Assembly: GCA_017504435.1 (NCBI GenBank)
Contig: JAFVRD010000051.1
Span: 1 to 57,179, forward strand
DNA length: 57,179 bases
Reading direction: 5' to 3'
DNA from: Lentisphaeria bacterium
GTDB lineage: Bacteria; Verrucomicrobiota; Lentisphaeria; Victivallales; Victivallaceae
Shown here: in pieces, positions 1 through 57,179 of the stretch
How the letters are laid out: each line of letters starts with the position of its first letter
Position numbering within the stretch: the first letter of the stretch is position 1
Notes under the pieces: model-generated
Told to the model about the DNA's origin: nothing
Seen by the model: the letters and a program-made list of their open reading frames with translations, nothing else
The model's database searches: none
Position numbers and translations under genes: made by a program

Positions 1-155
1 AAAGGCATAAAAAATACCGCTTGAGCGGTAGCCTGAAAAATCGTTGCGCTTGGCGAATCAATTCAAAGCCCGTGTTGGGCTGCCGGCATTATCGCCTTGA
101 AGGCGTGGTGCATACCACCGGCTAAGCCGGTGGTTTTGATTCCCTTACTTTGTCG
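1..155. repeat. Cluster of short hairpins
   Basis: Several short inverted repeats lie head to tail. TACCGCT/AGCGGTA has a 2-base loop near 15-30, AGCCC/GGGCT lies near 67-81, CGCCT/AGGCG near 92-104, and ACCACCGGC/GCCGGTGGT with loop TAA near 114-134. The last, strongest one resembles the subterminal hairpins of IS200/IS605 elements or REP-type repeats, but no TnpA or RAYT transposase gene is visible here. What lies left of the window is unknown. Confidence 0.5.
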
Positions 156-540
156 CAATCACCTGTTGATTAGCCTTGTTGTAATCAGTACAATCAGTCG
201 TGCTGCTCTTTCCTAATCTGTCTGCCGAGGAATACCTGTGGATCCCAAATTTCTATCCGAGGTGGCCGAAGGACACTCTCCTGCACTCCCTTTAAGAGTG
301 GAGCTGTCCGTTGCCAAAAATCCAGAAAAATTTCAGAAACGCCCCTATGTCCGCTTCTGCGGCCCCCCCCGATTGTGTTCATCAAACAGTCCTGCAACAG
401 GGGGCATGTTCGTGCCGGGAAACAGCCCAGATATTTTTGATTTTACGTTGATATTCAAGTTGATATATCGAAAAATCGATGCTAATATATGCGGTGAGTA
501 CAGGAATGAATCATTTGCCAGGAGAATCACCGTAAAAAGC
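156..540. other. No recognisable gene
   Basis: An open frame runs through most of this stretch on the plus strand and flows into the gamma-glutamylcyclotransferase fragment, but its residues are not recognisable and have no start with a convincing ribosome site. A C-tract (about 361-370) and short overlapping frames on both strands look like decayed mobile-element DNA. I see no promoter or RNA structure I would defend. Confidence 0.4.
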
Positions 541-693
541 CCAATTTTATACTTTGCTTACGGGAGCAACATGAACCCGTTCCGGATGGCGCAGCGTTGC
601 CCCAGAACAACACCTCTCGGAGTCGGTATCCTGCGGAACTACCGGGGCGCCGAACGGCTTTAAGCCGATATCGACTTTCACGTGCCGTCATTC
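541..693 (+). pseudogene. Broken gamma-glutamylcyclotransferase-like (AIG2/GGCT) fragment
   Basis: The frame encodes LYFAYGSNMNPFRM, followed by a region with RCP, LGVGIL and NYRG. This is the N-terminal signature of the gamma-glutamylcyclotransferase/AIG2 fold, in which the YGSN loop binds substrate. Only about 40 residues remain before a TAA at 661-663. The same frame then continues as ADIDFHVPSF, which matches the ADI segment that follows in the family, so the stop is an internal nonsense mutation. No start codon with a ribosome site is present, and the catalytic glutamate region is absent. It is a non-functional remnant caught in the mobile-DNA zone. Confidence 0.65.
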
Positions 694-733
694 AACATGA
701 ACACGCAACTAAAACATCTTGGCGAGCACCTTC

Positions 734-805
734 AGCAACTTTACTATACATTGTCCTCCGATGCGTTTCAAGTCTTTGTTTGGAATTTTTACAAAAAATT
801 CTAGT
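734..805 (-). repeat. 72-bp perfect inverted repeat, left copy
   Basis: The reverse complement of 734-805 is identical to 1698-1769 over all 72 positions, and the match breaks at both edges. The minus-strand reading contains CGGAGGACAATG, a ribosome site and start codon. In this copy the resulting peptide (MYSKVAEGARQDVLVACSC) stops after 19 residues. The repeat abuts the 3' end of the RHS fragment on the same strand. Confidence 0.9.
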
Positions 806-1448
806 TATCTGCATAACTGATTTGCTCCACATAGCCGTCGGATCCCGCAATGAGCGTATCTCGCCGGACGTACTCCCCGCACACGCAATTCCAATGGTTC
901 GTAAATTCAGTCGTCTCAACTCTGTTGCTTGTCGTATCCCACGCCGCACCCGGGATAGTCGCGGTGATCGTTTTCTCCCGGTCGGAGAAAAACTGCCGGT
1001 ATTGACGCCCGGTTTCTTGACCGCAAATCGTAACGATGCGCCGCCGCCAGCGCGGACTGTCTGCAGCATCGGAGCTTTCCGAACTCTCGAGTTTGGTATA
1101 GTCGTAGGTTATGACTTGGCACTGGCTTTCCGGCGCAGTATCCGCGGCATCTCCAAAGGGACTGACTTCCTTGATCAGTCGTCCGCTGCTGTCATACTCA
1201 TACTTCGTCCACTTGCCGTCAAAGTCAACCCGCTTGGCAAGTTTTCCATAGCCGTAATCGGATATGTCCGTGTAGTACTCGTAGGTCTTCACCCGCTGCG
1301 CAGGAGTCCCGTAATCAAGATACCTCTCAATGACCTTGTCGCCAAAACTGAATGGCTGGTAGAGCTCGTACTGCGTGGCCGTCACAATGCCATTGCTCAG
1401 ATTGCGAGTCGTCGGAATCGTTTTTAGATAGGCAGATTGTCCGGACAT
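801..1448 (-). pseudogene. RHS/YD-repeat protein fragment A
   Basis: The 215-residue frame carries YD-repeat character: KTYEYYTDISDYGYGKLAKR, then KWTKYEYDSSGRLIKEVSPFG and further Tyr/Asp-rich turns. RHS proteins are giant secreted or surface shells that end in variable toxin tips and normally run to well over a thousand residues, so this is a fragment. It opens with MSGQSAYLKTIPTT at 1448 and stops just inside the 72-bp inverted repeat. A frame ending at 1464 (tail VDATVASVAMTS) lies immediately upstream on the same strand and is unrecognised. A related N-terminal piece occurs on the other strand at 3763. It is probably a relic of RHS rearrangement and not a working protein. Confidence 0.7.
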
Positions 1449-1697
1449 ATCAGGCTCCCTTTTTCATGAAGTCATCGCTACACTGGCAACTGTCGCATCC
1501 ACTGGGGGACAGGCCTCGTCCCCAATAGTAATCTCCTCCGTATCAGCTGTTTTTGATCGCCTGATAGAACATTGGCACACCGTCAGGCACTTGTCAAATA
1601 CTTTTTAGATTTTTTATGCAAAATTTTTCGATTTTCCCTGTTTACGCATGAGGGAACTCTCCCGAAAATTTTTCTTGAGCCACATGTCGGTAGTAAG
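1449..1697. other. RHS-flanking debris, no intact gene
   Basis: Apart from the unrecognised minus-strand tail ending at 1464, nothing here has a start, ribosome site or familiar motif. From about 1590 the base composition turns sharply AT-rich (runs such as TTTTTAGATTTTTTATG), which marks the boundary with the DUF488 cassette side of the island. Confidence 0.4.
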
Positions 1698-1769
1698 ACT
1701 AGAATTTTTTGTAAAAATTCCAAACAAAGACTTGAAACGCATCGGAGGACAATGTATAGTAAAGTTGCT
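1698..1769 (+). repeat. 72-bp perfect inverted repeat, right copy
   Basis: This is the exact partner of 734-805. Here the ATG at 1752-1754 inside the repeat opens a 43-codon frame that continues past the repeat edge with a different sequence from the left copy. The two copies therefore share a leader plus the first six codons and then diverge. Confidence 0.9.
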
Positions 1770-1883
1770 AATAGTTATGTTTGGTATTTTCCGGATGGTT
1801 CGTATGATATTGCTGGAATAAAACCAGATGGCACTATGGATCCAAATATAAAAGGAATGTTGAAATCTTTTATGGCTGAGTAG
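1752..1883 (+). CDS. Small hypothetical protein, possibly an RHS-associated remnant
   Basis: The frame encodes 43 residues (MYSKVANSYVWYFPDGSY... ending FMAE). The ribosome site GGAGG sits three bases before the ATG, and both lie within the inverted repeat. There is no signal peptide or membrane segment. In RHS loci an immunity gene normally follows the toxin tip, and the position next to an RHS relic suggests a clipped immunity or orphan-tip gene, but I do not recognise the family. The residues YFPDGSYDIAGIKPDGT look like a folded domain edge and not random translation. It could equally be a non-functional stub. Confidence 0.4.
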   Translation: MYSKVANSYVWYFPDGSYDIAGIKPDGTMDPNIKGMLKSFMAE

Positions 1884-1973
1884 AGAATGATTGGCATATT
1901 TTATAAAAAGTTTATTGTAGCAGATTGATTGTGAAATACGCAACGCATGGTAATTCAGGAGTGAATTTTTATA

Positions 1974-2669
1974 ATGAATAAAACAATCATCGTCACCGAC
2001 CTGACTCGCTTTAATACCAACGACATGGTGTGCCTTGCTGGCGTTGAACCCGAAACAGGGATGTTGATACGTCCAATGCCATATATAAATCAAGATTTTT
2101 GCGAAGAAAACAAAATTATTCCGGGATCAATAATCAGCGCAGATTTTGATCCGGTTCCCACGCGGACACCACCTCATATTGAAGATCACTGGTGGCGAAA
2201 TATAGTCAAGGCAGGCAATACCCCCTCAAGTGAGTTTTACAAATTGCTGCGTACAACAGCATTCCCATCTATTGCCTCCGGTTTTGAAATGGTCGTCATA
2301 GATAAAGTGATCCCTCCCACAGCCCCTCCCAATAAATCAATTATCACAATAAATGCTTGTGTGAGATTGCATCCAGGCTATAATGGGAATTTGCAAAAAA
2401 TTAGGGCATCCATAACAGATAATGATGGCTTTACTTTATCGTACCTGCCAATTGCAGACTTGGGATTTTATCGTTTTACGCAGAAATTGCGTATGCGCAA
2501 CGAACTACAGAAGTTGGGCGATTTTATAGACAATCAAAATGAAATATATGTCAGATTGGGGTTGAGCAGATGCTACAAGGCGGCAGATGGACGAGAAGGG
2601 TATTGGATTCAGGTAAATGGCATCTACACCTTTCCTGATTTTTGTGCCGAGTTGCGATCATATGAATAA
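1974..2669 (+). CDS. Dual OB-fold-like protein of a DUF488 cassette
   Basis: The 231-residue protein opens MNKTIIVTDLTRF and continues with VCLAGVEPETGMLIRPMPY and IIPGSIISADFDP. This layout of a short beta-rich N-terminus with a 'tRPMPYI' segment matches my memory of dual-OB (DuOB) proteins annotated beside DUF488 genes. OB folds usually bind nucleic acid; the target here is unknown. No signal peptide or membrane segment is seen, so it is cytoplasmic. The stop codon overlaps the next gene by 8 bases (start 2662), indicating one operon and coupled translation. The region is visibly more AT-rich than the flanks, suggesting transfer. The family call is moderate, and a nucleic-acid role is inference. 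Confidence 0.6.
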   Translation: MNKTIIVTDLTRFNTNDMVCLAGVEPETGMLIRPMPYINQDFCEENKIIPGSIISADFDPVPTRTPPHIEDHWWRNIVKAGNTPSSEFYKLLRTTAFPSIASGFEMVVIDKVIPPTAPPNKSIITINACVRLHPGYNGNLQKIRASITDNDGFTLSYLPIADLGFYRFTQKLRMRNELQKLGDFIDNQNEIYVRLGLSRCYKAADGREGYWIQVNGIYTFPDFCAELRSYE

Positions 2670-3282
2670 TATATATACAATTGGGTATTCTTCATACTCT
2701 ATTGAAGAGTTTATCAATGTTCTAAAACATTACCACATTGATGCAATCGCGGATGTAAGAACTCTTCCGTATAGTCAACGCAATTTTGATTTCAATAAGG
2801 ATATTTTGTCGCAAAAATTAAAGCGCCACAAAATATATTATGTCCCACTTGGATTGGAATGCGGAGCTAGACCGGAAGACGCCTCCTGTTATGTGGACAA
2901 CAAAGTAAGTTTTGAGATTTTATCTTCGACTGATTTATTTCGCCATGGTATACTGCGCTTAAGAAATGGCATGAACAAGTGTACTATCGGCATAATGTGC
3001 GCCGAGCAGGATCCTATCAGTTGCCATCGCTATATTTTAGTGGGCCGCGAATTATTAAAGTCATATCCCGGAATCGCTTTGTTTAATATTTTGCATAATG
3101 GTGAAATAGAAAAATCGAGCGACACCGATTCGAGACTAATGCATTTATATAACCTTGATACCGAGGAAATAGTTGGTTTAGGCAAAGCGTTTGATGAACG
3201 CCTGAATGAGGCTTTTTTAAGACAGTCTAGAAAAATTTCTTTTCAAAGGGATGCAGGCTTACATAAAAATAATTTGAGTTAA
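2662..3282 (+). CDS. DUF488 family protein 1
   Basis: I chose the ATG at 2662, which overlaps the upstream stop by 8 bases and gives 206 residues beginning MNNIYTIGYSSYSIEEF, the normal DUF488 start. Other family marks are IADVRTLPYSQR and the C-terminal MCAEQDPISCHRYILVGREL, where the conserved Cys and the CHR block form the presumed active site. DUF488 has been placed in the rhodanese-phosphatase superfamily and linked by genome context to nucleic-acid modification and conflict systems (recalled, not checked). A further 60 residues follow the CHR block, longer than the shorter paralogue downstream. It is cytoplasmic and part of a three-gene unit. Confidence 0.85.
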   Translation: MNNIYTIGYSSYSIEEFINVLKHYHIDAIADVRTLPYSQRNFDFNKDILSQKLKRHKIYYVPLGLECGARPEDASCYVDNKVSFEILSSTDLFRHGILRLRNGMNKCTIGIMCAEQDPISCHRYILVGRELLKSYPGIALFNILHNGEIEKSSDTDSRLMHLYNLDTEEIVGLGKAFDERLNEAFLRQSRKISFQRDAGLHKNNLS

Positions 3283-3286
3283 TATC

Positions 3287-3727
3287 ATGAACCATAAAAT
3301 TTATACAATAGGTTTCGGACAAAAAAATGCAAAATGTTTTTTCGGATTATTGTGGGCTAATGGCATTCGAAAGGTCATTGATGTTAGATTAAACAATGTT
3401 TCACAACTCGCCGGATTTACCAAAAAACAAGATTTGGAATTTTTTTTGGCGGAAATTTGTCAGTGCGGCTATGAACACCAAGCGCAATGGGCACCAACCA
3501 AGGAACTGCTTGATAGCTATAAGAAAAAACAGATATCATGGAACGATTACGAAAAAAATTTTCTTCAAATCATGAAAAAACGTAATGTTTTAGAAAGTGT
3601 TGATGCGCTATGCATATCAAATTCGTGTTTACTATGCAGCGAACCCACCCCTGAACGTTGTCACCGTAGACTTTTGGCAGAACATCTAAAGACAAAATTC
3701 CCTTCGCTTGAAATTATCCATTTGTAA
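3287..3727 (+). CDS. DUF488 family protein 2 (short form)
   Basis: The 146-residue protein starts 4 bases after its partner with MNHKIYTIGFGQKNAKCFF. It has VIDVRLNNVSQLAGFTK (the DVR motif) and ends with LLCSEPTPERCHRRLLAEHL, the Cys plus CHR(R) block. It is a minimal DUF488 fold. The two tandem DUF488 proteins share motifs but differ widely in sequence, so they are old paralogues rather than a recent duplication, and they may form a heterodimer or act on two substrates. No membrane or export signal is seen. A degraded RHS piece follows 36 bases downstream. Confidence 0.85.
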   Translation: MNHKIYTIGFGQKNAKCFFGLLWANGIRKVIDVRLNNVSQLAGFTKKQDLEFFLAEICQCGYEHQAQWAPTKELLDSYKKKQISWNDYEKNFLQIMKKRNVLESVDALCISNSCLLCSEPTPERCHRRLLAEHLKTKFPSLEIIHL

Positions 3728-3762
3728 ACAGAAAACGAGTATCCCCATATTGGAGGCGAGAA

Positions 3763-3912
3763 ATGCCGGAGATGAGCACATATCTGAAATCCGTTGCCAC
3801 GCTCCAAGTTCTCAGCAATGGTACTGTAACCGCCGTATGATATGAGTTGCGCCAGAACTTTGCTTTCGGTGATGAGGTCATCGCCAGCGGCGACTGGAAG
3901 AACAGAAAGTGA
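3763..3912 (+). pseudogene. RHS fragment B with internal stop
   Basis: The frame reads MPEMSTYLKSVATLQVLSNG, then TVTAV, TGA at 3838-3840, then YELRQNFAFGDEVIASGDWK. Residue for residue this parallels the start of fragment A on the other strand (SAYLKTIPTTRNLSNGIVTA, then QYELYQPFSFGDKVIE). The ribosome site GGAGGCGAGAA is still visible. The copy is dead because of the TGA and stops soon after. Fragments A and B thus bracket the DUF488 cassette in opposite orientation. Confidence 0.7.
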
Positions 3913-4055
3913 GACGCGGCAAAATGCCGGATGCTTCACTTTTTGCAGAATCAGTGGTATATTACAACACGATAATACGGAGTGCCGATGCCTACGTTTC
4001 ACAACAGATTCACACCCCACGCCATCCGCGCGATGTTTTATTAGTTCCGGGCGGA

Positions 4056-5502
4056 GATAACGTCCGAGAAATTGCGCACAATTTGAAAGAGGTTGCTTGA
4101 AAAGCGACCTGTTCTCTGATTGATTATAGTTACCACACAAAAAAATCAATCAAAAGGAGAACAGGGCATGGAAAATGTAGCTCAAGAAACGGAAAAAGCA
4201 ATCTCCGGCGCGATCAAAGTCGACGAAAAAGAGATTCGGGACCACCTTGACGGGCTGGTGCGCCAGTCCGTCGAGGATACGCTGAACGCGCTGTTGAATG
4301 CCGAAGCGGATGCGATCTGCCACGCCGGTAGCTACCAGCGAACGCCGGATCGCCTGGACACACGGGCGGGGACCTATCAGCGCAAACTGCTCACCAAGGC
4401 CGGCGAGGTTGAGTTGAAGGTGCCCCGGCTTCGCAGTTTGCCCTTTGAAACCGAGATCATCAAGCGCTATCAGACCAAGCAGAGTTCGGTCGAAGAGGCT
4501 TTGATAGAGATGTACTTGGCTGGGGTGTCGGTACGCCGGGGGGAAGACATCACAGAAGCGCTTTGGGGTGCGAAAGTAAGTCCAAGCACGGTCAGCGACC
4601 TCAACCAAAAGATCTACGGCAAGATCGAAGAGTGGCGGATGCAGCCGATAACCGGCGAACATCCTTATGTCTTTGTCGATGGCGTGTATCTGAAGCGCAG
4701 TTGGGGCGGAGAAGTTCAAAACGTGTCGGTACTGGTGGCCGTCGGCGTCAATTACGAAGGCTACCGGGAAATTCTCGGCGTCGCCGAAGGCAGCCGCGAG
4801 GACAAGGAGTCCTGGAGCAATTTTCTGCGATACCTGAAAGAACGCGGCTTAAAAGGGGTGAGACTGGTCATCTCGGACAAGTGTCTCGGGCTTTATGAAG
4901 TCCTCGGAGACGTCTTTCCGGAGGCTAAATGGCAACGTTGTGTGGTGCACTGGTATCGCAATGCTTTTACTCAGTGCCCGTGGAAGCATGTCCGTGATGT
5001 CGCCGCCATGCTGAAAGCGATCCACGCGCAGGAAGATAAAGAGGCCGCGCGCGAGAATGCGGCATTAGTGACGGAAAAACTCCGAAAGCTGAAGTTGGAG
5101 AAGGTGGCGGAGTTCGTAGAAAAAAGCGTTGAAGAGACTTTGACCTACATGAACTTCCCATACGAGCATTGGAGCCGCCTGCGGACAAACAACGGTTTGG
5201 AGCGTATAATGAAAGAAATACGCCGCAGAACGCGGGGCGTCGGCAGTTTCCCGGACGGCTACTCCGCCATGATGCTGGTCGGCGCGAGGTTGAGACACAT
5301 ATCGACGACGAAATGGGGTACTCGCCAATATATGAACACTTGCAAACTTTACGAGGTGGGGATACAGTAAGATAAAGGCTTTGCCTTACAAACCGACCTG
5401 CTCCTCCGGAGCTGCACGGTTGGTCGGTTTGTTCGGCATCGCCAATGCGCGTGGAACTCTGATCCGTCAGAACCAAATGTGCGCAAAACTTCGGACACTA
5501 CC
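4056..5502 (+). mobile_element. IS256-family insertion sequence
   Basis: The element is about 1.45 kb. Its left end starts GATAACGTCCGAGAAATTGC near 4056, and its right end read inward starts GGTAGTGTCCGAAGTTTTGC at 5502. Both share GTCCGA and TTGCGCACA, typical of IS256-family terminal repeats. The transposase is intact. A strong hairpin (AAACCGACC/GGTCGGTTT) lies between the transposase and the right end. The 8 bases outside each end (CGGGCGGA and CTGTCTGG) do not match, so no target duplication is visible. Ends are placed by comparing the two termini and could be off by a few bases. Confidence 0.8.
4168..5370 (+). CDS. IS256-family (mutator-type) transposase
   Basis: The 400-residue protein is of standard length for the family. 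I chose the ATG at 4168 behind AAAAGGAGAACAGGGC over an upstream in-frame start at 4120. The DDE residues are visible as D in PYVFVDGVYLKRS, D in RLVISDKCLGLYEV and E in TNNGLERIMKEIRRRTRGVG. An N-terminal DNA-binding helix region precedes the catalytic core, and TFPEAKWQRCVVHWYRN-type residues sit where the family has its Cys/His block. The frame is uninterrupted, so the element may still be active. Its GC-rich codon use contrasts with the AT-rich DUF488 genes beside it. Confidence 0.93.
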   Translation: MENVAQETEKAISGAIKVDEKEIRDHLDGLVRQSVEDTLNALLNAEADAICHAGSYQRTPDRLDTRAGTYQRKLLTKAGEVELKVPRLRSLPFETEIIKRYQTKQSSVEEALIEMYLAGVSVRRGEDITEALWGAKVSPSTVSDLNQKIYGKIEEWRMQPITGEHPYVFVDGVYLKRSWGGEVQNVSVLVAVGVNYEGYREILGVAEGSREDKESWSNFLRYLKERGLKGVRLVISDKCLGLYEVLGDVFPEAKWQRCVVHWYRNAFTQCPWKHVRDVAAMLKAIHAQEDKEAARENAALVTEKLRKLKLEKVAEFVEKSVEETLTYMNFPYEHWSRLRTNNGLERIMKEIRRRTRGVGSFPDGYSAMMLVGARLRHISTTKWGTRQYMNTCKLYEVGIQ

Positions 5503-5516
5503 CTGTCTGGCAAGGG

Positions 5517-6218
5517 GTGCGCCAGACATCCAGACAGCTCCTGCAGGCATTCTTCGCCGAGCAGGAATGTTTGGAGTTCCTCGACTTCGAAAATGAAAAA
5601 CTCTACGAGATCCAAGATGCTTTTCGGACCTTGCCGGAAAAGGTTATCACCAAGGTCGAATCCGTCATGCGAAATGTTTTCCATTTCGCGGGAAACGCAA
5701 GTCTTCTGCTCCGAATCCTGGACGAAGCACAACACCGGTACATCAAGATCGAGGAGAATTTCGGGAAGTTGAAGACCCGCTATGATCGGGCGTTTTACAT
5801 CTATTTGCATCACCGGGACCTCTGGGAACAAACCTGCGCTTTCATGCAGGTGGACTGCCTTCCCAGCCGCCACTGGTGTCGCTGCCCGAACCTGCCGCGC
5901 AAACCGCCGATGACGGATCAGGCAACCTGCGACAATCTTGGCCGACAGATCTCCGCATTTTTCTGGCAGAAGCAGGTACGCGGAAAAAAATACCTGATCG
6001 AATACCAGCGCCGGAGCAACGGTCTGCACTATTACTTCGTCTACCTGAGCGACTATTCCAACAGCTACGAGGCATGGAGCGAACTGCGGTTGCGCCATGA
6101 TGCCCACCTATTCCAACAAGGGGAACAAACGGTATTATTACTACCAGTGTTGCGAGGACAGCAAACGCGCGGTGTAAATCTCTCATCTCTAAAACTTTGC
6201 ATGAAAATCCATGCATAA
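5517..6218 (+). pseudogene. Unrecognised gene fragment truncated by the IS
   Basis: About 230 codons are open from the IS edge. The frame continues upstream into the IS end without a proper start (YPVWQGVRQTSRQLLQ precedes the GTG at 5517). It is rich in charged helices (EQECLEFLDFENEKLYEIQD), contains a Cys/His patch (CLPSRHWCRCPNLPRK), and then KKYLIEYQRRSNGLHYYFVY. I do not recognise the family. The last 40 residues are out of frame with a better conserved reading at 6082-6177, so the 3' part is probably frameshifted or fused debris. It was probably an accessory gene of a mobile element. Confidence 0.45.
6082..6177 (+). pseudogene. Serine-recombinase zinc-ribbon remnant
   Basis: In the +1 frame relative to the surrounding open frame, 31 residues read NCGCAMMPTYSNKGNKRYYY then YQCCEDSKRAV and a stop. 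The pattern C-x-C, M-P-T, K-G-x-x-R-Y-x-Y-Y, C is the zinc beta-ribbon that follows the catalytic domain in large serine recombinases. Nothing else of such a recombinase is in the window. It is a short relic and the call rests on one motif. Confidence 0.45.
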
Positions 6219-6361
6219 AGGTCGCCGACCTTTACATAGCAGAGAATTTCCAGAGATTTCTATTCAAACACACGCTTTTGAGAGGCTATGTGGTTCTCTA
6301 TGGAGAGAACTGCTACGGAATAAATTTACTGTAACCCATTGCGGTACAGCCACGAATCACT
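6185..6361. other. Hairpin-rich spacer without genes
   Basis: Three compact inverted repeats are visible: TGCATG/CCATGCA near 6198-6216, the perfect palindrome AAAGGTCGCCGACCTTT near 6217-6233, and GTTCTCT/AGAGAAC near 6292-6309. They resemble the cluster at the left edge of the window in style but not in sequence. No open frame with a ribosome site is present. Confidence 0.4.
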
Positions 6362-6402
6362 ATAAAAACAAAGAGTTCAATCATACTTGACTGAACTCTT
6401 GA
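6362..6402 (-). terminator. Rho-independent terminator after tRNA-Ala
   Basis: Read on the minus strand, a nine-base stem AAGAGTTCA/TGAACTCTT is followed by TTGTTTTTA. It lies 14 bases beyond the encoded CCA of the tRNA, the expected place. Confidence 0.8.
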
Positions 6403-6413
6403 GAATTTGTAAA

Positions 6414-6490
6414 TGGTGGAGCAGAAGAGACTCGAACTCTCGACCCTCACACTGCCAGTGTGATGCTCTAGCCAACTGAGCTACTGCCCC
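6414..6490 (-). tRNA. tRNA-Ala (anticodon GGC)
   Basis: The 77-nt cloverleaf folds cleanly. The acceptor GGGGCAG/CTGCTCC includes the G3-U70 wobble that marks alanine tRNAs. The D arm is GCTC/GAGC, the anticodon stem TCACA/TGTGA holds loop CTGGCAG (anticodon GGC, codon GCC), and the T arm is GAGAG/CTCTT with loop TTCGAGT. The 3' CCA is encoded. It sits at the inner edge of the mobile-DNA zone. Confidence 0.95.
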
Positions 6491-6512
6491 GTGTTTTTTT
6501 AACATATTACCT

Positions 6513-6540
6513 AATATATCGCTGTTTTGGAATTTTGCAA
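6513..6540 (-). promoter_or_regulatory. Promoter of tRNA-Ala
   Basis: On the minus strand TTGCAA, 16 bases, then TATATT lies just upstream of the tRNA 5' end, giving a start point a short distance before position 6490. Confidence 0.6.
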
Positions 6541-6577
6541 GTGAAAATAATGGTAAATTCGTGTTTTTTTGCAATTT

Positions 6578-7543
6578 TTATTGTTTGCAGAACAAATACA
6601 GCGTATAACCGATGTAAACCAGCAGCAGAAATCCACCTTCTTTACGGGAAATTTTCATGCCGGTCAGCATGATCGGGATCAATGCCAGAGAAACCGCGAT
6701 CATCGTAAACATATCCACCATGCTGATCCCAGCTGATTTTATCGGGGCAATCAACGGAGCGATTCCCAGAATGCACAGAACATTGAAAATATTTGAACCG
6801 ACCACGTTGCCGATGGCAATGTCCTGTTCGCCTTTTATCGCTGCTACCACGCTGGTCGCCAGTTCCGGCAGACTCGTTCCCACTGCCACAATGGTCAAGC
6901 CGATCACCGCTTCACTGATACCTGCAGCTTTAGCGATGAATACTGCCGCGTTGACAAAGCACTTCGCTCCGCAAATTAGGGCGGCAAGACCGCCGATAAC
7001 AAAGATGACCGACAAATAAAGCGGAATGATTTTGCCGACGGCATCATTGTCAGCAGCTTTTTCGGCATCGCTTTTGGTCGCTTCTGCTTTGCGTCCGGCA
7101 TAAATGCTCCACAAAGTATAAGTCATAACGCCTGCAAAAAATATTCCTCCCTGCCACCGGTTGACACCTTTAGTGAAGTAATGAAATATCGCCAGCAGTA
7201 TCGATGAACCCAGCATCAGCCAGATATCCAGTTTCAATAACTGCTTGTGTACCGGAAGCGGAGCGATCAATGCGCTCAAGCCGAGAATCAAGGCAATATT
7301 GCAGATGTTTGAACCTGTCACATTGCCGATACTTATATCTCCGGAGCCTTTGAGAGAGGCATCAATGCTGACGACCAGCTCCGGAAAACTCGTGCCGAAT
7401 GCGACCAGAGTCAAGCCGATCACCAATGCCGAAATTTTCAGTTTCAACGCGATGCTGACTCCGCCCTTGATGAGAAATTCAGCTCCGTAATAGAGCAGCG
7501 CAATACCGGCGATCCCACCGGAAATCGTTAAAAAAGCATACAT
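6578..7543 (-). CDS. Calcium/sodium antiporter (CaCA family, YrbG-like)
   Basis: The 321-residue inner-membrane protein has about ten membrane helices. The two ion-binding alpha repeats are clear. The N-half has GLTLVAFGTSFPELVVSIDA followed by GNVTGSNICNI; the C-half has GLTIVAVGTSLPELATSVVA followed by GNVVGSNIFNV. The PEL glutamates and GSN asparagines coordinate the ions. A charged cytoplasmic loop (around residues 150-170) separates the halves. The start follows the upstream phosphate transporter stop by 17 bases, so both are likely co-transcribed. The role is exchange of Ca2+ (or another divalent ion) for Na+. Confidence 0.92.
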   Translation of the reverse strand: MYAFLTISGGIAGIALLYYGAEFLIKGGVSIALKLKISALVIGLTLVAFGTSFPELVVSIDASLKGSGDISIGNVTGSNICNIALILGLSALIAPLPVHKQLLKLDIWLMLGSSILLAIFHYFTKGVNRWQGGIFFAGVMTYTLWSIYAGRKAEATKSDAEKAADNDAVGKIIPLYLSVIFVIGGLAALICGAKCFVNAAVFIAKAAGISEAVIGLTIVAVGTSLPELATSVVAAIKGEQDIAIGNVVGSNIFNVLCILGIAPLIAPIKSAGISMVDMFTMIAVSLALIPIMLTGMKISRKEGGFLLLVYIGYTLYLFCKQ

Positions 7544-7560
7544 TTTTATTACCTGAATAA

Positions 7561-9243
7561 TTAAGCCATTTTTGTCGCATTCGGCAGTTTTTCATAGAAC
7601 ATCACCGCCCGGTCATTGATATTTTCCATGTGACGGGCAACTTTACGCATTTCTTCAAGCAGTTCCAGATAGAGAATTCCCACTTGCGGTTTGCATTCGC
7701 CGTTATTGATACGCATCAAGTGTTCTGATTCTGAAGTATCAAGTTTGGAAAATAACCGTTCCTGTATTTCTTTGGCAAACTGCATTTCTTCCGGGGTATG
7801 TTTTTCCAGCAATGCGATGGTGGCATCGGCAAGTTCTGCAAGCATTGAGTGCAGATCTTTGAATTCAGCTTCGGCCTCCGGGCTGAAACGGATCCGGTCT
7901 TCATTCAGTTTTTCCGTGATGGCACGGATCAATTCGGTATGGTCGCCGATACGTTCCACATCGTTGGTACAGTGTAGCAGCAGCGGAATCTGTTCCGCTT
8001 CCTGTTGAACCAGTTCTTTACGCATAAGTTGTGAGAGATACTGGGTAATATCCTGCTGACGTTCGTCAATATCCGCTTCGCGTTTTTCTAGCTGTTTGAC
8101 CAGAGCCTGATTTTTTTCATCGTTGTCGATATAGATTTTCAATGAGCAATCAATCATTTTCCATGCTTTTTTCAGCATATGCCGTAATGCCGATGCCGCC
8201 TGAGTCAGAGCGATTCCCGGGGTCTCCAGCAGATGCGGTTCCAGTTTCTGGTATTTGACACGGGCATTTTTGACCGGGATCAGTTTTTCGCACAGTTTGG
8301 CAAATGCCGGGATGAACGGCAGCAGCAGCAGAGTTGTGAAAATATTGAATGTGGTATGGGCATTGGCGATCTGCCTGGGAGTTTCACCGCCGATGGCTTT
8401 GATCAACGCAAAAAATGCCGGTTCTCCTTTGAACGGAATCAAAAAAGTCAGACATATCGCCGTTGTACCGACAATATTGGACAGGGAGTTCGCCACTGCG
8501 GCCTGTTTTGCCACCCGGTTGGCGGTCAGAGCTGCCAGCAGTGCGGTGATGGTAGTGCCGATATTGGAACCCAGCGTCAGGGCTACGGCGGTTTCAATAT
8601 TGATCAGGTTGCTGGCGCCGAGCGCGATGATAATACCGGTACAAGCCGAAGAACTCTGGATGATCATGGTGACGATCATGCCTACAATAATTGCTCCGAT
8701 CAGGGGAACTATCGGTATCATTCCGTCCACCAGACCGCAGTCGAAGAACTGGAATGCGTTTTTGAACAGCTGCTGATCAATGCTTTTGAGAGTTTTACTC
8801 ATGGTTTCCATGCCGAGAAAGAGGAAACCGAAACCCAGAATCGTTTCGCTCCATTTTGCCACCCGCTGGCGGGGAACGAAACTTAACAACAATCCCAGAA
8901 TGATTGCCGGCATGATTATCCAAGAAATTTTGAATGCCACCAGCTGGGCGGTGATGGTCGTACCGATATGGGCCCCGAACATCAAACCGATGCCCTGCAT
9001 CAGATTCAGCAGACCGGCATTGATAAAGCCGACCACCATTACCGTAGTTGCACTGGAACTCTGGATCACGCAGGTGACCAATGCTCCGGAAATAACCGCG
9101 ACGAAACGGTTGGCGGAAAACATCTGCAAAATCGACCGCATTCTTTCACCGGCGACCCGGTGCAGTCCGTCGCTCATCAGCTTCATGCCGAAAATAAATA
9201 TCGCCAATCCGCCGAAAACAGTCATTAGATTCATTAAACTCAT
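7561..9243 (-). CDS. Na+/phosphate cotransporter with C-terminal PhoU-like domain
   Basis: The 560-residue protein has two NptA-type repeats with the substrate motif QSSSA: VTCVIQSSSATTVMVVGFIN near residue 60 and MIIQSSSACTGIIIALGASN near 200. The cytoplasmic C-terminal third (about 340-560) is a helical PhoU-like domain with RIGDHTE and MENINDRAV blocks. The ATG is preceded by AGGAGAAAAAAAGAG. It imports (or balances) phosphate with Na+. The neighbour is a second Na+-linked antiporter, so the pair probably shares the sodium gradient. Confidence 0.93.
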   Translation of the reverse strand: MSLMNLMTVFGGLAIFIFGMKLMSDGLHRVAGERMRSILQMFSANRFVAVISGALVTCVIQSSSATTVMVVGFINAGLLNLMQGIGLMFGAHIGTTITAQLVAFKISWIIMPAIILGLLLSFVPRQRVAKWSETILGFGFLFLGMETMSKTLKSIDQQLFKNAFQFFDCGLVDGMIPIVPLIGAIIVGMIVTMIIQSSSACTGIIIALGASNLINIETAVALTLGSNIGTTITALLAALTANRVAKQAAVANSLSNIVGTTAICLTFLIPFKGEPAFFALIKAIGGETPRQIANAHTTFNIFTTLLLLPFIPAFAKLCEKLIPVKNARVKYQKLEPHLLETPGIALTQAASALRHMLKKAWKMIDCSLKIYIDNDEKNQALVKQLEKREADIDERQQDITQYLSQLMRKELVQQEAEQIPLLLHCTNDVERIGDHTELIRAITEKLNEDRIRFSPEAEAEFKDLHSMLAELADATIALLEKHTPEEMQFAKEIQERLFSKLDTSESEHLMRINNGECKPQVGILYLELLEEMRKVARHMENINDRAVMFYEKLPNATKMA

Positions 9244-9303
9244 ACTCTTTTTTTCTCCTTTTACGTTTTACCTTGTTTCTTTTCCTTTTACCTCTGCCGC
9301 CGG

Positions 9304-9633
9304 TCACCCCAATGGACCGGCTCTGACCGGTTTGTCCGGTGATGGAAGTGAACTGTTTTGCCACTGTTCATTATGTGCGGCAAAATACCAGCCGGATACC
9401 GGATATGCGGATAATAAAAAAAATCCCGGACAAAATGGATCATCGTTTTTGTCGGGAAGTTGATTTCGGATGGATTTGGCAGCCGGGGAAATGGTGTGGA
9501 TACGTCCGGTGGTTTCATCGGGCAATTCAAAGTCAGTTGAATCCACACGGCATGCGGAGATGTTTTCACAAGTGCCGACCCCGGAAAAAACCATGCAATT
9601 TGCACACACACACAACCACAGGATGGATATCAT
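9304..9633 (-). CDS. Small exported cysteine-rich hypothetical protein
   Basis: I chose the ATG at 9633 because GGAGGGATA stands directly before it; a TTG start at 9681 in the same frame lacks a clear site. The 109-residue product starts MISILWLCVCANCMVFSG, a hydrophobic N-terminus with three cysteines that could be a signal peptide or anchor. The rest is polar and unrecognised (SPAAKSIRNQLPDKNDDPFC). A good promoter lies upstream at 9715-9743. Its stop is 60 bases before the phosphate transporter. There is no homology I can name, and it could be a leader region instead of a real gene. Confidence 0.4.
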   Translation of the reverse strand: MISILWLCVCANCMVFSGVGTCENISACRVDSTDFELPDETTGRIHTISPAAKSIRNQLPDKNDDPFCPGFFLLSAYPVSGWYFAAHNEQWQNSSLPSPDKPVRAGPLG

Positions 9634-9714
9634 TATCCCTCCGGAGCATGTGATGTATTTCCAAAAAGAACGACGGTTCAACTGATTATCCCCTGTTTAT
9701 ATAAAACGTCCTGT

Positions 9715-9743
9715 AATATACACCTTTAACCGGGATTTTTCAA
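9715..9743 (-). promoter_or_regulatory. Promoter driving 9633 to 6578
   Basis: On the minus strand TTGAAA, exactly 17 bases, then TATATT. It starts right after the MFS gene stop and reads toward the small exported protein and the two ion transporters. Confidence 0.65.
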
Positions 9744-9753
9744 TGTTTTTTTC

Positions 9754-10995
9754 TTATTTTTCGCAGTTTTCCGGGCGGGTTTCCGGATAAAAGATATTCA
9801 GCGCACATCCGGCAAGCGCGAGAATCAGCAGACAGAAAAACATATTGCTGTACGCATAGGGCGGAAATACGGTTTCTCCGGGAATCGAATCATGCTGCAG
9901 CACCCAGCCGGTGATATTCTGAAACACGGCAATATCCACAAAACACCAGAAATTGACCATTGCCACTGCCAGTGCGGTATGTTCCGGCGGACAGAGCTCT
10001 TTGCCGATCGTGCCGAACAATGGAAAAAATCCCGCCGGAAACGCGATCAATACATACGCCGTTACCACCAACGGCAGTCCCGGAGTACTGCGGAACGCAT
10101 AAACCGCCAGCAGGCATCCGGCGGCACATAACCATGCTCCCAGCAGCGCGACAACTTTCCGGCGGTTGCCGCAGAGCTTGAGCAAAAAATTCACCACCAG
10201 ATTATTTACTGCGACAATGACCGTAAGTATCATGATGATGAATGCCGCCCGTTCCGGAGAGACTTTGCAGAAATCTTCCAGACTTTTGGCACCGAATTGG
10301 GAACTTATACCGTAATAGATCCCGAAAATCACCGAAACTCCCAGACAGAGCATCCACATGTTGAAATTCCGTATCATGGTAAACAGCGGCGCAAGGGTCT
10401 GTCCGGCTCTTACCGGTTTTATCGTTCCGCGCATCAGAAGTACGACGATCAATAATGCCGCCAGAGAGAGCAGACCCGGGAACATCATGGCATTTTTCCA
10501 ATTGATCAGACCGATAAGCAGTTTCATCGGTACAGTTCCGGTGGTCGGGCCGAAATATCCGAGTACCAGAATGATGCCCAGAGCCAGCGAGAATTTTGCC
10601 GAAAAAAGATCATTGAGCAGTTTTGCCACACCGAGAAATACCGTTCCGGCTCCGAATCCGGTCAGCACCCGGCAGCACAGCATCAGCGGGAAATATCCGG
10701 TCAGCGGGAAACTGATCGTGCCGAGCGTGAAAAGCGACCCGCCGATCAGCAATATCCGCACTCCGCCGTAACGGTCAGCATATATGCCTGCCAGTAATTG
10801 ACTTGCCGCATAAGCGTACATGAATGCCGCTCCGGTGGCAGAAATATGTCTGGCATTCAGTCCCAATGCCTGAAGCTCATTGAATATCGTCGCCGGGATC
10901 AGTACTTTGGACATACTGGTCAGGAAATACATCAATATTCCGCAACCCAGGATCACCATTTTTTTACGGCGCAGCAACTCTGGAGAGATATTCAT
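9754..10995 (-). CDS. MFS transporter
   Basis: The 413-residue protein has twelve predicted membrane helices. The loop 2-3 motif is present as GIYADRYGGVRILLIGGSLF, and the loop after helix 4 (FGAGTVFLGVAKLLNDLFS) resembles organic-anion or sugar-type MFS carriers. It is the last gene of the run starting with znuA, 12 bases after a CBM9-like secreted protein. The coupling suggests uptake of a product bound by the two CBM9-like proteins, but the substrate cannot be read from sequence. Confidence 0.85.
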   Translation of the reverse strand: MNISPELLRRKKMVILGCGILMYFLTSMSKVLIPATIFNELQALGLNARHISATGAAFMYAYAASQLLAGIYADRYGGVRILLIGGSLFTLGTISFPLTGYFPLMLCCRVLTGFGAGTVFLGVAKLLNDLFSAKFSLALGIILVLGYFGPTTGTVPMKLLIGLINWKNAMMFPGLLSLAALLIVVLLMRGTIKPVRAGQTLAPLFTMIRNFNMWMLCLGVSVIFGIYYGISSQFGAKSLEDFCKVSPERAAFIIMILTVIVAVNNLVVNFLLKLCGNRRKVVALLGAWLCAAGCLLAVYAFRSTPGLPLVVTAYVLIAFPAGFFPLFGTIGKELCPPEHTALAVAMVNFWCFVDIAVFQNITGWVLQHDSIPGETVFPPYAYSNMFFCLLILALAGCALNIFYPETRPENCEK

Positions 10996-11007
10996 GATCA
11001 GGATTCC

Positions 11008-11655
11008 TTAATCGGCAAGCACTCCGAAGCGGGCGGGATCCGTTTCAAAACGGACTGCCTGCGGGAAAGTGGATACTTCACGGTTGGAAATATTTTTTCC
11101 GTAGTTGTAACGCACCGCGATGATGTGCCATTGCGCATCGGCAGGAAGATTCTGGGATTTTGCAGCTTCGGCAAACGGAAAGACGATATCGCTCCGCCAG
11201 CCGGCAGCATTCTTAACTGATTTGACCGTGATTTTCAACGGGGCAGGGGTGCCGGAGGCAGGATAGAACATTCTGCCGGCACTCCAGTGAAAAAAGCAGC
11301 TTTTGTGTCCGGAGGCATCTGCGATCACCTCCCATAAGCGGTTGTCTCCGGCGGTTTTGATAAAGAATTGCACCGCATCACCGGTTTTCTGCAGACTTGC
11401 CTGATCGGCAACGCTTTCATTGACCACATCACCGTCAATCATTTCCATGGAAAGGTAGAGGTTTTGGGCATCTTTAGTATAGGAAAAATATGAATTTTCC
11501 TGCGGAAGTACCTTGAAGTCAGCCGGCAGTTTGGCAGTGATGAGCAGCTGGTTTTTTACTCCGGGGAGGATTTTTTCCCGGACGATTTGCCGTTCTGCGG
11601 CGGCAAGTGTCAGTGCGGCAGTGCAGAAAATAATGGTCAGAAGATGTTTTTTCAT
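11008..11655 (-). CDS. Secreted CBM9-like protein 1
   Basis: The 215-residue protein has a signal peptide (MKKHLLTIIFCTAALTLAAA) and a beta-sandwich-like body. The C-terminal stretch WHIIAVRYNYG...NREVSTFPQ parallels the next protein (WLIFASRYNF...DRELSCFPQ), so the two are paralogues. CBM9-type domains bind reducing ends of sugar polymers and are often found in exoproteins. This copy is weaker than its partner and lacks the clear ligand tryptophans. It is likely periplasmic or extracellular. Confidence 0.65.
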   Translation of the reverse strand: MKKHLLTIIFCTAALTLAAAERQIVREKILPGVKNQLLITAKLPADFKVLPQENSYFSYTKDAQNLYLSMEMIDGDVVNESVADQASLQKTGDAVQFFIKTAGDNRLWEVIADASGHKSCFFHWSAGRMFYPASGTPAPLKITVKSVKNAAGWRSDIVFPFAEAAKSQNLPADAQWHIIAVRYNYGKNISNREVSTFPQAVRFETDPARFGVLAD

Positions 11656-11686
11656 GATAAAATTCCTTTATATTAAAGTCAGTGTT

Positions 11687-12433
11687 TTATTCAGTAAATT
11701 CTATTTCCGCATAATATTCATACAGGTGGTAACTGCCGGGTATCTGCGGGAAACAGGAAAGTTCCCTGTCGTTCTGGTGGGCGGAGAAGTTGTAGCGTGA
11801 AGCAAAAATCAGCCAGTTGTTGCCCGGAGCGATCTTTTCACCGTTCTTTTCCAATTCGCTGCGGGGGATCCCGAGCAGAACTGTCCACGATTTATCCACA
11901 TCGCGGGGATCATTGAATGTTCCGTCCACTTTGGCATCCACCAGTATCGGACAGTCGTTGGGGGCGAACCCGGAGGGCAGCCCCAGCATGGCACGGGAAG
12001 GATAATAAAAACGGGTACGCAATTTATTGGGCGTGCCGTAGATCTCCCAGTAGTAGTTATGTTTCGGATGTTTGATGAAAACCTCCAGCAGATCCCCCTG
12101 AGCATAAAAGTGCTCGCCGTGTTTGGTGGCTCCTGTCATCACATCACTGTCAGAAAAATGCGCCCGGACATAAAGATACCGGTCATCATAGAGGTATTGG
12201 ACTGTGCCGCTTTCCGCCGGGGCCCGGTTGATATCATCCACGGTGGAGATACAATACATGAATTGATGTGCCGGTTGTTTTTGCCATACCGGGTTGTCTA
12301 TGCCGGAGGCAAAATCAAAACCTTTTACTTTGGCAGCTTGGATTTTCAGGTGACTTTGATACATGCCGTTGTTTGCCAGCGACATGGTGCTGCAACCCAG
12401 CAGCAGCAGTAAAACCGCAGTCAATTTTTTCAT
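11687..12433 (-). CDS. Secreted CBM9-like protein 2
   Basis: The 248-residue protein has a signal peptide ending near LANNG. Family marks are the early NPVWQKQPAH, the strand pair VQYLYDDRYLYVRAHFSDSD, and GDLLEVFIKHPKHNYYWEIY with NKLRTRFYYPSR, the usual carbohydrate-binding family 9-like order. The ATG overlaps the upstream lipoprotein stop by four bases (ATGA), so the genes are translationally coupled. No catalytic domain is attached, so it probably captures or senses sugar at the cell surface. Confidence 0.75.
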   Translation of the reverse strand: MKKLTAVLLLLLGCSTMSLANNGMYQSHLKIQAAKVKGFDFASGIDNPVWQKQPAHQFMYCISTVDDINRAPAESGTVQYLYDDRYLYVRAHFSDSDVMTGATKHGEHFYAQGDLLEVFIKHPKHNYYWEIYGTPNKLRTRFYYPSRAMLGLPSGFAPNDCPILVDAKVDGTFNDPRDVDKSWTVLLGIPRSELEKNGEKIAPGNNWLIFASRYNFSAHQNDRELSCFPQIPGSYHLYEYYAEIEFTE

Positions 12434-13008
12434 TTTCGGGGAACTCCTTTATTTTGTGCAGGAAAAACTCTCAATACTATGGTATCACTTTCCAATTTCA
12501 ATGAATCCAGCGTCAGGGCGGCTTTCAGAAAAAAACGCCGTTCTTTGCCGGGGGAAACGGACATTTTGCTGATGAACGTTAATTTTTTGGAAATCAGCAT
12601 TTGATTATCCGGCATCAACGTGACCGGATAATGCAAGACCGGTTTTTTCAGCGGTTCGCTGATTTCAAACCATGCTTCCGGATCAGGGGAACTCATCCCC
12701 GGCATGTATGGCTGGACATAAAGAATAAGATTATCCGGTTCATGGCGGAACCACTCCTCGATATTTACGGATCCCGTACCGGAATTTTTAAGCGAAAACG
12801 TCAAAATGCTTTCCTCTCCGGCATATAAAACCGGTTTGCTGATCAATCCCAGCAGCAATCCGGCGGGATTTACCGGTGTATATTTTTTACTGCCGTGCGG
12901 GATGCCCATTTGGAGTTTGTATTTGCGGACTTCCGGTTCGGTGACACATCCGGCTGCAAGCAGCATCGCGGCTGTAACACAACAGAGGTTGAAAAATGGT
13001 TTCTTCAT
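12430..13008 (-). CDS. Hypothetical lipoprotein
   Basis: The 192-residue protein has the lipobox LLAAGC at residues 16-21. The mature part is beta-rich (ESILTFSLKNSGTGSVNIEE; SPGKERRFFLKAALTLDSLK) and resembles an immunoglobulin-like domain, as in proteins that measure 'relative' fractions of conjugates, but I recognise no family. It stands 24 bases after dnaG and overlaps the CBM9-like gene by four bases, so it probably works with the two CBM9-like proteins at the envelope. Confidence 0.6.
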   Translation of the reverse strand: MKKPFFNLCCVTAAMLLAAGCVTEPEVRKYKLQMGIPHGSKKYTPVNPAGLLLGLISKPVLYAGEESILTFSLKNSGTGSVNIEEWFRHEPDNLILYVQPYMPGMSSPDPEAWFEISEPLKKPVLHYPVTLMPDNQMLISKKLTFISKMSVSPGKERRFFLKAALTLDSLKLESDTIVLRVFPAQNKGVPRK

Positions 13009-13032
13009 AAAAATTGCTCCGGATAAGTTGTT

Positions 13033-14853
13033 TTATGATTCATTTCCGGGTTGTGAACCGGAAAGTTTCTGTAATTCTGCCAAAATCCGCAGCCGTTCTT
13101 CGGCGGTCGCGGCATTGCGCATTTGTTCCAACAGCGAGAATTGACCCTCGCCGCGCCGCACCTCCTGCAGCGTCTGCAATGCTTCTTCCAGAGCAAGCTG
13201 CCGCTTTTTTCCGGAAAATCCGGTGGGTTTCAGCAATGCTTTGCTTACCTCCGGGGAGGGGGATTCCAGAAGCAGATTCTGCAGCTGATCCGGCAGTTGT
13301 TCCATTTCATCATTGAGTGCGGCACTGATCGCCATATTCAATGCTTTTTCCAGCGGGTTGGTGCCGGGAACGAGTTCTGCATCCAACATATCTGCCAGTT
13401 GTCTGCCGGTATCGGCGGAACTCAAAGCCAATTCCAGCAAGGTCAGCAGTGCCGGTGCGGCATTATCTTTGTTGACATGGCGGGGGGGCGGCGGTAATGT
13501 TTCTTCTTTGCGGAAAAATCCGGAATCTGCCGCCTGCCGGACGGCAGACAATTCCGCCTGCATCGCCTGTTCACTGACTCCGAGCATTGCCGCCGCCTGC
13601 CGGACATACATTTCAATTTCCACCTGATTGCCGACCAGCTTCAGAAATGAACATACATGACTTGCCGCCTGACTGCGTCCGACCGGAGATGCCAGATCAA
13701 ACTTTTCCGGCAGGGATTCATGGAGTATTTCCAGCCATGAAACGGTGTGCTTCAATGCCTCTTCCAGAGCTGCAGGACCGCCGTGGGAAAATAATTCATC
13801 GGGGTCTTTGCCGCCGGGAATGCGCAGGACTTTCAGATCCACTGACAGCGGCAGCAGTATTTCTGCCGCCCGCAGTACCGCTTTCTGTCCCGCCCCGTCA
13901 GCATCAAATGCCAAAATCAAATTGCGGGTGTACCTCCGCAAGATCCGGGCCTGATCCGGGGTGAATGCCGTTCCCAGCGGGGCAACTGCACAATCAAAGC
14001 CCGCCCGGTGAAATGCAATGGCATCCAATTGACCTTCGCACAAAATCGCCTGTTTCAGTTTGCCGATCCCCTGACGGGCATGGGGGAGGGCATAAAGCAG
14101 ATGCCCCTTGCGGAAAACCGGTGTTTCCGGAGTGTTGACATATTTTCTGCCGTCCAGCGGCTTGGCTTCCAAAGAACGGGCACTGAAACCGACGGGCTTG
14201 CCCTGTTCGTTTTCAATGGTAAAGGTCAACCGGCCTTTGAACTGGTCAAAAATATTTCCGGAATCCTCTTTCTGCCGTACTATCCCGGCGGCAAGCATAT
14301 CCCGGTCGCTGAATCCGAGCGAACGTCCGAAATCCCGGCAGGCTGTCCAGCTGTCCGGGGCGGCTCCAATGGCAAATTTTTCTGCGATGTCCATCGGGAT
14401 ATTGCGGCGGCGCAGATATTCTGCCGCCGGAGAACGGGGATTGTCGCGCAGAAAACGTTGGAAAAATGCGCTGAATTCAGCATTGACTGCCAACAGCCGG
14501 TCGCGTTCACTGCGCCGTGCTGAATCGGCTTGCGGATCATGAGAATTTTTTTCCGGGATGATCACTCCGCATCTGGCGGCGAGGATCTGGGCGGCGTTGA
14601 CAAAATCCACATTTTCTTTGTCCATGAAAAAACGGAACACATCCCCGCCTTTGCCGCAGCCGAAACAGTGAAATCCCTGCCGGGCGGCATCGACGTGAAA
14701 TGAAGGGGTCTTTTCCCGGTGAAATGGGCAGAGTCCCTTGTAACTGGAGCCTCCGGAGCGTTTTAATTGTACGCCGCAACTGCTGATGACTTCCACGATG
14801 TCACAGCGGTGCCGGATCTCTTCGATGATATCTTTGTTCAGATCCAAACTCAT
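13033..14853 (-). CDS. dnaG: DNA primase
   Basis: The 606-residue protein is of normal length. The N-terminal zinc ribbon reads CPFHREKTPSFH...FHCFGCGKGGDVFRF (about residues 42-78). The RNA polymerase core includes FSARSLEAKPLDGRKYVNTP. The TOPRIM centre shows the glutamate in AILCEGQLDAIAFHRAG and the DxD in LILAFDADGAGQKA. The C-terminal 150 residues form the helicase-binding region. It makes RNA primers at the replication fork. The start overlaps the upstream TPR lipoprotein stop by four bases, and the whole run begins with zinc-uptake genes, an unusual setting for primase. Confidence 0.97.
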   Translation of the reverse strand: MSLDLNKDIIEEIRHRCDIVEVISSCGVQLKRSGGSSYKGLCPFHREKTPSFHVDAARQGFHCFGCGKGGDVFRFFMDKENVDFVNAAQILAARCGVIIPEKNSHDPQADSARRSERDRLLAVNAEFSAFFQRFLRDNPRSPAAEYLRRRNIPMDIAEKFAIGAAPDSWTACRDFGRSLGFSDRDMLAAGIVRQKEDSGNIFDQFKGRLTFTIENEQGKPVGFSARSLEAKPLDGRKYVNTPETPVFRKGHLLYALPHARQGIGKLKQAILCEGQLDAIAFHRAGFDCAVAPLGTAFTPDQARILRRYTRNLILAFDADGAGQKAVLRAAEILLPLSVDLKVLRIPGGKDPDELFSHGGPAALEEALKHTVSWLEILHESLPEKFDLASPVGRSQAASHVCSFLKLVGNQVEIEMYVRQAAAMLGVSEQAMQAELSAVRQAADSGFFRKEETLPPPPRHVNKDNAAPALLTLLELALSSADTGRQLADMLDAELVPGTNPLEKALNMAISAALNDEMEQLPDQLQNLLLESPSPEVSKALLKPTGFSGKKRQLALEEALQTLQEVRRGEGQFSLLEQMRNAATAEERLRILAELQKLSGSQPGNES

Positions 14854-15611
14854 GGTTTCAACTGGGCGATCCGGCGCTGGGCTTCTCTGATATCCGCGGC
14901 TTTTTTCCGGGCGGGGTGATTGAGGAAGAATTTATACATGTTCACCGCTTCTTTGCGGGAAAGATTGTAATGATCCATACATCTGGCAACATTGAGGATC
15001 AGTGCCGGATTGGATGCTCCGCCGTTTTTTACAGAATGCCGCAAAAACAGCACTGCCTGATTTTTCTGTCCCTCCCGGGCACGCAGCATGCCGTATTGGT
15101 AATAGAGCGTTCCGGAGGTGGCAAATTCCGGTTTCTGCCGCAGTTGTTCCAGATATACTCCTGTCCGGGGATGGCTGAGCATGGTTCCCAAATTGCAGAG
15201 CAATACCAATGTATCCCGGTCTCCGGGATTGAGTTTCAGCGCGTTTTCCAATATGCCGAATGCTTCACTGCGGCGCATTTTATCCAGAGATGAGAGCCGT
15301 CCGAAAGTGTATACACAACTGAAATCTTCCGGGTTGGCGGCGGCACATTGCCGGGCAAGATCCAGAGATTTGTCATAATCACCCTGTTTTTCATAAATAA
15401 CCGCTTGCAGCAGCAATGGTGCAGCAGACGGAGTCCGGGCGGCGATATCGGCGGCAGCCGCCGCGGCTTTGGTCAATTTGCCCTGCTTGGCGTCGGCGAT
15501 GGCAACCGCCATCTTTTTATCGATATTCCGTTCGGAACATCCGGACAGCAAAACACTCCATCCGGCAACGGCCAGTACAAGAATAACACTTCTGAACATC
15601 ATATTTTTCAT
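14850..15611 (-). CDS. TPR-repeat lipoprotein
   Basis: The 253-residue protein has the lipobox LLSGC near residue 25, followed by helix pairs typical of tetratricopeptide repeats (AAPLLLQAVIYEKQGDYDKS; ENALKLNPGDRDTLVLLCNL; YYQYGMLRAREGQKNQAVLF). It probably scaffolds an envelope complex. It is sandwiched by ATGA overlaps between znuB and dnaG, so it is certainly co-transcribed with them. The partner is unknown. Confidence 0.75.
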   Translation of the reverse strand: MKNMMFRSVILVLAVAGWSVLLSGCSERNIDKKMAVAIADAKQGKLTKAAAAAADIAARTPSAAPLLLQAVIYEKQGDYDKSLDLARQCAAANPEDFSCVYTFGRLSSLDKMRRSEAFGILENALKLNPGDRDTLVLLCNLGTMLSHPRTGVYLEQLRQKPEFATSGTLYYQYGMLRAREGQKNQAVLFLRHSVKNGGASNPALILNVARCMDHYNLSRKEAVNMYKFFLNHPARKKAADIREAQRRIAQLKP

Positions 15612-16456
15612 CCCCGTTTTTTATGGTATTTTTTCCAAAACATACTGAGAGCATAAACGATTGAGGCAAGTACGACGACCGCCGGTCCGGAAGGAAGTTC
15701 CAGAAAACAGCTCAACAGCAATCCGGCGGTAATGAATACCGCACTGAACAGGGCGGTCAGCCCCATCATACTTTTTAAATGAGCAGTATATATCCCCGCT
15801 GCAGCAGCAGGCAAGGTCAGCAGCGCAATGACCAGCATTATGCCGACCAGATTTATCAGCAGCACGATCGTCAGAGCCGTCAGTGAAAGCATTCCCAGGT
15901 ATATCATCCCGGCGGGAACACCGCGCAACCGGGCAAATGTATCATCGAATGAAACCGCCAGCAAAGCGGGGAAAAAGAGTACTGCCGGTACGAGCACCAG
16001 TACATCCAGTGCCGCGGTCAGATAAAGGTCGGTCTGATTCAGCAGCAGGATGTTGCCGAATAAATATCCCTGCCAATCCACATACCCCGGTGTGCGGTCG
16101 AGAAAAAGCAGTCCGATAGACATCCCCAATGCCCAGACCGCACCGATGACGGTATCTTCTCTTTCTTTGGCATACATACTTACCAATCCCACTGCCAATG
16201 CGGCGGTCAAAGCTCCCAATGCTGCTCCCAGAGTCGGGGTGAACCAGGTCAATTCGCAAACCCGCTGCAAGAACAGAGCCAGACCGAATCCCCCCAGTGC
16301 CGCATGGGTGCTGGCTCCGGCAAGCGATGATATCCTCCGGGTGACGACCATGGTACCGACCACTCCCAGTGCCGGAGACAGGACTATGCCGGTCAGAATG
16401 GCAAAGCGCAGAAATGCCCATTCCGGTGCGGTAAACAGTTCCGTGAGCTGATTCAT
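15608..16456 (-). CDS. znuB: Zinc/manganese-type ABC transporter permease
   Basis: The 282-residue protein has eight or nine helices of the ABC-3 family. The early segment GTMVVTRRISSLAGASTHAALGG holds the family's conserved loop contacting the ATPase, and a later segment has YLGMLSLTALTIVLLINLVGI. It forms the membrane channel with the next two genes. The metal (zinc versus manganese) is deduced from the histidine-rich partner proteins, so the symbol is a best guess. Confidence 0.85.
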   Translation of the reverse strand: MNQLTELFTAPEWAFLRFAILTGIVLSPALGVVGTMVVTRRISSLAGASTHAALGGFGLALFLQRVCELTWFTPTLGAALGALTAALAVGLVSMYAKEREDTVIGAVWALGMSIGLLFLDRTPGYVDWQGYLFGNILLLNQTDLYLTAALDVLVLVPAVLFFPALLAVSFDDTFARLRGVPAGMIYLGMLSLTALTIVLLINLVGIMLVIALLTLPAAAAGIYTAHLKSMMGLTALFSAVFITAGLLLSCFLELPSGPAVVVLASIVYALSMFWKKYHKKRG

Positions 16457-17211
16457 TTTTCACCTCCGTGGCAATGGCAGAAGCAGGAGTGGTCATGTTT
16501 GATCATACTGACATGGTGGTGGTACACCTCGTCTGCGGTCTGGGCGGTGAAATCTGCCGCCTGATGGATATTGACCTGCCGGTTGACACAGATGATCAGA
16601 TCGGTTTCGCTTTTGACGAATCCCAGATCATGGGAAACGGTGATAACGGTCATCTTTTTGCGCAGATTATCCAATGTGGCGTAGAATTGTTCTTCTGCGC
16701 CGGGATCGATATTGGCAGTCGGCTCATCCAGCAGCAGCAGATCCGGGGCTCCTGCCAGTGCGCGGGCGATCAGCACCCGCTGCCGCTGACCGCCGGAGAG
16801 GCCGGCAAATGAGCGTCCGGCAAGATCGGCAATGCCGACTTCCGATAAAGCATCCATAGCTGCCTGACGGTCGTGTTTGCGGTAGGTGAAAAGAGTATTC
16901 GCAGTGATCCTGCCCATCAATGCCACTTCCAGTACGCTGGCGGGAAAATCCGCATCCAGCTGGTGGTATTGCGGCATGTAGCCGATCCGCTTGCGGGCAT
17001 TGACTGGATCAGTGCCGAAAATTTTGATGGTTCCTGAATCCGCAGAGAGCAATCCCAGCATCAGTTTGAGCAATGTGCTTTTGCCGCCGCCGTTGGGACC
17101 GACAATACAGCCGGATTGTCCGCGCTGCACCGTCAGTGAAACATTTTCCAGTACCGGTTCAGCCGCATTATAACGGAAAGAAAGATCCTGTATTTCGATA
17201 ACCGGAGTCAT
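16453..17211 (-). CDS. znuC: Zinc-type ABC transporter ATP-binding protein
   Basis: The 252-residue ATPase has Walker A GPNGGGKSTLLKLML, signature LSGGQRQRVLIARAL, Walker B LLLLDEPTANIDP and the switch histidine in VITVSHDLGF. The last 25 residues are rich in His and Cys (YHHHVSMIKHDHSCFCHCHGG), an added metal-binding tail that suggests zinc sensing or storage at the complex. It overlaps znuB by four bases. Confidence 0.9.
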   Translation of the reverse strand: MTPVIEIQDLSFRYNAAEPVLENVSLTVQRGQSGCIVGPNGGGKSTLLKLMLGLLSADSGTIKIFGTDPVNARKRIGYMPQYHQLDADFPASVLEVALMGRITANTLFTYRKHDRQAAMDALSEVGIADLAGRSFAGLSGGQRQRVLIARALAGAPDLLLLDEPTANIDPGAEEQFYATLDNLRKKMTVITVSHDLGFVKSETDLIICVNRQVNIHQAADFTAQTADEVYHHHVSMIKHDHSCFCHCHGGEK

Positions 17212-17213
17212 AT

Positions 17214-18128
17214 TCAGCGTTCCTTCCCGGATAAATCGCCGGATATGGCATCGGCACAGCGGCGCAGATTGCCGGTCAGATCGTAAGCCAGCGGGTCGAG
17301 AAATGTCACACTCCCGCCGATGTGTTTTGCCAATGCCTGCGCGGTGCGCGGGTTGAATTGCTTTTGAACAAAGATGGTGGTCGCTCCGGCGGCTTTGGCT
17401 TCTTTGATGATATCAGCGATCCCGGCGGCTCCGGTTTCTCTGCCGTTGAGTTCAACTGCCCGCTGTTTGAGCTGATAATCCCGGGCAAAATATCCGAAAG
17501 CCGGGTGGTAGATGAAAAAAGTTCTGCCGGCAAAGGGACGGAGCTGAATTGAGATATCCTGATCAAGTTTCTGCAATTCACCGGTCAATTCACTGCAGTT
17601 TTTCCGGTAGAATTTTTCTCCGTCGGGGTCGATTTTGCAGAGTTCAGCGGTGATGTTTTCAGCAATGATTTCAGCATTTTTTGCCGAAAGCCAGACATGG
17701 GGGTCCCCGTCTTCGTGATTGGCGCAGCTGTGGTCGTTGCAATGACGGTGTTCGCCGCTGCCGTCATTGAAATGGATGCGCCGGATGCCTTTGGTAATAT
17801 CGCAAATTTGCACTTTTTCCGGCAGTGCGTCGGCGATTTTTTGTTCAAAAGTCTGCATGGTACTCAAAAACAGTGCCGCTTGAGAAACTTTTTTTACCGT
17901 CGCTGCCCGCGGTGAAAAGTCATGCGGGGTGCGCCCCGGAGGTAAACATGAAGATACATCGATCCGGTCACCGCCGATCCGGGCGGCAATGAATGCCACC
18001 GGCGGCACTCCGCAGACAACTGCAAGTTTGTGCCCGGTGTTTTTCTCTCTGCCGGAACATCCGGAAAGCAAAAACGCTGCACAGAGTAAAGCTGTTAATA
18101 TCCGGAACTGAAAAGATGCTTTTTTCAT
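17214..18128 (-). CDS. znuA: Zinc-type ABC transporter substrate-binding lipoprotein
   Basis: The 304-residue protein has the lipobox LLSGCSG near residue 22. The metal ligands sit in TPHDFSPRAATV, in GDPHVWLSAKNAEIIAENI and in FIYHPAFGYFARDY. Between the first two lies a His/Asp-rich loop (GEHRHCNDHSCANHEDG), typical of zinc-binding and not manganese-binding members. It is the first gene after the promoter at 18174-18202, so the whole downstream run probably answers to zinc supply. Confidence 0.92.
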   Translation of the reverse strand: MKKASFQFRILTALLCAAFLLSGCSGREKNTGHKLAVVCGVPPVAFIAARIGGDRIDVSSCLPPGRTPHDFSPRAATVKKVSQAALFLSTMQTFEQKIADALPEKVQICDITKGIRRIHFNDGSGEHRHCNDHSCANHEDGDPHVWLSAKNAEIIAENITAELCKIDPDGEKFYRKNCSELTGELQKLDQDISIQLRPFAGRTFFIYHPAFGYFARDYQLKQRAVELNGRETGAAGIADIIKEAKAAGATTIFVQKQFNPRTAQALAKHIGGSVTFLDPLAYDLTGNLRRCADAISGDLSGKER

Positions 18129-18159
18129 GATCGTTACTGTGTAGTTGAGTTCATATATC

Positions 18160-18175
18160 TTCTATAATTACAGAA
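18160..18175. promoter_or_regulatory. Candidate zinc-responsive operator
   Basis: On the minus strand TTCTGTAA faces TTATAGAA, a 16-base palindrome with one mismatch. It overlaps the last bases of the -10 box and the start point. Fur-family repressors such as Zur use AT-rich palindromes in just this place, but the box matches no consensus I can state. Confidence 0.45.
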
Positions 18176-18202
18176 TATAACACGTTTTTGCTGTCAAGTC
18201 AA
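18174..18202 (-). promoter_or_regulatory. Promoter of the znuA-dnaG run
   Basis: TTGACT, exactly 17 bases, then TATATT on the minus strand. It is the only good promoter seen upstream of the nine-gene run. Confidence 0.75.
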
Positions 18203-18275
18203 GACTGTTCCGGACAATAATCAGGAGGTAATACGCGGAGAATCAGGAAAAATCAATCTTTCTTTGATGTAAGAC

Positions 18276-18304
18276 TTGATAAAATTGTAAAAAAGGTGTA
18301 TAGT
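18276..18304 (+). promoter_or_regulatory. Promoter of the SDR-hisF group
   Basis: TTGATA, 17 bases, then TATAGT, followed by a leader of about 105 bases before the start at 18418. It is divergent from the znuA promoter about 75 bases away. Confidence 0.7.
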
Positions 18305-18417
18305 TTGAACGATGCATTTTTGTATATAGATTCCGGCGCATTGCTTTTCCGGAGGGGAACAGGCATTCGGAGATGCTCCGGGGAAATTATCCGAATGTAA
18401 AAACAACAGGACAATGT

Positions 18418-19581
18418 ATGAACAGAATTTTGGTGACGGGTATCACGGGGTTGGTCGGAAGTGCTTTTGTAGTGGCATTGCTGCGTGAACGGGATGATTA
18501 CGAAATCGTATGTCTGGTTCGGGCAGGCGGTGGAAAAAGTGCTGCAGAGCGTGTGGACAGCATCATTCGTGACGAATGTGCTTTTGACGGCTGTCCGGAG
18601 TGCGCCGATGCCGTGTTGAGCAAAATTTCGGTTATCGAGGGCGATGTGACTTCCATCGTTCCGTCCGAATTGGCTGCCGATCCGATGTTGCAGAATGTCA
18701 ACATAATTTTCCACTGTGCCGCCGACGTCAATCTCGGCAAAGATCCCACCGGTAAAGTGTTCCGGATCAATTATCACGGCACCGAAAAAATGGTGGAACT
18801 TGCCAAATTGCTCGGTGTCAAAGAGTTCCATTACGTCGGAACTGCTTATATCGCCGGTAAACTCAGGGGTACTGCCATTGAGGATAATCCGGTTGACAAC
18901 GGATTCAACAATCCGTATGAAGAGAGCAAATTCAAAGCTGAATTTCTGGTTCGCAACAGCGGTATTCCTTTCTCGGTCTACCGTCCGGCGATCATTACCG
19001 GACGCCGCTCCGACGGCCGCATCCGCAAACCGCTGGCATTCTACCGGATCCTGGAATTTCTCGGCAAAGTCAAATCCCACCGCTGTTCCAAAATGGGGGT
19101 TTCTCCGGACAGCTGGGTGAATATGGATATCAATTTTGCCACCAATCCGTCTGAACATGTCTATTTTGTACCGATCGACTATGTTCAGGAGGCGATCACC
19201 GCCCTGTTCCAGCTTCCGGTGACTAATACCGCTTATCATGTGACCGGAGACAGTCCGGTGTCAGTGCGTCAGATCGAGGACTCTATTTGCAAGATCCTGC
19301 GTCTGGACGGAGTTACGGTCGACAGTGAAAACAATACCAATTCTCAGGGTGAAGCGTTGATGAGCCGTTTTGTCGGTGACCTTTTCCCGTATTTCAGCAG
19401 TGATATAGTCTTTGACCAGACCAATGTCCGCAAGGCGTTGGGCGATGAAATTCTTGATTGGGAATTCGGTGTCAAAGGACTGGAAACAATGATCCGTTCC
19501 TTCTATCTCGACCATTTCGCCAATGTGGAGTGGCTGCAGAAAGTTATTTCAGAAGAACCCGACCGTATGCCCATCCGTTGA
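18418..19581 (+). CDS. SDR family oxidoreductase (thioester-reductase-like)
   Basis: The 387-residue protein starts at the ATG at 18418, after AGGACAATGT; an in-frame ATG at 18373 lacks a spaced ribosome site. The NAD(P) motif is MNRILVTGITGLVGSAFV, the core has NIIFHCAADVNLGKD, and the catalytic pair is in NNPYEESKFKAEFLV (Y-x-x-x-K). The pattern with AERVDSIIRDE and an acidic insertion is that of the NAD_binding_4 or thioester-reductase-like group, which reduces acyl thioesters or sugars. The substrate is unknown. The gene next door, hisF, is 41 bases downstream. Confidence 0.75.
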   Translation: MNRILVTGITGLVGSAFVVALLRERDDYEIVCLVRAGGGKSAAERVDSIIRDECAFDGCPECADAVLSKISVIEGDVTSIVPSELAADPMLQNVNIIFHCAADVNLGKDPTGKVFRINYHGTEKMVELAKLLGVKEFHYVGTAYIAGKLRGTAIEDNPVDNGFNNPYEESKFKAEFLVRNSGIPFSVYRPAIITGRRSDGRIRKPLAFYRILEFLGKVKSHRCSKMGVSPDSWVNMDINFATNPSEHVYFVPIDYVQEAITALFQLPVTNTAYHVTGDSPVSVRQIEDSICKILRLDGVTVDSENNTNSQGEALMSRFVGDLFPYFSSDIVFDQTNVRKALGDEILDWEFGVKGLETMIRSFYLDHFANVEWLQKVISEEPDRMPIR

Positions 19582-19622
19582 AACCATAAAAACAATATTA
19601 TTTTACAGGATGGGACGTTAAA

Positions 19623-20384
19623 ATGAAAAAGTTGATCTCAGTGATGCCGTGTTTGGATATGCAAAATGGCAGAGTGGTCAAAGGTGTTCACTTTGTGGAT
19701 ATTGCAGATGCCGGAGATCCGGTGGCTTGCGCTCAGGCCTATTGTGCTGCCGGTGCCGATGAATTGGCATTGCTGGATATTACTGCTACGGTTGAACAGC
19801 GGGATACTCTGACGGAGGTGGTCCGCAAAGTTGCCAATGTGTGTACTGTGCCTTTCACCGTGGGCGGCGGGATCCGTGATGTTGAATCGGCTCGTGCGGT
19901 GTTGAGGGCCGGCGCGAATAAAGTTTCCACGAGCAGTGCGGCATTCCGCCGTCCTGAATTGATCAGTGAACTTATCAGTGAATTCGGCGTTGATGCGGTA
20001 ACAGTCGCCATTGACCTGGATGTGAATCCGGCAATGTCCTCCGGTTATGAGGTCTACATTGACGGCGGGCGCACAGCCACCGGATTTGATGCGGTGGATT
20101 TTGCCTGCAAGGTCGATGATATGGGCGTGAAAGTTATATTGCCGACCAGCAAGGCCGGAGATGGCGCAAAAACCGGTTATGATCTGCCGGTGATCCGGGC
20201 GATGGCGGAGCGTTGTTCGGCGAAGATCGTTGCATCCGGCGGAGCAGGTAAGATGGAACACTTCATAGAAGCCGCGCAAGCCGGTGCGGAAATATTGCTG
20301 GCAGCGTCGGTATTCCACTTCAATATGATTTCCATTCCGGAGCTTAAAGCTGAACTGGCACGTAATGGATTTCAGGTAAACTGA
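19623..20384 (+). CDS. hisF: Imidazole glycerol phosphate synthase, cyclase subunit
   Basis: The 253-residue (beta-alpha)8 barrel starts after AGGATGGGACG. The catalytic aspartates appear in MPCLDMQNGRVVKGVHF (first strand) and in VTVAIDLD (fifth strand). Phosphate loops are FTVGGGIRD and KIVASGGAGKMEHFIEA. It cyclises the histidine intermediate and releases AICAR. The strand-6 loop (TSKAGDGAKTGYD) is looser than in some relatives but keeps the DG pair. No other his gene is adjacent, so the histidine pathway is scattered in this genome. Confidence 0.93.
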   Translation: MKKLISVMPCLDMQNGRVVKGVHFVDIADAGDPVACAQAYCAAGADELALLDITATVEQRDTLTEVVRKVANVCTVPFTVGGGIRDVESARAVLRAGANKVSTSSAAFRRPELISELISEFGVDAVTVAIDLDVNPAMSSGYEVYIDGGRTATGFDAVDFACKVDDMGVKVILPTSKAGDGAKTGYDLPVIRAMAERCSAKIVASGGAGKMEHFIEAAQAGAEILLAASVFHFNMISIPELKAELARNGFQVN

Positions 20385-20481
20385 GTGTTTTCCGGAACCG
20401 TTTGAAAATGTTTGTATGCAGGGCATTCCGGAGGCGATTCGGAATGCCTTGTTTTTCGGCATACTTATATGGAGCAGGGTA

Positions 20482-21306
20482 ATGGCAGTTAAAAAAAGTT
20501 CCGGTGACGGAAACAAAAGCAAGAGAAAAAGTGATGCTTCCGGCAAAACTCCATCCGATTCAGGACGGGGACGGCGGATCGCGTTATTCTGCATATTACT
20601 GTTGCTGCTGCTGGGAGTGGCGGTCGGTTTGATCGCCATTCTGCTGAAAGTTCCGGATGTACTGCTCAACCGCAACAAACGTTTTGAACTAAAGCGGATC
20701 CGGGTCATAAGCACCGGATTCTGGAATGGGAAAGAGCGTGAGATCGCTGAATATATCAAAGTTGCTCCCGGACAAGGGCAATCGGTCTTTACGATCAATG
20801 TCGGTGATGTGCGCAAACGAATCGGGAATATCCAGAGTATAGACAGTTGTGAGGCGAATATTATCCTGCCGGATACACTGGAGTTGAATCTGACTGAACG
20901 GGTGCCGCGGGCAATGCTTTATCCTGCCACTCATATTGTAGTCGATGAGTATGGCAATCAATTCAAACGCAGTGAATCCAGTGCTGCCAACCGGGTGCTG
21001 CCAATGCTCTACGATCTCCGGGGCAATGAAGCATTTGCCAAGCAGATCAAACCGGCACTGACATTGATCATGACTGCGATCAAAGATTACCCGGATATCT
21101 CAATAAAGCATATCAGTTTAAGGTCTGCACGCTGGTTGAAAGTGTATTTGGTCTACCGGGAGCAGGTGAAATGCAATGTTCTGTTTCCGATCAGCGAAGA
21201 TTACCATTTTTTGTTGAATACCCTGCAAAGTGCGATTTTAAACAGCCGGGGCAATCTGCATAATTTTGATTTGCGCTATAATGGTCAGGTCATCATTCCC
21301 AGATAA
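20482..21306 (+). CDS. ftsQ: FtsQ/DivIB-like cell-division protein
   Basis: I chose the ATG at 20482 behind GGAGCAGGGTA, giving 274 residues. A basic cytoplasmic tail (KKSSGDGNKSKRKSD) is followed by one membrane helix (IALFCILLLLLLGVAVGLIA). A POTRA domain follows (FELKRIRVISTG; FTINVGDVRKRIGNI; LELNLTERVPRAML), then a beta domain ending in a periplasmic tail. FtsQ links early and late division proteins. Here it is an orphan next to hisF and not in a murein cluster, so the name rests on the domain layout. Confidence 0.7.
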   Translation: MAVKKSSGDGNKSKRKSDASGKTPSDSGRGRRIALFCILLLLLLGVAVGLIAILLKVPDVLLNRNKRFELKRIRVISTGFWNGKEREIAEYIKVAPGQGQSVFTINVGDVRKRIGNIQSIDSCEANIILPDTLELNLTERVPRAMLYPATHIVVDEYGNQFKRSESSAANRVLPMLYDLRGNEAFAKQIKPALTLIMTAIKDYPDISIKHISLRSARWLKVYLVYREQVKCNVLFPISEDYHFLLNTLQSAILNSRGNLHNFDLRYNGQVIIPR

Positions 21307-21404
21307 AAATATATTTTTCGGTGATTTTCGGTAAAAAACGGTTTGTAAATACATCAAACGGTGCTAATTTAAAAGTATCGAACCCGGAAAACAGAGATCA
21401 AAAA

Positions 21405-23189
21405 ATGAGCCGTAATCGATCCAAGTACAGCCGCAAGTCCGTTTTGGACAGTTATGAGAAACAGCCGCTTGACAAAGTTTTTGCATTATTCCGTCCTTAC
21501 CGGCGAATGCTGCTGACCGGTTTTGTGCTGACGATCATCTTTGACATGATCGCTCTGACGGTACCGTGGATGTTGAAAATATCTGTTGACAAGATCCTGC
21601 CGTCGGGAGATTATATGCTGTTCTCCATTTTGGCAGTAGTGATGCTGATAATCTACCTTTCCCGCTGTATGGTGCGTTATATGCTCAGCAGTACGGTCGA
21701 TTACACCGGGATCCGGCTGATCGTGGATGTCCGGCAAAAGGTGTTCAAGCATTTACAGAGCCTGTCGCTGCGTTTTTATGAAGAATACCGTACCGGCAAA
21801 CTTATCAGCAACGTTATCAGCGACGTGTCACTGCTCAATATGTTTATGATGACGCTCAATATTCTGGGCGAACAGATTTTCCAATTGGTACTGATTGCCG
21901 GGATACTGCTGTTTCTCAATTGGCAGATGGCGTTGGTGGTATTTCTGACCTTGCCGTTTCATTTTATCAATTTTTACTTTTCCCGGAAGGTCATGCGACA
22001 GGATTCAATGGTACTGCAGGAGAAAATGTCGGAAATTTCCGCTAATTTGTCTGAAACGCTCATGGGTACCAAGGTCGTAAAATCTTTTGGCAAAGAGCAA
22101 TCCGAGATCCATCGCTTTTTCCGCAACTTGCGCCCGACGGTGCAAATGCAGATGAAATTGACTTTTGACAAGATCCGTCTGGGGTCGGCATTGGATATGC
22201 TGATCATTATCACCCAGCTGCTGACGATCGGGACAGGGATACTTTTTATCCAGAGGCAGACGATGAGCATAGGTGAATTTGTGGCATTTTACACCTATGT
22301 GAATATGCTTATTGCGCCGATACAGGCTCTTTCCACACAGGCTGCGACTTTGGCACAGGGTATGGTCGGAGCATCCCGTATCGTCAAATTGCTCAATACG
22401 ATTCCGGAGATCAAAGAGTGTGAGCATCCGGTGCATCCGGATCGTTTGGATGGACATATTGAATTTCAGCATGTGCAGTTCAGCTACGATAAAGATTCTG
22501 CTCCGGTCATCAATGATTTTTCATTGGAGATCATGCCCGGAGAAAAAGTTGCGCTGGTTGGTTCCAGCGGTTCCGGCAAATCAACATTGAGCAATCTGCT
22601 GCTGCGTTTTTACGATGTGACCGGCGGTGCGATCACAGTGGACGGTTACGATGTACGGCGGTTCGGATTTGATGCGTACCGGCGCAATATCGGCGTGGTG
22701 CTGCAGGAACCGTTCCTTTTTTCCGGAACGATCCGGGACAATATCGCTTATGGCAGAGATAATGCGTCAATGGAAGAAATAGAATATGCGGCAAAAATGG
22801 CGAATATTTATGAATTTATCAAGTCATTGCCGGATGGTTATGATACGGTCGTCGGAGAAAACGGGGCGACGCTTTCCGGTGGTCAGAAACAACGTTTGGC
22901 GATTGCCCGTGCCGTGTTGAAAAATCCGTCCATACTGATATTGGATGAAGCGACCAGTGCTTTGGATACCGTTTCAGAAACGGTGGTACAGGAGGCATTG
23001 GACAATTTGATGGAAGGCAAGACCACGTTGATAATCGCGCACCGGCTTTCCACCATTCGCAATGCGGACAAAATCGTGGTGCTGGATCACGGCAATGTGG
23101 TGCAGTGCGGCAAACATGATGAGCTTATGGCGGTGCCGGGTATATACCGGGAACTTTACCAGACGCAGAAAAAAATGGCGGCTAAATAA
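21405..23189 (+). CDS. ABC exporter, membrane and ATPase domains fused (MsbA-like)
   Basis: I chose the ATG at 21405, where the family-like N-terminus begins; a GTG at 21321 would add 28 residues. The 594-residue protein has six membrane helices (about 40-320). Then follow Walker [22 protein letters not shown]-loop GVVLQEPFLFSGTI, signature GATLSGGQKQRLAIARAV and Walker B ILILDEATSALD. It probably works as a homodimer. A membrane-fusion protein follows 13 bases downstream, so the pair may be a two-component exporter. No peptidase domain or outer-membrane partner is seen here. The cargo is unknown. Confidence 0.9.
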   Translation: MSRNRSKYSRKSVLDSYEKQPLDKVFALFRPYRRMLLTGFVLTIIFDMIALTVPWMLKISVDKILPSGDYMLFSILAVVMLIIYLSRCMVRYMLSSTVDYTGIRLIVDVRQKVFKHLQSLSLRFYEEYRTGKLISNVISDVSLLNMFMMTLNILGEQIFQLVLIAGILLFLNWQMALVVFLTLPFHFINFYFSRKVMRQDSMVLQEKMSEISANLSETLMGTKVVKSFGKEQSEIHRFFRNLRPTVQMQMKLTFDKIRLGSALDMLIIITQLLTIGTGILFIQRQTMSIGEFVAFYTYVNMLIAPIQALSTQAATLAQGMVGASRIVKLLNTIPEIKECEHPVHPDRLDGHIEFQHVQFSYDKDSAPVINDFSLEIMPGEKVALVGSSGSGKSTLSNLLLRFYDVTGGAITVDGYDVRRFGFDAYRRNIGVVLQEPFLFSGTIRDNIAYGRDNASMEEIEYAAKMANIYEFIKSLPDGYDTVVGENGATLSGGQKQRLAIARAVLKNPSILILDEATSALDTVSETVVQEALDNLMEGKTTLIIAHRLSTIRNADKIVVLDHGNVVQCGKHDELMAVPGIYRELYQTQKKMAAK

Positions 23190-23202
23190 GTGAGGCGGTA
23201 CG

Positions 23203-24327
23203 ATGATGAGACATGCTGAAAAATTCAATTTCAGGCGGTTGTTGAGGACGTTCCGCCGGATCGGTATCGCGGTGCTGATCATGCTCGGTGTATTGCTTTT
23301 GCTCGTGATGTTCGGCTCGATGGATGATGAAGTTTCCGGTCCCGGGATCGTCACCGGCATCCGGGAGTATGAATTGAAATCACTGGTCGATGCCCAATGT
23401 GTAAAAATATTCCATAAAGAGGGCGATGAAGTTTCTGCCGGAGAACCGCTTATGGAACTTGATTCCCGGCATTTGCAGGATGAGATAACCTTGCTTAAAC
23501 ATCAATTGCAGGAGTTGCAGCGGCGGGTGTCTGCGAAAGAAAAGGAATTGACATTGGTTAAACGTGATCCGCTGCCGGATTATTACCGCAATACCGAAAT
23601 CGAACTTGCCGAAGCCCGGGAACGGTTGAAACTTGCTGAAAAAGAGTTTGATACTTATGCTGATCTTTACACTAAAAAAGCCGTTACCCGCAAAGAGTTT
23701 TTGCAGGTCGAACTCAATTTGCTCAATTGCCGTATGAATGTCCGCCGGTTGCAGCGCGATCTGCAGCTGGTCAAAGGTGGTATGGCACAGCAGATCATTG
23801 CCAGAGTCAATGATGAATTGGCACAGCTCCGGCATCAGTTGTCCGCCAAACAGGATGAGGTGGCAATGTCGGTCAAAGCTTTGGCTGACTACATCATCCG
23901 GGCTCCGGATTCCGGGGTGTTGACCGTGATTCCGCCTCGGCCGGGCAATTATTATACCAAAGGGGATGTGACAGCAAAAATTTCCGTGAATAAATATAAA
24001 AAAGTTATCGGCATGATTCCGGAAAATCAGATTTACAAGGTGCAGCGCGGTCAGCGGGTGCGTATAAAATCCAATCAATATAATTATTTGGATTACGGTT
24101 ATTTTTACGGGCAGGTCGATACGATTTATCAGCTGCCTGAAGATATTGACGGAATAAAGCATTATCCGGTCAAAATCGTATTTGCCGAAAATATGCCGCT
24201 GCGTTTCGGTTCCGGCTGCGAGGTCTCCATTATTACCGGCAGAGAAAAAATTCTGGCACTGCTGTTGGGTATCCGCAGTAAAGATTACTGGGTCAGACGC
24301 GGGTTGAAAGAACCGGTCAGACAGTGA
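23203..24327 (+). CDS. HlyD-family membrane-fusion adaptor
   Basis: The 374-residue protein has one N-terminal membrane helix (about 20-40). A lipoyl-like half (GPGIVTGIREYELKSLVDAQ) is followed by a long coiled coil (about 95-215, e.g. LLKHQLQELQRRVSAKEKEL) and a second lipoyl half (ADYIIRAPDSGVLTVIPPRP). It bridges the inner-membrane ABC exporter to the outer membrane. The stop directly abuts the convergent MFS gene, with the two stop codons sharing the TGATCA palindrome. Confidence 0.88.
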   Translation: MMRHAEKFNFRRLLRTFRRIGIAVLIMLGVLLLLVMFGSMDDEVSGPGIVTGIREYELKSLVDAQCVKIFHKEGDEVSAGEPLMELDSRHLQDEITLLKHQLQELQRRVSAKEKELTLVKRDPLPDYYRNTEIELAEARERLKLAEKEFDTYADLYTKKAVTRKEFLQVELNLLNCRMNVRRLQRDLQLVKGGMAQQIIARVNDELAQLRHQLSAKQDEVAMSVKALADYIIRAPDSGVLTVIPPRPGNYYTKGDVTAKISVNKYKKVIGMIPENQIYKVQRGQRVRIKSNQYNYLDYGYFYGQVDTIYQLPEDIDGIKHYPVKIVFAENMPLRFGSGCEVSIITGREKILALLLGIRSKDYWVRRGLKEPVRQ

Positions 24328-25641
24328 TCACTTTGTCCAATGATTCCATTTTGCCATGCGCCGTTTCCGTTTGAAACGGGGACGGGCAACTGCGAATTTC
24401 AACGCATGAAAAAGAATCGGCAGACATGCGATTTGAGTAATTGCCGCAACAATAAATATACCGCTTACCGAGGTGCATATATAGATATATCCGCCCAGCA
24501 ATGCCGCGAGCATTACGCCGCTGGAATTCATGCAGGATGAAAATCCGAATACGGAACCGCGTTTGCGGGTGGGGGTTATTGAGGAGAGAACTTTCAGTAA
24601 GATCGGATGGAATCCGCCTGCGGTAATATAAAGCAATGATCTGGCAATGGTGAAACTGACCAGATCTTTTGCCGCGCCCTGCCAGATAAGCGCGAGTGCA
24701 GAACAAGCCAATGACGGAAGCAGCAGTTTTCCGGGGGGACAGCGGTCGCTCAACCATCCGGATATGACTCCGGACAAGACTGCGGCGCAGCATACAAAGG
24801 CACTGATTATGCCGGTCCAGTATGCGGCCTGTTCTTTGCTGGAAAGTTCCTGTATTTTCAAAGCGACATAGGGTACTTCCAGTGAACGCACCGTGCCCAT
24901 GAGCAGAAATAAAAACATCATTACCCATACCGCCCGGGTGAATCGCGGTAATATGCCGGATAAATTGTCCTGTTTGATATGTATCGGCGGCGGAATGAAT
25001 TTCACCGGATTATCCCGGGTGAAAAGGATAAATATTCCGGCAATCAGATAAAGCATTCCGCATGCCCAGAATGAAGCGAGATAACCGAATTTATCTATGA
25101 TCAGCCCGCCGACTACGTTTCCCATCATCGCTCCACCCCAAAATGATGTGGTGAGCGAGCCGAGTGCGAATCCCTGTTTGTCATCCGGGACAGTTCTGGC
25201 AATCATTACTTGAGATGCCGCTGTCGTACCGGCACACGCTGCCGAGAGAAAACGCAGAAAAATCAGCATCCCCACTGCAGATATCCACGGCAATACCGGT
25301 GAGAGTAAACGGGTTATTTGCATGCAGTAACCCATCGCCGGAAAAATCAGACAGGTCAGAAATGTACCGCGCAACAGCATCGGTTTGACTCCGAAACGGT
25401 CAGAGAGCTTGCCCCAAATCGGACAGAATACGGCATAAGCCAGTGAGCCGAAAAAATTGAAAAGTGACACCGCTGAGGCAATTTGTCCCTTGTCGGTAAT
25501 GCCGAGTTCTTCGGTTATGTACAGGGGAATAAAGGGAATCAGTGCTGAAAAACCTGCCATAACTGCGATTTGGGAAAACCACAGGCAGATAAGATTGACG
25601 ATCCAGTAGCGGTTGTTAGCAGGAGCTGAAGGCGAATTCAT
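24328..25641 (-). CDS. MFS transporter
   Basis: The 437-residue protein starts at the ATG at 25641, the first methionine with a plausible N-terminus (MNSPSAPANNRYW); upstream in-frame codons are a leader. Twelve helices are visible. The loop 2-3 motif is CPIWGKLSDRFGVKPMLLRG, and loop 8-9 has SGWLSDRCPPGKLLLPSL. The pattern is that of drug or metabolite efflux carriers. It is likely a single-gene unit. The substrate is unknown. Confidence 0.85.
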   Translation of the reverse strand: MNSPSAPANNRYWIVNLICLWFSQIAVMAGFSALIPFIPLYITEELGITDKGQIASAVSLFNFFGSLAYAVFCPIWGKLSDRFGVKPMLLRGTFLTCLIFPAMGYCMQITRLLSPVLPWISAVGMLIFLRFLSAACAGTTAASQVMIARTVPDDKQGFALGSLTTSFWGGAMMGNVVGGLIIDKFGYLASFWACGMLYLIAGIFILFTRDNPVKFIPPPIHIKQDNLSGILPRFTRAVWVMMFLFLLMGTVRSLEVPYVALKIQELSSKEQAAYWTGIISAFVCCAAVLSGVISGWLSDRCPPGKLLLPSLACSALALIWQGAAKDLVSFTIARSLLYITAGGFHPILLKVLSSITPTRKRGSVFGFSSCMNSSGVMLAALLGGYIYICTSVSGIFIVAAITQIACLPILFHALKFAVARPRFKRKRRMAKWNHWTK

Positions 25642-25794
25642 TTTTTTATTCTGCAGTTGGTAAATTGATATAAACTGGTATAATATATGAGGTAGAGGCG
25701 TCTTTTTCAAATCGAGATCATGCCAAAAAATGCAACAAAAAAACTCCGCATTGCCGGAGCAACACGGAGTTTGGCGTTTCAAACCGTTACATCA

Positions 25795-26175
25795 TTATTT
25801 GACGAGGTTTGCGGACATTTTGACCTCTTTGATACCGAACATGAACGGGTTGGTATTAGTCGTGGTGACGGTATTGAGAACCTCTTTGGCACCCAATTTT
25901 TTCGCTTCACGGGTCATCAAGCTGGCAACATTGGCAACGGTGACAGTGTCTTTGAGAACCACGATGTTGCCGGGATTTTCAGTGCTGGCAGTGAGCAGCG
26001 GAATGTGGAAAAGGTAGATACCCCAGGCACCGGCTTCCGCGTGAGCGATAGTTTTACCGGAGTAGGAGAGATCCTGTTTGGAAAGGGCATCGCCTTTGAC
26101 TGTTGTGAAAGAAGCGCATCCGCAGAAAACAACTGCAGTAAGAACCGCCGACATGAAAAGCATGATCTTTTTCAT
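25795..26175 (-). CDS. Small lipoprotein, paralogue family member 1
   Basis: The 126-residue protein has the lipobox VVFCGC. The mature part holds the shared pattern IAHAEAGAWGIYLFHIPLLT then DTVTVANVASLMTREAKKLG. Two other proteins in the window (26229 and 29332) repeat this pattern, so they form a family expanded in this genome. The role is unknown; an envelope location is likely. Confidence 0.7.
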   Translation of the reverse strand: MKKIMLFMSAVLTAVVFCGCASFTTVKGDALSKQDLSYSGKTIAHAEAGAWGIYLFHIPLLTASTENPGNIVVLKDTVTVANVASLMTREAKKLGAKEVLNTVTTTNTNPFMFGIKEVKMSANLVK

Positions 26176-26228
26176 TGTTTATATCCTTTGTAAATTTTTA
26201 ACTTTCAATAAAAACCAGCGGTTTCAGC

Positions 26229-26612
26229 TTACTTGATCGCAGTACCGGACGCCGTCGTGACTTTGTACTGGAAGAGCAAGCCGGAAGAAGAACTCTGGGT
26301 GACCAGATCAATGACTTCTTTACCACCTTGTTTCTGGGCTTCAGCGGTGACCATTTTGGTAATGGCTTCGCAGCTGACAGTGTCTTCCAGGAAGCAGGGC
26401 ATGCCGAGCTGGGTGCTGCTGCCGGTGATCAACGGGATCCACAGCAAATAAAGACCGTGGGTGGTGGCACTGATGTGAGCGACCGGAGTGCCTTTGGTGG
26501 TCAGGTCGAGACCGTTAAAGTCATTTTTTCCTGCTGTCTGCAGAGACGAGCAACCGGTGAAAAGCACTGCCGTAACTGCGGCGAGTCCGATCATCATGAT
26601 CTTTTTGAACAT
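26229..26612 (-). CDS. Small lipoprotein, paralogue family member 2
   Basis: The 127-residue protein has the lipobox VLFTGC. The core VAHISATTHGLYLLWIPLIT followed by DTVSCEAITKMVTAEAQKQG aligns with member 1 throughout. It starts behind a near-perfect AGGAG ribosome site and the promoter at 26676-26704. Member 1 follows 53 bases downstream, so the two are likely one unit. Confidence 0.7.
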   Translation of the reverse strand: MFKKIMMIGLAAVTAVLFTGCSSLQTAGKNDFNGLDLTTKGTPVAHISATTHGLYLLWIPLITGSSTQLGMPCFLEDTVSCEAITKMVTAEAQKQGGKEVIDLVTQSSSSGLLFQYKVTTASGTAIK

Positions 26613-26675
26613 CTTTTCTTCTCCTTGGTTTGTTTTTTTTAATCCGGCCGTGCTGCAACCGGAACAACACCTATT

Positions 26676-26704
26676 ACTATACCTTAAATGATTGTAAAAT
26701 GCAA
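26676..26704 (-). promoter_or_regulatory. Promoter of the two small lipoproteins
   Basis: TTGCAT, exactly 17 bases, then TATAGT on the minus strand, about 60 bases upstream of the start at 26612. Confidence 0.7.
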
Positions 26705-26956
26705 CCCTTTAATTGCTATATTTCAATAAAAAAACGCTTTTTTTTTTATGATTTCACCAAAAATGCCGGTAATTCATTAGTTTGCTGCCGGTGATTTGGA
26801 GTTTTAAGATATCGGGCATCGGCGGGCAGATGCAATTACGCTTGAGAGAGGCAACCGCTTCGCATCCGCGTACAAACCCGGGTTTGCAGAGTGCCCCCCT
26901 GCAAAAAACGGATGATGACGGATAATCTCTTGATAAATCTGGAATTAACTGAAAAA
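26705..26956. other. Spacer without genes
   Basis: Poly-A and poly-T runs (26731-26747) and no defensible open frame. A run of C (26896-26901) is flanked by near-repeats of ATGCAATT and GCATC. I see no promoter, tRNA or strong hairpin. Confidence 0.4.
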
Positions 26957-27832
26957 TTACCGTTTCCCGACTGAAACCGCCAGAGATGCTCCGACAGTAC
27001 GTTCTGATTTGCCCGGCTGCTGATTGAGCATTTCAGTTTTCTTTTTGCGTTTGACGATCATGGTAGATGAACCGCCGCCGTCCATATTTATTCCGATGTG
27101 TGAGCCGAGATATTTAAGAAATTCTCCGACCTCCCGGTGATTCATTCCCATGCTGTATTTGGGTTGTCTGCCATCGACAATAAAAACATAAAAATAACGT
27201 TTATCTTTAGAGATCCCGTAACCGGTGCGCGGGGCGAGAGCCTGGCTTTGGCTTTTAGTAACTTCGCCATTCTGCAAAACAAACGAAAATCCTGACACGG
27301 CATTTTTTATTTTACTGAGATCGGCATCTTTTGTCACCCGGACGAGATCGACTTTGCCGTCGGTATATTGCACAAACGAGGGTCGTTTACCATCCGGTTC
27401 CATAACGACCTTGCCGTCTGAGACCAGAAATCCCATCCGGTCGGCATATTTATGGGTAAACGGTTTGCGCCACGGGCTCCAGGGGGCGGCGTTGAATGCG
27501 GCGATGACATTGACATCATGTTTTTGCAGGGATTCAAAAAATTTCCGGGTAGTTTCCCGGCGGGTACGGATGATGAAATCCTGAGCATCCGGCATTTTCT
27601 GTCCGTAATTTTCTGCAGGCGGAGTGGTATGAAAATCCAGGTCTTTCGTATTCAGATCGATTCTTACCGCAACGATTTTCATAATACGCGGAGATTTGGT
27701 TTTCCATTGAGCGCACAGGATGCCTTTATGAAGCCGTTTGGCCTTGCTCCAATCGTATGTTGAATCATTCCACCATTGAGCCTGCAGCAGAAGAGAACTG
27801 CATACCAAAAACAGTGTCAGCAGATGTTTCAT
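26957..27832 (-). CDS. Phosphodiester glycosidase-like exported protein
   Basis: The 291-residue protein starts at the ATG at 27832 with GGAAGGA eight bases before; a TTG two codons upstream is less likely. The signal peptide is LLTLFLVCSSLLLQAQ. The C-terminal half carries the NAGPA/phosphodiester-glycosidase pattern: APRTGYGISKDKRYFYVFIV, then DGRQPKYSMGMNHREVGEFL and NMDGGGSSTMIV, the DGGGSS loop being the signature. Members trim phosphodiester-linked sugars or cap groups on exopolymers. It is exported, and its substrate is not known. Confidence 0.8.
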   Translation of the reverse strand: MKHLLTLFLVCSSLLLQAQWWNDSTYDWSKAKRLHKGILCAQWKTKSPRIMKIVAVRIDLNTKDLDFHTTPPAENYGQKMPDAQDFIIRTRRETTRKFFESLQKHDVNVIAAFNAAPWSPWRKPFTHKYADRMGFLVSDGKVVMEPDGKRPSFVQYTDGKVDLVRVTKDADLSKIKNAVSGFSFVLQNGEVTKSQSQALAPRTGYGISKDKRYFYVFIVDGRQPKYSMGMNHREVGEFLKYLGSHIGINMDGGGSSTMIVKRKKKTEMLNQQPGKSERTVGASLAVSVGKR

Positions 27833-27926
27833 GGGCAAAATCCTTCCAATTATTATTATCCGATGTGCGGTTGAAATTCTTCCGGCGGTGGTCAGAGCCT
27901 TGTTTTTGCAGAAAAGCAGATGTTTT

Positions 27927-29312
27927 CTATAATTTCCGGGCGGCGAGAGCAGCCAGATCGCTTCTTTCGCTGCGGGTCAGGGTGATATGTCCGAAAATAC
28001 TTTCCCCTTTGAGGCGGTCAACTGTATATGATAATCCGTTTCCGGAGGCATCCAGATATGGATTGTCGATTTGAGCAGGATCGCCGGTCAACACCATTTT
28101 GGAGTCATTCCCGCACCGGCTGATAATCGTTTTTACCTCATGCGGAGTCAAATTCTGAGCTTCATCGACAATGATGAATTGCCGGGGAATACTGCGTCCG
28201 CGGATGTAAGTGATGGCTTCCAGATCCAGTTTATGGGCATTGATCAGTGAATCGGCGGTCAGCCGGGATGAACTTTTGCCTTTTTTATCATCTTCTCCGC
28301 CGAGCAGAAATTCCAGATTGTCAAAAATCGGCTGCATCCAGCTGGCGAGTTTGGATTCTTTACTGCCGGGGAGAAAACCGATATCATTGCCCAGCGGGAT
28401 GATGGGACGTGATACGAGGATTTTTTCATAACGGTTGTCATGCAAAGTCTGCTGCAAAGCCGCTGCCAGAGCCAGCAGGGTTTTGCCGGTTCCGGCGCCG
28501 CCGACCAGTGTGATCAATGGAATATCCGGATCCATCAACAGATCCAAAGCCATGCGCTGTTCTTTGTTGCGCGGAGAAAGATTCCAGACTTTCTCCCGGT
28601 GTTCCAGCAGTGTAATGGTATTGTCAGCGCGTTTGCGGGCGATCGCAGAATGTTTTTCCCGGGTTTCCGAAGCAAACAGAGCAAATTCATTAGTCAGCAG
28701 CTCCGGAATATTTCCGGGGGGAATCTGCCGGGTATGGTAGAGCTTATCAAGTTCTGCATCGGTCAGATTTATTTTGCGGTAACCATTGTAATTGCGTTCA
28801 TTATCACCGTCGGTACGGCGGGTTTCAAAATCCATGACTTTTAATCCCAAAGCATCCGCTTTGAGCCGGAGATTGATATCTTTGCTGATGAAAATCACAT
28901 GCTTTCCGGAATCATGCAGTGAACGTGCCACCCGGAGAATCCGGTTGTCCGGACTGTTGAGATTCAATTCATTTTCAAATACGCCGTCCACCTCATCGGC
29001 TTTGCCGGACAATGCTGATACGCTGAGTACAAAAAGTTTGCCGGTGGCACCGGGCAGTTCTGATTGCAAAGATACTCCGCGGGTCAAGGCACCGGGGTGC
29101 TGTGCTTTTTCTCTCAGGCGGTCGAGCAGGCGGATGACCCGGCGGGAGTTGCGGCCGAGTTCATCGGAATTCTTCTTGAATTTATCCAGCTCTTCGACCA
29201 CTGCCATGGGGATGACCACATCGTTGTCATGAAAGCAACCGATGCTTGCAGCACTGTGCAGCAGAACATTGGTATCCAAAACAAAAGTTTTGATTTTCGG
29301 TGCCTTGCTCAT
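27927..29312 (-). CDS. PIN domain-PhoH family ATPase
   Basis: The 461-residue protein is read from the ATG at 29312, behind GAGGAGAGG; an upstream in-frame start adds 27 unlikely residues. The N-terminal PIN nuclease domain (KTFVLDTNVLLHSAASIG; VVIPMAVVEELDKF; ISKDINLRLKADALG) is fused to a PhoH P-loop domain with Walker A GGAGTGKTLLALAAAL and Walker B QFIIVDEAQNLTPHE. Such PhoH2-type proteins act in RNA unwinding and cleavage. It is cytoplasmic and sits downstream of a small lipoprotein gene. No antitoxin is seen next door. Confidence 0.9.
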   Translation of the reverse strand: MSKAPKIKTFVLDTNVLLHSAASIGCFHDNDVVIPMAVVEELDKFKKNSDELGRNSRRVIRLLDRLREKAQHPGALTRGVSLQSELPGATGKLFVLSVSALSGKADEVDGVFENELNLNSPDNRILRVARSLHDSGKHVIFISKDINLRLKADALGLKVMDFETRRTDGDNERNYNGYRKINLTDAELDKLYHTRQIPPGNIPELLTNEFALFASETREKHSAIARKRADNTITLLEHREKVWNLSPRNKEQRMALDLLMDPDIPLITLVGGAGTGKTLLALAAALQQTLHDNRYEKILVSRPIIPLGNDIGFLPGSKESKLASWMQPIFDNLEFLLGGEDDKKGKSSSRLTADSLINAHKLDLEAITYIRGRSIPRQFIIVDEAQNLTPHEVKTIISRCGNDSKMVLTGDPAQIDNPYLDASGNGLSYTVDRLKGESIFGHITLTRSERSDLAALAARKL

Positions 29313-29331
29313 GGAGAGCCTCTCCTCACGT

Positions 29332-29769
29332 TTACGGTTGAGCGTCGTATTCGCGCACAGTATGGTTGATCGCGGCATTTTTGGTACGGACACCGGTACC
29401 GGAAGCCTGAATGGTGCGCATGCTGAAAAACGGCAGCATCAGATGGTTTTCGGTGGTGGAAACAGTCACATTGATGACCCGGGCTGCTTTGCGGTTTTTA
29501 GCCTCTTTGGTCAGCAGATAGACAACGTTTTCAGTAGTGAGGTTGTAACGGAACATCGACCATTCACCGTCACCGACCGGACTGCCGGTGATAATGGGCA
29601 GACCGCAGAAAAACAATCCCGGGATCTCCACATAAGTCTGGCAAATGGCTTTTTCATTGGGCGTACCCAAACCCATGCGGTTGAATTTCTGAGTGGATTC
29701 CACGGTGGTGCAGCCGCTGAAAACGATTGCGGAAGCGAGAATGGTGCAGAACAGGAATACTTTTTTCAT
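29332..29769 (-). CDS. Small lipoprotein, paralogue family member 3
   Basis: The 145-residue protein has the lipobox IVFSGC. The pattern ICQTYVEIPGLFFCGLPIIT then LTTENVVYLLTKEAKNRKAA keeps the family core of the two lipoproteins at 25795 and 26229, but a longer C-terminus (about 20 residues) is added. It sits just upstream of PhoH and 13 bases after the aldolase stop, so its position does not match the other two members. Confidence 0.65.
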   Translation of the reverse strand: MKKVFLFCTILASAIVFSGCTTVESTQKFNRMGLGTPNEKAICQTYVEIPGLFFCGLPIITGSPVGDGEWSMFRYNLTTENVVYLLTKEAKNRKAARVINVTVSTTENHLMLPFFSMRTIQASGTGVRTKNAAINHTVREYDAQP

Positions 29770-29782
29770 TATTGATATCTCC

Positions 29783-30400
29783 TTATTGAATTTGTTTGAG
29801 TGAATCGACTATTGTAATGGCTTTATTTTTGACGGTATCCGGATCATCTCCGGCAGAGTAGATCGCAGAACCGATGCCGACTCCGCAGCATAATTTCATG
29901 AAATCAGGTACATTTCCGGCATTGACTCCGCCTACGGCAAAAATCGGGGCTTTGATGACCGCTTTGAGAGCTTTGACATACCCCGGACCGAGGTCCGCCG
30001 GAAAAAGTTTCAGATAATCAGCTCCGGCATGGAGAGCGGTGAATGCCTCTGAAGCGGTAAAAAATCCCGGAATGGAGAGCAGACCGAGTTTTTTGGTTTC
30101 AGCGATGACCGCCGGATCGGTATTCGGAGAGATGATGAATTTGCCTCCTGCGGCATGCACATTGCGGACATCTTCAACAGTCAATACCGTTCCTGCACCG
30201 ACCATCTGCCGTTCTCCGCAATGTTTGACGGCGGCGGCAATGCTGTCAAGCGGTTCCGGTGAATTAAGCGGGATCTCCAGCAACGTTACTCCGGCAGAGT
30301 ACAGAGCATCGCAGATCGCGGGGGTCTCCGGGGGGGTGATGCCCCGCAGAATGGCTACTGCCGGACACTGTTTGAGCAATTTTGCAAAAACGGTTTTCAT
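29783..30400 (-). CDS. 2-dehydro-3-deoxy-phosphogluconate/phosphogalactonate aldolase
   Basis: The 205-residue barrel has CPAVAILRGITPPE, LLEIPLNSPEP, MVGAGTVLT, FIISPNTDPAVI and ADYLKLFPADLGPG, where the lysine near residue 131 forms the Schiff base. The spacing and the 'SPNTD' block are closer to DgoA (galactonate) than to plain KDPG aldolases, but both react the same way: cleaving a 2-keto-3-deoxy-sugar-acid 6-phosphate to pyruvate and glyceraldehyde-3-phosphate. Its start overlaps the kinase stop by four bases, a typical kinase-aldolase pair. Confidence 0.88.
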   Translation of the reverse strand: MKTVFAKLLKQCPAVAILRGITPPETPAICDALYSAGVTLLEIPLNSPEPLDSIAAAVKHCGERQMVGAGTVLTVEDVRNVHAAGGKFIISPNTDPAVIAETKKLGLLSIPGFFTASEAFTALHAGADYLKLFPADLGPGYVKALKAVIKAPIFAVGGVNAGNVPDFMKLCCGVGIGSAIYSAGDDPDTVKNKAITIVDSLKQIQ

Positions 30401-31497
30401 CGTTGGACCCTTCCTGATGCAGAACCTTTCATCAACGCCCTGACTTCGGCGGCGGTGGAGAAGTTATAATCTCCGGAAATGGTATGTTTCAGCGCGCTGG
30501 CGGCGACTGCGAACCGGATGGCATCCGCCGGTGCGGCAAGTTCCGGATCGTTGAGCGCGTAGATCAGACCGGCGCAGAATGAATCCCCGCCGCCGAAACG
30601 GTCAACGATATTTTTGATCTGATACGGAGTGTAATCGCCATCGCTGTTCAACGGCGCAAAGAACGCATTGCCCGAAGCACATTCATAGAGCATGCCGCCC
30701 CAGTTGTTATGGTCGGCAGAGAAACTTTCGCGCAATGTGACGGCGATAAATGCGGCTTTGGGGAACCGGGCAGACAATGCGGCGGCGACCTCTTTGTAGC
30801 CGGAAATATTCAATTTCCCGCTTTCGATCTCCGTTCCCGATGCGTGGATACCGAAAACATCTGCGGCATCTTCTTCATTGCCGATGATGATGTCTGCAAA
30901 TTTCACGATCTGCTCCATACAGCGTCCGGCAAGTGCATTTTTGGCAGTTCCGGGTTCCCAATTCCACAGTTTTTTGCGGTAATTGAGGTCTACTGAAACT
31001 GTAATACCCTGTGCTGAAGCGTATTCCACTGCCGCCAGCGTTGAAGCAAATGCGGCGGCACTGAGAGCCGGAGTGATGCCGGTGATATGCAAGTGCGTGA
31101 CTCCGTCAAGCATGCCGGCAAAATCGTAATCAGCCGGGGTAAGCATGGAAATCGTGGAACCGTCCCGGTCATAAATCACGTTTGAACCGCGCATATTGGA
31201 GCCGTGTTCAGCATAATATATCCCCATTCTGCCGCAGTTGTTATAGCAGATGTGTTCCACATCGCAGCCCATGCCGCGCAATTGAGCCGCAAAGGCACGG
31301 GAAACCGGATTATCCGGCAGTGCGGTCAGGTAACGGCTTTTGCCGCCGAGCATGGCGATAGAGGCACAGACATTGGCTTCACCGCCGCCGAATGTAGCTT
31401 CCAGAGTGCCGGGCAGAGCTTGCTGGAAGCGGCGTTTGCCGGGCGGGCAAAGTCTGACCATAACTTCCCCGAATGCGGCGATACAGGTTTTTTTCAT
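30397..31497 (-). CDS. PfkB-family sugar kinase (KDG kinase type)
   Basis: The 366-residue protein is read from the ATG at 31497. Family marks are the substrate region FGGGEANVCASIAMLGGKSR and the C-terminal FGGGDSFCAGLIYALND with the catalytic aspartate. The next gene is a KDPG-type aldolase, which fixes the role: phosphorylating 2-keto-3-deoxy-gluconate or -galactonate. The promoter lies about 265 bases upstream, giving a long leader. Confidence 0.85.
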   Translation of the reverse strand: MKKTCIAAFGEVMVRLCPPGKRRFQQALPGTLEATFGGGEANVCASIAMLGGKSRYLTALPDNPVSRAFAAQLRGMGCDVEHICYNNCGRMGIYYAEHGSNMRGSNVIYDRDGSTISMLTPADYDFAGMLDGVTHLHITGITPALSAAAFASTLAAVEYASAQGITVSVDLNYRKKLWNWEPGTAKNALAGRCMEQIVKFADIIIGNEEDAADVFGIHASGTEIESGKLNISGYKEVAAALSARFPKAAFIAVTLRESFSADHNNWGGMLYECASGNAFFAPLNSDGDYTPYQIKNIVDRFGGGDSFCAGLIYALNDPELAAPADAIRFAVAASALKHTISGDYNFSTAAEVRALMKGSASGRVQR

Positions 31498-31648
31498 GAC
31501 AGGCAACCTTTCTTATAATTATTGTCCCATTTGTTGTGATAAAATCTAACCGTCGGTGGCGCATCGCGGGCACTTTCGCGCCTTGCTTCTGTGCCGGTAC
31601 GGTCGAGTACGGCAATTTGGGACATTATCTTCTTATATTATTTGGCTG

Positions 31649-31760
31649 TGTACTAAACATAGACTGATTTTTCTGCGGCGGAACGGGCAGCACCCGATGG
31701 CGTATTTTATCTTTTTATCAGTACTCTTTTAGTACAGAGCTTATTATTTTTTTATGTACT
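31649..31760. promoter_or_regulatory. Repeated TGTACT sites in the kinase leader
   Basis: TGTACT occurs at 31649-31654 and 31755-31760. The pair AGTACT (31720-31725) and AGTACA (31731-31736) forms a palindrome with a five-base loop. The site at 31755 lies at the start point of the minus-strand promoter. This is a probable repressor or activator target for the sugar-acid kinase operon. Confidence 0.45.
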
Positions 31761-31768
31761 CCGGAAAT

Positions 31769-31796
31769 AATATAATCATCATGAGCGTCAATTCAA
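31769..31796 (-). promoter_or_regulatory. Promoter of the sugar-acid kinase operon
   Basis: On the minus strand TTGAAT, 16 bases, then TATATT. Transcription would run through a 265-base leader to the kinase start. Confidence 0.5.
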
Positions 31797-31815
31797 GCCC
31801 GGAGATAAATTTTTC

Positions 31816-31844
31816 TTGAAAGAAAGGGGCATTTGCACTATATT
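31816..31844 (+). promoter_or_regulatory. Promoter placed for a leaderless mRNA
   Basis: TTGAAA, 17 bases, then TATATT. The -10 box ends only nine bases before the ATG at 31854, so the transcript would begin at or just before the start codon. Confidence 0.65.
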
Positions 31845-31853
31845 ATCTTTATT

Positions 31854-33218
31854 ATGAAAAGTCTGTTTGAACATGTACTCAATATCGCCGTATCGCTCCG
31901 GAACGCCGGGGGCAGAGCTTTGCTTGCCGGCGGCTGTGTCCGGGATCATCTTGCCGGCAGGAAACCGCAGGATTTTGATTTGGAAGTCTACGGTTTGCCG
32001 GTGCAGAAGATCGTTTCTGCACTGAACGGCCGATATGCTCTGGATATGGTCGGTGCAAGTTTCGGAGTGATGAAAGTCCGGCATCTGGATATTGATATCG
32101 CGCTGCCCCGCAGTGAAAACAAAATCGGCAAAGGTCACCGGGGATTCATTGTGGAAACTGCTCCGGATATGGATTTTGCCTCGGCATCATCCCGGCGGGA
32201 TTTTACGGTCAATGCCATGATGATGGATGTTTTGACCGGAGAGATAATTGATCCGTGGGGCGGTCAGAAGGATTTGGAACAGAAGATCCTGCGGCATGTG
32301 TCGGAACATTTTTCGGAAGACCCTCTGCGGGTACTGCGGGGAATGCAGTTTATTGCCCGGTTCGATTTTACTGCAGCACCGGAAACGGTGGAACTCTGCC
32401 GGAATATTTCTCAGGATGAATTGCCCCGGGAACGGCTGGCGGCGGAATGGGAAAAAATGCTGCTGAAAGGAGATCATATCTCCCGTGGTCTGGATTTTCT
32501 GTCCCGGTGCGGCTGGTTGAAATATTATCCCGAATTGGCGGCATTGTCCGGTTGTTCGCAGGATCCCCGGTGGCATCCGGAAGGTGATGTCTGGCAGCAT
32601 ACGCTCCGGGTGGTCGATGCCGCATCTGCCATAAATGAAAAGTCAGCTGATGATAAATTGATATTGATGCTTGCCGCGTTGACCCATGATCTCGGTAAAC
32701 CGCTTTGCACGGTGCAGGAGCAGGACGGCAGGATCACCAGCTGCGGTCATGATACCGCACTGGCTCCGGCAGAAAATTTTTTGCGGCGATTGTGGAACCG
32801 TCCGGAACTTATAAAAATGGTCACGGGACTGGTCAGGTGTCACATGCAGCCGTGGCAGCTGATCCGGGACGGAAGTTCTGCCCGGGCGTACCGGAGATTG
32901 GCTCTGCATGTGCAGAGAATGGATCTGCTTGCTGATCTGGTGGAGAGTGATGTACGCGGCATTCCGGCGGGGGAAGCGGTTCTGGCAGAAAAACTCCGGG
33001 CGGTGGATGTGTTCCGCCGCAGATCAGATGAATTATCCGTGGCAAATGCGCCTCCGGCACCACTGGTATTGGGACGGCATCTGCTGGCAAGGGGGATCGC
33101 TCCCGGCAAAGGGATGAAACCGCTGCTGGATACCTGTTTCGAGGCACAGCTGGATGGGGAATTTGCCGATTTTGCCGGGGCAATGGCATTTTTGGATAAG
33201 TTGTTATGCGTAAAATAA
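31854..33218 (+). CDS. cca: CCA tRNA nucleotidyltransferase with HD domain
   Basis: The 454-residue protein begins at the ATG at 31854, the normal MKSLFEH start; there is no ribosome site in front. The nucleotidyltransferase motif is ALLAGGCVRDHLAGRKPQDFDLEVYG with its carboxylates. The arginine-rich motif is SRRDFTVNAMMMD. The C-terminal half is an HD phosphohydrolase domain (LAALTHDLGKPL; VRCHMQPW). It adds or repairs the CCA end of tRNAs, although both tRNAs in this window already encode CCA. It overlaps dinB by 13 bases. Confidence 0.9.
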   Translation: MKSLFEHVLNIAVSLRNAGGRALLAGGCVRDHLAGRKPQDFDLEVYGLPVQKIVSALNGRYALDMVGASFGVMKVRHLDIDIALPRSENKIGKGHRGFIVETAPDMDFASASSRRDFTVNAMMMDVLTGEIIDPWGGQKDLEQKILRHVSEHFSEDPLRVLRGMQFIARFDFTAAPETVELCRNISQDELPRERLAAEWEKMLLKGDHISRGLDFLSRCGWLKYYPELAALSGCSQDPRWHPEGDVWQHTLRVVDAASAINEKSADDKLILMLAALTHDLGKPLCTVQEQDGRITSCGHDTALAPAENFLRRLWNRPELIKMVTGLVRCHMQPWQLIRDGSSARAYRRLALHVQRMDLLADLVESDVRGIPAGEAVLAEKLRAVDVFRRRSDELSVANAPPAPLVLGRHLLARGIAPGKGMKPLLDTCFEAQLDGEFADFAGAMAFLDKLLCVK

Positions 33219-34297
33219 TTCATGTGGATATGGATGCGTTTTTTGCCTCTGTGGAACAGCGTGACCGCCCGGAATTGCGGGGCAGACCGGTATTGGTCGG
33301 CGGCGCTCCGCAGCGGCGCGGAGTTGTTTCCACGTGTTCTTATGAAGCGCGCCGTTACGGTATCCATTCTGCGATGCCGACCCGGACGGCATTGAATCTG
33401 TGTCCGCATGCGGTGCTTATTGAACCGGATTTCCGGAGATACCGGGCGGCATCCGAATTGATCCGCAAAGAGTTTTGCAAATTGACCGCTCTGGTTGAAC
33501 CGGTATCCATTGATGAAGCATATCTGGATGTAAGCTGCCGGTGTGATACGCTTGAAGATGCTGAACAGACCGCCGGAATTTTGCAGAATGCCATATATCA
33601 GGTGACCGGTTTGACCGCTTCCGCCGGAGTATCATACAACAAGTTTCTTGCCAAGATCGCTTCTGATTACCGCAAACCTGCGGGATTGACGCTTATCACT
33701 CCGGAAAACACCGGCGAGATACTTGATGCTTTGCCGGTTGAGAAATTTCACGGCATCGGCAAGGTCAGCGCGCAGAAACTCCGTTCCATAAATGTCCGTA
33801 CCGGCAAAGATCTGCGGAAACTGACCCCGGCGGTACTGCACAACCTTTTCGGCAAGACCGGCTTGTTTTATTACGGTATCGTCCGCGGGATCGATGACCG
33901 TCCGGTGGAACTGGAGGGGGATCCCAAATCCATCAGCAATGAGCAGACATTGTATTCGGATTGCATGGACATGCGGGAATTGCGGATATTGCTGAGAATG
34001 CTTGCCCGCAAAGTCATCCGGCGTGCTGATGCCCGGAAACTGACCGGCAGATCGGTGTTTATCAAGTTGAAATACGGTGATTTCCGGACGGTGACCCGAT
34101 CTGTCATGCCGCCGCAGCCACCGGAATCCGGAGATGAACTGGGAAAAATCGCGGTGAGTTTGCTGGAGAAAACCGAAGCCGGAAAAATTCCGGTACGTCT
34201 GGCAGGAGTTGGTTTGTCTCAATTGGTGCCGGTGGGGGAATTTGACTTTGAACAGCTCGATTTACCGCTTTTTACCCTGAAAAATTATAAAAAATAG
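33206..34297 (+). CDS. dinB: DNA polymerase IV
   Basis: The 363-residue Y-family polymerase has IIHVDMDAFFASVEQRDRPE, VVSTCSYEARRYGIHSAMPT and the catalytic SIDEAYLDVS with both acidic residues. The little-finger part (ARKVIRRADARKLTGRSVFI) is present. It bypasses DNA lesions with low fidelity. Its start lies inside the cca stop, so expression is coupled; no SOS box is obvious in front of cca. Confidence 0.95.
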   Translation: MRKIIHVDMDAFFASVEQRDRPELRGRPVLVGGAPQRRGVVSTCSYEARRYGIHSAMPTRTALNLCPHAVLIEPDFRRYRAASELIRKEFCKLTALVEPVSIDEAYLDVSCRCDTLEDAEQTAGILQNAIYQVTGLTASAGVSYNKFLAKIASDYRKPAGLTLITPENTGEILDALPVEKFHGIGKVSAQKLRSINVRTGKDLRKLTPAVLHNLFGKTGLFYYGIVRGIDDRPVELEGDPKSISNEQTLYSDCMDMRELRILLRMLARKVIRRADARKLTGRSVFIKLKYGDFRTVTRSVMPPQPPESGDELGKIAVSLLEKTEAGKIPVRLAGVGLSQLVPVGEFDFEQLDLPLFTLKNYKK

Positions 34298-34337
34298 TTA
34301 AAATTGCATTTTTTTTAAAAAATATTCAAAACAGGTC

Positions 34338-34366
34338 TTGAATATTCGATATTCGTTGTGTATACT
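34338..34366 (+). promoter_or_regulatory. Strong promoter of the 58-residue gene
   Basis: TTGAAT, exactly 17 bases, then TATACT, about 50 bases before the ATG at 34421. With the perfect ribosome site and terminator it forms a complete, compact transcription unit. Confidence 0.75.
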
Positions 34367-34420
34367 ATTGATAGTCACATAAGTTATGACTTGAACCAAT
34401 CCAAAAATACGGAGGAAAAA

Positions 34421-34597
34421 ATGCAGCACAAATTTTATGATGTCAAGACGAAACAGCACGTTACTACCGAAGTTCTCGAATGCGTTACTTTCAAAAGTGA
34501 AAAACGTACCAGCTATGCTTTCAAAGGTAAAACCGCTGACGGCCGTAACCTGTTCTCTTTCGTCAACAAAGAAGTTTGGGACAAAGCGAACAAATAA
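34421..34597 (+). CDS. Small conserved-looking protein of unknown function
   Basis: The 58-residue protein (MQHKFYDVKTKQHVTTEVLE..., ending VNKEVWDKANK) stands behind CGGAGGAAAAA, an ideal ribosome site, and is framed by its own promoter and terminator. It is basic and beta-like, with no cysteine pair, signal or membrane segment. It looks like a small nucleic-acid-binding or chaperone-type protein, but I recognise no family. The strong signals suggest high expression. Confidence 0.7.
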   Translation: MQHKFYDVKTKQHVTTEVLECVTFKSEKRTSYAFKGKTADGRNLFSFVNKEVWDKANK

Positions 34598-34624
34598 TTT
34601 CCGTCCCGGACATTTTTAAGACAT

Positions 34625-34664
34625 CCGCCCGTTTTTTTAAGGAAACGGGCGGTTGCTGTTTTTA
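34625..34664 (+). terminator. Rho-independent terminator
   Basis: Perfect ten-base stem CCGCCCGTTT/AAACGGGCGG with an eight-base loop, followed by TTGCTGTTTTT, right after the 58-residue gene. Confidence 0.9.
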
Positions 34665-34681
34665 AAGACAGATGGATTTTT

Positions 34682-35263
34682 TTACATGACCTTCAAATCC
34701 GGTTCGGTGAATACGGCAAGTCCTTTGGCATAGTTACACTTTTCTGCCAGTTCCACCCGGTGCGGCACTCCGGAACGGAGATAAAGGGTGTCTCCGGCAT
34801 GCATAAGGTGAGGATGCTGATCATCGTAAAGATAGTAGACTAATTCTCCTGCCAGCAGGACAAAGAACTCCTCGGTATCATGCGACATGAAATCGCGGGG
34901 GGAGGCAGGGGTGTATTCGATGATGAATGGATCCATTTTTCTGCCGATATGCCGGTATGCCAGAGCTGAATAGGAAATCCCGAATCTGTCACCGTCATTG
35001 CGTTGGACTTTGACGCCTTCATCAAGCTTTCCGAAAGTGTATTTGACATCAAGCTCCTCTTCTCCTGCAAATAATGAACTTACCTGGATACCCAATGCTT
35101 CAGCGATACGCGCCAATGCTTTGAGTGAAGGTGATTGCCGGAAGTTTTCCACCTGCGAGATAAATCCCTTGCTGAAGCCGCTTTTTTGGGCGAGTTGTTC
35201 CACTGTCATGCCCTGACTTTGGCGGACTTTGCGGATGGTTTGAGAAATTTCCAGTAAATTCAT
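34682..35263 (-). CDS. XRE-cupin transcription regulator
   Basis: The 193-residue protein has an N-terminal HTH (MNLLEISQTIRKVRQSQGMT; KSGFSKGFISQVENFRQSPS). A cupin domain (PRDFMSHDTEEFFVLLAGEL; LYLRSGVPHRVEL) has the two conserved histidine/glutamate stretches. Regulators of this type bind small ligands in the cupin barrel. It is the last gene of the glycerol-phosphate operon, overlapping the previous gene by four bases, so it is probably its own regulator, acting on the TTGTTTAC sites at 39923-39967 (inference). Confidence 0.88.
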   Translation of the reverse strand: MNLLEISQTIRKVRQSQGMTVEQLAQKSGFSKGFISQVENFRQSPSLKALARIAEALGIQVSSLFAGEEELDVKYTFGKLDEGVKVQRNDGDRFGISYSALAYRHIGRKMDPFIIEYTPASPRDFMSHDTEEFFVLLAGELVYYLYDDQHPHLMHAGDTLYLRSGVPHRVELAEKCNYAKGLAVFTEPDLKVM

Positions 35264-36399
35264 GATAATTCATCCCGGATTTTTGCGGCACAATTACTGG
35301 TGATCGAATCGACTCCGATACCGGCAAAATATTCAGCGACAGAAGCGTTATCGATCGTCCAAACGGCAAAATACATTCCGGCATGGTGGAATTTTTTGAC
35401 CCAGCTGATATCTATGACATCAGGGAAACCTCTGACATCAATGCCGTCGGCAAGAGCTTCCCCGGCAGCGGCAAAAACAGTTTCCAGCAATGAATCCGGC
35501 TCTGATGGACAATATTTTTTCAACACGTCAAATGTCTCATCTATTGCCGGAGAGAATGAACCGTTTTCTTCTTTCTGCAATCCAGCCAGGAGCAATGCCG
35601 GCTGTTCCGGGTAGAGGGTTTTGAATTCTCTGATCGCGGCGCGTTGAAATGAAATCACTACGATCTGTTCCCGGCTGACCGGAGAAGCATCGACCGCCGC
35701 CATCATTGCCGGAATTATCCGCAGATCACCGGGTTTTATTTCCACATAGAGCTGCTGACCGGGATTTACGGTTTGGAGCAGATCGGTGAAACGGGGCAGT
35801 TTTTCTCCATTGCCGATATCATATTGCTGCAAATCGGCAAATGAGGTTTGGGCAATGACCGTTTCCGAATTGCAGATCCGGCGCAAATCGGGATCATGAC
35901 TGCAGACAATGACCTCATCTGCGCTGAAATGGATGTCGGTTTCAATGCCGTCGGTTTTGCGTTCGGCAGCCAGTCGGAATGCCGCAAGTGAATTTTCCGG
36001 TGCATCAATGGATTCGCCGCGGTGGGAAATGAATTTGACAGCTCCGGTTTGGCCTTTCCGGCTCTCGCTGGCGATAATGTTGATATTTGCAGCCGGATCG
36101 GTATAAATAACTTCTCCGCCGGCAACCGGTGTTTTTACCGTCATGGAATATAATTTATTCAGCAACGCCGGGATTTGCGTTTGCGGATACGGTTTATCAG
36201 TACGCACCGGGATCTGCGGCTGTTCCGGATCATCACAGCGCATGACGGCTGTAACTGTCCGGCGCGGATCGGTCATTTCCTGGATGGCATAAGCTTTGCC
36301 GCGGGGACACATATTGCCGGATATCTGCCAGTCTGAGCCGGATTTTTCAACGTGCAGACGGCATGAGCGCGGGCAGGTTATACAAATAAGTTCAGTCAT
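35260..36399 (-). CDS. DUF1667-glycerophosphodiester phosphodiesterase fusion
   Basis: The 379-residue protein is a two-domain fusion. Residues 1-115 form a DUF1667 domain with cysteine motifs (ICITCPRSCRLHVEKSG; GNMCPRGKAYA). Residues 118-379 form a GDPD barrel (KFISHRGESIDAPENSLAAF; DGIETDIHFSADEVIVCSHD; YVEIKPGDL). GDPD releases glycerol-3-phosphate from glycerophosphodiesters. DUF1667 is normally a separate small protein next to anaerobic glycerol-3-phosphate dehydrogenases. Here it is covalently joined, tying substrate release to the oxidoreductases encoded upstream. There is no signal peptide, so cytoplasmic substrates are likely. Confidence 0.85.
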   Translation of the reverse strand: MTELICITCPRSCRLHVEKSGSDWQISGNMCPRGKAYAIQEMTDPRRTVTAVMRCDDPEQPQIPVRTDKPYPQTQIPALLNKLYSMTVKTPVAGGEVIYTDPAANINIIASESRKGQTGAVKFISHRGESIDAPENSLAAFRLAAERKTDGIETDIHFSADEVIVCSHDPDLRRICNSETVIAQTSFADLQQYDIGNGEKLPRFTDLLQTVNPGQQLYVEIKPGDLRIIPAMMAAVDASPVSREQIVVISFQRAAIREFKTLYPEQPALLLAGLQKEENGSFSPAIDETFDVLKKYCPSEPDSLLETVFAAAGEALADGIDVRGFPDVIDISWVKKFHHAGMYFAVWTIDNASVAEYFAGIGVDSITSNCAAKIRDELS

Positions 36400-37655
36400 G
36401 ATAAAACCTCTTTCGGGTGTAATTCAAAAAATATTCCAGCGGCATTTGCCGGGACATCCATGGTTATGCGGAGCATTTCTGCCGGACGGACAAAGGGGAC
36501 GGTTTTTCGGAAAATTTCTCTGCCGTCTGCGGTTTTTGCCGTTATGATGCCGCCGTCGGTCACGATCAGCGGGCGGAAGGAAAATACACATTTTTCTCCG
36601 GGACAGCATTTACAGGGGACAACATATTTCAGATTTTTTGCCGCCCGCACCGGAATTGTGGCGGCGGCAAGTTGACCATCGAGATATTTCAAGATCATTT
36701 CTCCCGCCCGGGAAGCTTCTTCAGAAACAAAATCCGCCAGATCGTGAACGTGCAGTACATTTCCGGCAGCAAAAATACCCGGAATATTGGTGCCGCATGA
36801 TGAATCGACCGCTGCTCCGCCGGTGGCAGGATCAAGGATGATCCCGGCATTGACCGATAATTCGTTTTCCGGGATCAGCCCCACGGAAAAAAGCACGGTG
36901 TCGCAATCAATATGAAATGCTTTTTCCATGACCGGCATCCCGTGGTTGAGCGGTGCTGCGTCCACACCGCTTACCCGGTCTCTGCCACAGATATTCACCA
37001 CTGAATGTTCCAGATACAGCGGAATTTTGAAATCATTGAGACACTGCACCACATTGCGGGTCAAGCCAGATGGGTGCGGCATTATTTCAATGACCGCTTT
37101 TACCTCGATGCCGCACCATTTCAGCCGTCTTGCCATGATCAATCCGATATCTCCGGAACCGACGATAACGGCAGATTTGCCGGGCAGCATACCAGTCATA
37201 TTCAACAGTTTCTGGGCGGCTCCGGCGGTATATATTCCTGCCGGACGGGAACCGGGGATCGCCAGATTGCCGCGATTGCGTTCCCGGCAGCCCATTGCCA
37301 GCAGGATCGCTTTGGCGGTGAAGCGCATTACGCCGTATTTCCCGGAAAGGATCAGGATTTCCAGAATCCCGTCTTCGCGCCGTTTCAGCTCTGTAACGGT
37401 ACAATTCATATACATTTTCGCTCCGGCTGCGGTGCATTGGCGGCTCATGCGTTCAGCATATTCCGGACCGGTCAATTCGGCATTGAAAAGATGCACGCCG
37501 AAACCGTTATGGATACATTGCCGCAAAATTCCGCCGGGATATCGTTCCCGGTCAATAATGGCGGTTGTACGTCCGGCGCGGGCGGTCACTGCCGCAGCTG
37601 CCAATCCGGCGGCTCCGGCTCCGATAATGACAACATCAAAGTTTTTTTCAATCAT
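36396..37655 (-). CDS. NAD(P)/FAD-dependent oxidoreductase
   Basis: The 419-residue protein starts at the ATG at 37655; the frame's longer N-terminus lies inside the upstream gene. The FAD motif is FDVVIIGAGAAGLAAAAVTA. An NAD(P) motif is SAVIVGSGDIGLIMARRL. A disulfide-type or cysteine block near the C-terminus (KYVVPCKCCPGEKC) may hold a metal or Fe-S site. It is of the pyridine nucleotide-disulfide type and works with the two neighbours in anaerobic glycerol-3-phosphate oxidation. The join to the next gene is a TAATG one-base overlap. Confidence 0.82.
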   Translation of the reverse strand: MIEKNFDVVIIGAGAAGLAAAAVTARAGRTTAIIDRERYPGGILRQCIHNGFGVHLFNAELTGPEYAERMSRQCTAAGAKMYMNCTVTELKRREDGILEILILSGKYGVMRFTAKAILLAMGCRERNRGNLAIPGSRPAGIYTAGAAQKLLNMTGMLPGKSAVIVGSGDIGLIMARRLKWCGIEVKAVIEIMPHPSGLTRNVVQCLNDFKIPLYLEHSVVNICGRDRVSGVDAAPLNHGMPVMEKAFHIDCDTVLFSVGLIPENELSVNAGIILDPATGGAAVDSSCGTNIPGIFAAGNVLHVHDLADFVSEEASRAGEMILKYLDGQLAAATIPVRAAKNLKYVVPCKCCPGEKCVFSFRPLIVTDGGIITAKTADGREIFRKTVPFVRPAEMLRITMDVPANAAGIFFELHPKEVLS

Positions 37656-39103
37656 TATTTCACCCCCAGAGAACCGAGTTTGCCGGTGATAAGGCGGCTG
37701 TCGCCGCCGCGTTTGGTCAATTTTTCCATGGGGATACCGCTTTCCCGGCTGATGATCTCCATGATCTTTACCCCGCAGAATCCGCCCTGACATCTGCCCA
37801 TGCCGGCGCGGGTATAGAATTTTACTCCGTCCACGGTGGTATGCCCCCGGCGGATAGCCGCGATGACTTCAGCTTCCGAAATTTTTTCGCAGCGGCAGAC
37901 AATGTTGGTCCATGCCGGATCTTCCCGGTGGAGTTCTTCCAGCTGTTCCGGGGTCTGGGTCCGGGCAGTTCGGCGTGCCGGCAGAAAATAGTTTATCCGG
38001 TCTTTTTCCACCAGTTTCAAACCGGCATTTTTCAGCAGGTCTTTGACATATTCACCGATGGCAGGTGAAGCGGTCAACCCCGGTGATTGAATGCCTGCCA
38101 CCTGAATAAAGCACGGTACGATTTGGGATGGTGCGATGTAGAAATCTTCGCTTCCTTCCAGCACCGGACGCAATCCGGCAAAGGCGGTGATACAATCTCT
38201 TTCGCTGATGCCGTTGATCATGTTGCGCACCAGAGAGAGGATCCGTTTCTGATTATCCGCAGTCGTTGCTGTATCATCTTTGTCGTCAACTGCATCTGCG
38301 GTCGGACCGATCATGGTCGTGCCGCCGGCAGTGGGAATGACCAGAACGCCTTTGGAGTGGCGGGACGGTACCGGAAAAATCACCCGGGATGGACGTCCGG
38401 CAGAGGTGCGGTCAAGCAGATATTCTTCACCTTTGCGCGGAATGATGGTGAATTTCTCTGCTCCGCATGCTTTGGAAACGGTATCAGCATGCAGTCCGGC
38501 GGCATTGACCACATAACGGGCTTTGACGATATTGCCGGATGCAGAATGCAGTTCCCAGTAAGTGCCGTTGTAAGAACCGTTGATCACTTCAAAACCGCAC
38601 TGCAGATCGACGCCGTTGCCGACGGCGGCTTCCACCAGAGAAAAGCAGTAGCAATACGGTTCGACGGTGCCGCCGCCGGGACAAAAGAATCCGCCGACGA
38701 CATCGGAATTGAGTTTGCTTTCCAGTTCCAGCATTCTTTCTCTGCCGCACATTTCCAGATCTTTTACGCCGTTGGCAATGCCCTGAGCGTAAAGTTTGCG
38801 GACGGTCACCATCTCTTCTTCGCTGAATGCGGCAACCAGAATGCCGTGACGTTCAAACGGAAATCCCAGTTCGTGCCGCAGCTGTTCAAACATCAGATTG
38901 CCGCGGATCTCCAGTTTGGCTTTGAGCGATGATACCGGATGATGAAAACCGCCGTGAATGATGCCGCTGTTGGCTTTGGAAACCCCGAAGCCGACGTCGG
39001 CAGCTTTTTCCAGCAATACCGTTTTGACCTGATAGCGCGACAGCCACCACGCTGTTGCGGCTCCTGATACTCCGCCGCCGATGATCGCTGTATCGTAAAT
39101 CAT
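37655..39103 (-). CDS. GlpA-like FAD oxidoreductase with BFD [2Fe-2S] domain
   Basis: The 482-residue protein has the FAD motif YDTAIIGGGVSGAATAWWLS, then GIIHGGFHHPVSSLKAKLEI and the family's ASPAIGEYVKDLLKNAG tail. A C-terminal BFD-like domain (NIVCRCEKISEAEVIAAIRR, then TRAGMGRCQGGFC) would hold a [2Fe-2S] cluster. This is the layout of the anaerobic glycerol-3-phosphate dehydrogenase large subunit. It reads through ATGA and TAATG overlaps with both neighbours. Confidence 0.88.
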   Translation of the reverse strand: MIYDTAIIGGGVSGAATAWWLSRYQVKTVLLEKAADVGFGVSKANSGIIHGGFHHPVSSLKAKLEIRGNLMFEQLRHELGFPFERHGILVAAFSEEEMVTVRKLYAQGIANGVKDLEMCGRERMLELESKLNSDVVGGFFCPGGGTVEPYCYCFSLVEAAVGNGVDLQCGFEVINGSYNGTYWELHSASGNIVKARYVVNAAGLHADTVSKACGAEKFTIIPRKGEEYLLDRTSAGRPSRVIFPVPSRHSKGVLVIPTAGGTTMIGPTADAVDDKDDTATTADNQKRILSLVRNMINGISERDCITAFAGLRPVLEGSEDFYIAPSQIVPCFIQVAGIQSPGLTASPAIGEYVKDLLKNAGLKLVEKDRINYFLPARRTARTQTPEQLEELHREDPAWTNIVCRCEKISEAEVIAAIRRGHTTVDGVKFYTRAGMGRCQGGFCGVKIMEIISRESGIPMEKLTKRGGDSRLITGKLGSLGVK

Positions 39104-39903
39104 TTGTTTTGCTCCATATCTGACCAGATTTGCTGCAGTTCACCCAGGTTTGCCACCGCAAAATCCGGTACGATACCTTCCGGTACGATCAGGTCTGCTC
39201 CGGGGGTGACGATATGGCAGGTCAACGCTCCGGCATTCATGCCCAGAGCGATATCCGTTGCCAGCCGGTCTCCGATCATCAATGTCTCTGTTACCGGAAT
39301 ACCGATCCTGCCGGCGGCTTCGTGAAGCATACCCGGGTCGGGCTTGCCCAAAACTTTGATTTTGGTATTGGTGGCTTTTTCCAGACAGGCGGTGATCGCA
39401 CCGCAATCCACCAGCCAAGTCGGTTTATCAGTGGGACAGAATACGTCCGGATGGGTGGCTATACCCGGTATCCCGCGGCGCAGATGCCATGCGGTGCGGC
39501 AGAGATTTTCATAATTCAACTGCATGTCAAAACCCACGATGACCATTTGCGGATCATCCGGGTCAATGATGAATCCGGCATCTTCAAACATCCGGTCCAT
39601 ACATTCCATCGCCAGCGTATGGATGCGTTTGATTTCAGGATGGTAATGTTTCAAATAATCAATCGCATAATCAGTGGAAATATAAAAGTTGCTTTCCTCG
39701 GAGGCGATCCCGAAATTGGCAAGACGTTTTATATATTCGCTGTGACCGTGGGATGAGTTGTTGGAAAGGAAAGTGTATCCGATCTGCCGTTCTTTGAGAA
39801 AGTTCAAAAAAGGGATGGTCGTCGGAAACAGTACACTGCCATGATAGATCGTTCCATCCATGTCAAAGAAAACATGACGGACACCGGTAAGCGGAGTTTT
39901 CAT
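39100..39903 (-). CDS. HAD-IIA family phosphatase
   Basis: The 267-residue protein is read from the ATG at 39903, after GAGGTTTTTT. HAD motifs are HVFFDMDGTIYHGSVLFP (the nucleophile and general acid), TFLSNNSSHGHSEY, LGKPDPGMLHEAAGRIG and MIGDRLATDIALGMNAG. The cap is of the NagD type. Relatives hydrolyse glycerol-1-phosphate, phosphoglycolate or sugar phosphates. As the first gene of the glycerophosphodiester operon it could dephosphorylate excess glycerol-3-phosphate. Confidence 0.85.
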   Translation of the reverse strand: MKTPLTGVRHVFFDMDGTIYHGSVLFPTTIPFLNFLKERQIGYTFLSNNSSHGHSEYIKRLANFGIASEESNFYISTDYAIDYLKHYHPEIKRIHTLAMECMDRMFEDAGFIIDPDDPQMVIVGFDMQLNYENLCRTAWHLRRGIPGIATHPDVFCPTDKPTWLVDCGAITACLEKATNTKIKVLGKPDPGMLHEAAGRIGIPVTETLMIGDRLATDIALGMNAGALTCHIVTPGADLIVPEGIVPDFAVANLGELQQIWSDMEQNK

Positions 39904-39922
39904 AAAAAACCTCATCTGTTGT

Positions 39923-39967
39923 TTGTTTACTATGTTGTTTACCTAATATAAACGATGCTGTAAACAA
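39923..39967. promoter_or_regulatory. TTGTTTAC operator group over the operon promoter
   Basis: TTGTTTAC occurs at 39923-39930 and 39935-39942, and its reverse complement at 39960-39967. The sites span the -10 box and the spacer of the promoter at 39945-39973. This is a classic repressor arrangement. Confidence 0.55.
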
Positions 39968-39973
39968 AAACAA
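39945..39973 (-). promoter_or_regulatory. Promoter of the glycerophosphodiester operon
   Basis: TTGTTT, exactly 17 bases, then TATATT on the minus strand, about 40 bases before the HAD gene. Confidence 0.65.
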
Positions 39974-40031
39974 GTTAAAAGTTCACATTCAGAGAAAAAA
40001 GTTATATTTTCCGCTGGTGTGCGCCCGGTGT

Positions 40032-41390
40032 TTATTCGTAGCGCAGAGCTTCGATGGGGTCAAGTTTGCTGGCTTTCCATGCCGGATAGAACCCGAAAAT
40101 CATCCCGATCCCGGCAGAGACCAGAAATGCCGCCACGACGGCTTCCGGACTGCTTTCAATGGGCCAGTGCAGCTGGTGCTCGATCAATTCGGCAGTTCCG
40201 TGACCGACGGCAATACCGATGAATCCGCCCAGCAGACAGATGACCACCGCTTCGATAAGGAATTGTTTGAGAATGTCTCTGCTTCTGGCACCGACTGCCA
40301 TGCGCAAACCGATTTCACGGGTGCGTTCAGTTACCGACACGAGCATGATATTCATGATCCCGACTCCTCCGACGACCAGCGAGAGCAGAGCCACACCCAA
40401 CAGCAGATTATTCATCAAAGTAGAGGTTTTATCCATCATTTTCATAAAATCCGAAGCACTGCGGATCCGGAAATCATCATCCTGTGCGGCTACTAATTCG
40501 TGCCGTTCCCGGAGCAAGGCGGTGATTTCTGCCGTAGCTTCGTCGATCTTTTCCGGACTGATCGCTGCAAAAGCGATATGGTCGATGTAGGTGAATTTGG
40601 GAATCACCAGTTTGTCTTCCCGCATGGATGAATCCTGTTCAGGGTAGAATGCCACTCCGCTGACCGGATAGCGTTCTCCCGGACGGGTGGAAAGGGTGCT
40701 GGTGGTGCTGGTCGCACTGCCGCTGCGTAATCCGGTGATCCGCATCCGCATGGTCGTCCACGGCATCAGAATGACATCGTCTTCATCGACGCCCATCATA
40801 TTGGCACCTTTGCTTTTCAGCACTCCGACGACCCGGAATGTGGTGTTGTTGATCCGCAATTCACAATCAAGGGGAGATATGCCGCCGAACAGTTCTTTGA
40901 CGATCGTGGCACCGACAACGCACACTCTGGCGTTGATATCGACTTCGCGTTCTCCGAAAAATCTGCCTTCTTCGAGCTGCCAGTCCCGGATGGCAAAAAA
41001 GGATGGCGAAACACCGTACATCTGATTCGGGATCCAGTTTTCCGAACCGAAAATCGCCTGTGCCGTACTGGAACGGACGATCGGAGAGATCAGTGAAACA
41101 TTGGGACATTCCCGCAAAATCGCCTCAGCATCTGCCGGCAGCAGAGAAGCCCATGAATTTGTGCCGCTGCGGATACCTGCCACCCGGCGTACTCCGGGGT
41201 AGATGATGCCGGAACCGGCTCCCATGCGTTCGATGGTCGTGCGTATGGCGGTCGATGAACCGGCACCGATCTCCATCATGGTGATAACTGCGCCGATACC
41301 GATAATGATCCCCAGCATGGTCAGCATGGTACGGGTCGGGTTGCGTTTGAGGGAGATCAGAGCCATGACCACGGTATCAAAAGTATTCAT
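40032..41390 (-). CDS. MacB-type ABC transporter permease
   Basis: The 452-residue protein has an N-terminal membrane helix (LKRNPTRTMLTMLGIIIGIG). A large periplasmic MacB-type domain (about 60-290) is followed by three C-terminal helices (NLLLGVALLSLVVGGVGIMN; VTERTREIGLRMAVGARSRD; VICLLGGFIGIAVGHGTAEL) of the FtsX fold. It forms the pump with the ATPase (four-base overlap) and adaptor. Substrates of such pumps are peptides, antibiotics or lipids. No outer-membrane channel is in the window. Confidence 0.9.
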   Translation of the reverse strand: MNTFDTVVMALISLKRNPTRTMLTMLGIIIGIGAVITMMEIGAGSSTAIRTTIERMGAGSGIIYPGVRRVAGIRSGTNSWASLLPADAEAILRECPNVSLISPIVRSSTAQAIFGSENWIPNQMYGVSPSFFAIRDWQLEEGRFFGEREVDINARVCVVGATIVKELFGGISPLDCELRINNTTFRVVGVLKSKGANMMGVDEDDVILMPWTTMRMRITGLRSGSATSTTSTLSTRPGERYPVSGVAFYPEQDSSMREDKLVIPKFTYIDHIAFAAISPEKIDEATAEITALLRERHELVAAQDDDFRIRSASDFMKMMDKTSTLMNNLLLGVALLSLVVGGVGIMNIMLVSVTERTREIGLRMAVGARSRDILKQFLIEAVVICLLGGFIGIAVGHGTAELIEHQLHWPIESSPEAVVAAFLVSAGIGMIFGFYPAWKASKLDPIEALRYE

Positions 41391-42088
41391 TGGGCAATGC
41401 CTCCTTCAAAAAGACCGGAAACGATCTGACCGTCACTCATGCAGATCGTCCGTTTGGCGTATTTGGCGATAGCCTGGGAGTGAGTGACCAGGATGACGGT
41501 GATCCCTTCATCGTTGAGCTGCTTAAACATATTCATCACCTCCACGCTGGTATGGGAATCCAGATTGCCGGTCGGTTCATCGGCAAAAATTACCGGGGGA
41601 CGGTTGATAAGGGCGCGGGCGATCGCCACGCGCTGCTGCTGACCGCCGGACAATTGTGACGGATGATGTCCGGCACGGTCGGCGATACCGACCGCTTCCA
41701 AAGCCGCCATTCCCCGTTTCCGGCGTTCCGAATGGCTCATATTACCGGCAGTGTAAGCTAGCGGCATGATCACATTTTCCAATGCCGTGGTGCGGGAGAG
41801 CAGGTTGAAACTCTGAAAAACGAATCCGATTTTCCGGTTGCGAACTTCTGCCCGGAAATCCCCGGAGGCGCGTCCCAATTCGCTGCCGTCAAAGAGATAA
41901 TCTCCTGCCGACGGACGGTCAAGACAGCCCAGAATATTCATCAGGGTACTTTTTCCGGAACCGGATGCGCCCATGAGAGCCACATATTCGCCGCGTTCGA
42001 TACTCATGGAAACTCCTTTGAGTACCTGGATGAATTCATCGCCCAGCGGATAATTTTTGATGATATTATGCAATTCGATCAGAGCCAT
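41387..42088 (-). CDS. MacB-type ABC transporter ATP-binding protein
   Basis: The 233-residue ATPase has Walker [21 protein letters not shown], signature [20 protein letters not shown], Walker [16 protein letters not shown] and switch histidine ILVTHSQ. It belongs to the LolD/MacB cluster. It stands 14 bases after the adaptor stop, completing a three-gene adaptor-ATPase-permease unit. Confidence 0.92.
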
Positions 42089-42102
42089 AAAGGTACACTC
42101 CG

Positions 42103-43443
42103 TTATTTAGCAGACTGTGCGGCGCGGGCCCGGTTGGCGGCACTGCCTCCACCCCGTACTCCTTTGCGCTCCGGAGTCGGCATGAACGGACTTTTTGCAG
42201 GGCCGGCGTTTTTTTGGTCACCGGAGGAAATTTCAGTGATGCCGAATACGATTTCGTCACCGGCAGTCAGCTGAGAATCGGTCAATTCCACCATCACTCC
42301 GGCATTGAGACCGGTTTTGACCTCAACGGGGCGGAGCAGATCTCCGTCGGCCACCCAGAGGAGGCGTTGAGTGCGGTCAAACTGTTTTTCTCTGAATTCC
42401 GGGACGATATATTGCGGATCCGGGCGGAAACGGAGCGCGGAATTCGGTACCATCAGCACATTGGTGCGGCGGTCGCGGATAAAACGGACATTGGCGGTCA
42501 GATACGGAATAAGTTTGCCGTTGACATTGTCGGTATCAACTTCAACGATATAGGTGACCACATTCTGGGACATAGTGGCATTGAGACGGATTTTTTTCAC
42601 TGTACCTTCAAACACATCTCCCGGGTAGGCATCGATGGTGAATTCGACCGGCATGCCCGGTTTGATGCTGCCGATATCGGCTTCATTGACCGAGACCCAG
42701 ACCTGCATTTTTTTGAAATCTTTGGCAATAAGAAAAATACTTGAAACGCTCATATTTGATACCACCGTTTGTCCCACACTGACCCGGCGGTCGATGATGA
42801 TGCCGTCCACCGGAGAGGTTATCACGCAGTAATCCATATTGCGTTGAGCTTTGACCAATGCGGCATCGGCTATCGCGAGCTGGGCATTGGCCTGTTCCAG
42901 ACGTGCTTTGGCAGCGGCAAGGTCGGCATTGGCACTGATATAGGTTGCTTCTGCGGAATCGTATTCATTTTTTGCCATGGCGACTTTGTTCCAGAGCAGC
43001 TGGGCGCGATCCCAGTTTACTTTGGCGAGGTTGAGTTTAGCTTCAGCCTGTTTGATAGCGGCTTGGGCAGCGATTATTTCAGCTTCTGCCTGTTGTTTTT
43101 GCGCTTTGCTCTCCCGGAGGGCGGCGGCATACAGCACGTCATCGATCTGGGCGAGGAGCTGACCTTTTTTGACCTTTGAACCGTAATCGACGGTCACGCC
43201 TTTGTCATCTTTGCCGAATGCCATGATCATACCGGTGACCTGTGAACCGACATTGACCAATTCTTCCGGTTCGACGGTACCGGAGGCACTGATGGCACTG
43301 GTCAGATTGCCGCGGGTGACGTTTTCGGTTTTAAAAGCATAATTTCTGCCACTGTCTTTAAATGCCGTATATCCATACCACGCTGCGGCGGCGATAACGG
43401 CGATGATGAGGGTGATTATGGAAAATTTTAAAAATTTTTTCAT
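42103..43443 (-). CDS. MacA/RND-type periplasmic adaptor
   Basis: The 446-residue protein has one N-terminal helix (IITLIIAVIAAAAWYGYTAF). A lipoyl half (ENVTRGNLTSAISASGTVEP) precedes a coiled coil (about 105-190, KAQKQQAEAEIIAAQAAIKQ). It then has the second lipoyl half (MDYCVITSPVDGIIIDRRVS), a beta barrel, and a disordered tail rich in Gly and Arg (PERKGVRGGGSAANRARAAQ). It hands cargo from the MacB pump to an outer-membrane channel. It is the promoter-proximal gene of its unit. Confidence 0.9.
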   Translation of the reverse strand: MKKFLKFSIITLIIAVIAAAAWYGYTAFKDSGRNYAFKTENVTRGNLTSAISASGTVEPEELVNVGSQVTGMIMAFGKDDKGVTVDYGSKVKKGQLLAQIDDVLYAAALRESKAQKQQAEAEIIAAQAAIKQAEAKLNLAKVNWDRAQLLWNKVAMAKNEYDSAEATYISANADLAAAKARLEQANAQLAIADAALVKAQRNMDYCVITSPVDGIIIDRRVSVGQTVVSNMSVSSIFLIAKDFKKMQVWVSVNEADIGSIKPGMPVEFTIDAYPGDVFEGTVKKIRLNATMSQNVVTYIVEVDTDNVNGKLIPYLTANVRFIRDRRTNVLMVPNSALRFRPDPQYIVPEFREKQFDRTQRLLWVADGDLLRPVEVKTGLNAGVMVELTDSQLTAGDEIVFGITEISSGDQKNAGPAKSPFMPTPERKGVRGGGSAANRARAAQSAK

Positions 43444-43511
43444 GATAACTCCTGTTGCTTATTATTTACATAACATAATTCACATATCAAATAACGGAAC
43501 TCTGCCGGTAT

Positions 43512-44219
43512 TTATTTCACAGAACCGTAATATTTTTCCCGCAATGCCACGGCGTGATTGCAAGTCAGGGCATTGACGCCGAGTTCAGCCATTGCCAAAC
43601 CGAGTTCATCAGAATTCACGCCCCAGCATACCACCCGCAGTCCGGCGGCAGAAAGTTCACGGACAAATTTCCGGTCAGCGGCAGGATCTGCCCGGAAACT
43701 GATGCTGCACTGCAGCGGTTTCAGCATGGAAATAACCGATGCGGCATCGGGGAATGTGCCGAATTCCTTCCGCAGGTCGATCAAAAGAAGTCGCGGCAGG
43801 TCGGGGAAAAATTCTGCGGCTTTGGCGATAGTGTCCTGTTCAAAAGATGAGATGGCAAAACGTTCCCGTTCCGGAGCGCGGTCGAGGATTTCCCGGACAA
43901 ATGGGAGCAGTTCCGGAGAGCCTTTCAATTCGATCTGCATGTGTTTGTGCTGCAGCAGGATATCCAGTGCATCGGAAAAAAGCGGGATGTCGTGATATTT
44001 TAACAATTGTTCAAACGTGGAATCCGCGACCGTCAGGTCATATCCGGTTATCCGTTTCAGGTCGGCATCGTGGAAACAGATCAGCTTATGGTCGGAGGTC
44101 AGCCGCAGATCCAGTTCGATACCGTCTGAATCTCTGTCCATTGCCAACTGGAAAGCCTGCAGAGTGTTCTCCGGAGCATCATCTGATTCGCCCCGGTGAG
44201 AAAGGAAAAGAGTTCTCAT
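43512..44219 (-). CDS. Glycerophosphodiester phosphodiesterase
   Basis: The 235-residue protein shows LFLSHRGESDDAPENTLQAF, DGIELDLRLTSDHKLICFHD and MQIELKGSPELLPF, the metal and phosphate ligands of the GDPD barrel. It is shorter than the fused copy at 35260 and lacks DUF1667. No signal peptide is visible. It is not in the glp operon but lies four kilobases from it, so the genome carries two GDPDs close together. It is probably a cytoplasmic enzyme releasing glycerol-3-phosphate. Confidence 0.9.
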   Translation of the reverse strand: MRTLFLSHRGESDDAPENTLQAFQLAMDRDSDGIELDLRLTSDHKLICFHDADLKRITGYDLTVADSTFEQLLKYHDIPLFSDALDILLQHKHMQIELKGSPELLPFVREILDRAPERERFAISSFEQDTIAKAAEFFPDLPRLLLIDLRKEFGTFPDAASVISMLKPLQCSISFRADPAADRKFVRELSAAGLRVVCWGVNSDELGLAMAELGVNALTCNHAVALREKYYGSVK

Positions 44220-44304
44220 TTTTTAACCATATTTTTAATTGCGCTGTTTTTTTATGACATTCGGATAATATGCCACTGCAGCAGCTTTATTTCAAGAGGA
44301 AGCA

Positions 44305-44333
44305 TTGAAAAAATGCTGTCCGCATGGTATATT
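44305..44333 (+). promoter_or_regulatory. Promoter of the Ehr operon
   Basis: TTGAAA, exactly 17 bases, then TATATT, about 45 bases before the GTG start at 44377, which has the full ribosome site AAGGAGGG. Confidence 0.7.
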
Positions 44334-44376
44334 ATTGAGTTTATAATTTCCAATTACATTCTAAGGAGGGAAAAAA

Positions 44377-46212
44377 GTGTTGTTATATGTTGCGCTGATG
44401 ATCATTGGCGTGGGCGGAGCGTTGGCATTGCTCTGCGGTAAAAAACACCGGGTTGCCACGCTTGTCGGGGCGGTTTCGCTGTTCTCCGGGGCGGCCGCAG
44501 GATTGCCGGCGATGTTCATGGGAATGGAATTCGAATCATTCTTTCAGATACCGGTGCTGATTCTGGGGATCGCAGCAGCGTTGTATTCGCCTGGGTATCT
44601 TGCCGGACACGGCAGTGAACGGTCCAATGTGTATTGGTTTTTTCTCAATCTTACTGTGGCATCAATGCTGGCGGTGACTGTTTTTGAACACTGGGTGCCT
44701 TTTTTGCTGGCATGGGAGGTCATGGGTCTGGCAAGTGCGGTGCTGGTGATGTTTGACCGTGAATCCACGGCTGCCCGCAAAGCCGGATGGCTCTATTTCG
44801 CTGCCTGTCATGCCGGAGCTGCGCTGTTGATCCTTTACTTTATGTTTCCGGAATGTAATGTATATCTCAGTTTGTTTTTAGTGCTGGCGGGATTCGGTTT
44901 GAAAATCGGTTTCCCGCTGCTGCACATCTGGCTTCCGGAGGCGCATCCGGCGGCACCGGCACCGGTTTCCGCACTGATGTCCGGCGCGATGATCCCGCTG
45001 GGATTTCTGGGAATTTTTAAATTCGCTCATTTTGATACCTGCATATGTCTGGAAGAATACATGGCATTTTTGGGGTGGGCGCTGCTGATCCTCGGTGTTG
45101 CCGGTGCGCTGGGCGGTATAATATTTGCTTTGCCGCAGAATAATCTCAAACGTTTGCTGGCGTATTCAAGTATTGAGAATATGGGATTGATTTCCATTGC
45201 TTTCGGTTTGTGTTTTTTGGGAGCGGCGGCTTACGATATTCAGGAAAGGGTTGATGATATTTCGGAAATGGTGCTTTTCAGTTTTGTCGGTGGAATCATA
45301 CACATTATCAACCATGCTCTGCTCAAAGGCGGATTGTTCCTCGGAGCAGGTTCTGTGTTGAAAATGACCCACACGCTTTCCATGGACAAGCTCGGCGGTC
45401 TGATGCGCCGTGCCCCGCAGAGCGGAACGCTTTTTACGCTGAATGCCGCAGGGTTGTGCGGTTTGCCTCCGTTTGGCGGTTTTATCGGCGAATGTCTGAT
45501 CTATTATGCCGCTTTTTTCGGGGTGATGAATGGTTCCGGCGCGTTGCGGTCGGCGGCGGTCGCGGTATTGATCGTTATGGCACTGACCGGCGGGATCGCC
45601 GTTGCGGTTTATGCCAAAGCCATCGGTGCGGTTTTTCTCGGTGAACCGCGTTCCCAGCAGGCGGCGGATGCGCTTGAGGTCAAACCTCTGATGCTGACTG
45701 CCCAGTATTTGCTTTTCGGCTTGTCGCTGCTGTTTATTGTGATATTGGCGTGGACATTGCCAGAAGACATTGACGCCCCATTGGTAAAAAATATTGCCAT
45801 ACTCTATGCTGCGGTGGTCGTGTTGATCGCGATATTGCTTTGGGCACAGCGGATATTGAGCCGTCGCGGGGTGCGTAAAAGCTGTACTTGGGATTGCGGT
45901 TATGCCAAGCCGGATGCCCGGATGGAATATACCGGTACTGCATTCACCCAGCCGTTGAGCGATTTGTTCGATCCGGTGCTCAAAGTGGAGAAAAAGCTGA
46001 TCCGTCCGGAAACAGTTTTCCCGGAGAAAGCCTCTCTGGATGAAAGAGTTTCCGACCGCAGTGTCAAACGTTTCTGGCAACCGCTTACCGAATTGGCGGT
46101 GATGCTGGCGGAAAAGATCCACCATCTGCAGTCGGGAAATCTGCATTTTTACATCCTGCTGATTTTACTGACACTGGCGGGAATGTTGATTTACGCAATG
46201 ATGAGAGGGTAA
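44377..46212 (+). CDS. HyfB-like proton-pumping subunit of an Ehr complex
   Basis: The 611-residue membrane protein starts with GTG after AAGGAGGGAAAAAA. It belongs to the NuoL/M/N antiporter-like family. Pump residues lie in ASVLVMFDRES-type helices, in GFPLLHIWLPEAHPAAPAPV and in KRLLAYSSIENMGLIS. The C-terminus has CTWDCGYAKPDARMEYTGTA, the family's terminal helix motif of hydrogenase-4-type HyfB/HycC. It moves protons or sodium ions across the membrane. It is the first gene of the operon. Confidence 0.9.
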   Translation: MLLYVALMIIGVGGALALLCGKKHRVATLVGAVSLFSGAAAGLPAMFMGMEFESFFQIPVLILGIAAALYSPGYLAGHGSERSNVYWFFLNLTVASMLAVTVFEHWVPFLLAWEVMGLASAVLVMFDRESTAARKAGWLYFAACHAGAALLILYFMFPECNVYLSLFLVLAGFGLKIGFPLLHIWLPEAHPAAPAPVSALMSGAMIPLGFLGIFKFAHFDTCICLEEYMAFLGWALLILGVAGALGGIIFALPQNNLKRLLAYSSIENMGLISIAFGLCFLGAAAYDIQERVDDISEMVLFSFVGGIIHIINHALLKGGLFLGAGSVLKMTHTLSMDKLGGLMRRAPQSGTLFTLNAAGLCGLPPFGGFIGECLIYYAAFFGVMNGSGALRSAAVAVLIVMALTGGIAVAVYAKAIGAVFLGEPRSQQAADALEVKPLMLTAQYLLFGLSLLFIVILAWTLPEDIDAPLVKNIAILYAAVVVLIAILLWAQRILSRRGVRKSCTWDCGYAKPDARMEYTGTAFTQPLSDLFDPVLKVEKKLIRPETVFPEKASLDERVSDRSVKRFWQPLTELAVMLAEKIHHLQSGNLHFYILLILLTLAGMLIYAMMRG

Positions 46213-46218
46213 GCCAAA

Positions 46219-47166
46219 ATGGAAAAGTGTGAAATGATCCGTTTTATATTCTGTTATGCTGCCGCATTGGTCTTTTGTCCGCTGCTGGCAGGTATAATCA
46301 ACAAGGTCAAAGCGTTTTTTGCCGGCCGTTGCGGGGTCAGTATTTTTCAGTTGTATTTTGATATTTTCAAATTGCTGAAAAAAGAGCGTGTCCACTCCGC
46401 GACCTCCAACTGGATACTGGCAATTTCTCCGCTGGCACAACTGGGATTTATCATGGCGGCACTGGCACTGCTGCCGTTGGGATTGAATATCTCTCCGCTG
46501 GGATTTTCCGGTGATGCGGTGCTGCTTTTCTACTTTCTGGGCATGGCAAGATTTCTGACCGTGCTGGCGGCACTGGATACCGGTTCCAGTTTTGAGGGCA
46601 TGGGCGCGAGCCGGGAGGTGCAGTTTTCTGCTCTTGCCGAAGCGGCGGTGTTTGCGCTGCTGGCACTGCTTGCCATCCATACCGGAACGTTGGAAACCGG
46701 AGTGATGCTGCAATGTGCCGGTATCGGTATCAGTGCGTGGCACACTGCGGCAGTGATGGTGCTGGCGGGGTTGGCATTTTTTGTAGTGCTGCTTTGTGAG
46801 AATTGCCGGGTCCCGTTTGACGATCCGGAGACCCATTTGGAATTGACCATGATCCACGAAGCAATGGTTCTGGATTACGGTGGTCCGGATCTGGCGGTGA
46901 TATTTTACGGCGCGGCATTGAAATTGTGGCTGTTTGCGTCATTTCTGGTGGCGTTGGTACTGCCGGAAAGCTGTTTTGCGGGGATGGTCGGGATATGCTG
47001 TTATTTCGGAGGAGTGGCGGTAACGGCGGTATTGATCGGTATAATTGAATCCATCATGGCGCGAAGCCGTTTCCTGAAACTGCCGCAATTGCTGACCGGA
47101 GCGACGGTGTTGGTAGTTCTGGCATTGATAATCCAGATATTTTTCAATGGAGGAGTGATAAAATGA
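46219..47166 (+). CDS. NuoH/HyfC-like membrane anchor subunit
   Basis: The 315-residue protein has eight helices. The family marks are GRCGVSIFQLYFDIFKLLKK at the N-terminus and CENCRVPFDDPETHLELTMI around residue 195, which contacts the peripheral arm. It starts 6 bases after hyfB and overlaps the next gene by four bases. It links the electron-transfer arm to the pump. Confidence 0.9.
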   Translation: MEKCEMIRFIFCYAAALVFCPLLAGIINKVKAFFAGRCGVSIFQLYFDIFKLLKKERVHSATSNWILAISPLAQLGFIMAALALLPLGLNISPLGFSGDAVLLFYFLGMARFLTVLAALDTGSSFEGMGASREVQFSALAEAAVFALLALLAIHTGTLETGVMLQCAGIGISAWHTAAVMVLAGLAFFVVLLCENCRVPFDDPETHLELTMIHEAMVLDYGGPDLAVIFYGAALKLWLFASFLVALVLPESCFAGMVGICCYFGGVAVTAVLIGIIESIMARSRFLKLPQLLTGATVLVVLALIIQIFFNGGVIK

Positions 47167-47813
47167 ATGATTGGTTCGGTATAGTGCCGGCACTTTTCCT
47201 GCTTAGTTGTTTATTGCTTGCCACATCCAGCCGGATGCTGCATTTGATCAGACTGGTAGCTTTGCAGGGGATTTTGCTCGGAGTACTGCCTTTGCTTTCA
47301 GAAGGCGGTCACTGGGGGATCGCGGCGGTGAATATTATTATCAAAGGTATCGTTCTGCCGGTACTGCTTTACATGGCGATGAAACGTGCTTCGGTACAGC
47401 GGGAATTGGAACCGTTGGTCGGATATTCCGTTTCAGCGGTACTGGTACTGCTTTTTTGCGGAGCCGGTTTCTGGGTGGCGGAACGGCTGCCGCTGAATTC
47501 GGCAATGGGACCGCTGGCAGTTGCGGCGGCATTTACGGTGCTGCTGACCGGATTGTTTATTGTCGCGGCGCGCAAGAAGGCATTGACTCAGGTGATCGGA
47601 TTTCTCATTTTTGAAAACGGCATCACGCTGTTCGGCATCGGGATGATGCGGCACCATGAGCTGATGGTGGAACTGGGAATTTTGCTGGATGTTCTGGTAT
47701 TGGTATTTATAATGGGTATCGCGGTGTGCCAGATCAACCGGGAATTTGCCCATATTGATGCGGATAAATTGCAAAATCTGGATGATTTGCCGGACGGGGA
47801 GGTGAAAAAATGA
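47163..47813 (+). CDS. HyfE-like membrane subunit
   Basis: The 216-residue membrane protein has about six helices. HyfE relatives contain a NuoK-like core (HWGIAAVNIIIKGIVLPVLL) and a conserved glutamate-bearing helix (FLIFENGITLFGIGM). It overlaps both neighbours by four bases. It is one of the small pump-associated subunits of hydrogenase-4-type complexes. Confidence 0.8.
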   Translation: MNDWFGIVPALFLLSCLLLATSSRMLHLIRLVALQGILLGVLPLLSEGGHWGIAAVNIIIKGIVLPVLLYMAMKRASVQRELEPLVGYSVSAVLVLLFCGAGFWVAERLPLNSAMGPLAVAAAFTVLLTGLFIVAARKKALTQVIGFLIFENGITLFGIGMMRHHELMVELGILLDVLVLVFIMGIAVCQINREFAHIDADKLQNLDDLPDGEVKK

Positions 47814-49216
47814 CCGTATCGGGATTGATGACCGTGCCGCTGCTGGCGGCATTGCTGGTATGGATTCTCAAAGGCAGATTGCTCCGGACGATATTGCTGT
47901 CTGCCGCCGCGGTGCATACTGTATTGACCGGATATGTATATTTCAAAGGTGAAGAAAGTATTGTGCTTAGAGGCATTGAACTGGGTTGCTCGGTTCGGGA
48001 ATTCGGATTCGGAGTTCTGGCGATCACATCGCTGCTTTTTCTGCTGGTATCGCTGCATTTGTGCAGCTGGCTGAAATCCGATGCCCGTGCCGGAGAGCTG
48101 CGCGGCGAGAGCCACGGGATGAGCAAACATACGCTGGTGTCGCTGCTGTTGCTGTTTCTCGGAACAATGACGTTGACTGCGTTGGCGCAGGATTTCGGAA
48201 CCTTGTGGGTGGCGGTGGAAGCCACAACGCTTGCCAGTGCGCCGCTGATAAATTTTCACCGTTCCAAAACCTCTCTGGAAGCAATGTGGAAATATCTGCT
48301 GTTGTGTTCGTTGGGGATCGGAATGGCACTGTTGGGCACGATGCTGCTCAGTGCGGCATTGCCGGAAGGTTCTTCTCTGGCGTTTGATGCGGTAAAAAAT
48401 GCTGATCCGCAGTGGTTCAAAGCGGCATTTGTATTCTGTTTCGCCGGATACGGATTGAAAACCGGTTTGGCACCGTTTCACTCCTGGCTGCCGGATGCCC
48501 ACAGCGAAGCTCCGGCACCGGTATCGGCACTGCTCAGCGGCTCACTGCTCAATTGTGCATTGCTGGGCTTGGTGAATATCCGTGATGCCGCTCCGGAGGG
48601 ATTGACCGGTTTCTGCAATGGATTTTTTATCTGTTTCGGGATAATCTCACTGTTGTTTGCGGCGTTCTTTATCATCGGGCAGAAAGATTTCAAACGCATG
48701 CTGGCATATTCCAGTGTGGAACACATGGGGTTGGCAGTTTTAATGATCGGTTTTGATTGCGGGGTACTGGTACTGCTGCACATGGCGTTCCATTCATTGA
48801 CCAAAATGATGCTGTTTTTGACTGCCGGAAATATTCTGCTGGCATACGGAACGCGCAAAATAGAAGCGGTCACCGGCGTGTTGACCCGTTTGCCGCGCAA
48901 TGGTATGCTGTGGCTGGCGGGCATGCTGTTGATCTGCGGAACACCGCCGTCGCCACTGTTTTTTACGGAATTGGTACTGGTCAAACAAGCCGGTATACTG
49001 TGGGGCGGAGTGATTTTGCTGCTGCTGCTGATAATTTTCTGTGCGATGGCGTATGTGGTGATAAAAATGTGCATGGGCAGCGCTGCTGCAGCTGAATTTC
49101 CGGAAATTGACTGCCGGGCGGAAAAATTGACCCGGATACCGTTACTGGTGCTGATGTTGATAATTTTCTCCGGTGCGGCATTGATGGCTGAAACGATCAT
49201 GAGGTATGTGCAATGA
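47810..49216 (+). CDS. Second antiporter-like pump subunit (HyfF/HyfB-like)
   Basis: The 468-residue membrane protein is a NuoL/M/N family member. Family marks are LWVAVEATTLASAPLINFHR, KTGLAPFHSWLPDAHSEAPA and KRMLAYSSVEHMGLAVLMIG. It is the counterpart of HyfF, giving the complex two pump modules. It overlaps hyfE and the large-subunit gene by four bases each. Confidence 0.88.
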   Translation: MTVSGLMTVPLLAALLVWILKGRLLRTILLSAAAVHTVLTGYVYFKGEESIVLRGIELGCSVREFGFGVLAITSLLFLLVSLHLCSWLKSDARAGELRGESHGMSKHTLVSLLLLFLGTMTLTALAQDFGTLWVAVEATTLASAPLINFHRSKTSLEAMWKYLLLCSLGIGMALLGTMLLSAALPEGSSLAFDAVKNADPQWFKAAFVFCFAGYGLKTGLAPFHSWLPDAHSEAPAPVSALLSGSLLNCALLGLVNIRDAAPEGLTGFCNGFFICFGIISLLFAAFFIIGQKDFKRMLAYSSVEHMGLAVLMIGFDCGVLVLLHMAFHSLTKMMLFLTAGNILLAYGTRKIEAVTGVLTRLPRNGMLWLAGMLLICGTPPSPLFFTELVLVKQAGILWGGVILLLLLIIFCAMAYVVIKMCMGSAAAAEFPEIDCRAEKLTRIPLLVLMLIIFSGAALMAETIMRYVQ

Positions 49217-50682
49217 ACAGTAATTTTCTTTTTCTGAAAAACGGCACTGCCGCGCCGTGGTCAGATGTTCCGGAAATGGAATTCAATTATTTCCGTACTG
49301 AAATATTGAAAAAAATGGGTTCCTGCCGGGTATTGGCATTTTTTGCTTTGCCGGAAACCGATGGTACATTTCTGTTGACGGCAGTATTGGGCGATCCGCA
49401 GGCGCAGGGATTTTTGCTTGCCAAAAGCCGGGTCAGCGGTAAATTTGCCAGTTTGACTGCAGAACATGCGGCATTCAACCGCTTTGAACGGGAGATATAC
49501 GAAGAACACGGTCTGCTTCCCGAAGGTCATCCGTGGCTGAAACCGCTGCGATTCCAAAATGTCGATCCCGGGGTCACCGATTATTTTGCCATGCTCGGCG
49601 AGGCAGTTCATGAAGTTGCGGTCGGCCCGGTGCATGCCGGGGTGATCGAACCGGGGCATTTCCGGTTTGAATGTATGGGCGAAGATGTCTATTCACTGGA
49701 AATATCTCTGGGGTATCAGCACCGGGGCGTGGAAAAACTGTTGCGCAACGGCCCGGATGCCCGGACTCCGCATTTGATCGAAACTGCCGCCGGAGACAGC
49801 AGTATTGCCGCGGCGGTGAATTATGCGCGGATAGTGGAGGCGTTGGGAAATATTCCGGTATCTCCGGAGATCCGCACCATCCGGCAGCTGGCACTGGAAT
49901 TGGAACGGTGTGCCAATCACATCGGAGATCTCGGTGCGCTTGCCGGCGATGTGGCATTTCTGCCCACAGCCAGTTTCTGCGGCCGCATCCGCGGAGAATA
50001 TCTCAATATGAGTGCGGAATTGTGCGGCAACCGTTTCGGGCGCAATTTTGTCACCCCCGGCGGATTGACTTGCGCCGTGGATCAGGAATTGGCAGACAAA
50101 CTGCTGGCGTGGCTGAACCGGGTGGCTCCGGAATTGTGGAATGCGCTGGATCTGATGTTTGATTCCCCGACGGTGCTTGACCGTTTTGAGAATACCGGGA
50201 CCGTTTCTGCGGCGACACTCCGTGAATTGGGAGCAGTCGGCATGGCGGCACGGGCAGGCGGGGTCGCATGTGATTCCCGCAAAGATTTTCCGATGGCAGA
50301 CGGCTTGTGTGCTGAACCGGTGGAATTCAGTGGCAGCGGTGATGTGGCATCCCGGGCGCGCATCCGCTATGAGGAGTTGAAAAAATCCCATGAATTTCTT
50401 TTCAAAGTGCTGAAAAATATGCCGTTGAGTCCGGCGGTACTGCCGGAATTAAGTCTGCTTGCCCCAGGAATGATCGCGGTTTCCGTGACTGAAGCGTGGC
50501 GCGGAGAATTGTGTCATGTGGCGTTGACTGCGGTGAACGGGAAATTCCGCAGTTACAAGATCATTGATCCCTCGTTCCATAACTGGGAGGCATTGGCGAT
50601 GGCACTGCGCGATGAGCAGATATCCAATTTCCCGATTTGTAACAAAAGTTTCAATCTGTCCTATTGCGGACATGATCTCTGA
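49213..50682 (+). CDS. NuoCD/HycE-like large subunit lacking NiFe cysteines (Ehr type)
   Basis: The 489-residue protein has a NuoC-like N-terminal domain (1-100) fused to a NuoD/HycE-like body (from VGPVHAGVIEPGHFRFECMG). In true NiFe hydrogenases the 'CxxC' pair following GYxHRG binds the metal. Here that site reads LIETAAGDSSIAAAVNYAR, with AGDS at 193-196 and no cysteine. The second CxxC near the C-terminus is also missing: the protein ends ICNKSFNLSYCGHDL. Such proteins are known as Ehr (energy-converting hydrogenase-related) complexes and cannot bind NiFe. Its electron partner and substrate are unknown. Confidence 0.85.
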   Translation: MNSNFLFLKNGTAAPWSDVPEMEFNYFRTEILKKMGSCRVLAFFALPETDGTFLLTAVLGDPQAQGFLLAKSRVSGKFASLTAEHAAFNRFEREIYEEHGLLPEGHPWLKPLRFQNVDPGVTDYFAMLGEAVHEVAVGPVHAGVIEPGHFRFECMGEDVYSLEISLGYQHRGVEKLLRNGPDARTPHLIETAAGDSSIAAAVNYARIVEALGNIPVSPEIRTIRQLALELERCANHIGDLGALAGDVAFLPTASFCGRIRGEYLNMSAELCGNRFGRNFVTPGGLTCAVDQELADKLLAWLNRVAPELWNALDLMFDSPTVLDRFENTGTVSAATLRELGAVGMAARAGGVACDSRKDFPMADGLCAEPVEFSGSGDVASRARIRYEELKKSHEFLFKVLKNMPLSPAVLPELSLLAPGMIAVSVTEAWRGELCHVALTAVNGKFRSYKIIDPSFHNWEALAMALRDEQISNFPICNKSFNLSYCGHDL

Positions 50683-50694
50683 CGGAGGAAAATT

Positions 50695-51462
50695 ATGTGG
50701 AAAGCTCTTAAATCCCGTCTGTTTCAGGGACACCGCACCGGAAAATTTCCGGTCTCTGCCCCGCCGTCTCTGCCACCGCGTTTTGCCGGGCGGCCGGAAA
50801 TTTCCCAGCTGAGCAACAGTGAATTGGAAGCGTGCATGGAAATCTGCCCTGTCGGAGCGTTTACCACTGCCGATGACAAAGTTGCCATTGATACGGGCAA
50901 ATGTATATTCTGCAAAAAGTGTGCCAGAGTGTGCCGCAGTATCAAATTCGGCAAAGAGTACCGTCTGGCTGCGATGAAACGTGAAGATCTGCTGGCGGAT
51001 GGTTCAGCTTATACTCCGCCGCATCCGGAAGACCGGCAGCTGGCGGAAATTTGCGGCAGGTCACTGAAAATCCGTCAGGTTTCCGCCGGAGGATGTGCCG
51101 CGTGCGAATTGGATTTCAACGTGCTCAATACTCTGGCATGGGATATGGGACGTTTCGGTATTCAGGTAGTGGCATCACCCCGTCATGCCGATTGTATTTT
51201 GGTGACTGGTCCGGTGAGTAAAAATATGCTGCTTGCGCTGAAAAAAAGCTATGAAGCCGCTCCGCGTCCGGTATGGGTGATCGCTTGCGGAACATGTGCG
51301 ATCTCCGGAGGGATCTATGCCGGCAGTCCGGAATGCTGCAACGGTGTAGAGGGGATTTTGGATGTGGATCTGTATGTGCCCGGTTGTCCGCCGCATCCGG
51401 CAACTTTGCTTGAAGGAATCATGCGGCTGATGGGCAAAAAAAGCGGACCGGAGGTCAAATAA
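50695..51462 (+). CDS. Fused ferredoxin-NuoB/HyfI small subunit
   Basis: The 255-residue protein joins two subunits that are normally separate. Residues 40-85 form a ferredoxin domain: C47 and C51 in ACMEICPVGAF (only part of one motif) and a complete CIFCKKCARVC (C70, 73, 76, 80). Residues 125-240 form the NuoB-like part with all cluster cysteines: GGCAACE (134, 137), ACGTCA (198, 201) and PGCPPHP (231). It passes electrons between the ferredoxin arm and the large subunit. A linker of about 40 residues joins the domains. Confidence 0.88.
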   Translation: MWKALKSRLFQGHRTGKFPVSAPPSLPPRFAGRPEISQLSNSELEACMEICPVGAFTTADDKVAIDTGKCIFCKKCARVCRSIKFGKEYRLAAMKREDLLADGSAYTPPHPEDRQLAEICGRSLKIRQVSAGGCAACELDFNVLNTLAWDMGRFGIQVVASPRHADCILVTGPVSKNMLLALKKSYEAAPRPVWVIACGTCAISGGIYAGSPECCNGVEGILDVDLYVPGCPPHPATLLEGIMRLMGKKSGPEVK

Positions 51463-52866
51463 ATGAAGCAGGACGGATTTTCCAGCAAGCTCGGATTTGT
51501 ACTTGCAGCCGCCGGCAGTGCCGTGGGGTTGGGCAACATTTGGCGGTTCCCATATTTGACGGCGAAATACGGCGGCGGTATATTTCTGCTGACCTATGTG
51601 ATTTTGGTATTGACATTCGGTTATGCGCTGTTGATTTCTGAAAATGCGATTGGCAGGATGACCGGAAAAAGTCCGATCGGGGCATTCCGTGATCTTTGTG
51701 CCGGCAAGAAATCTTTTCTGGGCTCGGTGCGTATCGGCGGGTGGGTCAATTCAGTGGTGCCGATGATCATATTGCCGTATTACTGTGTTATCGGCGGCTG
51801 GGTCACCAAATATGTGGTGGCACTGGCGGTGAATCCGGTCAGCAATTTCCATAAAGATGCGGTGGTGAATGGTCAATCTGCATCGGCGGCATATTTTGTT
51901 GATTTCATCAGCAATCCGGCGGATTCGACTATATATTTTATTGCGTTTGTGATCATCACCGCTCTGGTCGTGGCATGCGGAGTGGAAAAGGGCATTGAGA
52001 GATTCAATAAAATTCTTATGCCGATGCTGGTGCTGCTTATCATCGGAATATGTGTATATTGCATGTTTCTGCCCAATGCGGAAGCCGGCTTCAAATATTA
52101 TCTGAAACCGGACGTGAGCAAATTCAGTTATATGACCGTAGTTGCAGCGATGGGGCAATTGTTCTTTTCGCTGTCGATCGCGATGGGGATCATGATCACT
52201 TACGGGACGTATATGCGCGAAAAAGATGATCTGGTATCCAGTGTGAATCATGTGGAATTGTTTGATACCGGAGTATCGTTTCTGGCAGGCATGATGATCA
52301 TTCCTGCGGTAGTTGCATTTGGTGGAGAAAAGGCGGCGGAAAGTGCCGGCCCGGGCTTGATATTTATCACCATGCCGCAAGTATTTGCCAGTTTTCCCGG
52401 CGGCAGTATATTTGGGGTGCTGTTTTTTATTCTGGTGCTGTTTGCTGCTGCGACATCTGCGGTTTCACTGATGGAGACCAATGTCCACACGATCAGTCAG
52501 GAATTGAAAATATCCCGTAAAAAAGCGATCACCTGTGTGTTGGGGGAAGTTTTTGCGATAGGAGTTATAACTGTTTTGGGTTACAGTGTACTGAAAAATA
52601 TCAAACCGCTGTTTTTTATCAGCAAATATCAGAATATGGATATTCTTGATACATTGGATTTCATCAGCAACAGTGTTCTGATGCCGATCGGGGCGATATT
52701 CACGACGGTCTTGGTGGTAGCAGTGATCGGATTGGAGAAATTCTCAGAACATATCAAGAGCGATAAACCGTGGTATCGTGAATATATTTATCAACTTTGC
52801 ATGAGTATAGTAGTCATACCGTGCCTGCTGGTGGTATTGCTGAATGCGACCGGAATATTAAATTGA
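51463..52866 (+). CDS. Neurotransmitter:sodium symporter family transporter
   Basis: The 467-residue protein begins directly after the upstream stop (TAA-ATG). The first helix region shows LGFVLAAAGSAVGLGNIWRF, followed by PYLTAKYGGGIFLLTYVI, the NSS motif that binds Na+ and substrate. About twelve helices are present. Family members import amino acids or other small organics with Na+. It ends the Ehr operon, so its substrate uptake may draw on the same ion gradient. The substrate is not determined. Confidence 0.92.
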   Translation: MKQDGFSSKLGFVLAAAGSAVGLGNIWRFPYLTAKYGGGIFLLTYVILVLTFGYALLISENAIGRMTGKSPIGAFRDLCAGKKSFLGSVRIGGWVNSVVPMIILPYYCVIGGWVTKYVVALAVNPVSNFHKDAVVNGQSASAAYFVDFISNPADSTIYFIAFVIITALVVACGVEKGIERFNKILMPMLVLLIIGICVYCMFLPNAEAGFKYYLKPDVSKFSYMTVVAAMGQLFFSLSIAMGIMITYGTYMREKDDLVSSVNHVELFDTGVSFLAGMMIIPAVVAFGGEKAAESAGPGLIFITMPQVFASFPGGSIFGVLFFILVLFAAATSAVSLMETNVHTISQELKISRKKAITCVLGEVFAIGVITVLGYSVLKNIKPLFFISKYQNMDILDTLDFISNSVLMPIGAIFTTVLVVAVIGLEKFSEHIKSDKPWYREYIYQLCMSIVVIPCLLVVLLNATGILN

Positions 52867-52907
52867 GATAAAATTGCAGATATTTTTTGCCGGACGTAAA
52901 AAAATAT

Positions 52908-52936
52908 TTGCTTTTTCTCTCAATGCGGTATATATT
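52908..52936 (+). promoter_or_regulatory. Promoter of tRNA-Val
   Basis: TTGCTT, exactly 17 bases, then TATATT, 19 bases before the tRNA 5' end. Confidence 0.75.
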
Positions 52937-52955
52937 AAGTGCATACCCTTAATAA

Positions 52956-53032
52956 GGGCGGTTAGCTCAGTTGGTTAGAGCGCTGCTTTCACACGGCAGA
53001 GGTCACGTGTTCGAGTCACGTACCGCCCACCA
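52956..53032 (+). tRNA. tRNA-Val (anticodon CAC)
   Basis: The 77-nt cloverleaf has acceptor GGGCGGT/ACCGCCC, D arm GCTC/GAGC, anticodon stem CTGCT/GGCAG around loop TTCACAC (anticodon CAC, codon GUG) and T arm ACGTG/CACGT with loop TTCGAGT. The 3' CCA is encoded. A 12-base hairpin starts inside this 3' end. Confidence 0.95.
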
Positions 53033-53056
53033 TTTTTGCCGCAAGCAAAAATGGTG
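53028..53056 (+). terminator. Hairpin overlapping the tRNA-Val 3' end
   Basis: CACCATTTTTGC (53028-53039) and GCAAAAATGGTG (53045-53056) pair over all 12 bases around loop CGCAA. The stem begins in the tRNA's own CCA end, an odd placement: it could act as a terminator or a processing signal, or mark an old attachment site. Confidence 0.5.
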
Positions 53057-53057
53057 A

Positions 53058-53253
53058 ATGAAGCCTGAAAAGGCTTCGCTTCATGCACCGAAGGTGCGCT
53101 TCATGGCACGCAGTGCCGCTTCATATATTTTGATGCTTGACGAGCAAAGCTCGCAAGCACAAAATGTGCTTCATAAAAACGCCTTTTCAGATGAAGCAGC
53201 TTCATTTCATTTCGCTATGAAGCATTGTTCCGTTACACTTCACAATATGAAGC
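53058..53253. repeat. Array of short hairpins linked by GCTTCAT
   Basis: Nine copies of GCTTCAT or its complement ATGAAGC occur in 196 bases (53058, 53078, 53098, 53118, 53168, 53191, 53199, 53217, 53247). Between early copies stand near-perfect hairpins with 3-4-base loops: GAAGCCT-GAAA-AGGCTTC, GCACC-GAA-GGTGC, GGCAC-GCA-GTGCC and GCACA-AAA-TGTGC. The stem sequences differ but the links are constant, so this is a structured repeat family and not a simple tandem repeat. Confidence 0.8.
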
Positions 53254-53502
53254 ACTCCGCTTACGCTCCGTATGATGAAAAAATGAAAAATGAGAGTTGT
53301 GTTTGCAAATATTCCTTGTCTATGCTGCATTATTCAGTGGAAAGGAAAAATCTCCTGATATTTTGATTCAACCTGAAATTTTCATAATCCCCGACCATTG
53401 CCAAAAATCATCGAAAATCTGTAATCAGCAGTTGTAAACGCCTGCGAAGTATGGTACATTAAACTTGGGCGATTATCAAAAATAATCAGTACGGAGATAG
53501 CA
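53254..53502. other. Spacer after the hairpin array
   Basis: Contains the promoter at 53432-53460 for the substrate-binding protein. An open frame starting at 53058 runs through the hairpin array to 53366 but is an artefact of the repeats (Lys/Ala/His-rich, no ribosome site). The rest has no gene. Confidence 0.5.
53432..53460 (+). promoter_or_regulatory. Promoter of the PstS-like gene
   Basis: TTGTAA, exactly 17 bases, then TACATT. The bases before the -35 (CAGCAG) resemble those before the next promoter at 54726, so the pair may share a regulator. Confidence 0.6.
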
Positions 53503-54711
53503 ATGGATAATGATTTAAATAAAAACAGCAAAAAAACTGCGCTTGTAATATCTTTGAAAATACTGTTTTTCTGCGGCGTTATTGCTGGAGCGATCTTTTT
53601 GTGGATGATAGGATTGCTTGTCATCGGCTTGGGCAGCGTTAATCCGGTGTCAATGAATATTTTCTGGACGCTCCTTTTGCTTTCTTTGCTGATTTTTATT
53701 TATTCTCTGCTCTTCCGTAAAGCCAGAAAAATCTGGAAATGGACCGGCAGTTCTGCATTGCTCTGTTTGCTTGTCCTTTGCCTTATTCCTGCATACCGCT
53801 GGTACACGGTGGAGCGATTTAAACAGTTGAGCGACAATATCAACTGGTACGCTTATGATCCCTGGCGTGCTGAAACCAAAGTTGTTGTGGTAGATGCCGC
53901 GCCAGAATTCAAGATTTCAAAGGATTTGCCGAAAATGGATGGGGCGTATGCGCTTTATCCGGTTTATTCCGGTGTTGTCCGCGCCCTTTATGACCGCAAC
54001 GAATTTGAAAAACACTCCCGATGGGAATATTTGGTTACTAACGGTTCGGATATTACCTTTGAAAAGCTGCTGAAAAATGAAGTCGATCTTATTTTCAGCG
54101 CCCCGCCATCCAAAAAACAAATCGCCGATGCCCAAGCCAAAGGTTTGAAATATGAGATCACTCCCTTTGCCAAAGAAGCGTTTGTCTTTTTTGTCAACAG
54201 TAAAAATCCCATAAAAAATATTACTTCACAACAAATCCGGGATATTTATGCCGGTAAAATCACCGACTGGTCGCAGATAGATAAGCGTTTGAGCGGAAAA
54301 ATCAAGCCATTTCAGCGCAATCAGGGCAGTGGCAGTCAGACCATGCTGGAAAAGATCATGGGCAAAACACCAATTATGCCGCCCTTGAAAGAAGACCGCC
54401 TTGCCGGTATGGGCGGAATCATCAACGATGTAGCAAATTACCGCAACTATCAGGAAGCGCTCGGCTTTACATTCCGCTATTTTTCAACAGAAATGTTCAA
54501 AAACGGCGAAATCAAACTGCTTGCGATCGACGGCATTGCCCCCACCGTGGAAAATATCCGCAACGGTACTTATCCCTTTATTGCCGATTGCTGTATCATC
54601 ACCGTCAAGCCGCGTAGTAAAAATGTCGGAAAAATTGTAAATTTCCTGTTCTCCCCCGCCGGAAAAGAGCTGATTGAAAAGACAGGTTATGTTGCCATGC
54701 CAGGGGAATAA
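53503..54711 (+). CDS. Membrane-anchored PstS-like substrate-binding protein
   Basis: The 402-residue protein has about three N-terminal membrane helices (LKILFFCGVIAGAIFLWMIG; IFWTLLLLSLLIFIYSLL; ALLCLLVLCLIP). These precede a PBP-like domain with YPVYSGVVRALYD, LIFSAPPSKKQIADA and KPFQRNQGSGSQTMLEKIMG, the last being the phosphate-binding type loop. It resembles the solute-binding part of phosphate ABC systems, but no permease or ATPase lies nearby. It could act as a sensor or as the receptor of a distant transporter. It starts the AT-rich accessory cluster. Confidence 0.75.
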   Translation: MDNDLNKNSKKTALVISLKILFFCGVIAGAIFLWMIGLLVIGLGSVNPVSMNIFWTLLLLSLLIFIYSLLFRKARKIWKWTGSSALLCLLVLCLIPAYRWYTVERFKQLSDNINWYAYDPWRAETKVVVVDAAPEFKISKDLPKMDGAYALYPVYSGVVRALYDRNEFEKHSRWEYLVTNGSDITFEKLLKNEVDLIFSAPPSKKQIADAQAKGLKYEITPFAKEAFVFFVNSKNPIKNITSQQIRDIYAGKITDWSQIDKRLSGKIKPFQRNQGSGSQTMLEKIMGKTPIMPPLKEDRLAGMGGIINDVANYRNYQEALGFTFRYFSTEMFKNGEIKLLAIDGIAPTVENIRNGTYPFIADCCIITVKPRSKNVGKIVNFLFSPAGKELIEKTGYVAMPGE

Positions 54712-54725
54712 TTTTTCTGCCGCAG

Positions 54726-54753
54726 TTGTAAAAACTGCTGTCTATGATATATT
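54726..54753 (+). promoter_or_regulatory. Promoter of the following membrane-protein gene
   Basis: TTGTAA, 16 bases, then TATATT. It is similar to the promoter at 53432 in the -35 box and the flanking CAG. Confidence 0.55.
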
Positions 54754-54807
54754 GCTCAAGCGGTCACCAGAACAGTACAAAAGGAACAAGGCAAGGAATT
54801 ACGAGCT

Positions 54808-55155
54808 ATGGAAAATAACATCCTGAAAGAAAGATTCTCTCTATATAAACTTATTCGCTATGCAGGAGGACTGGCTTGTGTTATTGCGTTTCAATCAGCG
54901 TTGTTGCCTCTTTTGATCTTGTATAAAATATCAAATTCAGAACACCTTAAAATGACGGAGTCGCCGCTGCCTGTTTTTTTGACAACCGGTTTTCTGGTAT
55001 TGGACGGCATATTACTCGGACTTTTGCTTATATTTTCACGGAAAGAATACAAAAAACATCATTTTTATTGTTTTTTGGCGTGTGAAATTGCACTTGTTAT
55101 CCTTCTCTTTCTACTGTGCCGATACGGCAATATAAAAATTGACTTGAGTTTTTAA
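54808..55155 (+). CDS. Hypothetical membrane protein
   Basis: The 115-residue protein has about three hydrophobic helices (LACVIAFQSALLPLLILYKI; LPVFLTTGFLVLDGILLGLL; FLACEIALVILLFLLCRY). No family is recognised. Gene and spacer are AT-rich, matching the next two genes and unlike the Ehr operon on the left. It is probably an accessory inner-membrane protein. Confidence 0.55.
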   Translation: MENNILKERFSLYKLIRYAGGLACVIAFQSALLPLLILYKISNSEHLKMTESPLPVFLTTGFLVLDGILLGLLLIFSRKEYKKHHFYCFLACEIALVILLFLLCRYGNIKIDLSF

Positions 55156-55240
55156 CCACTAAGGATCTCATAATGATGAAGCGCTTATAAACTAAAGGAA
55201 TATGTTCCAAATGGGAAACACTCAGGGAAGGAAATTAACT

Positions 55241-55567
55241 ATGGTTCCATTTAAATGTTTGATGATTTTTATTGCTATTTATTTTTTTTCATTTGTCATT
55301 GAAGCAAAAGAACAAGAAAACATTCGAATTAGTGAGGATTTTCGTAAAGTTTTGATGGCAGCAAAAAAACAAATGAAATATGAAAAAATCAATAAGTTTA
55401 ACATCAAAGAAATTTCCGGAATTAAAATTCTATACAAAAATGATACCCCTATTACGTATTTGATTTTACAAGAAGGGTGGGATATCGCTATCCCTGCTGG
55501 AGGCATTTTTGAAATAATTTTACGTTATAATGATTTAAAATTAGAAAATATTGAAATAGGACGTTAA
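55241..55567 (+). CDS. Hypothetical exported protein
   Basis: The ATG at 55241 has GGAAGGAAATTAACT in front; an ATG at 55202 lacks this. The 108-residue product has a signal-like N-terminus (FKCLMIFIAIYFFSFVIEA) and a small beta-rich domain (NKFNIKEISGIKILYKNDTP, GWDIAIPAGGIFEIILRY). The family is unknown. The next gene starts two bases after its stop, so they belong together. Confidence 0.55.
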   Translation: MVPFKCLMIFIAIYFFSFVIEAKEQENIRISEDFRKVLMAAKKQMKYEKINKFNIKEISGIKILYKNDTPITYLILQEGWDIAIPAGGIFEIILRYNDLKLENIEIGR

Positions 55568-55569
55568 TA

Positions 55570-56151
55570 ATGAAATATAAAAATATCTTATGTTTGCTTT
55601 TATTAGCAATGTTTCTGAATTGTGATGCAGTGGCAGGAGATTCGAAAAAGACTATAATTACTTTTCTAAATATTGCAGATGATTATGCTAAAAAAAATAA
55701 AATATATGTTCAAGAATGGCAATTAACAGAAGTAATGCGGCTCCGTTGGCAAGATGTTTTAAATTTAAATGAAAAAAGGTTGATTTTTGCAGCAGAATAC
55801 ACCAAAAGCTTAAACAAGAATAATTTGTATGTTTTTATTGCGTTCTCAAAAAAAGACAATACTTTACAAAAAATATTGTTGATTGATTATAAAACACTAG
55901 AAATCATTGCAGAAAATACGATATTTCTTCAGGAACTTCCTTTGGAAAAACTGATAACCATTGCCGAAAAAGAATTGGTAAAGGTATATGGGAAACGGGT
56001 GTTGAAACAGCGTCCGTGGAAAATCACCCGCAGCGATGAGAAAAGCATAACTCTGACTGGAACATTTCACGTTCAGGGCTTAGGCGGCGTGGCAGAAATC
56101 ACATTACAGAAAAGCAACGGAAAAGTTCTCCGCATGATCCACGGTAAATGA
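55570..56151 (+). CDS. Exported protein with NTF2-fold immunity-like domain
   Basis: The 193-residue protein has a signal peptide (ILCLLLLAMFLNCDAVA). Its C-terminal 65 residues read KELVKVYGKRVLKQRPWKIT, GTFHVQGLGGVAEITLQKSN and GKVLRMIHGK. This is the pattern of the NTF2-fold immunity family (YG..., PW..., GGVA.I.., GKIL...HGK), known from polymorphic-toxin loci and from other small exported proteins. No toxin gene is beside it here, so immunity is only one possibility. The stop overlaps the next start by four bases. Confidence 0.65.
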   Translation: MKYKNILCLLLLAMFLNCDAVAGDSKKTIITFLNIADDYAKKNKIYVQEWQLTEVMRLRWQDVLNLNEKRLIFAAEYTKSLNKNNLYVFIAFSKKDNTLQKILLIDYKTLEIIAENTIFLQELPLEKLITIAEKELVKVYGKRVLKQRPWKITRSDEKSITLTGTFHVQGLGGVAEITLQKSNGKVLRMIHGK

Positions 56152-56705
56152 CAATGAAACTCTTTGACAAATACTTTCAACCTTACGCTGAATATTGCAT
56201 CAGGACAACTTTTTCGGAAGATGAATTGAAAGAAGCTCTTGCCCAAGAATGTCCGGCGACATCGGATATTCTGTCATGGAAAGCCATTAAAGCAGCTTTC
56301 GGCTTGAGCAAAACGATTGTATTTTCCTACGATCCGGATGATCCGCTGCATTTGCATCCGATCAAAGCATACCGTAACACTTCCAGGGGAGATATATTCA
56401 TCCGGTGTGAAAAAGCATCGGATGGAGAAACGATTTTGCATATTTCAATCGCTCAAAGCGGAAAACACAAATGGCTGTTGTATGCTATTGGCATCTTTGC
56501 CCTGTTCTGGGGAGTTGCCGCCTCGTTTGTCATTTGGTGGGGAATATTCCTTTCTGTGATTTTTATCGGATTCTTATTCATCGTTTTAGAGTGTTGCCAT
56601 GCCATGGCGATGGATGAAATTCCGCAAACCCGGCAGGACTTTGAAAGTATGTTGAGAATGTTGGAAAGAAAAAAAGACATTTTGCCGGGAGATAAAAATG
56701 AATAA
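56148..56705 (+). CDS. Hypothetical membrane protein
   Basis: The 185-residue protein starts at 56148, overlapping the previous stop by four bases (a start at 56154 is also possible). It has an N-terminal soluble part and two hydrophobic helices near 108-150 (WLLYAIGIFALFWGVAASFV; IFLSVIFIGFLFIVLECCHA). No family is recognised. Its stop overlaps the next gene by eight bases, so it is part of the cluster's operon. Confidence 0.55.
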   Translation: MTMKLFDKYFQPYAEYCIRTTFSEDELKEALAQECPATSDILSWKAIKAAFGLSKTIVFSYDPDDPLHLHPIKAYRNTSRGDIFIRCEKASDGETILHISIAQSGKHKWLLYAIGIFALFWGVAASFVIWWGIFLSVIFIGFLFIVLECCHAMAMDEIPQTRQDFESMLRMLERKKDILPGDKNE

Positions 56706-57179
56706 AGATTTGCTGAAAAAATTTGGCAAAAGCCTGTTGAGAATAGCTGCTGCATTGGCAGTTATTCTTGGTATCCCGGCTATTGCTTATTTACTTTGGC
56801 AGCCGGGAAGTAATACCCCTTTACAGGAATATGCCAATAATGCCATCTGGATCGGTCATGGCTGGATGGGCGATGACGGTTGGTTTGAACGTAATAATCG
56901 CAATAAAGATAATTTCCGCAGAGTTGAAAAAATTTCCGCGTTGTTCAAAAAACTTTCCGATAATAAAATCTCCACGGTTTATCCGCATTTATGCCCGGCA
57001 GAACTCAATGGGAAAATTGCCTCTTATGACAGCGTGCAAGTTGAGCTTTTCCTTGATATTGCCGCACAATACAACATCAAAGTCATTCCGTGGATTGGCG
57101 GGGTTTTTGAAGAATCTGCCCGTCCTGCCGATGAAAAATGGCGGAAAAATTTTGTTGCCTCGGTCGATGAATTGTTGAA
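56698..57179 (+). CDS. Exported TIM-barrel-like (glycosidase-type) protein, partial
   Basis: Reading from the ATG at 56698, at least 160 residues are open and run off the window. The N-terminus is a signal or membrane anchor (IAAALAVILGIPAIAYLLW). The body shows AIWIGHGWMGDDGWFERNNR, LSDNKISTVYPHLCPAELNG and VELFLDIAAQYNIKVIPWIG. The alternation of WIG, YPH and VIPWIGG strands suggests a glycoside-hydrolase-like barrel, but no family can be named without the rest. Confidence 0.5.
   Translation, partial: MNKDLLKKFGKSLLRIAAALAVILGIPAIAYLLWQPGSNTPLQEYANNAIWIGHGWMGDDGWFERNNRNKDNFRRVEKISALFKKLSDNKISTVYPHLCPAELNGKIASYDSVQVELFLDIAAQYNIKVIPWIGGVFEESARPADEKWRKNFVASVDELL

Follow-up and report, generated by a model that had tools for sequence, protein, structure and literature searches.

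What does a compact, fully open three-gene cassette do amid the remains of broken genes in a Lentisphaeria bacterium, and where did it come from? The window analysed here, a stretch of 57,179 nucleotides, is one whole contig of a 2.26-Mb genome. Within it, genes A, B and C lie head to tail on one strand (1974-3727), in the adjacency that defines PDC-M45, a computational candidate system in PADLOC. The cassette and its surroundings comprise the following features:

801-1448, minus strand: truncated RHS-repeat gene fragment (left debris), with a sub-cut-off match to Pfam RHS_repeat (0.014) and an RHS-like YEYDSSGRL motif
1957-1961, plus strand: Shine-Dalgarno-like AGGAG, 12 bp before gene A, read directly from the sequence
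1974-2669, plus strand: gene A, predicted divergent dual-OB (DuOB) protein of 231 aa, 'TDLTRF' subtype, assigned from its open reading frame, an iterated profile and a structural model
2662-3282, plus strand: gene B, putative DUF488 enzyme of 206 aa, matching PDC-M45B and Pfam DUF488
3287-3727, plus strand: gene C, putative DUF488 enzyme of 146 aa, matching PDC-M45C and DUF488, beginning 4 bp after B
3763-3905, plus strand: short RHS-like fragment with in-frame stops (right debris), read directly, with a motif like that at the start of the left fragment
4120-5370, plus strand: Mutator/IS256-type transposase, apparently intact, likely ATG at 4168, matching Pfam Transposase_mut (9.5e-109)

An acquired cassette in a partly broken neighbourhood

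A reading of the sequence alone, which preceded this analysis, had described three AT-rich genes, overlapping or abutting, that remain intact while everything around them is broken. The first half of this description is borne out: the three frames are open, A and B overlap by 8 bp (B starts at ATG 2662, the mechanical open reading frame start at 2617 being too early), the gap between B and C is 4 bp, and the GC content of the cassette is 38.6%. The term 'junk island' is also fair, given the RHS debris on both sides and the broken stretch at 5.4-6.2 kb, but 'everything broken' is overstated, because the transposase appears intact (its residues 31-393 align to profile positions 10-371 of 379 with no stop) and ordinary intact genes follow from about 6.58 kb on. 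A DNA search found the transposase as a single copy in the genome. The segment between it and the first intact gene (5381-6218) looks like broken coding sequence and has no Pfam match. Within the first 6.6 kb of the window, the cassette has no other recognisable defence gene around it.

A perfect 72-bp inverted repeat (734-805 and 1698-1769; arms 100% identical and 892 nt apart) encloses most of the left RHS fragment. It was the sole other genome match that a DNA search returned for the first 6.3 kb of the window, and may reflect a segment that can invert, a duplicated RHS tip or a feature of the assembly.

The GC3 values of A, B and C (0.41, 0.35 and 0.32) lie below the window mean of 0.54 +/- 0.065. 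Gene A was found in only one of 34 species of the genus, and a strong B, in a 145-genome sample of the phylum, occurs just in the window genome and in an Opitutales genome. From the AT-rich composition together with this patchy presence in genus and phylum, we conclude that the cassette is horizontally acquired.

Gene A encodes a predicted divergent DuOB protein

Protein A scores 15.3 bits against Pfam DuOB (PF22557), below the curated cut-off of 27 bits, and gave zero matches at E<=1 to the PADLOC models, including all four PDC-M45A models. A classical DuOB relative (locus L023) matches all four of these models, which identifies PDC-M45A as DuOB. Sister A proteins also fall under the PF22557 cut-off, one reaching 23.7 bits (L002) and another giving no match (L027). 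An iterated profile seeded with the window protein recovers 70 of the 70 hits of a classical DuOB seed, and the alignment of the window protein with classical DuOB proteins displays the invariant residues C20, A22, G23, R33 and E70 in common.

The predicted structure of A (pLDDT 93.5) resembles OB folds, namely telomere end-binding protein alpha (Z 8.1, rmsd 1.9 A over 76 residues) as well as SSB and PriB (Z near 7); the match concerns the first domain, residues 1-92, and its structural Z-scores are middling (about 7-8). Foldseek placed tandem-OB or single-stranded DNA (ssDNA) binders at the top of its list: p202 HIN1 (E 4.6e-4), Teb1 and RPA. Joined to the family by iterated profiles and a confident OB-fold model, protein A is thus a predicted distant member of DuOB, and the earlier description of a dual-OB-like first protein appears right although its Pfam score is weak.

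The subtype to which the window protein belongs is marked by 'TDLTRF' near the N-terminus and a 'GxWxQxNGIYxFP'-like C-terminus. Its closest relatives are found in Opitutales (L030, 41% identity) and Desulfoprunum (L033, 42%), followed by proteins from Mailhella and Pseudodesulfovibrio (32%). Because PADLOC's PDC-M45A models do not detect A, we class the window cassette as a variant and not as a plain PDC-M45 member; as these models miss the TDLTRF subtype, copies of this kind are undercounted.

Genes B and C encode two DUF488 proteins with conserved active-site blocks

DUF488 is a large family for which we know of no established reaction. Protein B matches PADLOC PDC-M45B (PDLC04657) at 7.7e-59 and 197 bits, and C matches PDC-M45C (PDLC04658) at 8.3e-61 and 202 bits, which identifies each as the respective component. 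Both also exceed the 22.2-bit cut-off of Pfam DUF488 (PF04343), B with 61.3 bits (1.8e-16) and C with 80.5 bits (2.1e-22); C additionally matches DUF488-N3a at 7.9e-11. The predicted active-site block of B reads C113-A-E115...C121-H122-R123, and the motifs of C are D32-x-R34-LNNxSQLAGF...C114-LL-C117-SE...C125-H-R-R. Both proteins hold a complete Cys/Glu/Cys-His-Arg block. The sequence-only reading had noted two DUF488 proteins with conserved DVR and CHR blocks; D32-x-R34 is present in C and CHR in both.

Across the cassette, the closest relatives of the window genes are 41-57% identical, and conservation was compared over 59-78 relatives per protein. Of the 56 positions of C with at least 85% conservation among 78 homologues, 54 are kept, including T7, G9, D32, R34, C117, E119, C125, H126 and R127. 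B retains most conserved positions, but has N142 where all 70 other B proteins share a His. Protein A keeps nine of 13 conserved positions, with Ala161 where 96% of relatives carry Thr. In this sense the cassette appears intact: its frames are open and mostly conserved, and activity is putative.

It might be argued that the window cassette is a recently arrived passenger in debris whose function is already being lost, as the surrounding RHS debris and transposase, the substitutions at the invariant His of B and the conserved Thr of A, and the existence of a broken relative with A and B each split (L071) would suggest. We consider this very unlikely in view of the three open frames, the starts and overlaps that resemble those of intact relatives, and the retention of nearly all active-site residues.

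The model of C is likewise confident (pLDDT 92). Its nearest folds are CbiL/diphthine-synthase-type methylases and PTP-fold phosphatases (Z 6.5-7.7), and a Foldseek search with this model returned no significant match (none with E below 1e-3). Burroughs and Aravind (2023) are said to place diphthine-synthase-type and PTP-fold families with DUF488, a grouping with which the middling-Z fold matches of the C model are only consistent. At these scores, a place for C in the rhodanese-phosphatase superfamily, marked by a Rossmannoid fold with the active-site Cys loop, is tentative. PDB sequence searches with B and with the C profile found no solved DUF488 relative.

The three genes form a unit across genomes

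If the cassette is a functional unit, its genes should be found together elsewhere, and the sequence-only reading had itself named a neighbour survey as the means of refuting the idea. The idea survived this survey. In 68 of the loci of the best 80 C homologues from GTDB genomes, the three genes are all adjacent, a fraction that, the loci having been picked by similarity to C, does not estimate pairing among all DUF488 proteins. The order A-B-C accounts for 41 of the 68 and B-C-A for 20; the remainder are variants, including a C-DuOB fusion and split copies. Natural fusions were seen in three combinations: RecQ-DuOB, B-C and C-DuOB. In a further 10 of the 80 loci, C stands without partners, mostly amid housekeeping genes.

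The triad extends over more than a dozen phyla, archaea included, comprising at least Verrucomicrobiota, Desulfobacterota, Planctomycetota, Pseudomonadota, Acidobacteriota, Cyanobacteria, Chloroflexi, Firmicutes, Actinobacteria, Spirochaetes, Patescibacteria and methanogenic archaea. Moreover, the genes co-vary: the pairwise distance matrices of A, B and C correlate (r 0.45, 0.45 and 0.77, values that none of 2000 permutations reaches), which is partly expected from common vertical descent.

A two-gene relative occurs in three loci from Verrucomicrobiota (L013, L014, L015). There, a protein of about 300 aa with a C-terminal DUF488 adjoins a 277-310-aa protein that weakly matches the A profile.

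The triad recurs in and beside defence loci

The genomic contexts of the full triad point to defence. BREX-like operons hold the triad between PglX and PglZ (L024, L025, L046, L069), and in the Opitutales genome from the window's phylum it immediately follows a SIR2-HerA pair. An Allochromatium plasmid carries it inside a type III CRISPR locus, flanked by csx16 and csm6, and on an Agrobacterium plasmid its neighbours are CBASS genes, an ImmA/IrrE pair and an integrase. The 122 close neighbours matched 282 PADLOC families, as against nine for 40 other window genes, numbers that give a contrast and not a rate since one protein can match many models.

Six IMG/VR contigs carry relatives, two of which (L024, L025) are clearly BREX loci. 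A role as a phage-encoded counter-defence was rejected, as neither A nor C has a match among 50,697 phage records. C-type proteins are carried by 120 plasmids. The view that the cassette itself is common on plasmids had to be corrected, because the plasmid records that were opened hold mostly A-C-DUF4326 or C by itself, with A-B-C on three of them, one of which has a putative A gene annotated as hypothetical only.

Lone C proteins and DuOB fusions point to DNA and possibly to its repair

A second group of contexts concerns DNA and damage to it. Three loci encode DuOB joined to a complete RecQ helicase with DEAD, RQC and HRDC domains, a fusion that points to DNA. On five plasmids, a lone C lies adjacent to or near uvrA or uvrB in formaldehyde-resistance islands that carry frmR, frmA, fghA or related genes (L115, L116, L122, L123, L125). 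These plasmids come from Aeromonas (IncP), E. coli (IncC and IncX5), A. pittii and Comamonas, and four of the five are typed as conjugative. Another lone C lies 0.9 kb from a gene for replication-associated recombination protein A. A literature search on formaldehyde-resistance plasmids with frmR and UvrA found no paper. Together, the RecQ-DuOB fusions and the lone C genes beside uvrA or uvrB argue that DNA, or damage to it, is the substrate.

The main rival to the defence reading is accordingly DNA repair. The cassette would then be a portable module in which DuOB and DUF488, together with excision repair or RecQ-type helicases, clean up DNA ends that are damaged or crosslinked; it would be mobile since invading or stressed DNA is damaged, and not to kill phage. 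A lone C among housekeeping genes, or beside uvrA, uvrB and formaldehyde genes, fits repair better than defence, and the RecQ fusions, the recombination-gene neighbour and the OB-fold model of A agree with it. The full triad, however, recurs inside BREX, type III CRISPR, CBASS and SIR2-HerA neighbourhoods, and a patchy presence, in one of 34 species of the genus, is typical of defence genes and not of repair genes. We therefore regard repair as a serious but doubtful account of the full cassette. The earlier proposal, a defence or nucleic-acid-modification unit that spreads as a cassette, gains support from the recurrent defence neighbours and the PADLOC candidate listing; its defence half draws on neighbourhood evidence, and the plasmid uvrA/uvrB contexts back the half concerning nucleic-acid processing or repair at least equally.

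DUF4326 replaces B in E. coli islands

DUF4326 takes the place of B in chromosomal islands of E. coli and on small plasmids; the copy from E. coli SC487 has it fused to mSLOG. DUF4326 has been proposed to remove terminal phosphates from the ribose of ADP-ribose (ADPr) products (PMC9503650). DuOB-DUF488-DUF4326 forms the main cargo of E. coli integrase islands located next to icd and beside ffs (L128, L129, L130), and a DNA search matched such islands in five of 5426 E. coli genomes. Natural E. coli examples of this cassette are found in NZ_CP145663 and NZ_LR778149. One species from the genus of the window organism has a very divergent DUF488 gene that abuts an ADP-ribosylglycohydrolase-like gene (L110, 14561-16011; noted by eye), and this pair resembles described ADPr-phosphatase pairs.

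The replacement of B raises another possibility, that the DUF488 pair acts on a soluble nucleotide (of the NAD+/ADP-ribose type or another signal) that neighbouring defence systems make or consume, with DuOB binding the nucleotide or the effector, so that the cassette would regulate the systems in which it lies. The swap for DUF4326, often fused to nucleotide-sensing SLOG, the activity proposed for DUF4326, and the nesting of the cassette with cyclic-nucleotide or NAD systems (CBASS, csm6, SIR2) would all fit such a role. Nevertheless, the cassette also nests in BREX, a system without such a signal, DuOB is fused to RecQ helicases, and the A model resembles ssDNA binders; we consider a soluble substrate unlikely.

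A proposed nucleic-acid-directed defence module

In what we regard as the best explanation, and hold with middling confidence, the cassette may well be a mobile PDC-M45-type defence module directed at nucleic acids and carrying a divergent variant of DuOB. This reading is supported directly by the unity and co-variation of the genes, the OB fold in the model of A, the retained active-site residues, the defence association and the mobility; we infer the DNA ligand, the chemistry and the anti-invader outcome. In such a module, protein A, with its predicted tandem OB folds, would bind ssDNA, the end of a DNA molecule or an abnormal structure in DNA that becomes exposed as an invader enters, and would position the pair of DUF488 enzymes, B and C. 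These could then use their Cys-His-Arg active site, set in a Rossmannoid phosphatase-like fold, on a DNA terminus or its adduct. Processing of the end or adduct might stop the invader or set off a partner defence system, and the module may work alone or as an add-on to other defence systems.

Relation to known systems

The cassette is of a kind already known, as the PADLOC candidate PDC-M45 and from a published prediction. PDC-M45 has the same three domains in the same A-B-C order as the window cassette (A being DuOB, and B and C DUF488), but the window A is unmatched by any of its four A models. Literature searches for DuOB, PDC-M45 and DUF488-N3 returned nothing relevant, and no paper naming PDC-M45. 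In 2023, Burroughs and Aravind reportedly predicted that DUF488 and DuOB take part in nucleic-acid modification in conflicts; the window has both domains in common with this prediction, and its C model likewise matches PTP phosphatases and diphthine synthases.

The window cassette shares its tight operon of DuOB and a C-type DUF488 with the DuOB-DUF488-(SLOG)DUF4326 islands found in E. coli and on small plasmids, but these have DUF4326 in place of B and integrase islands as carriers. PADLOC PDC-M19A also contains DUF488, and B and C match it at 3e-15 and 4e-16; these matches are much weaker than those to PDC-M45, and PDC-M19A belongs to a different system. As far as the literature searched shows, the PADLOC-missed A subtype, the set of nested contexts, the association of lone C with excision repair and formaldehyde resistance, and the exchange of B for DUF4326 in E. 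coli are new.

Implications for the DUF488 family

For the family as a whole, we tentatively suggest, as a possibility short of our preferred reading, that the C-type DUF488 is a new class of DNA-end or adduct enzyme that plies two trades. Alone, it may act with UvrA or UvrB in aldehyde-damage repair on formaldehyde-resistance plasmids; when joined by DuOB and by another DUF488 or a DUF4326 protein, it may serve as an add-on that is nested in, and extends, BREX, CRISPR, CBASS and SIR2-HerA loci, the window DuOB belonging to a subfamily that current models miss. Handles on this biology are offered by the conserved three-protein unit, the natural fusions, the SLOG-DUF4326 swap for B and the E. 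coli island, and a further one by the recurrent tie of a lone DUF488 enzyme to excision repair and formaldehyde resistance.
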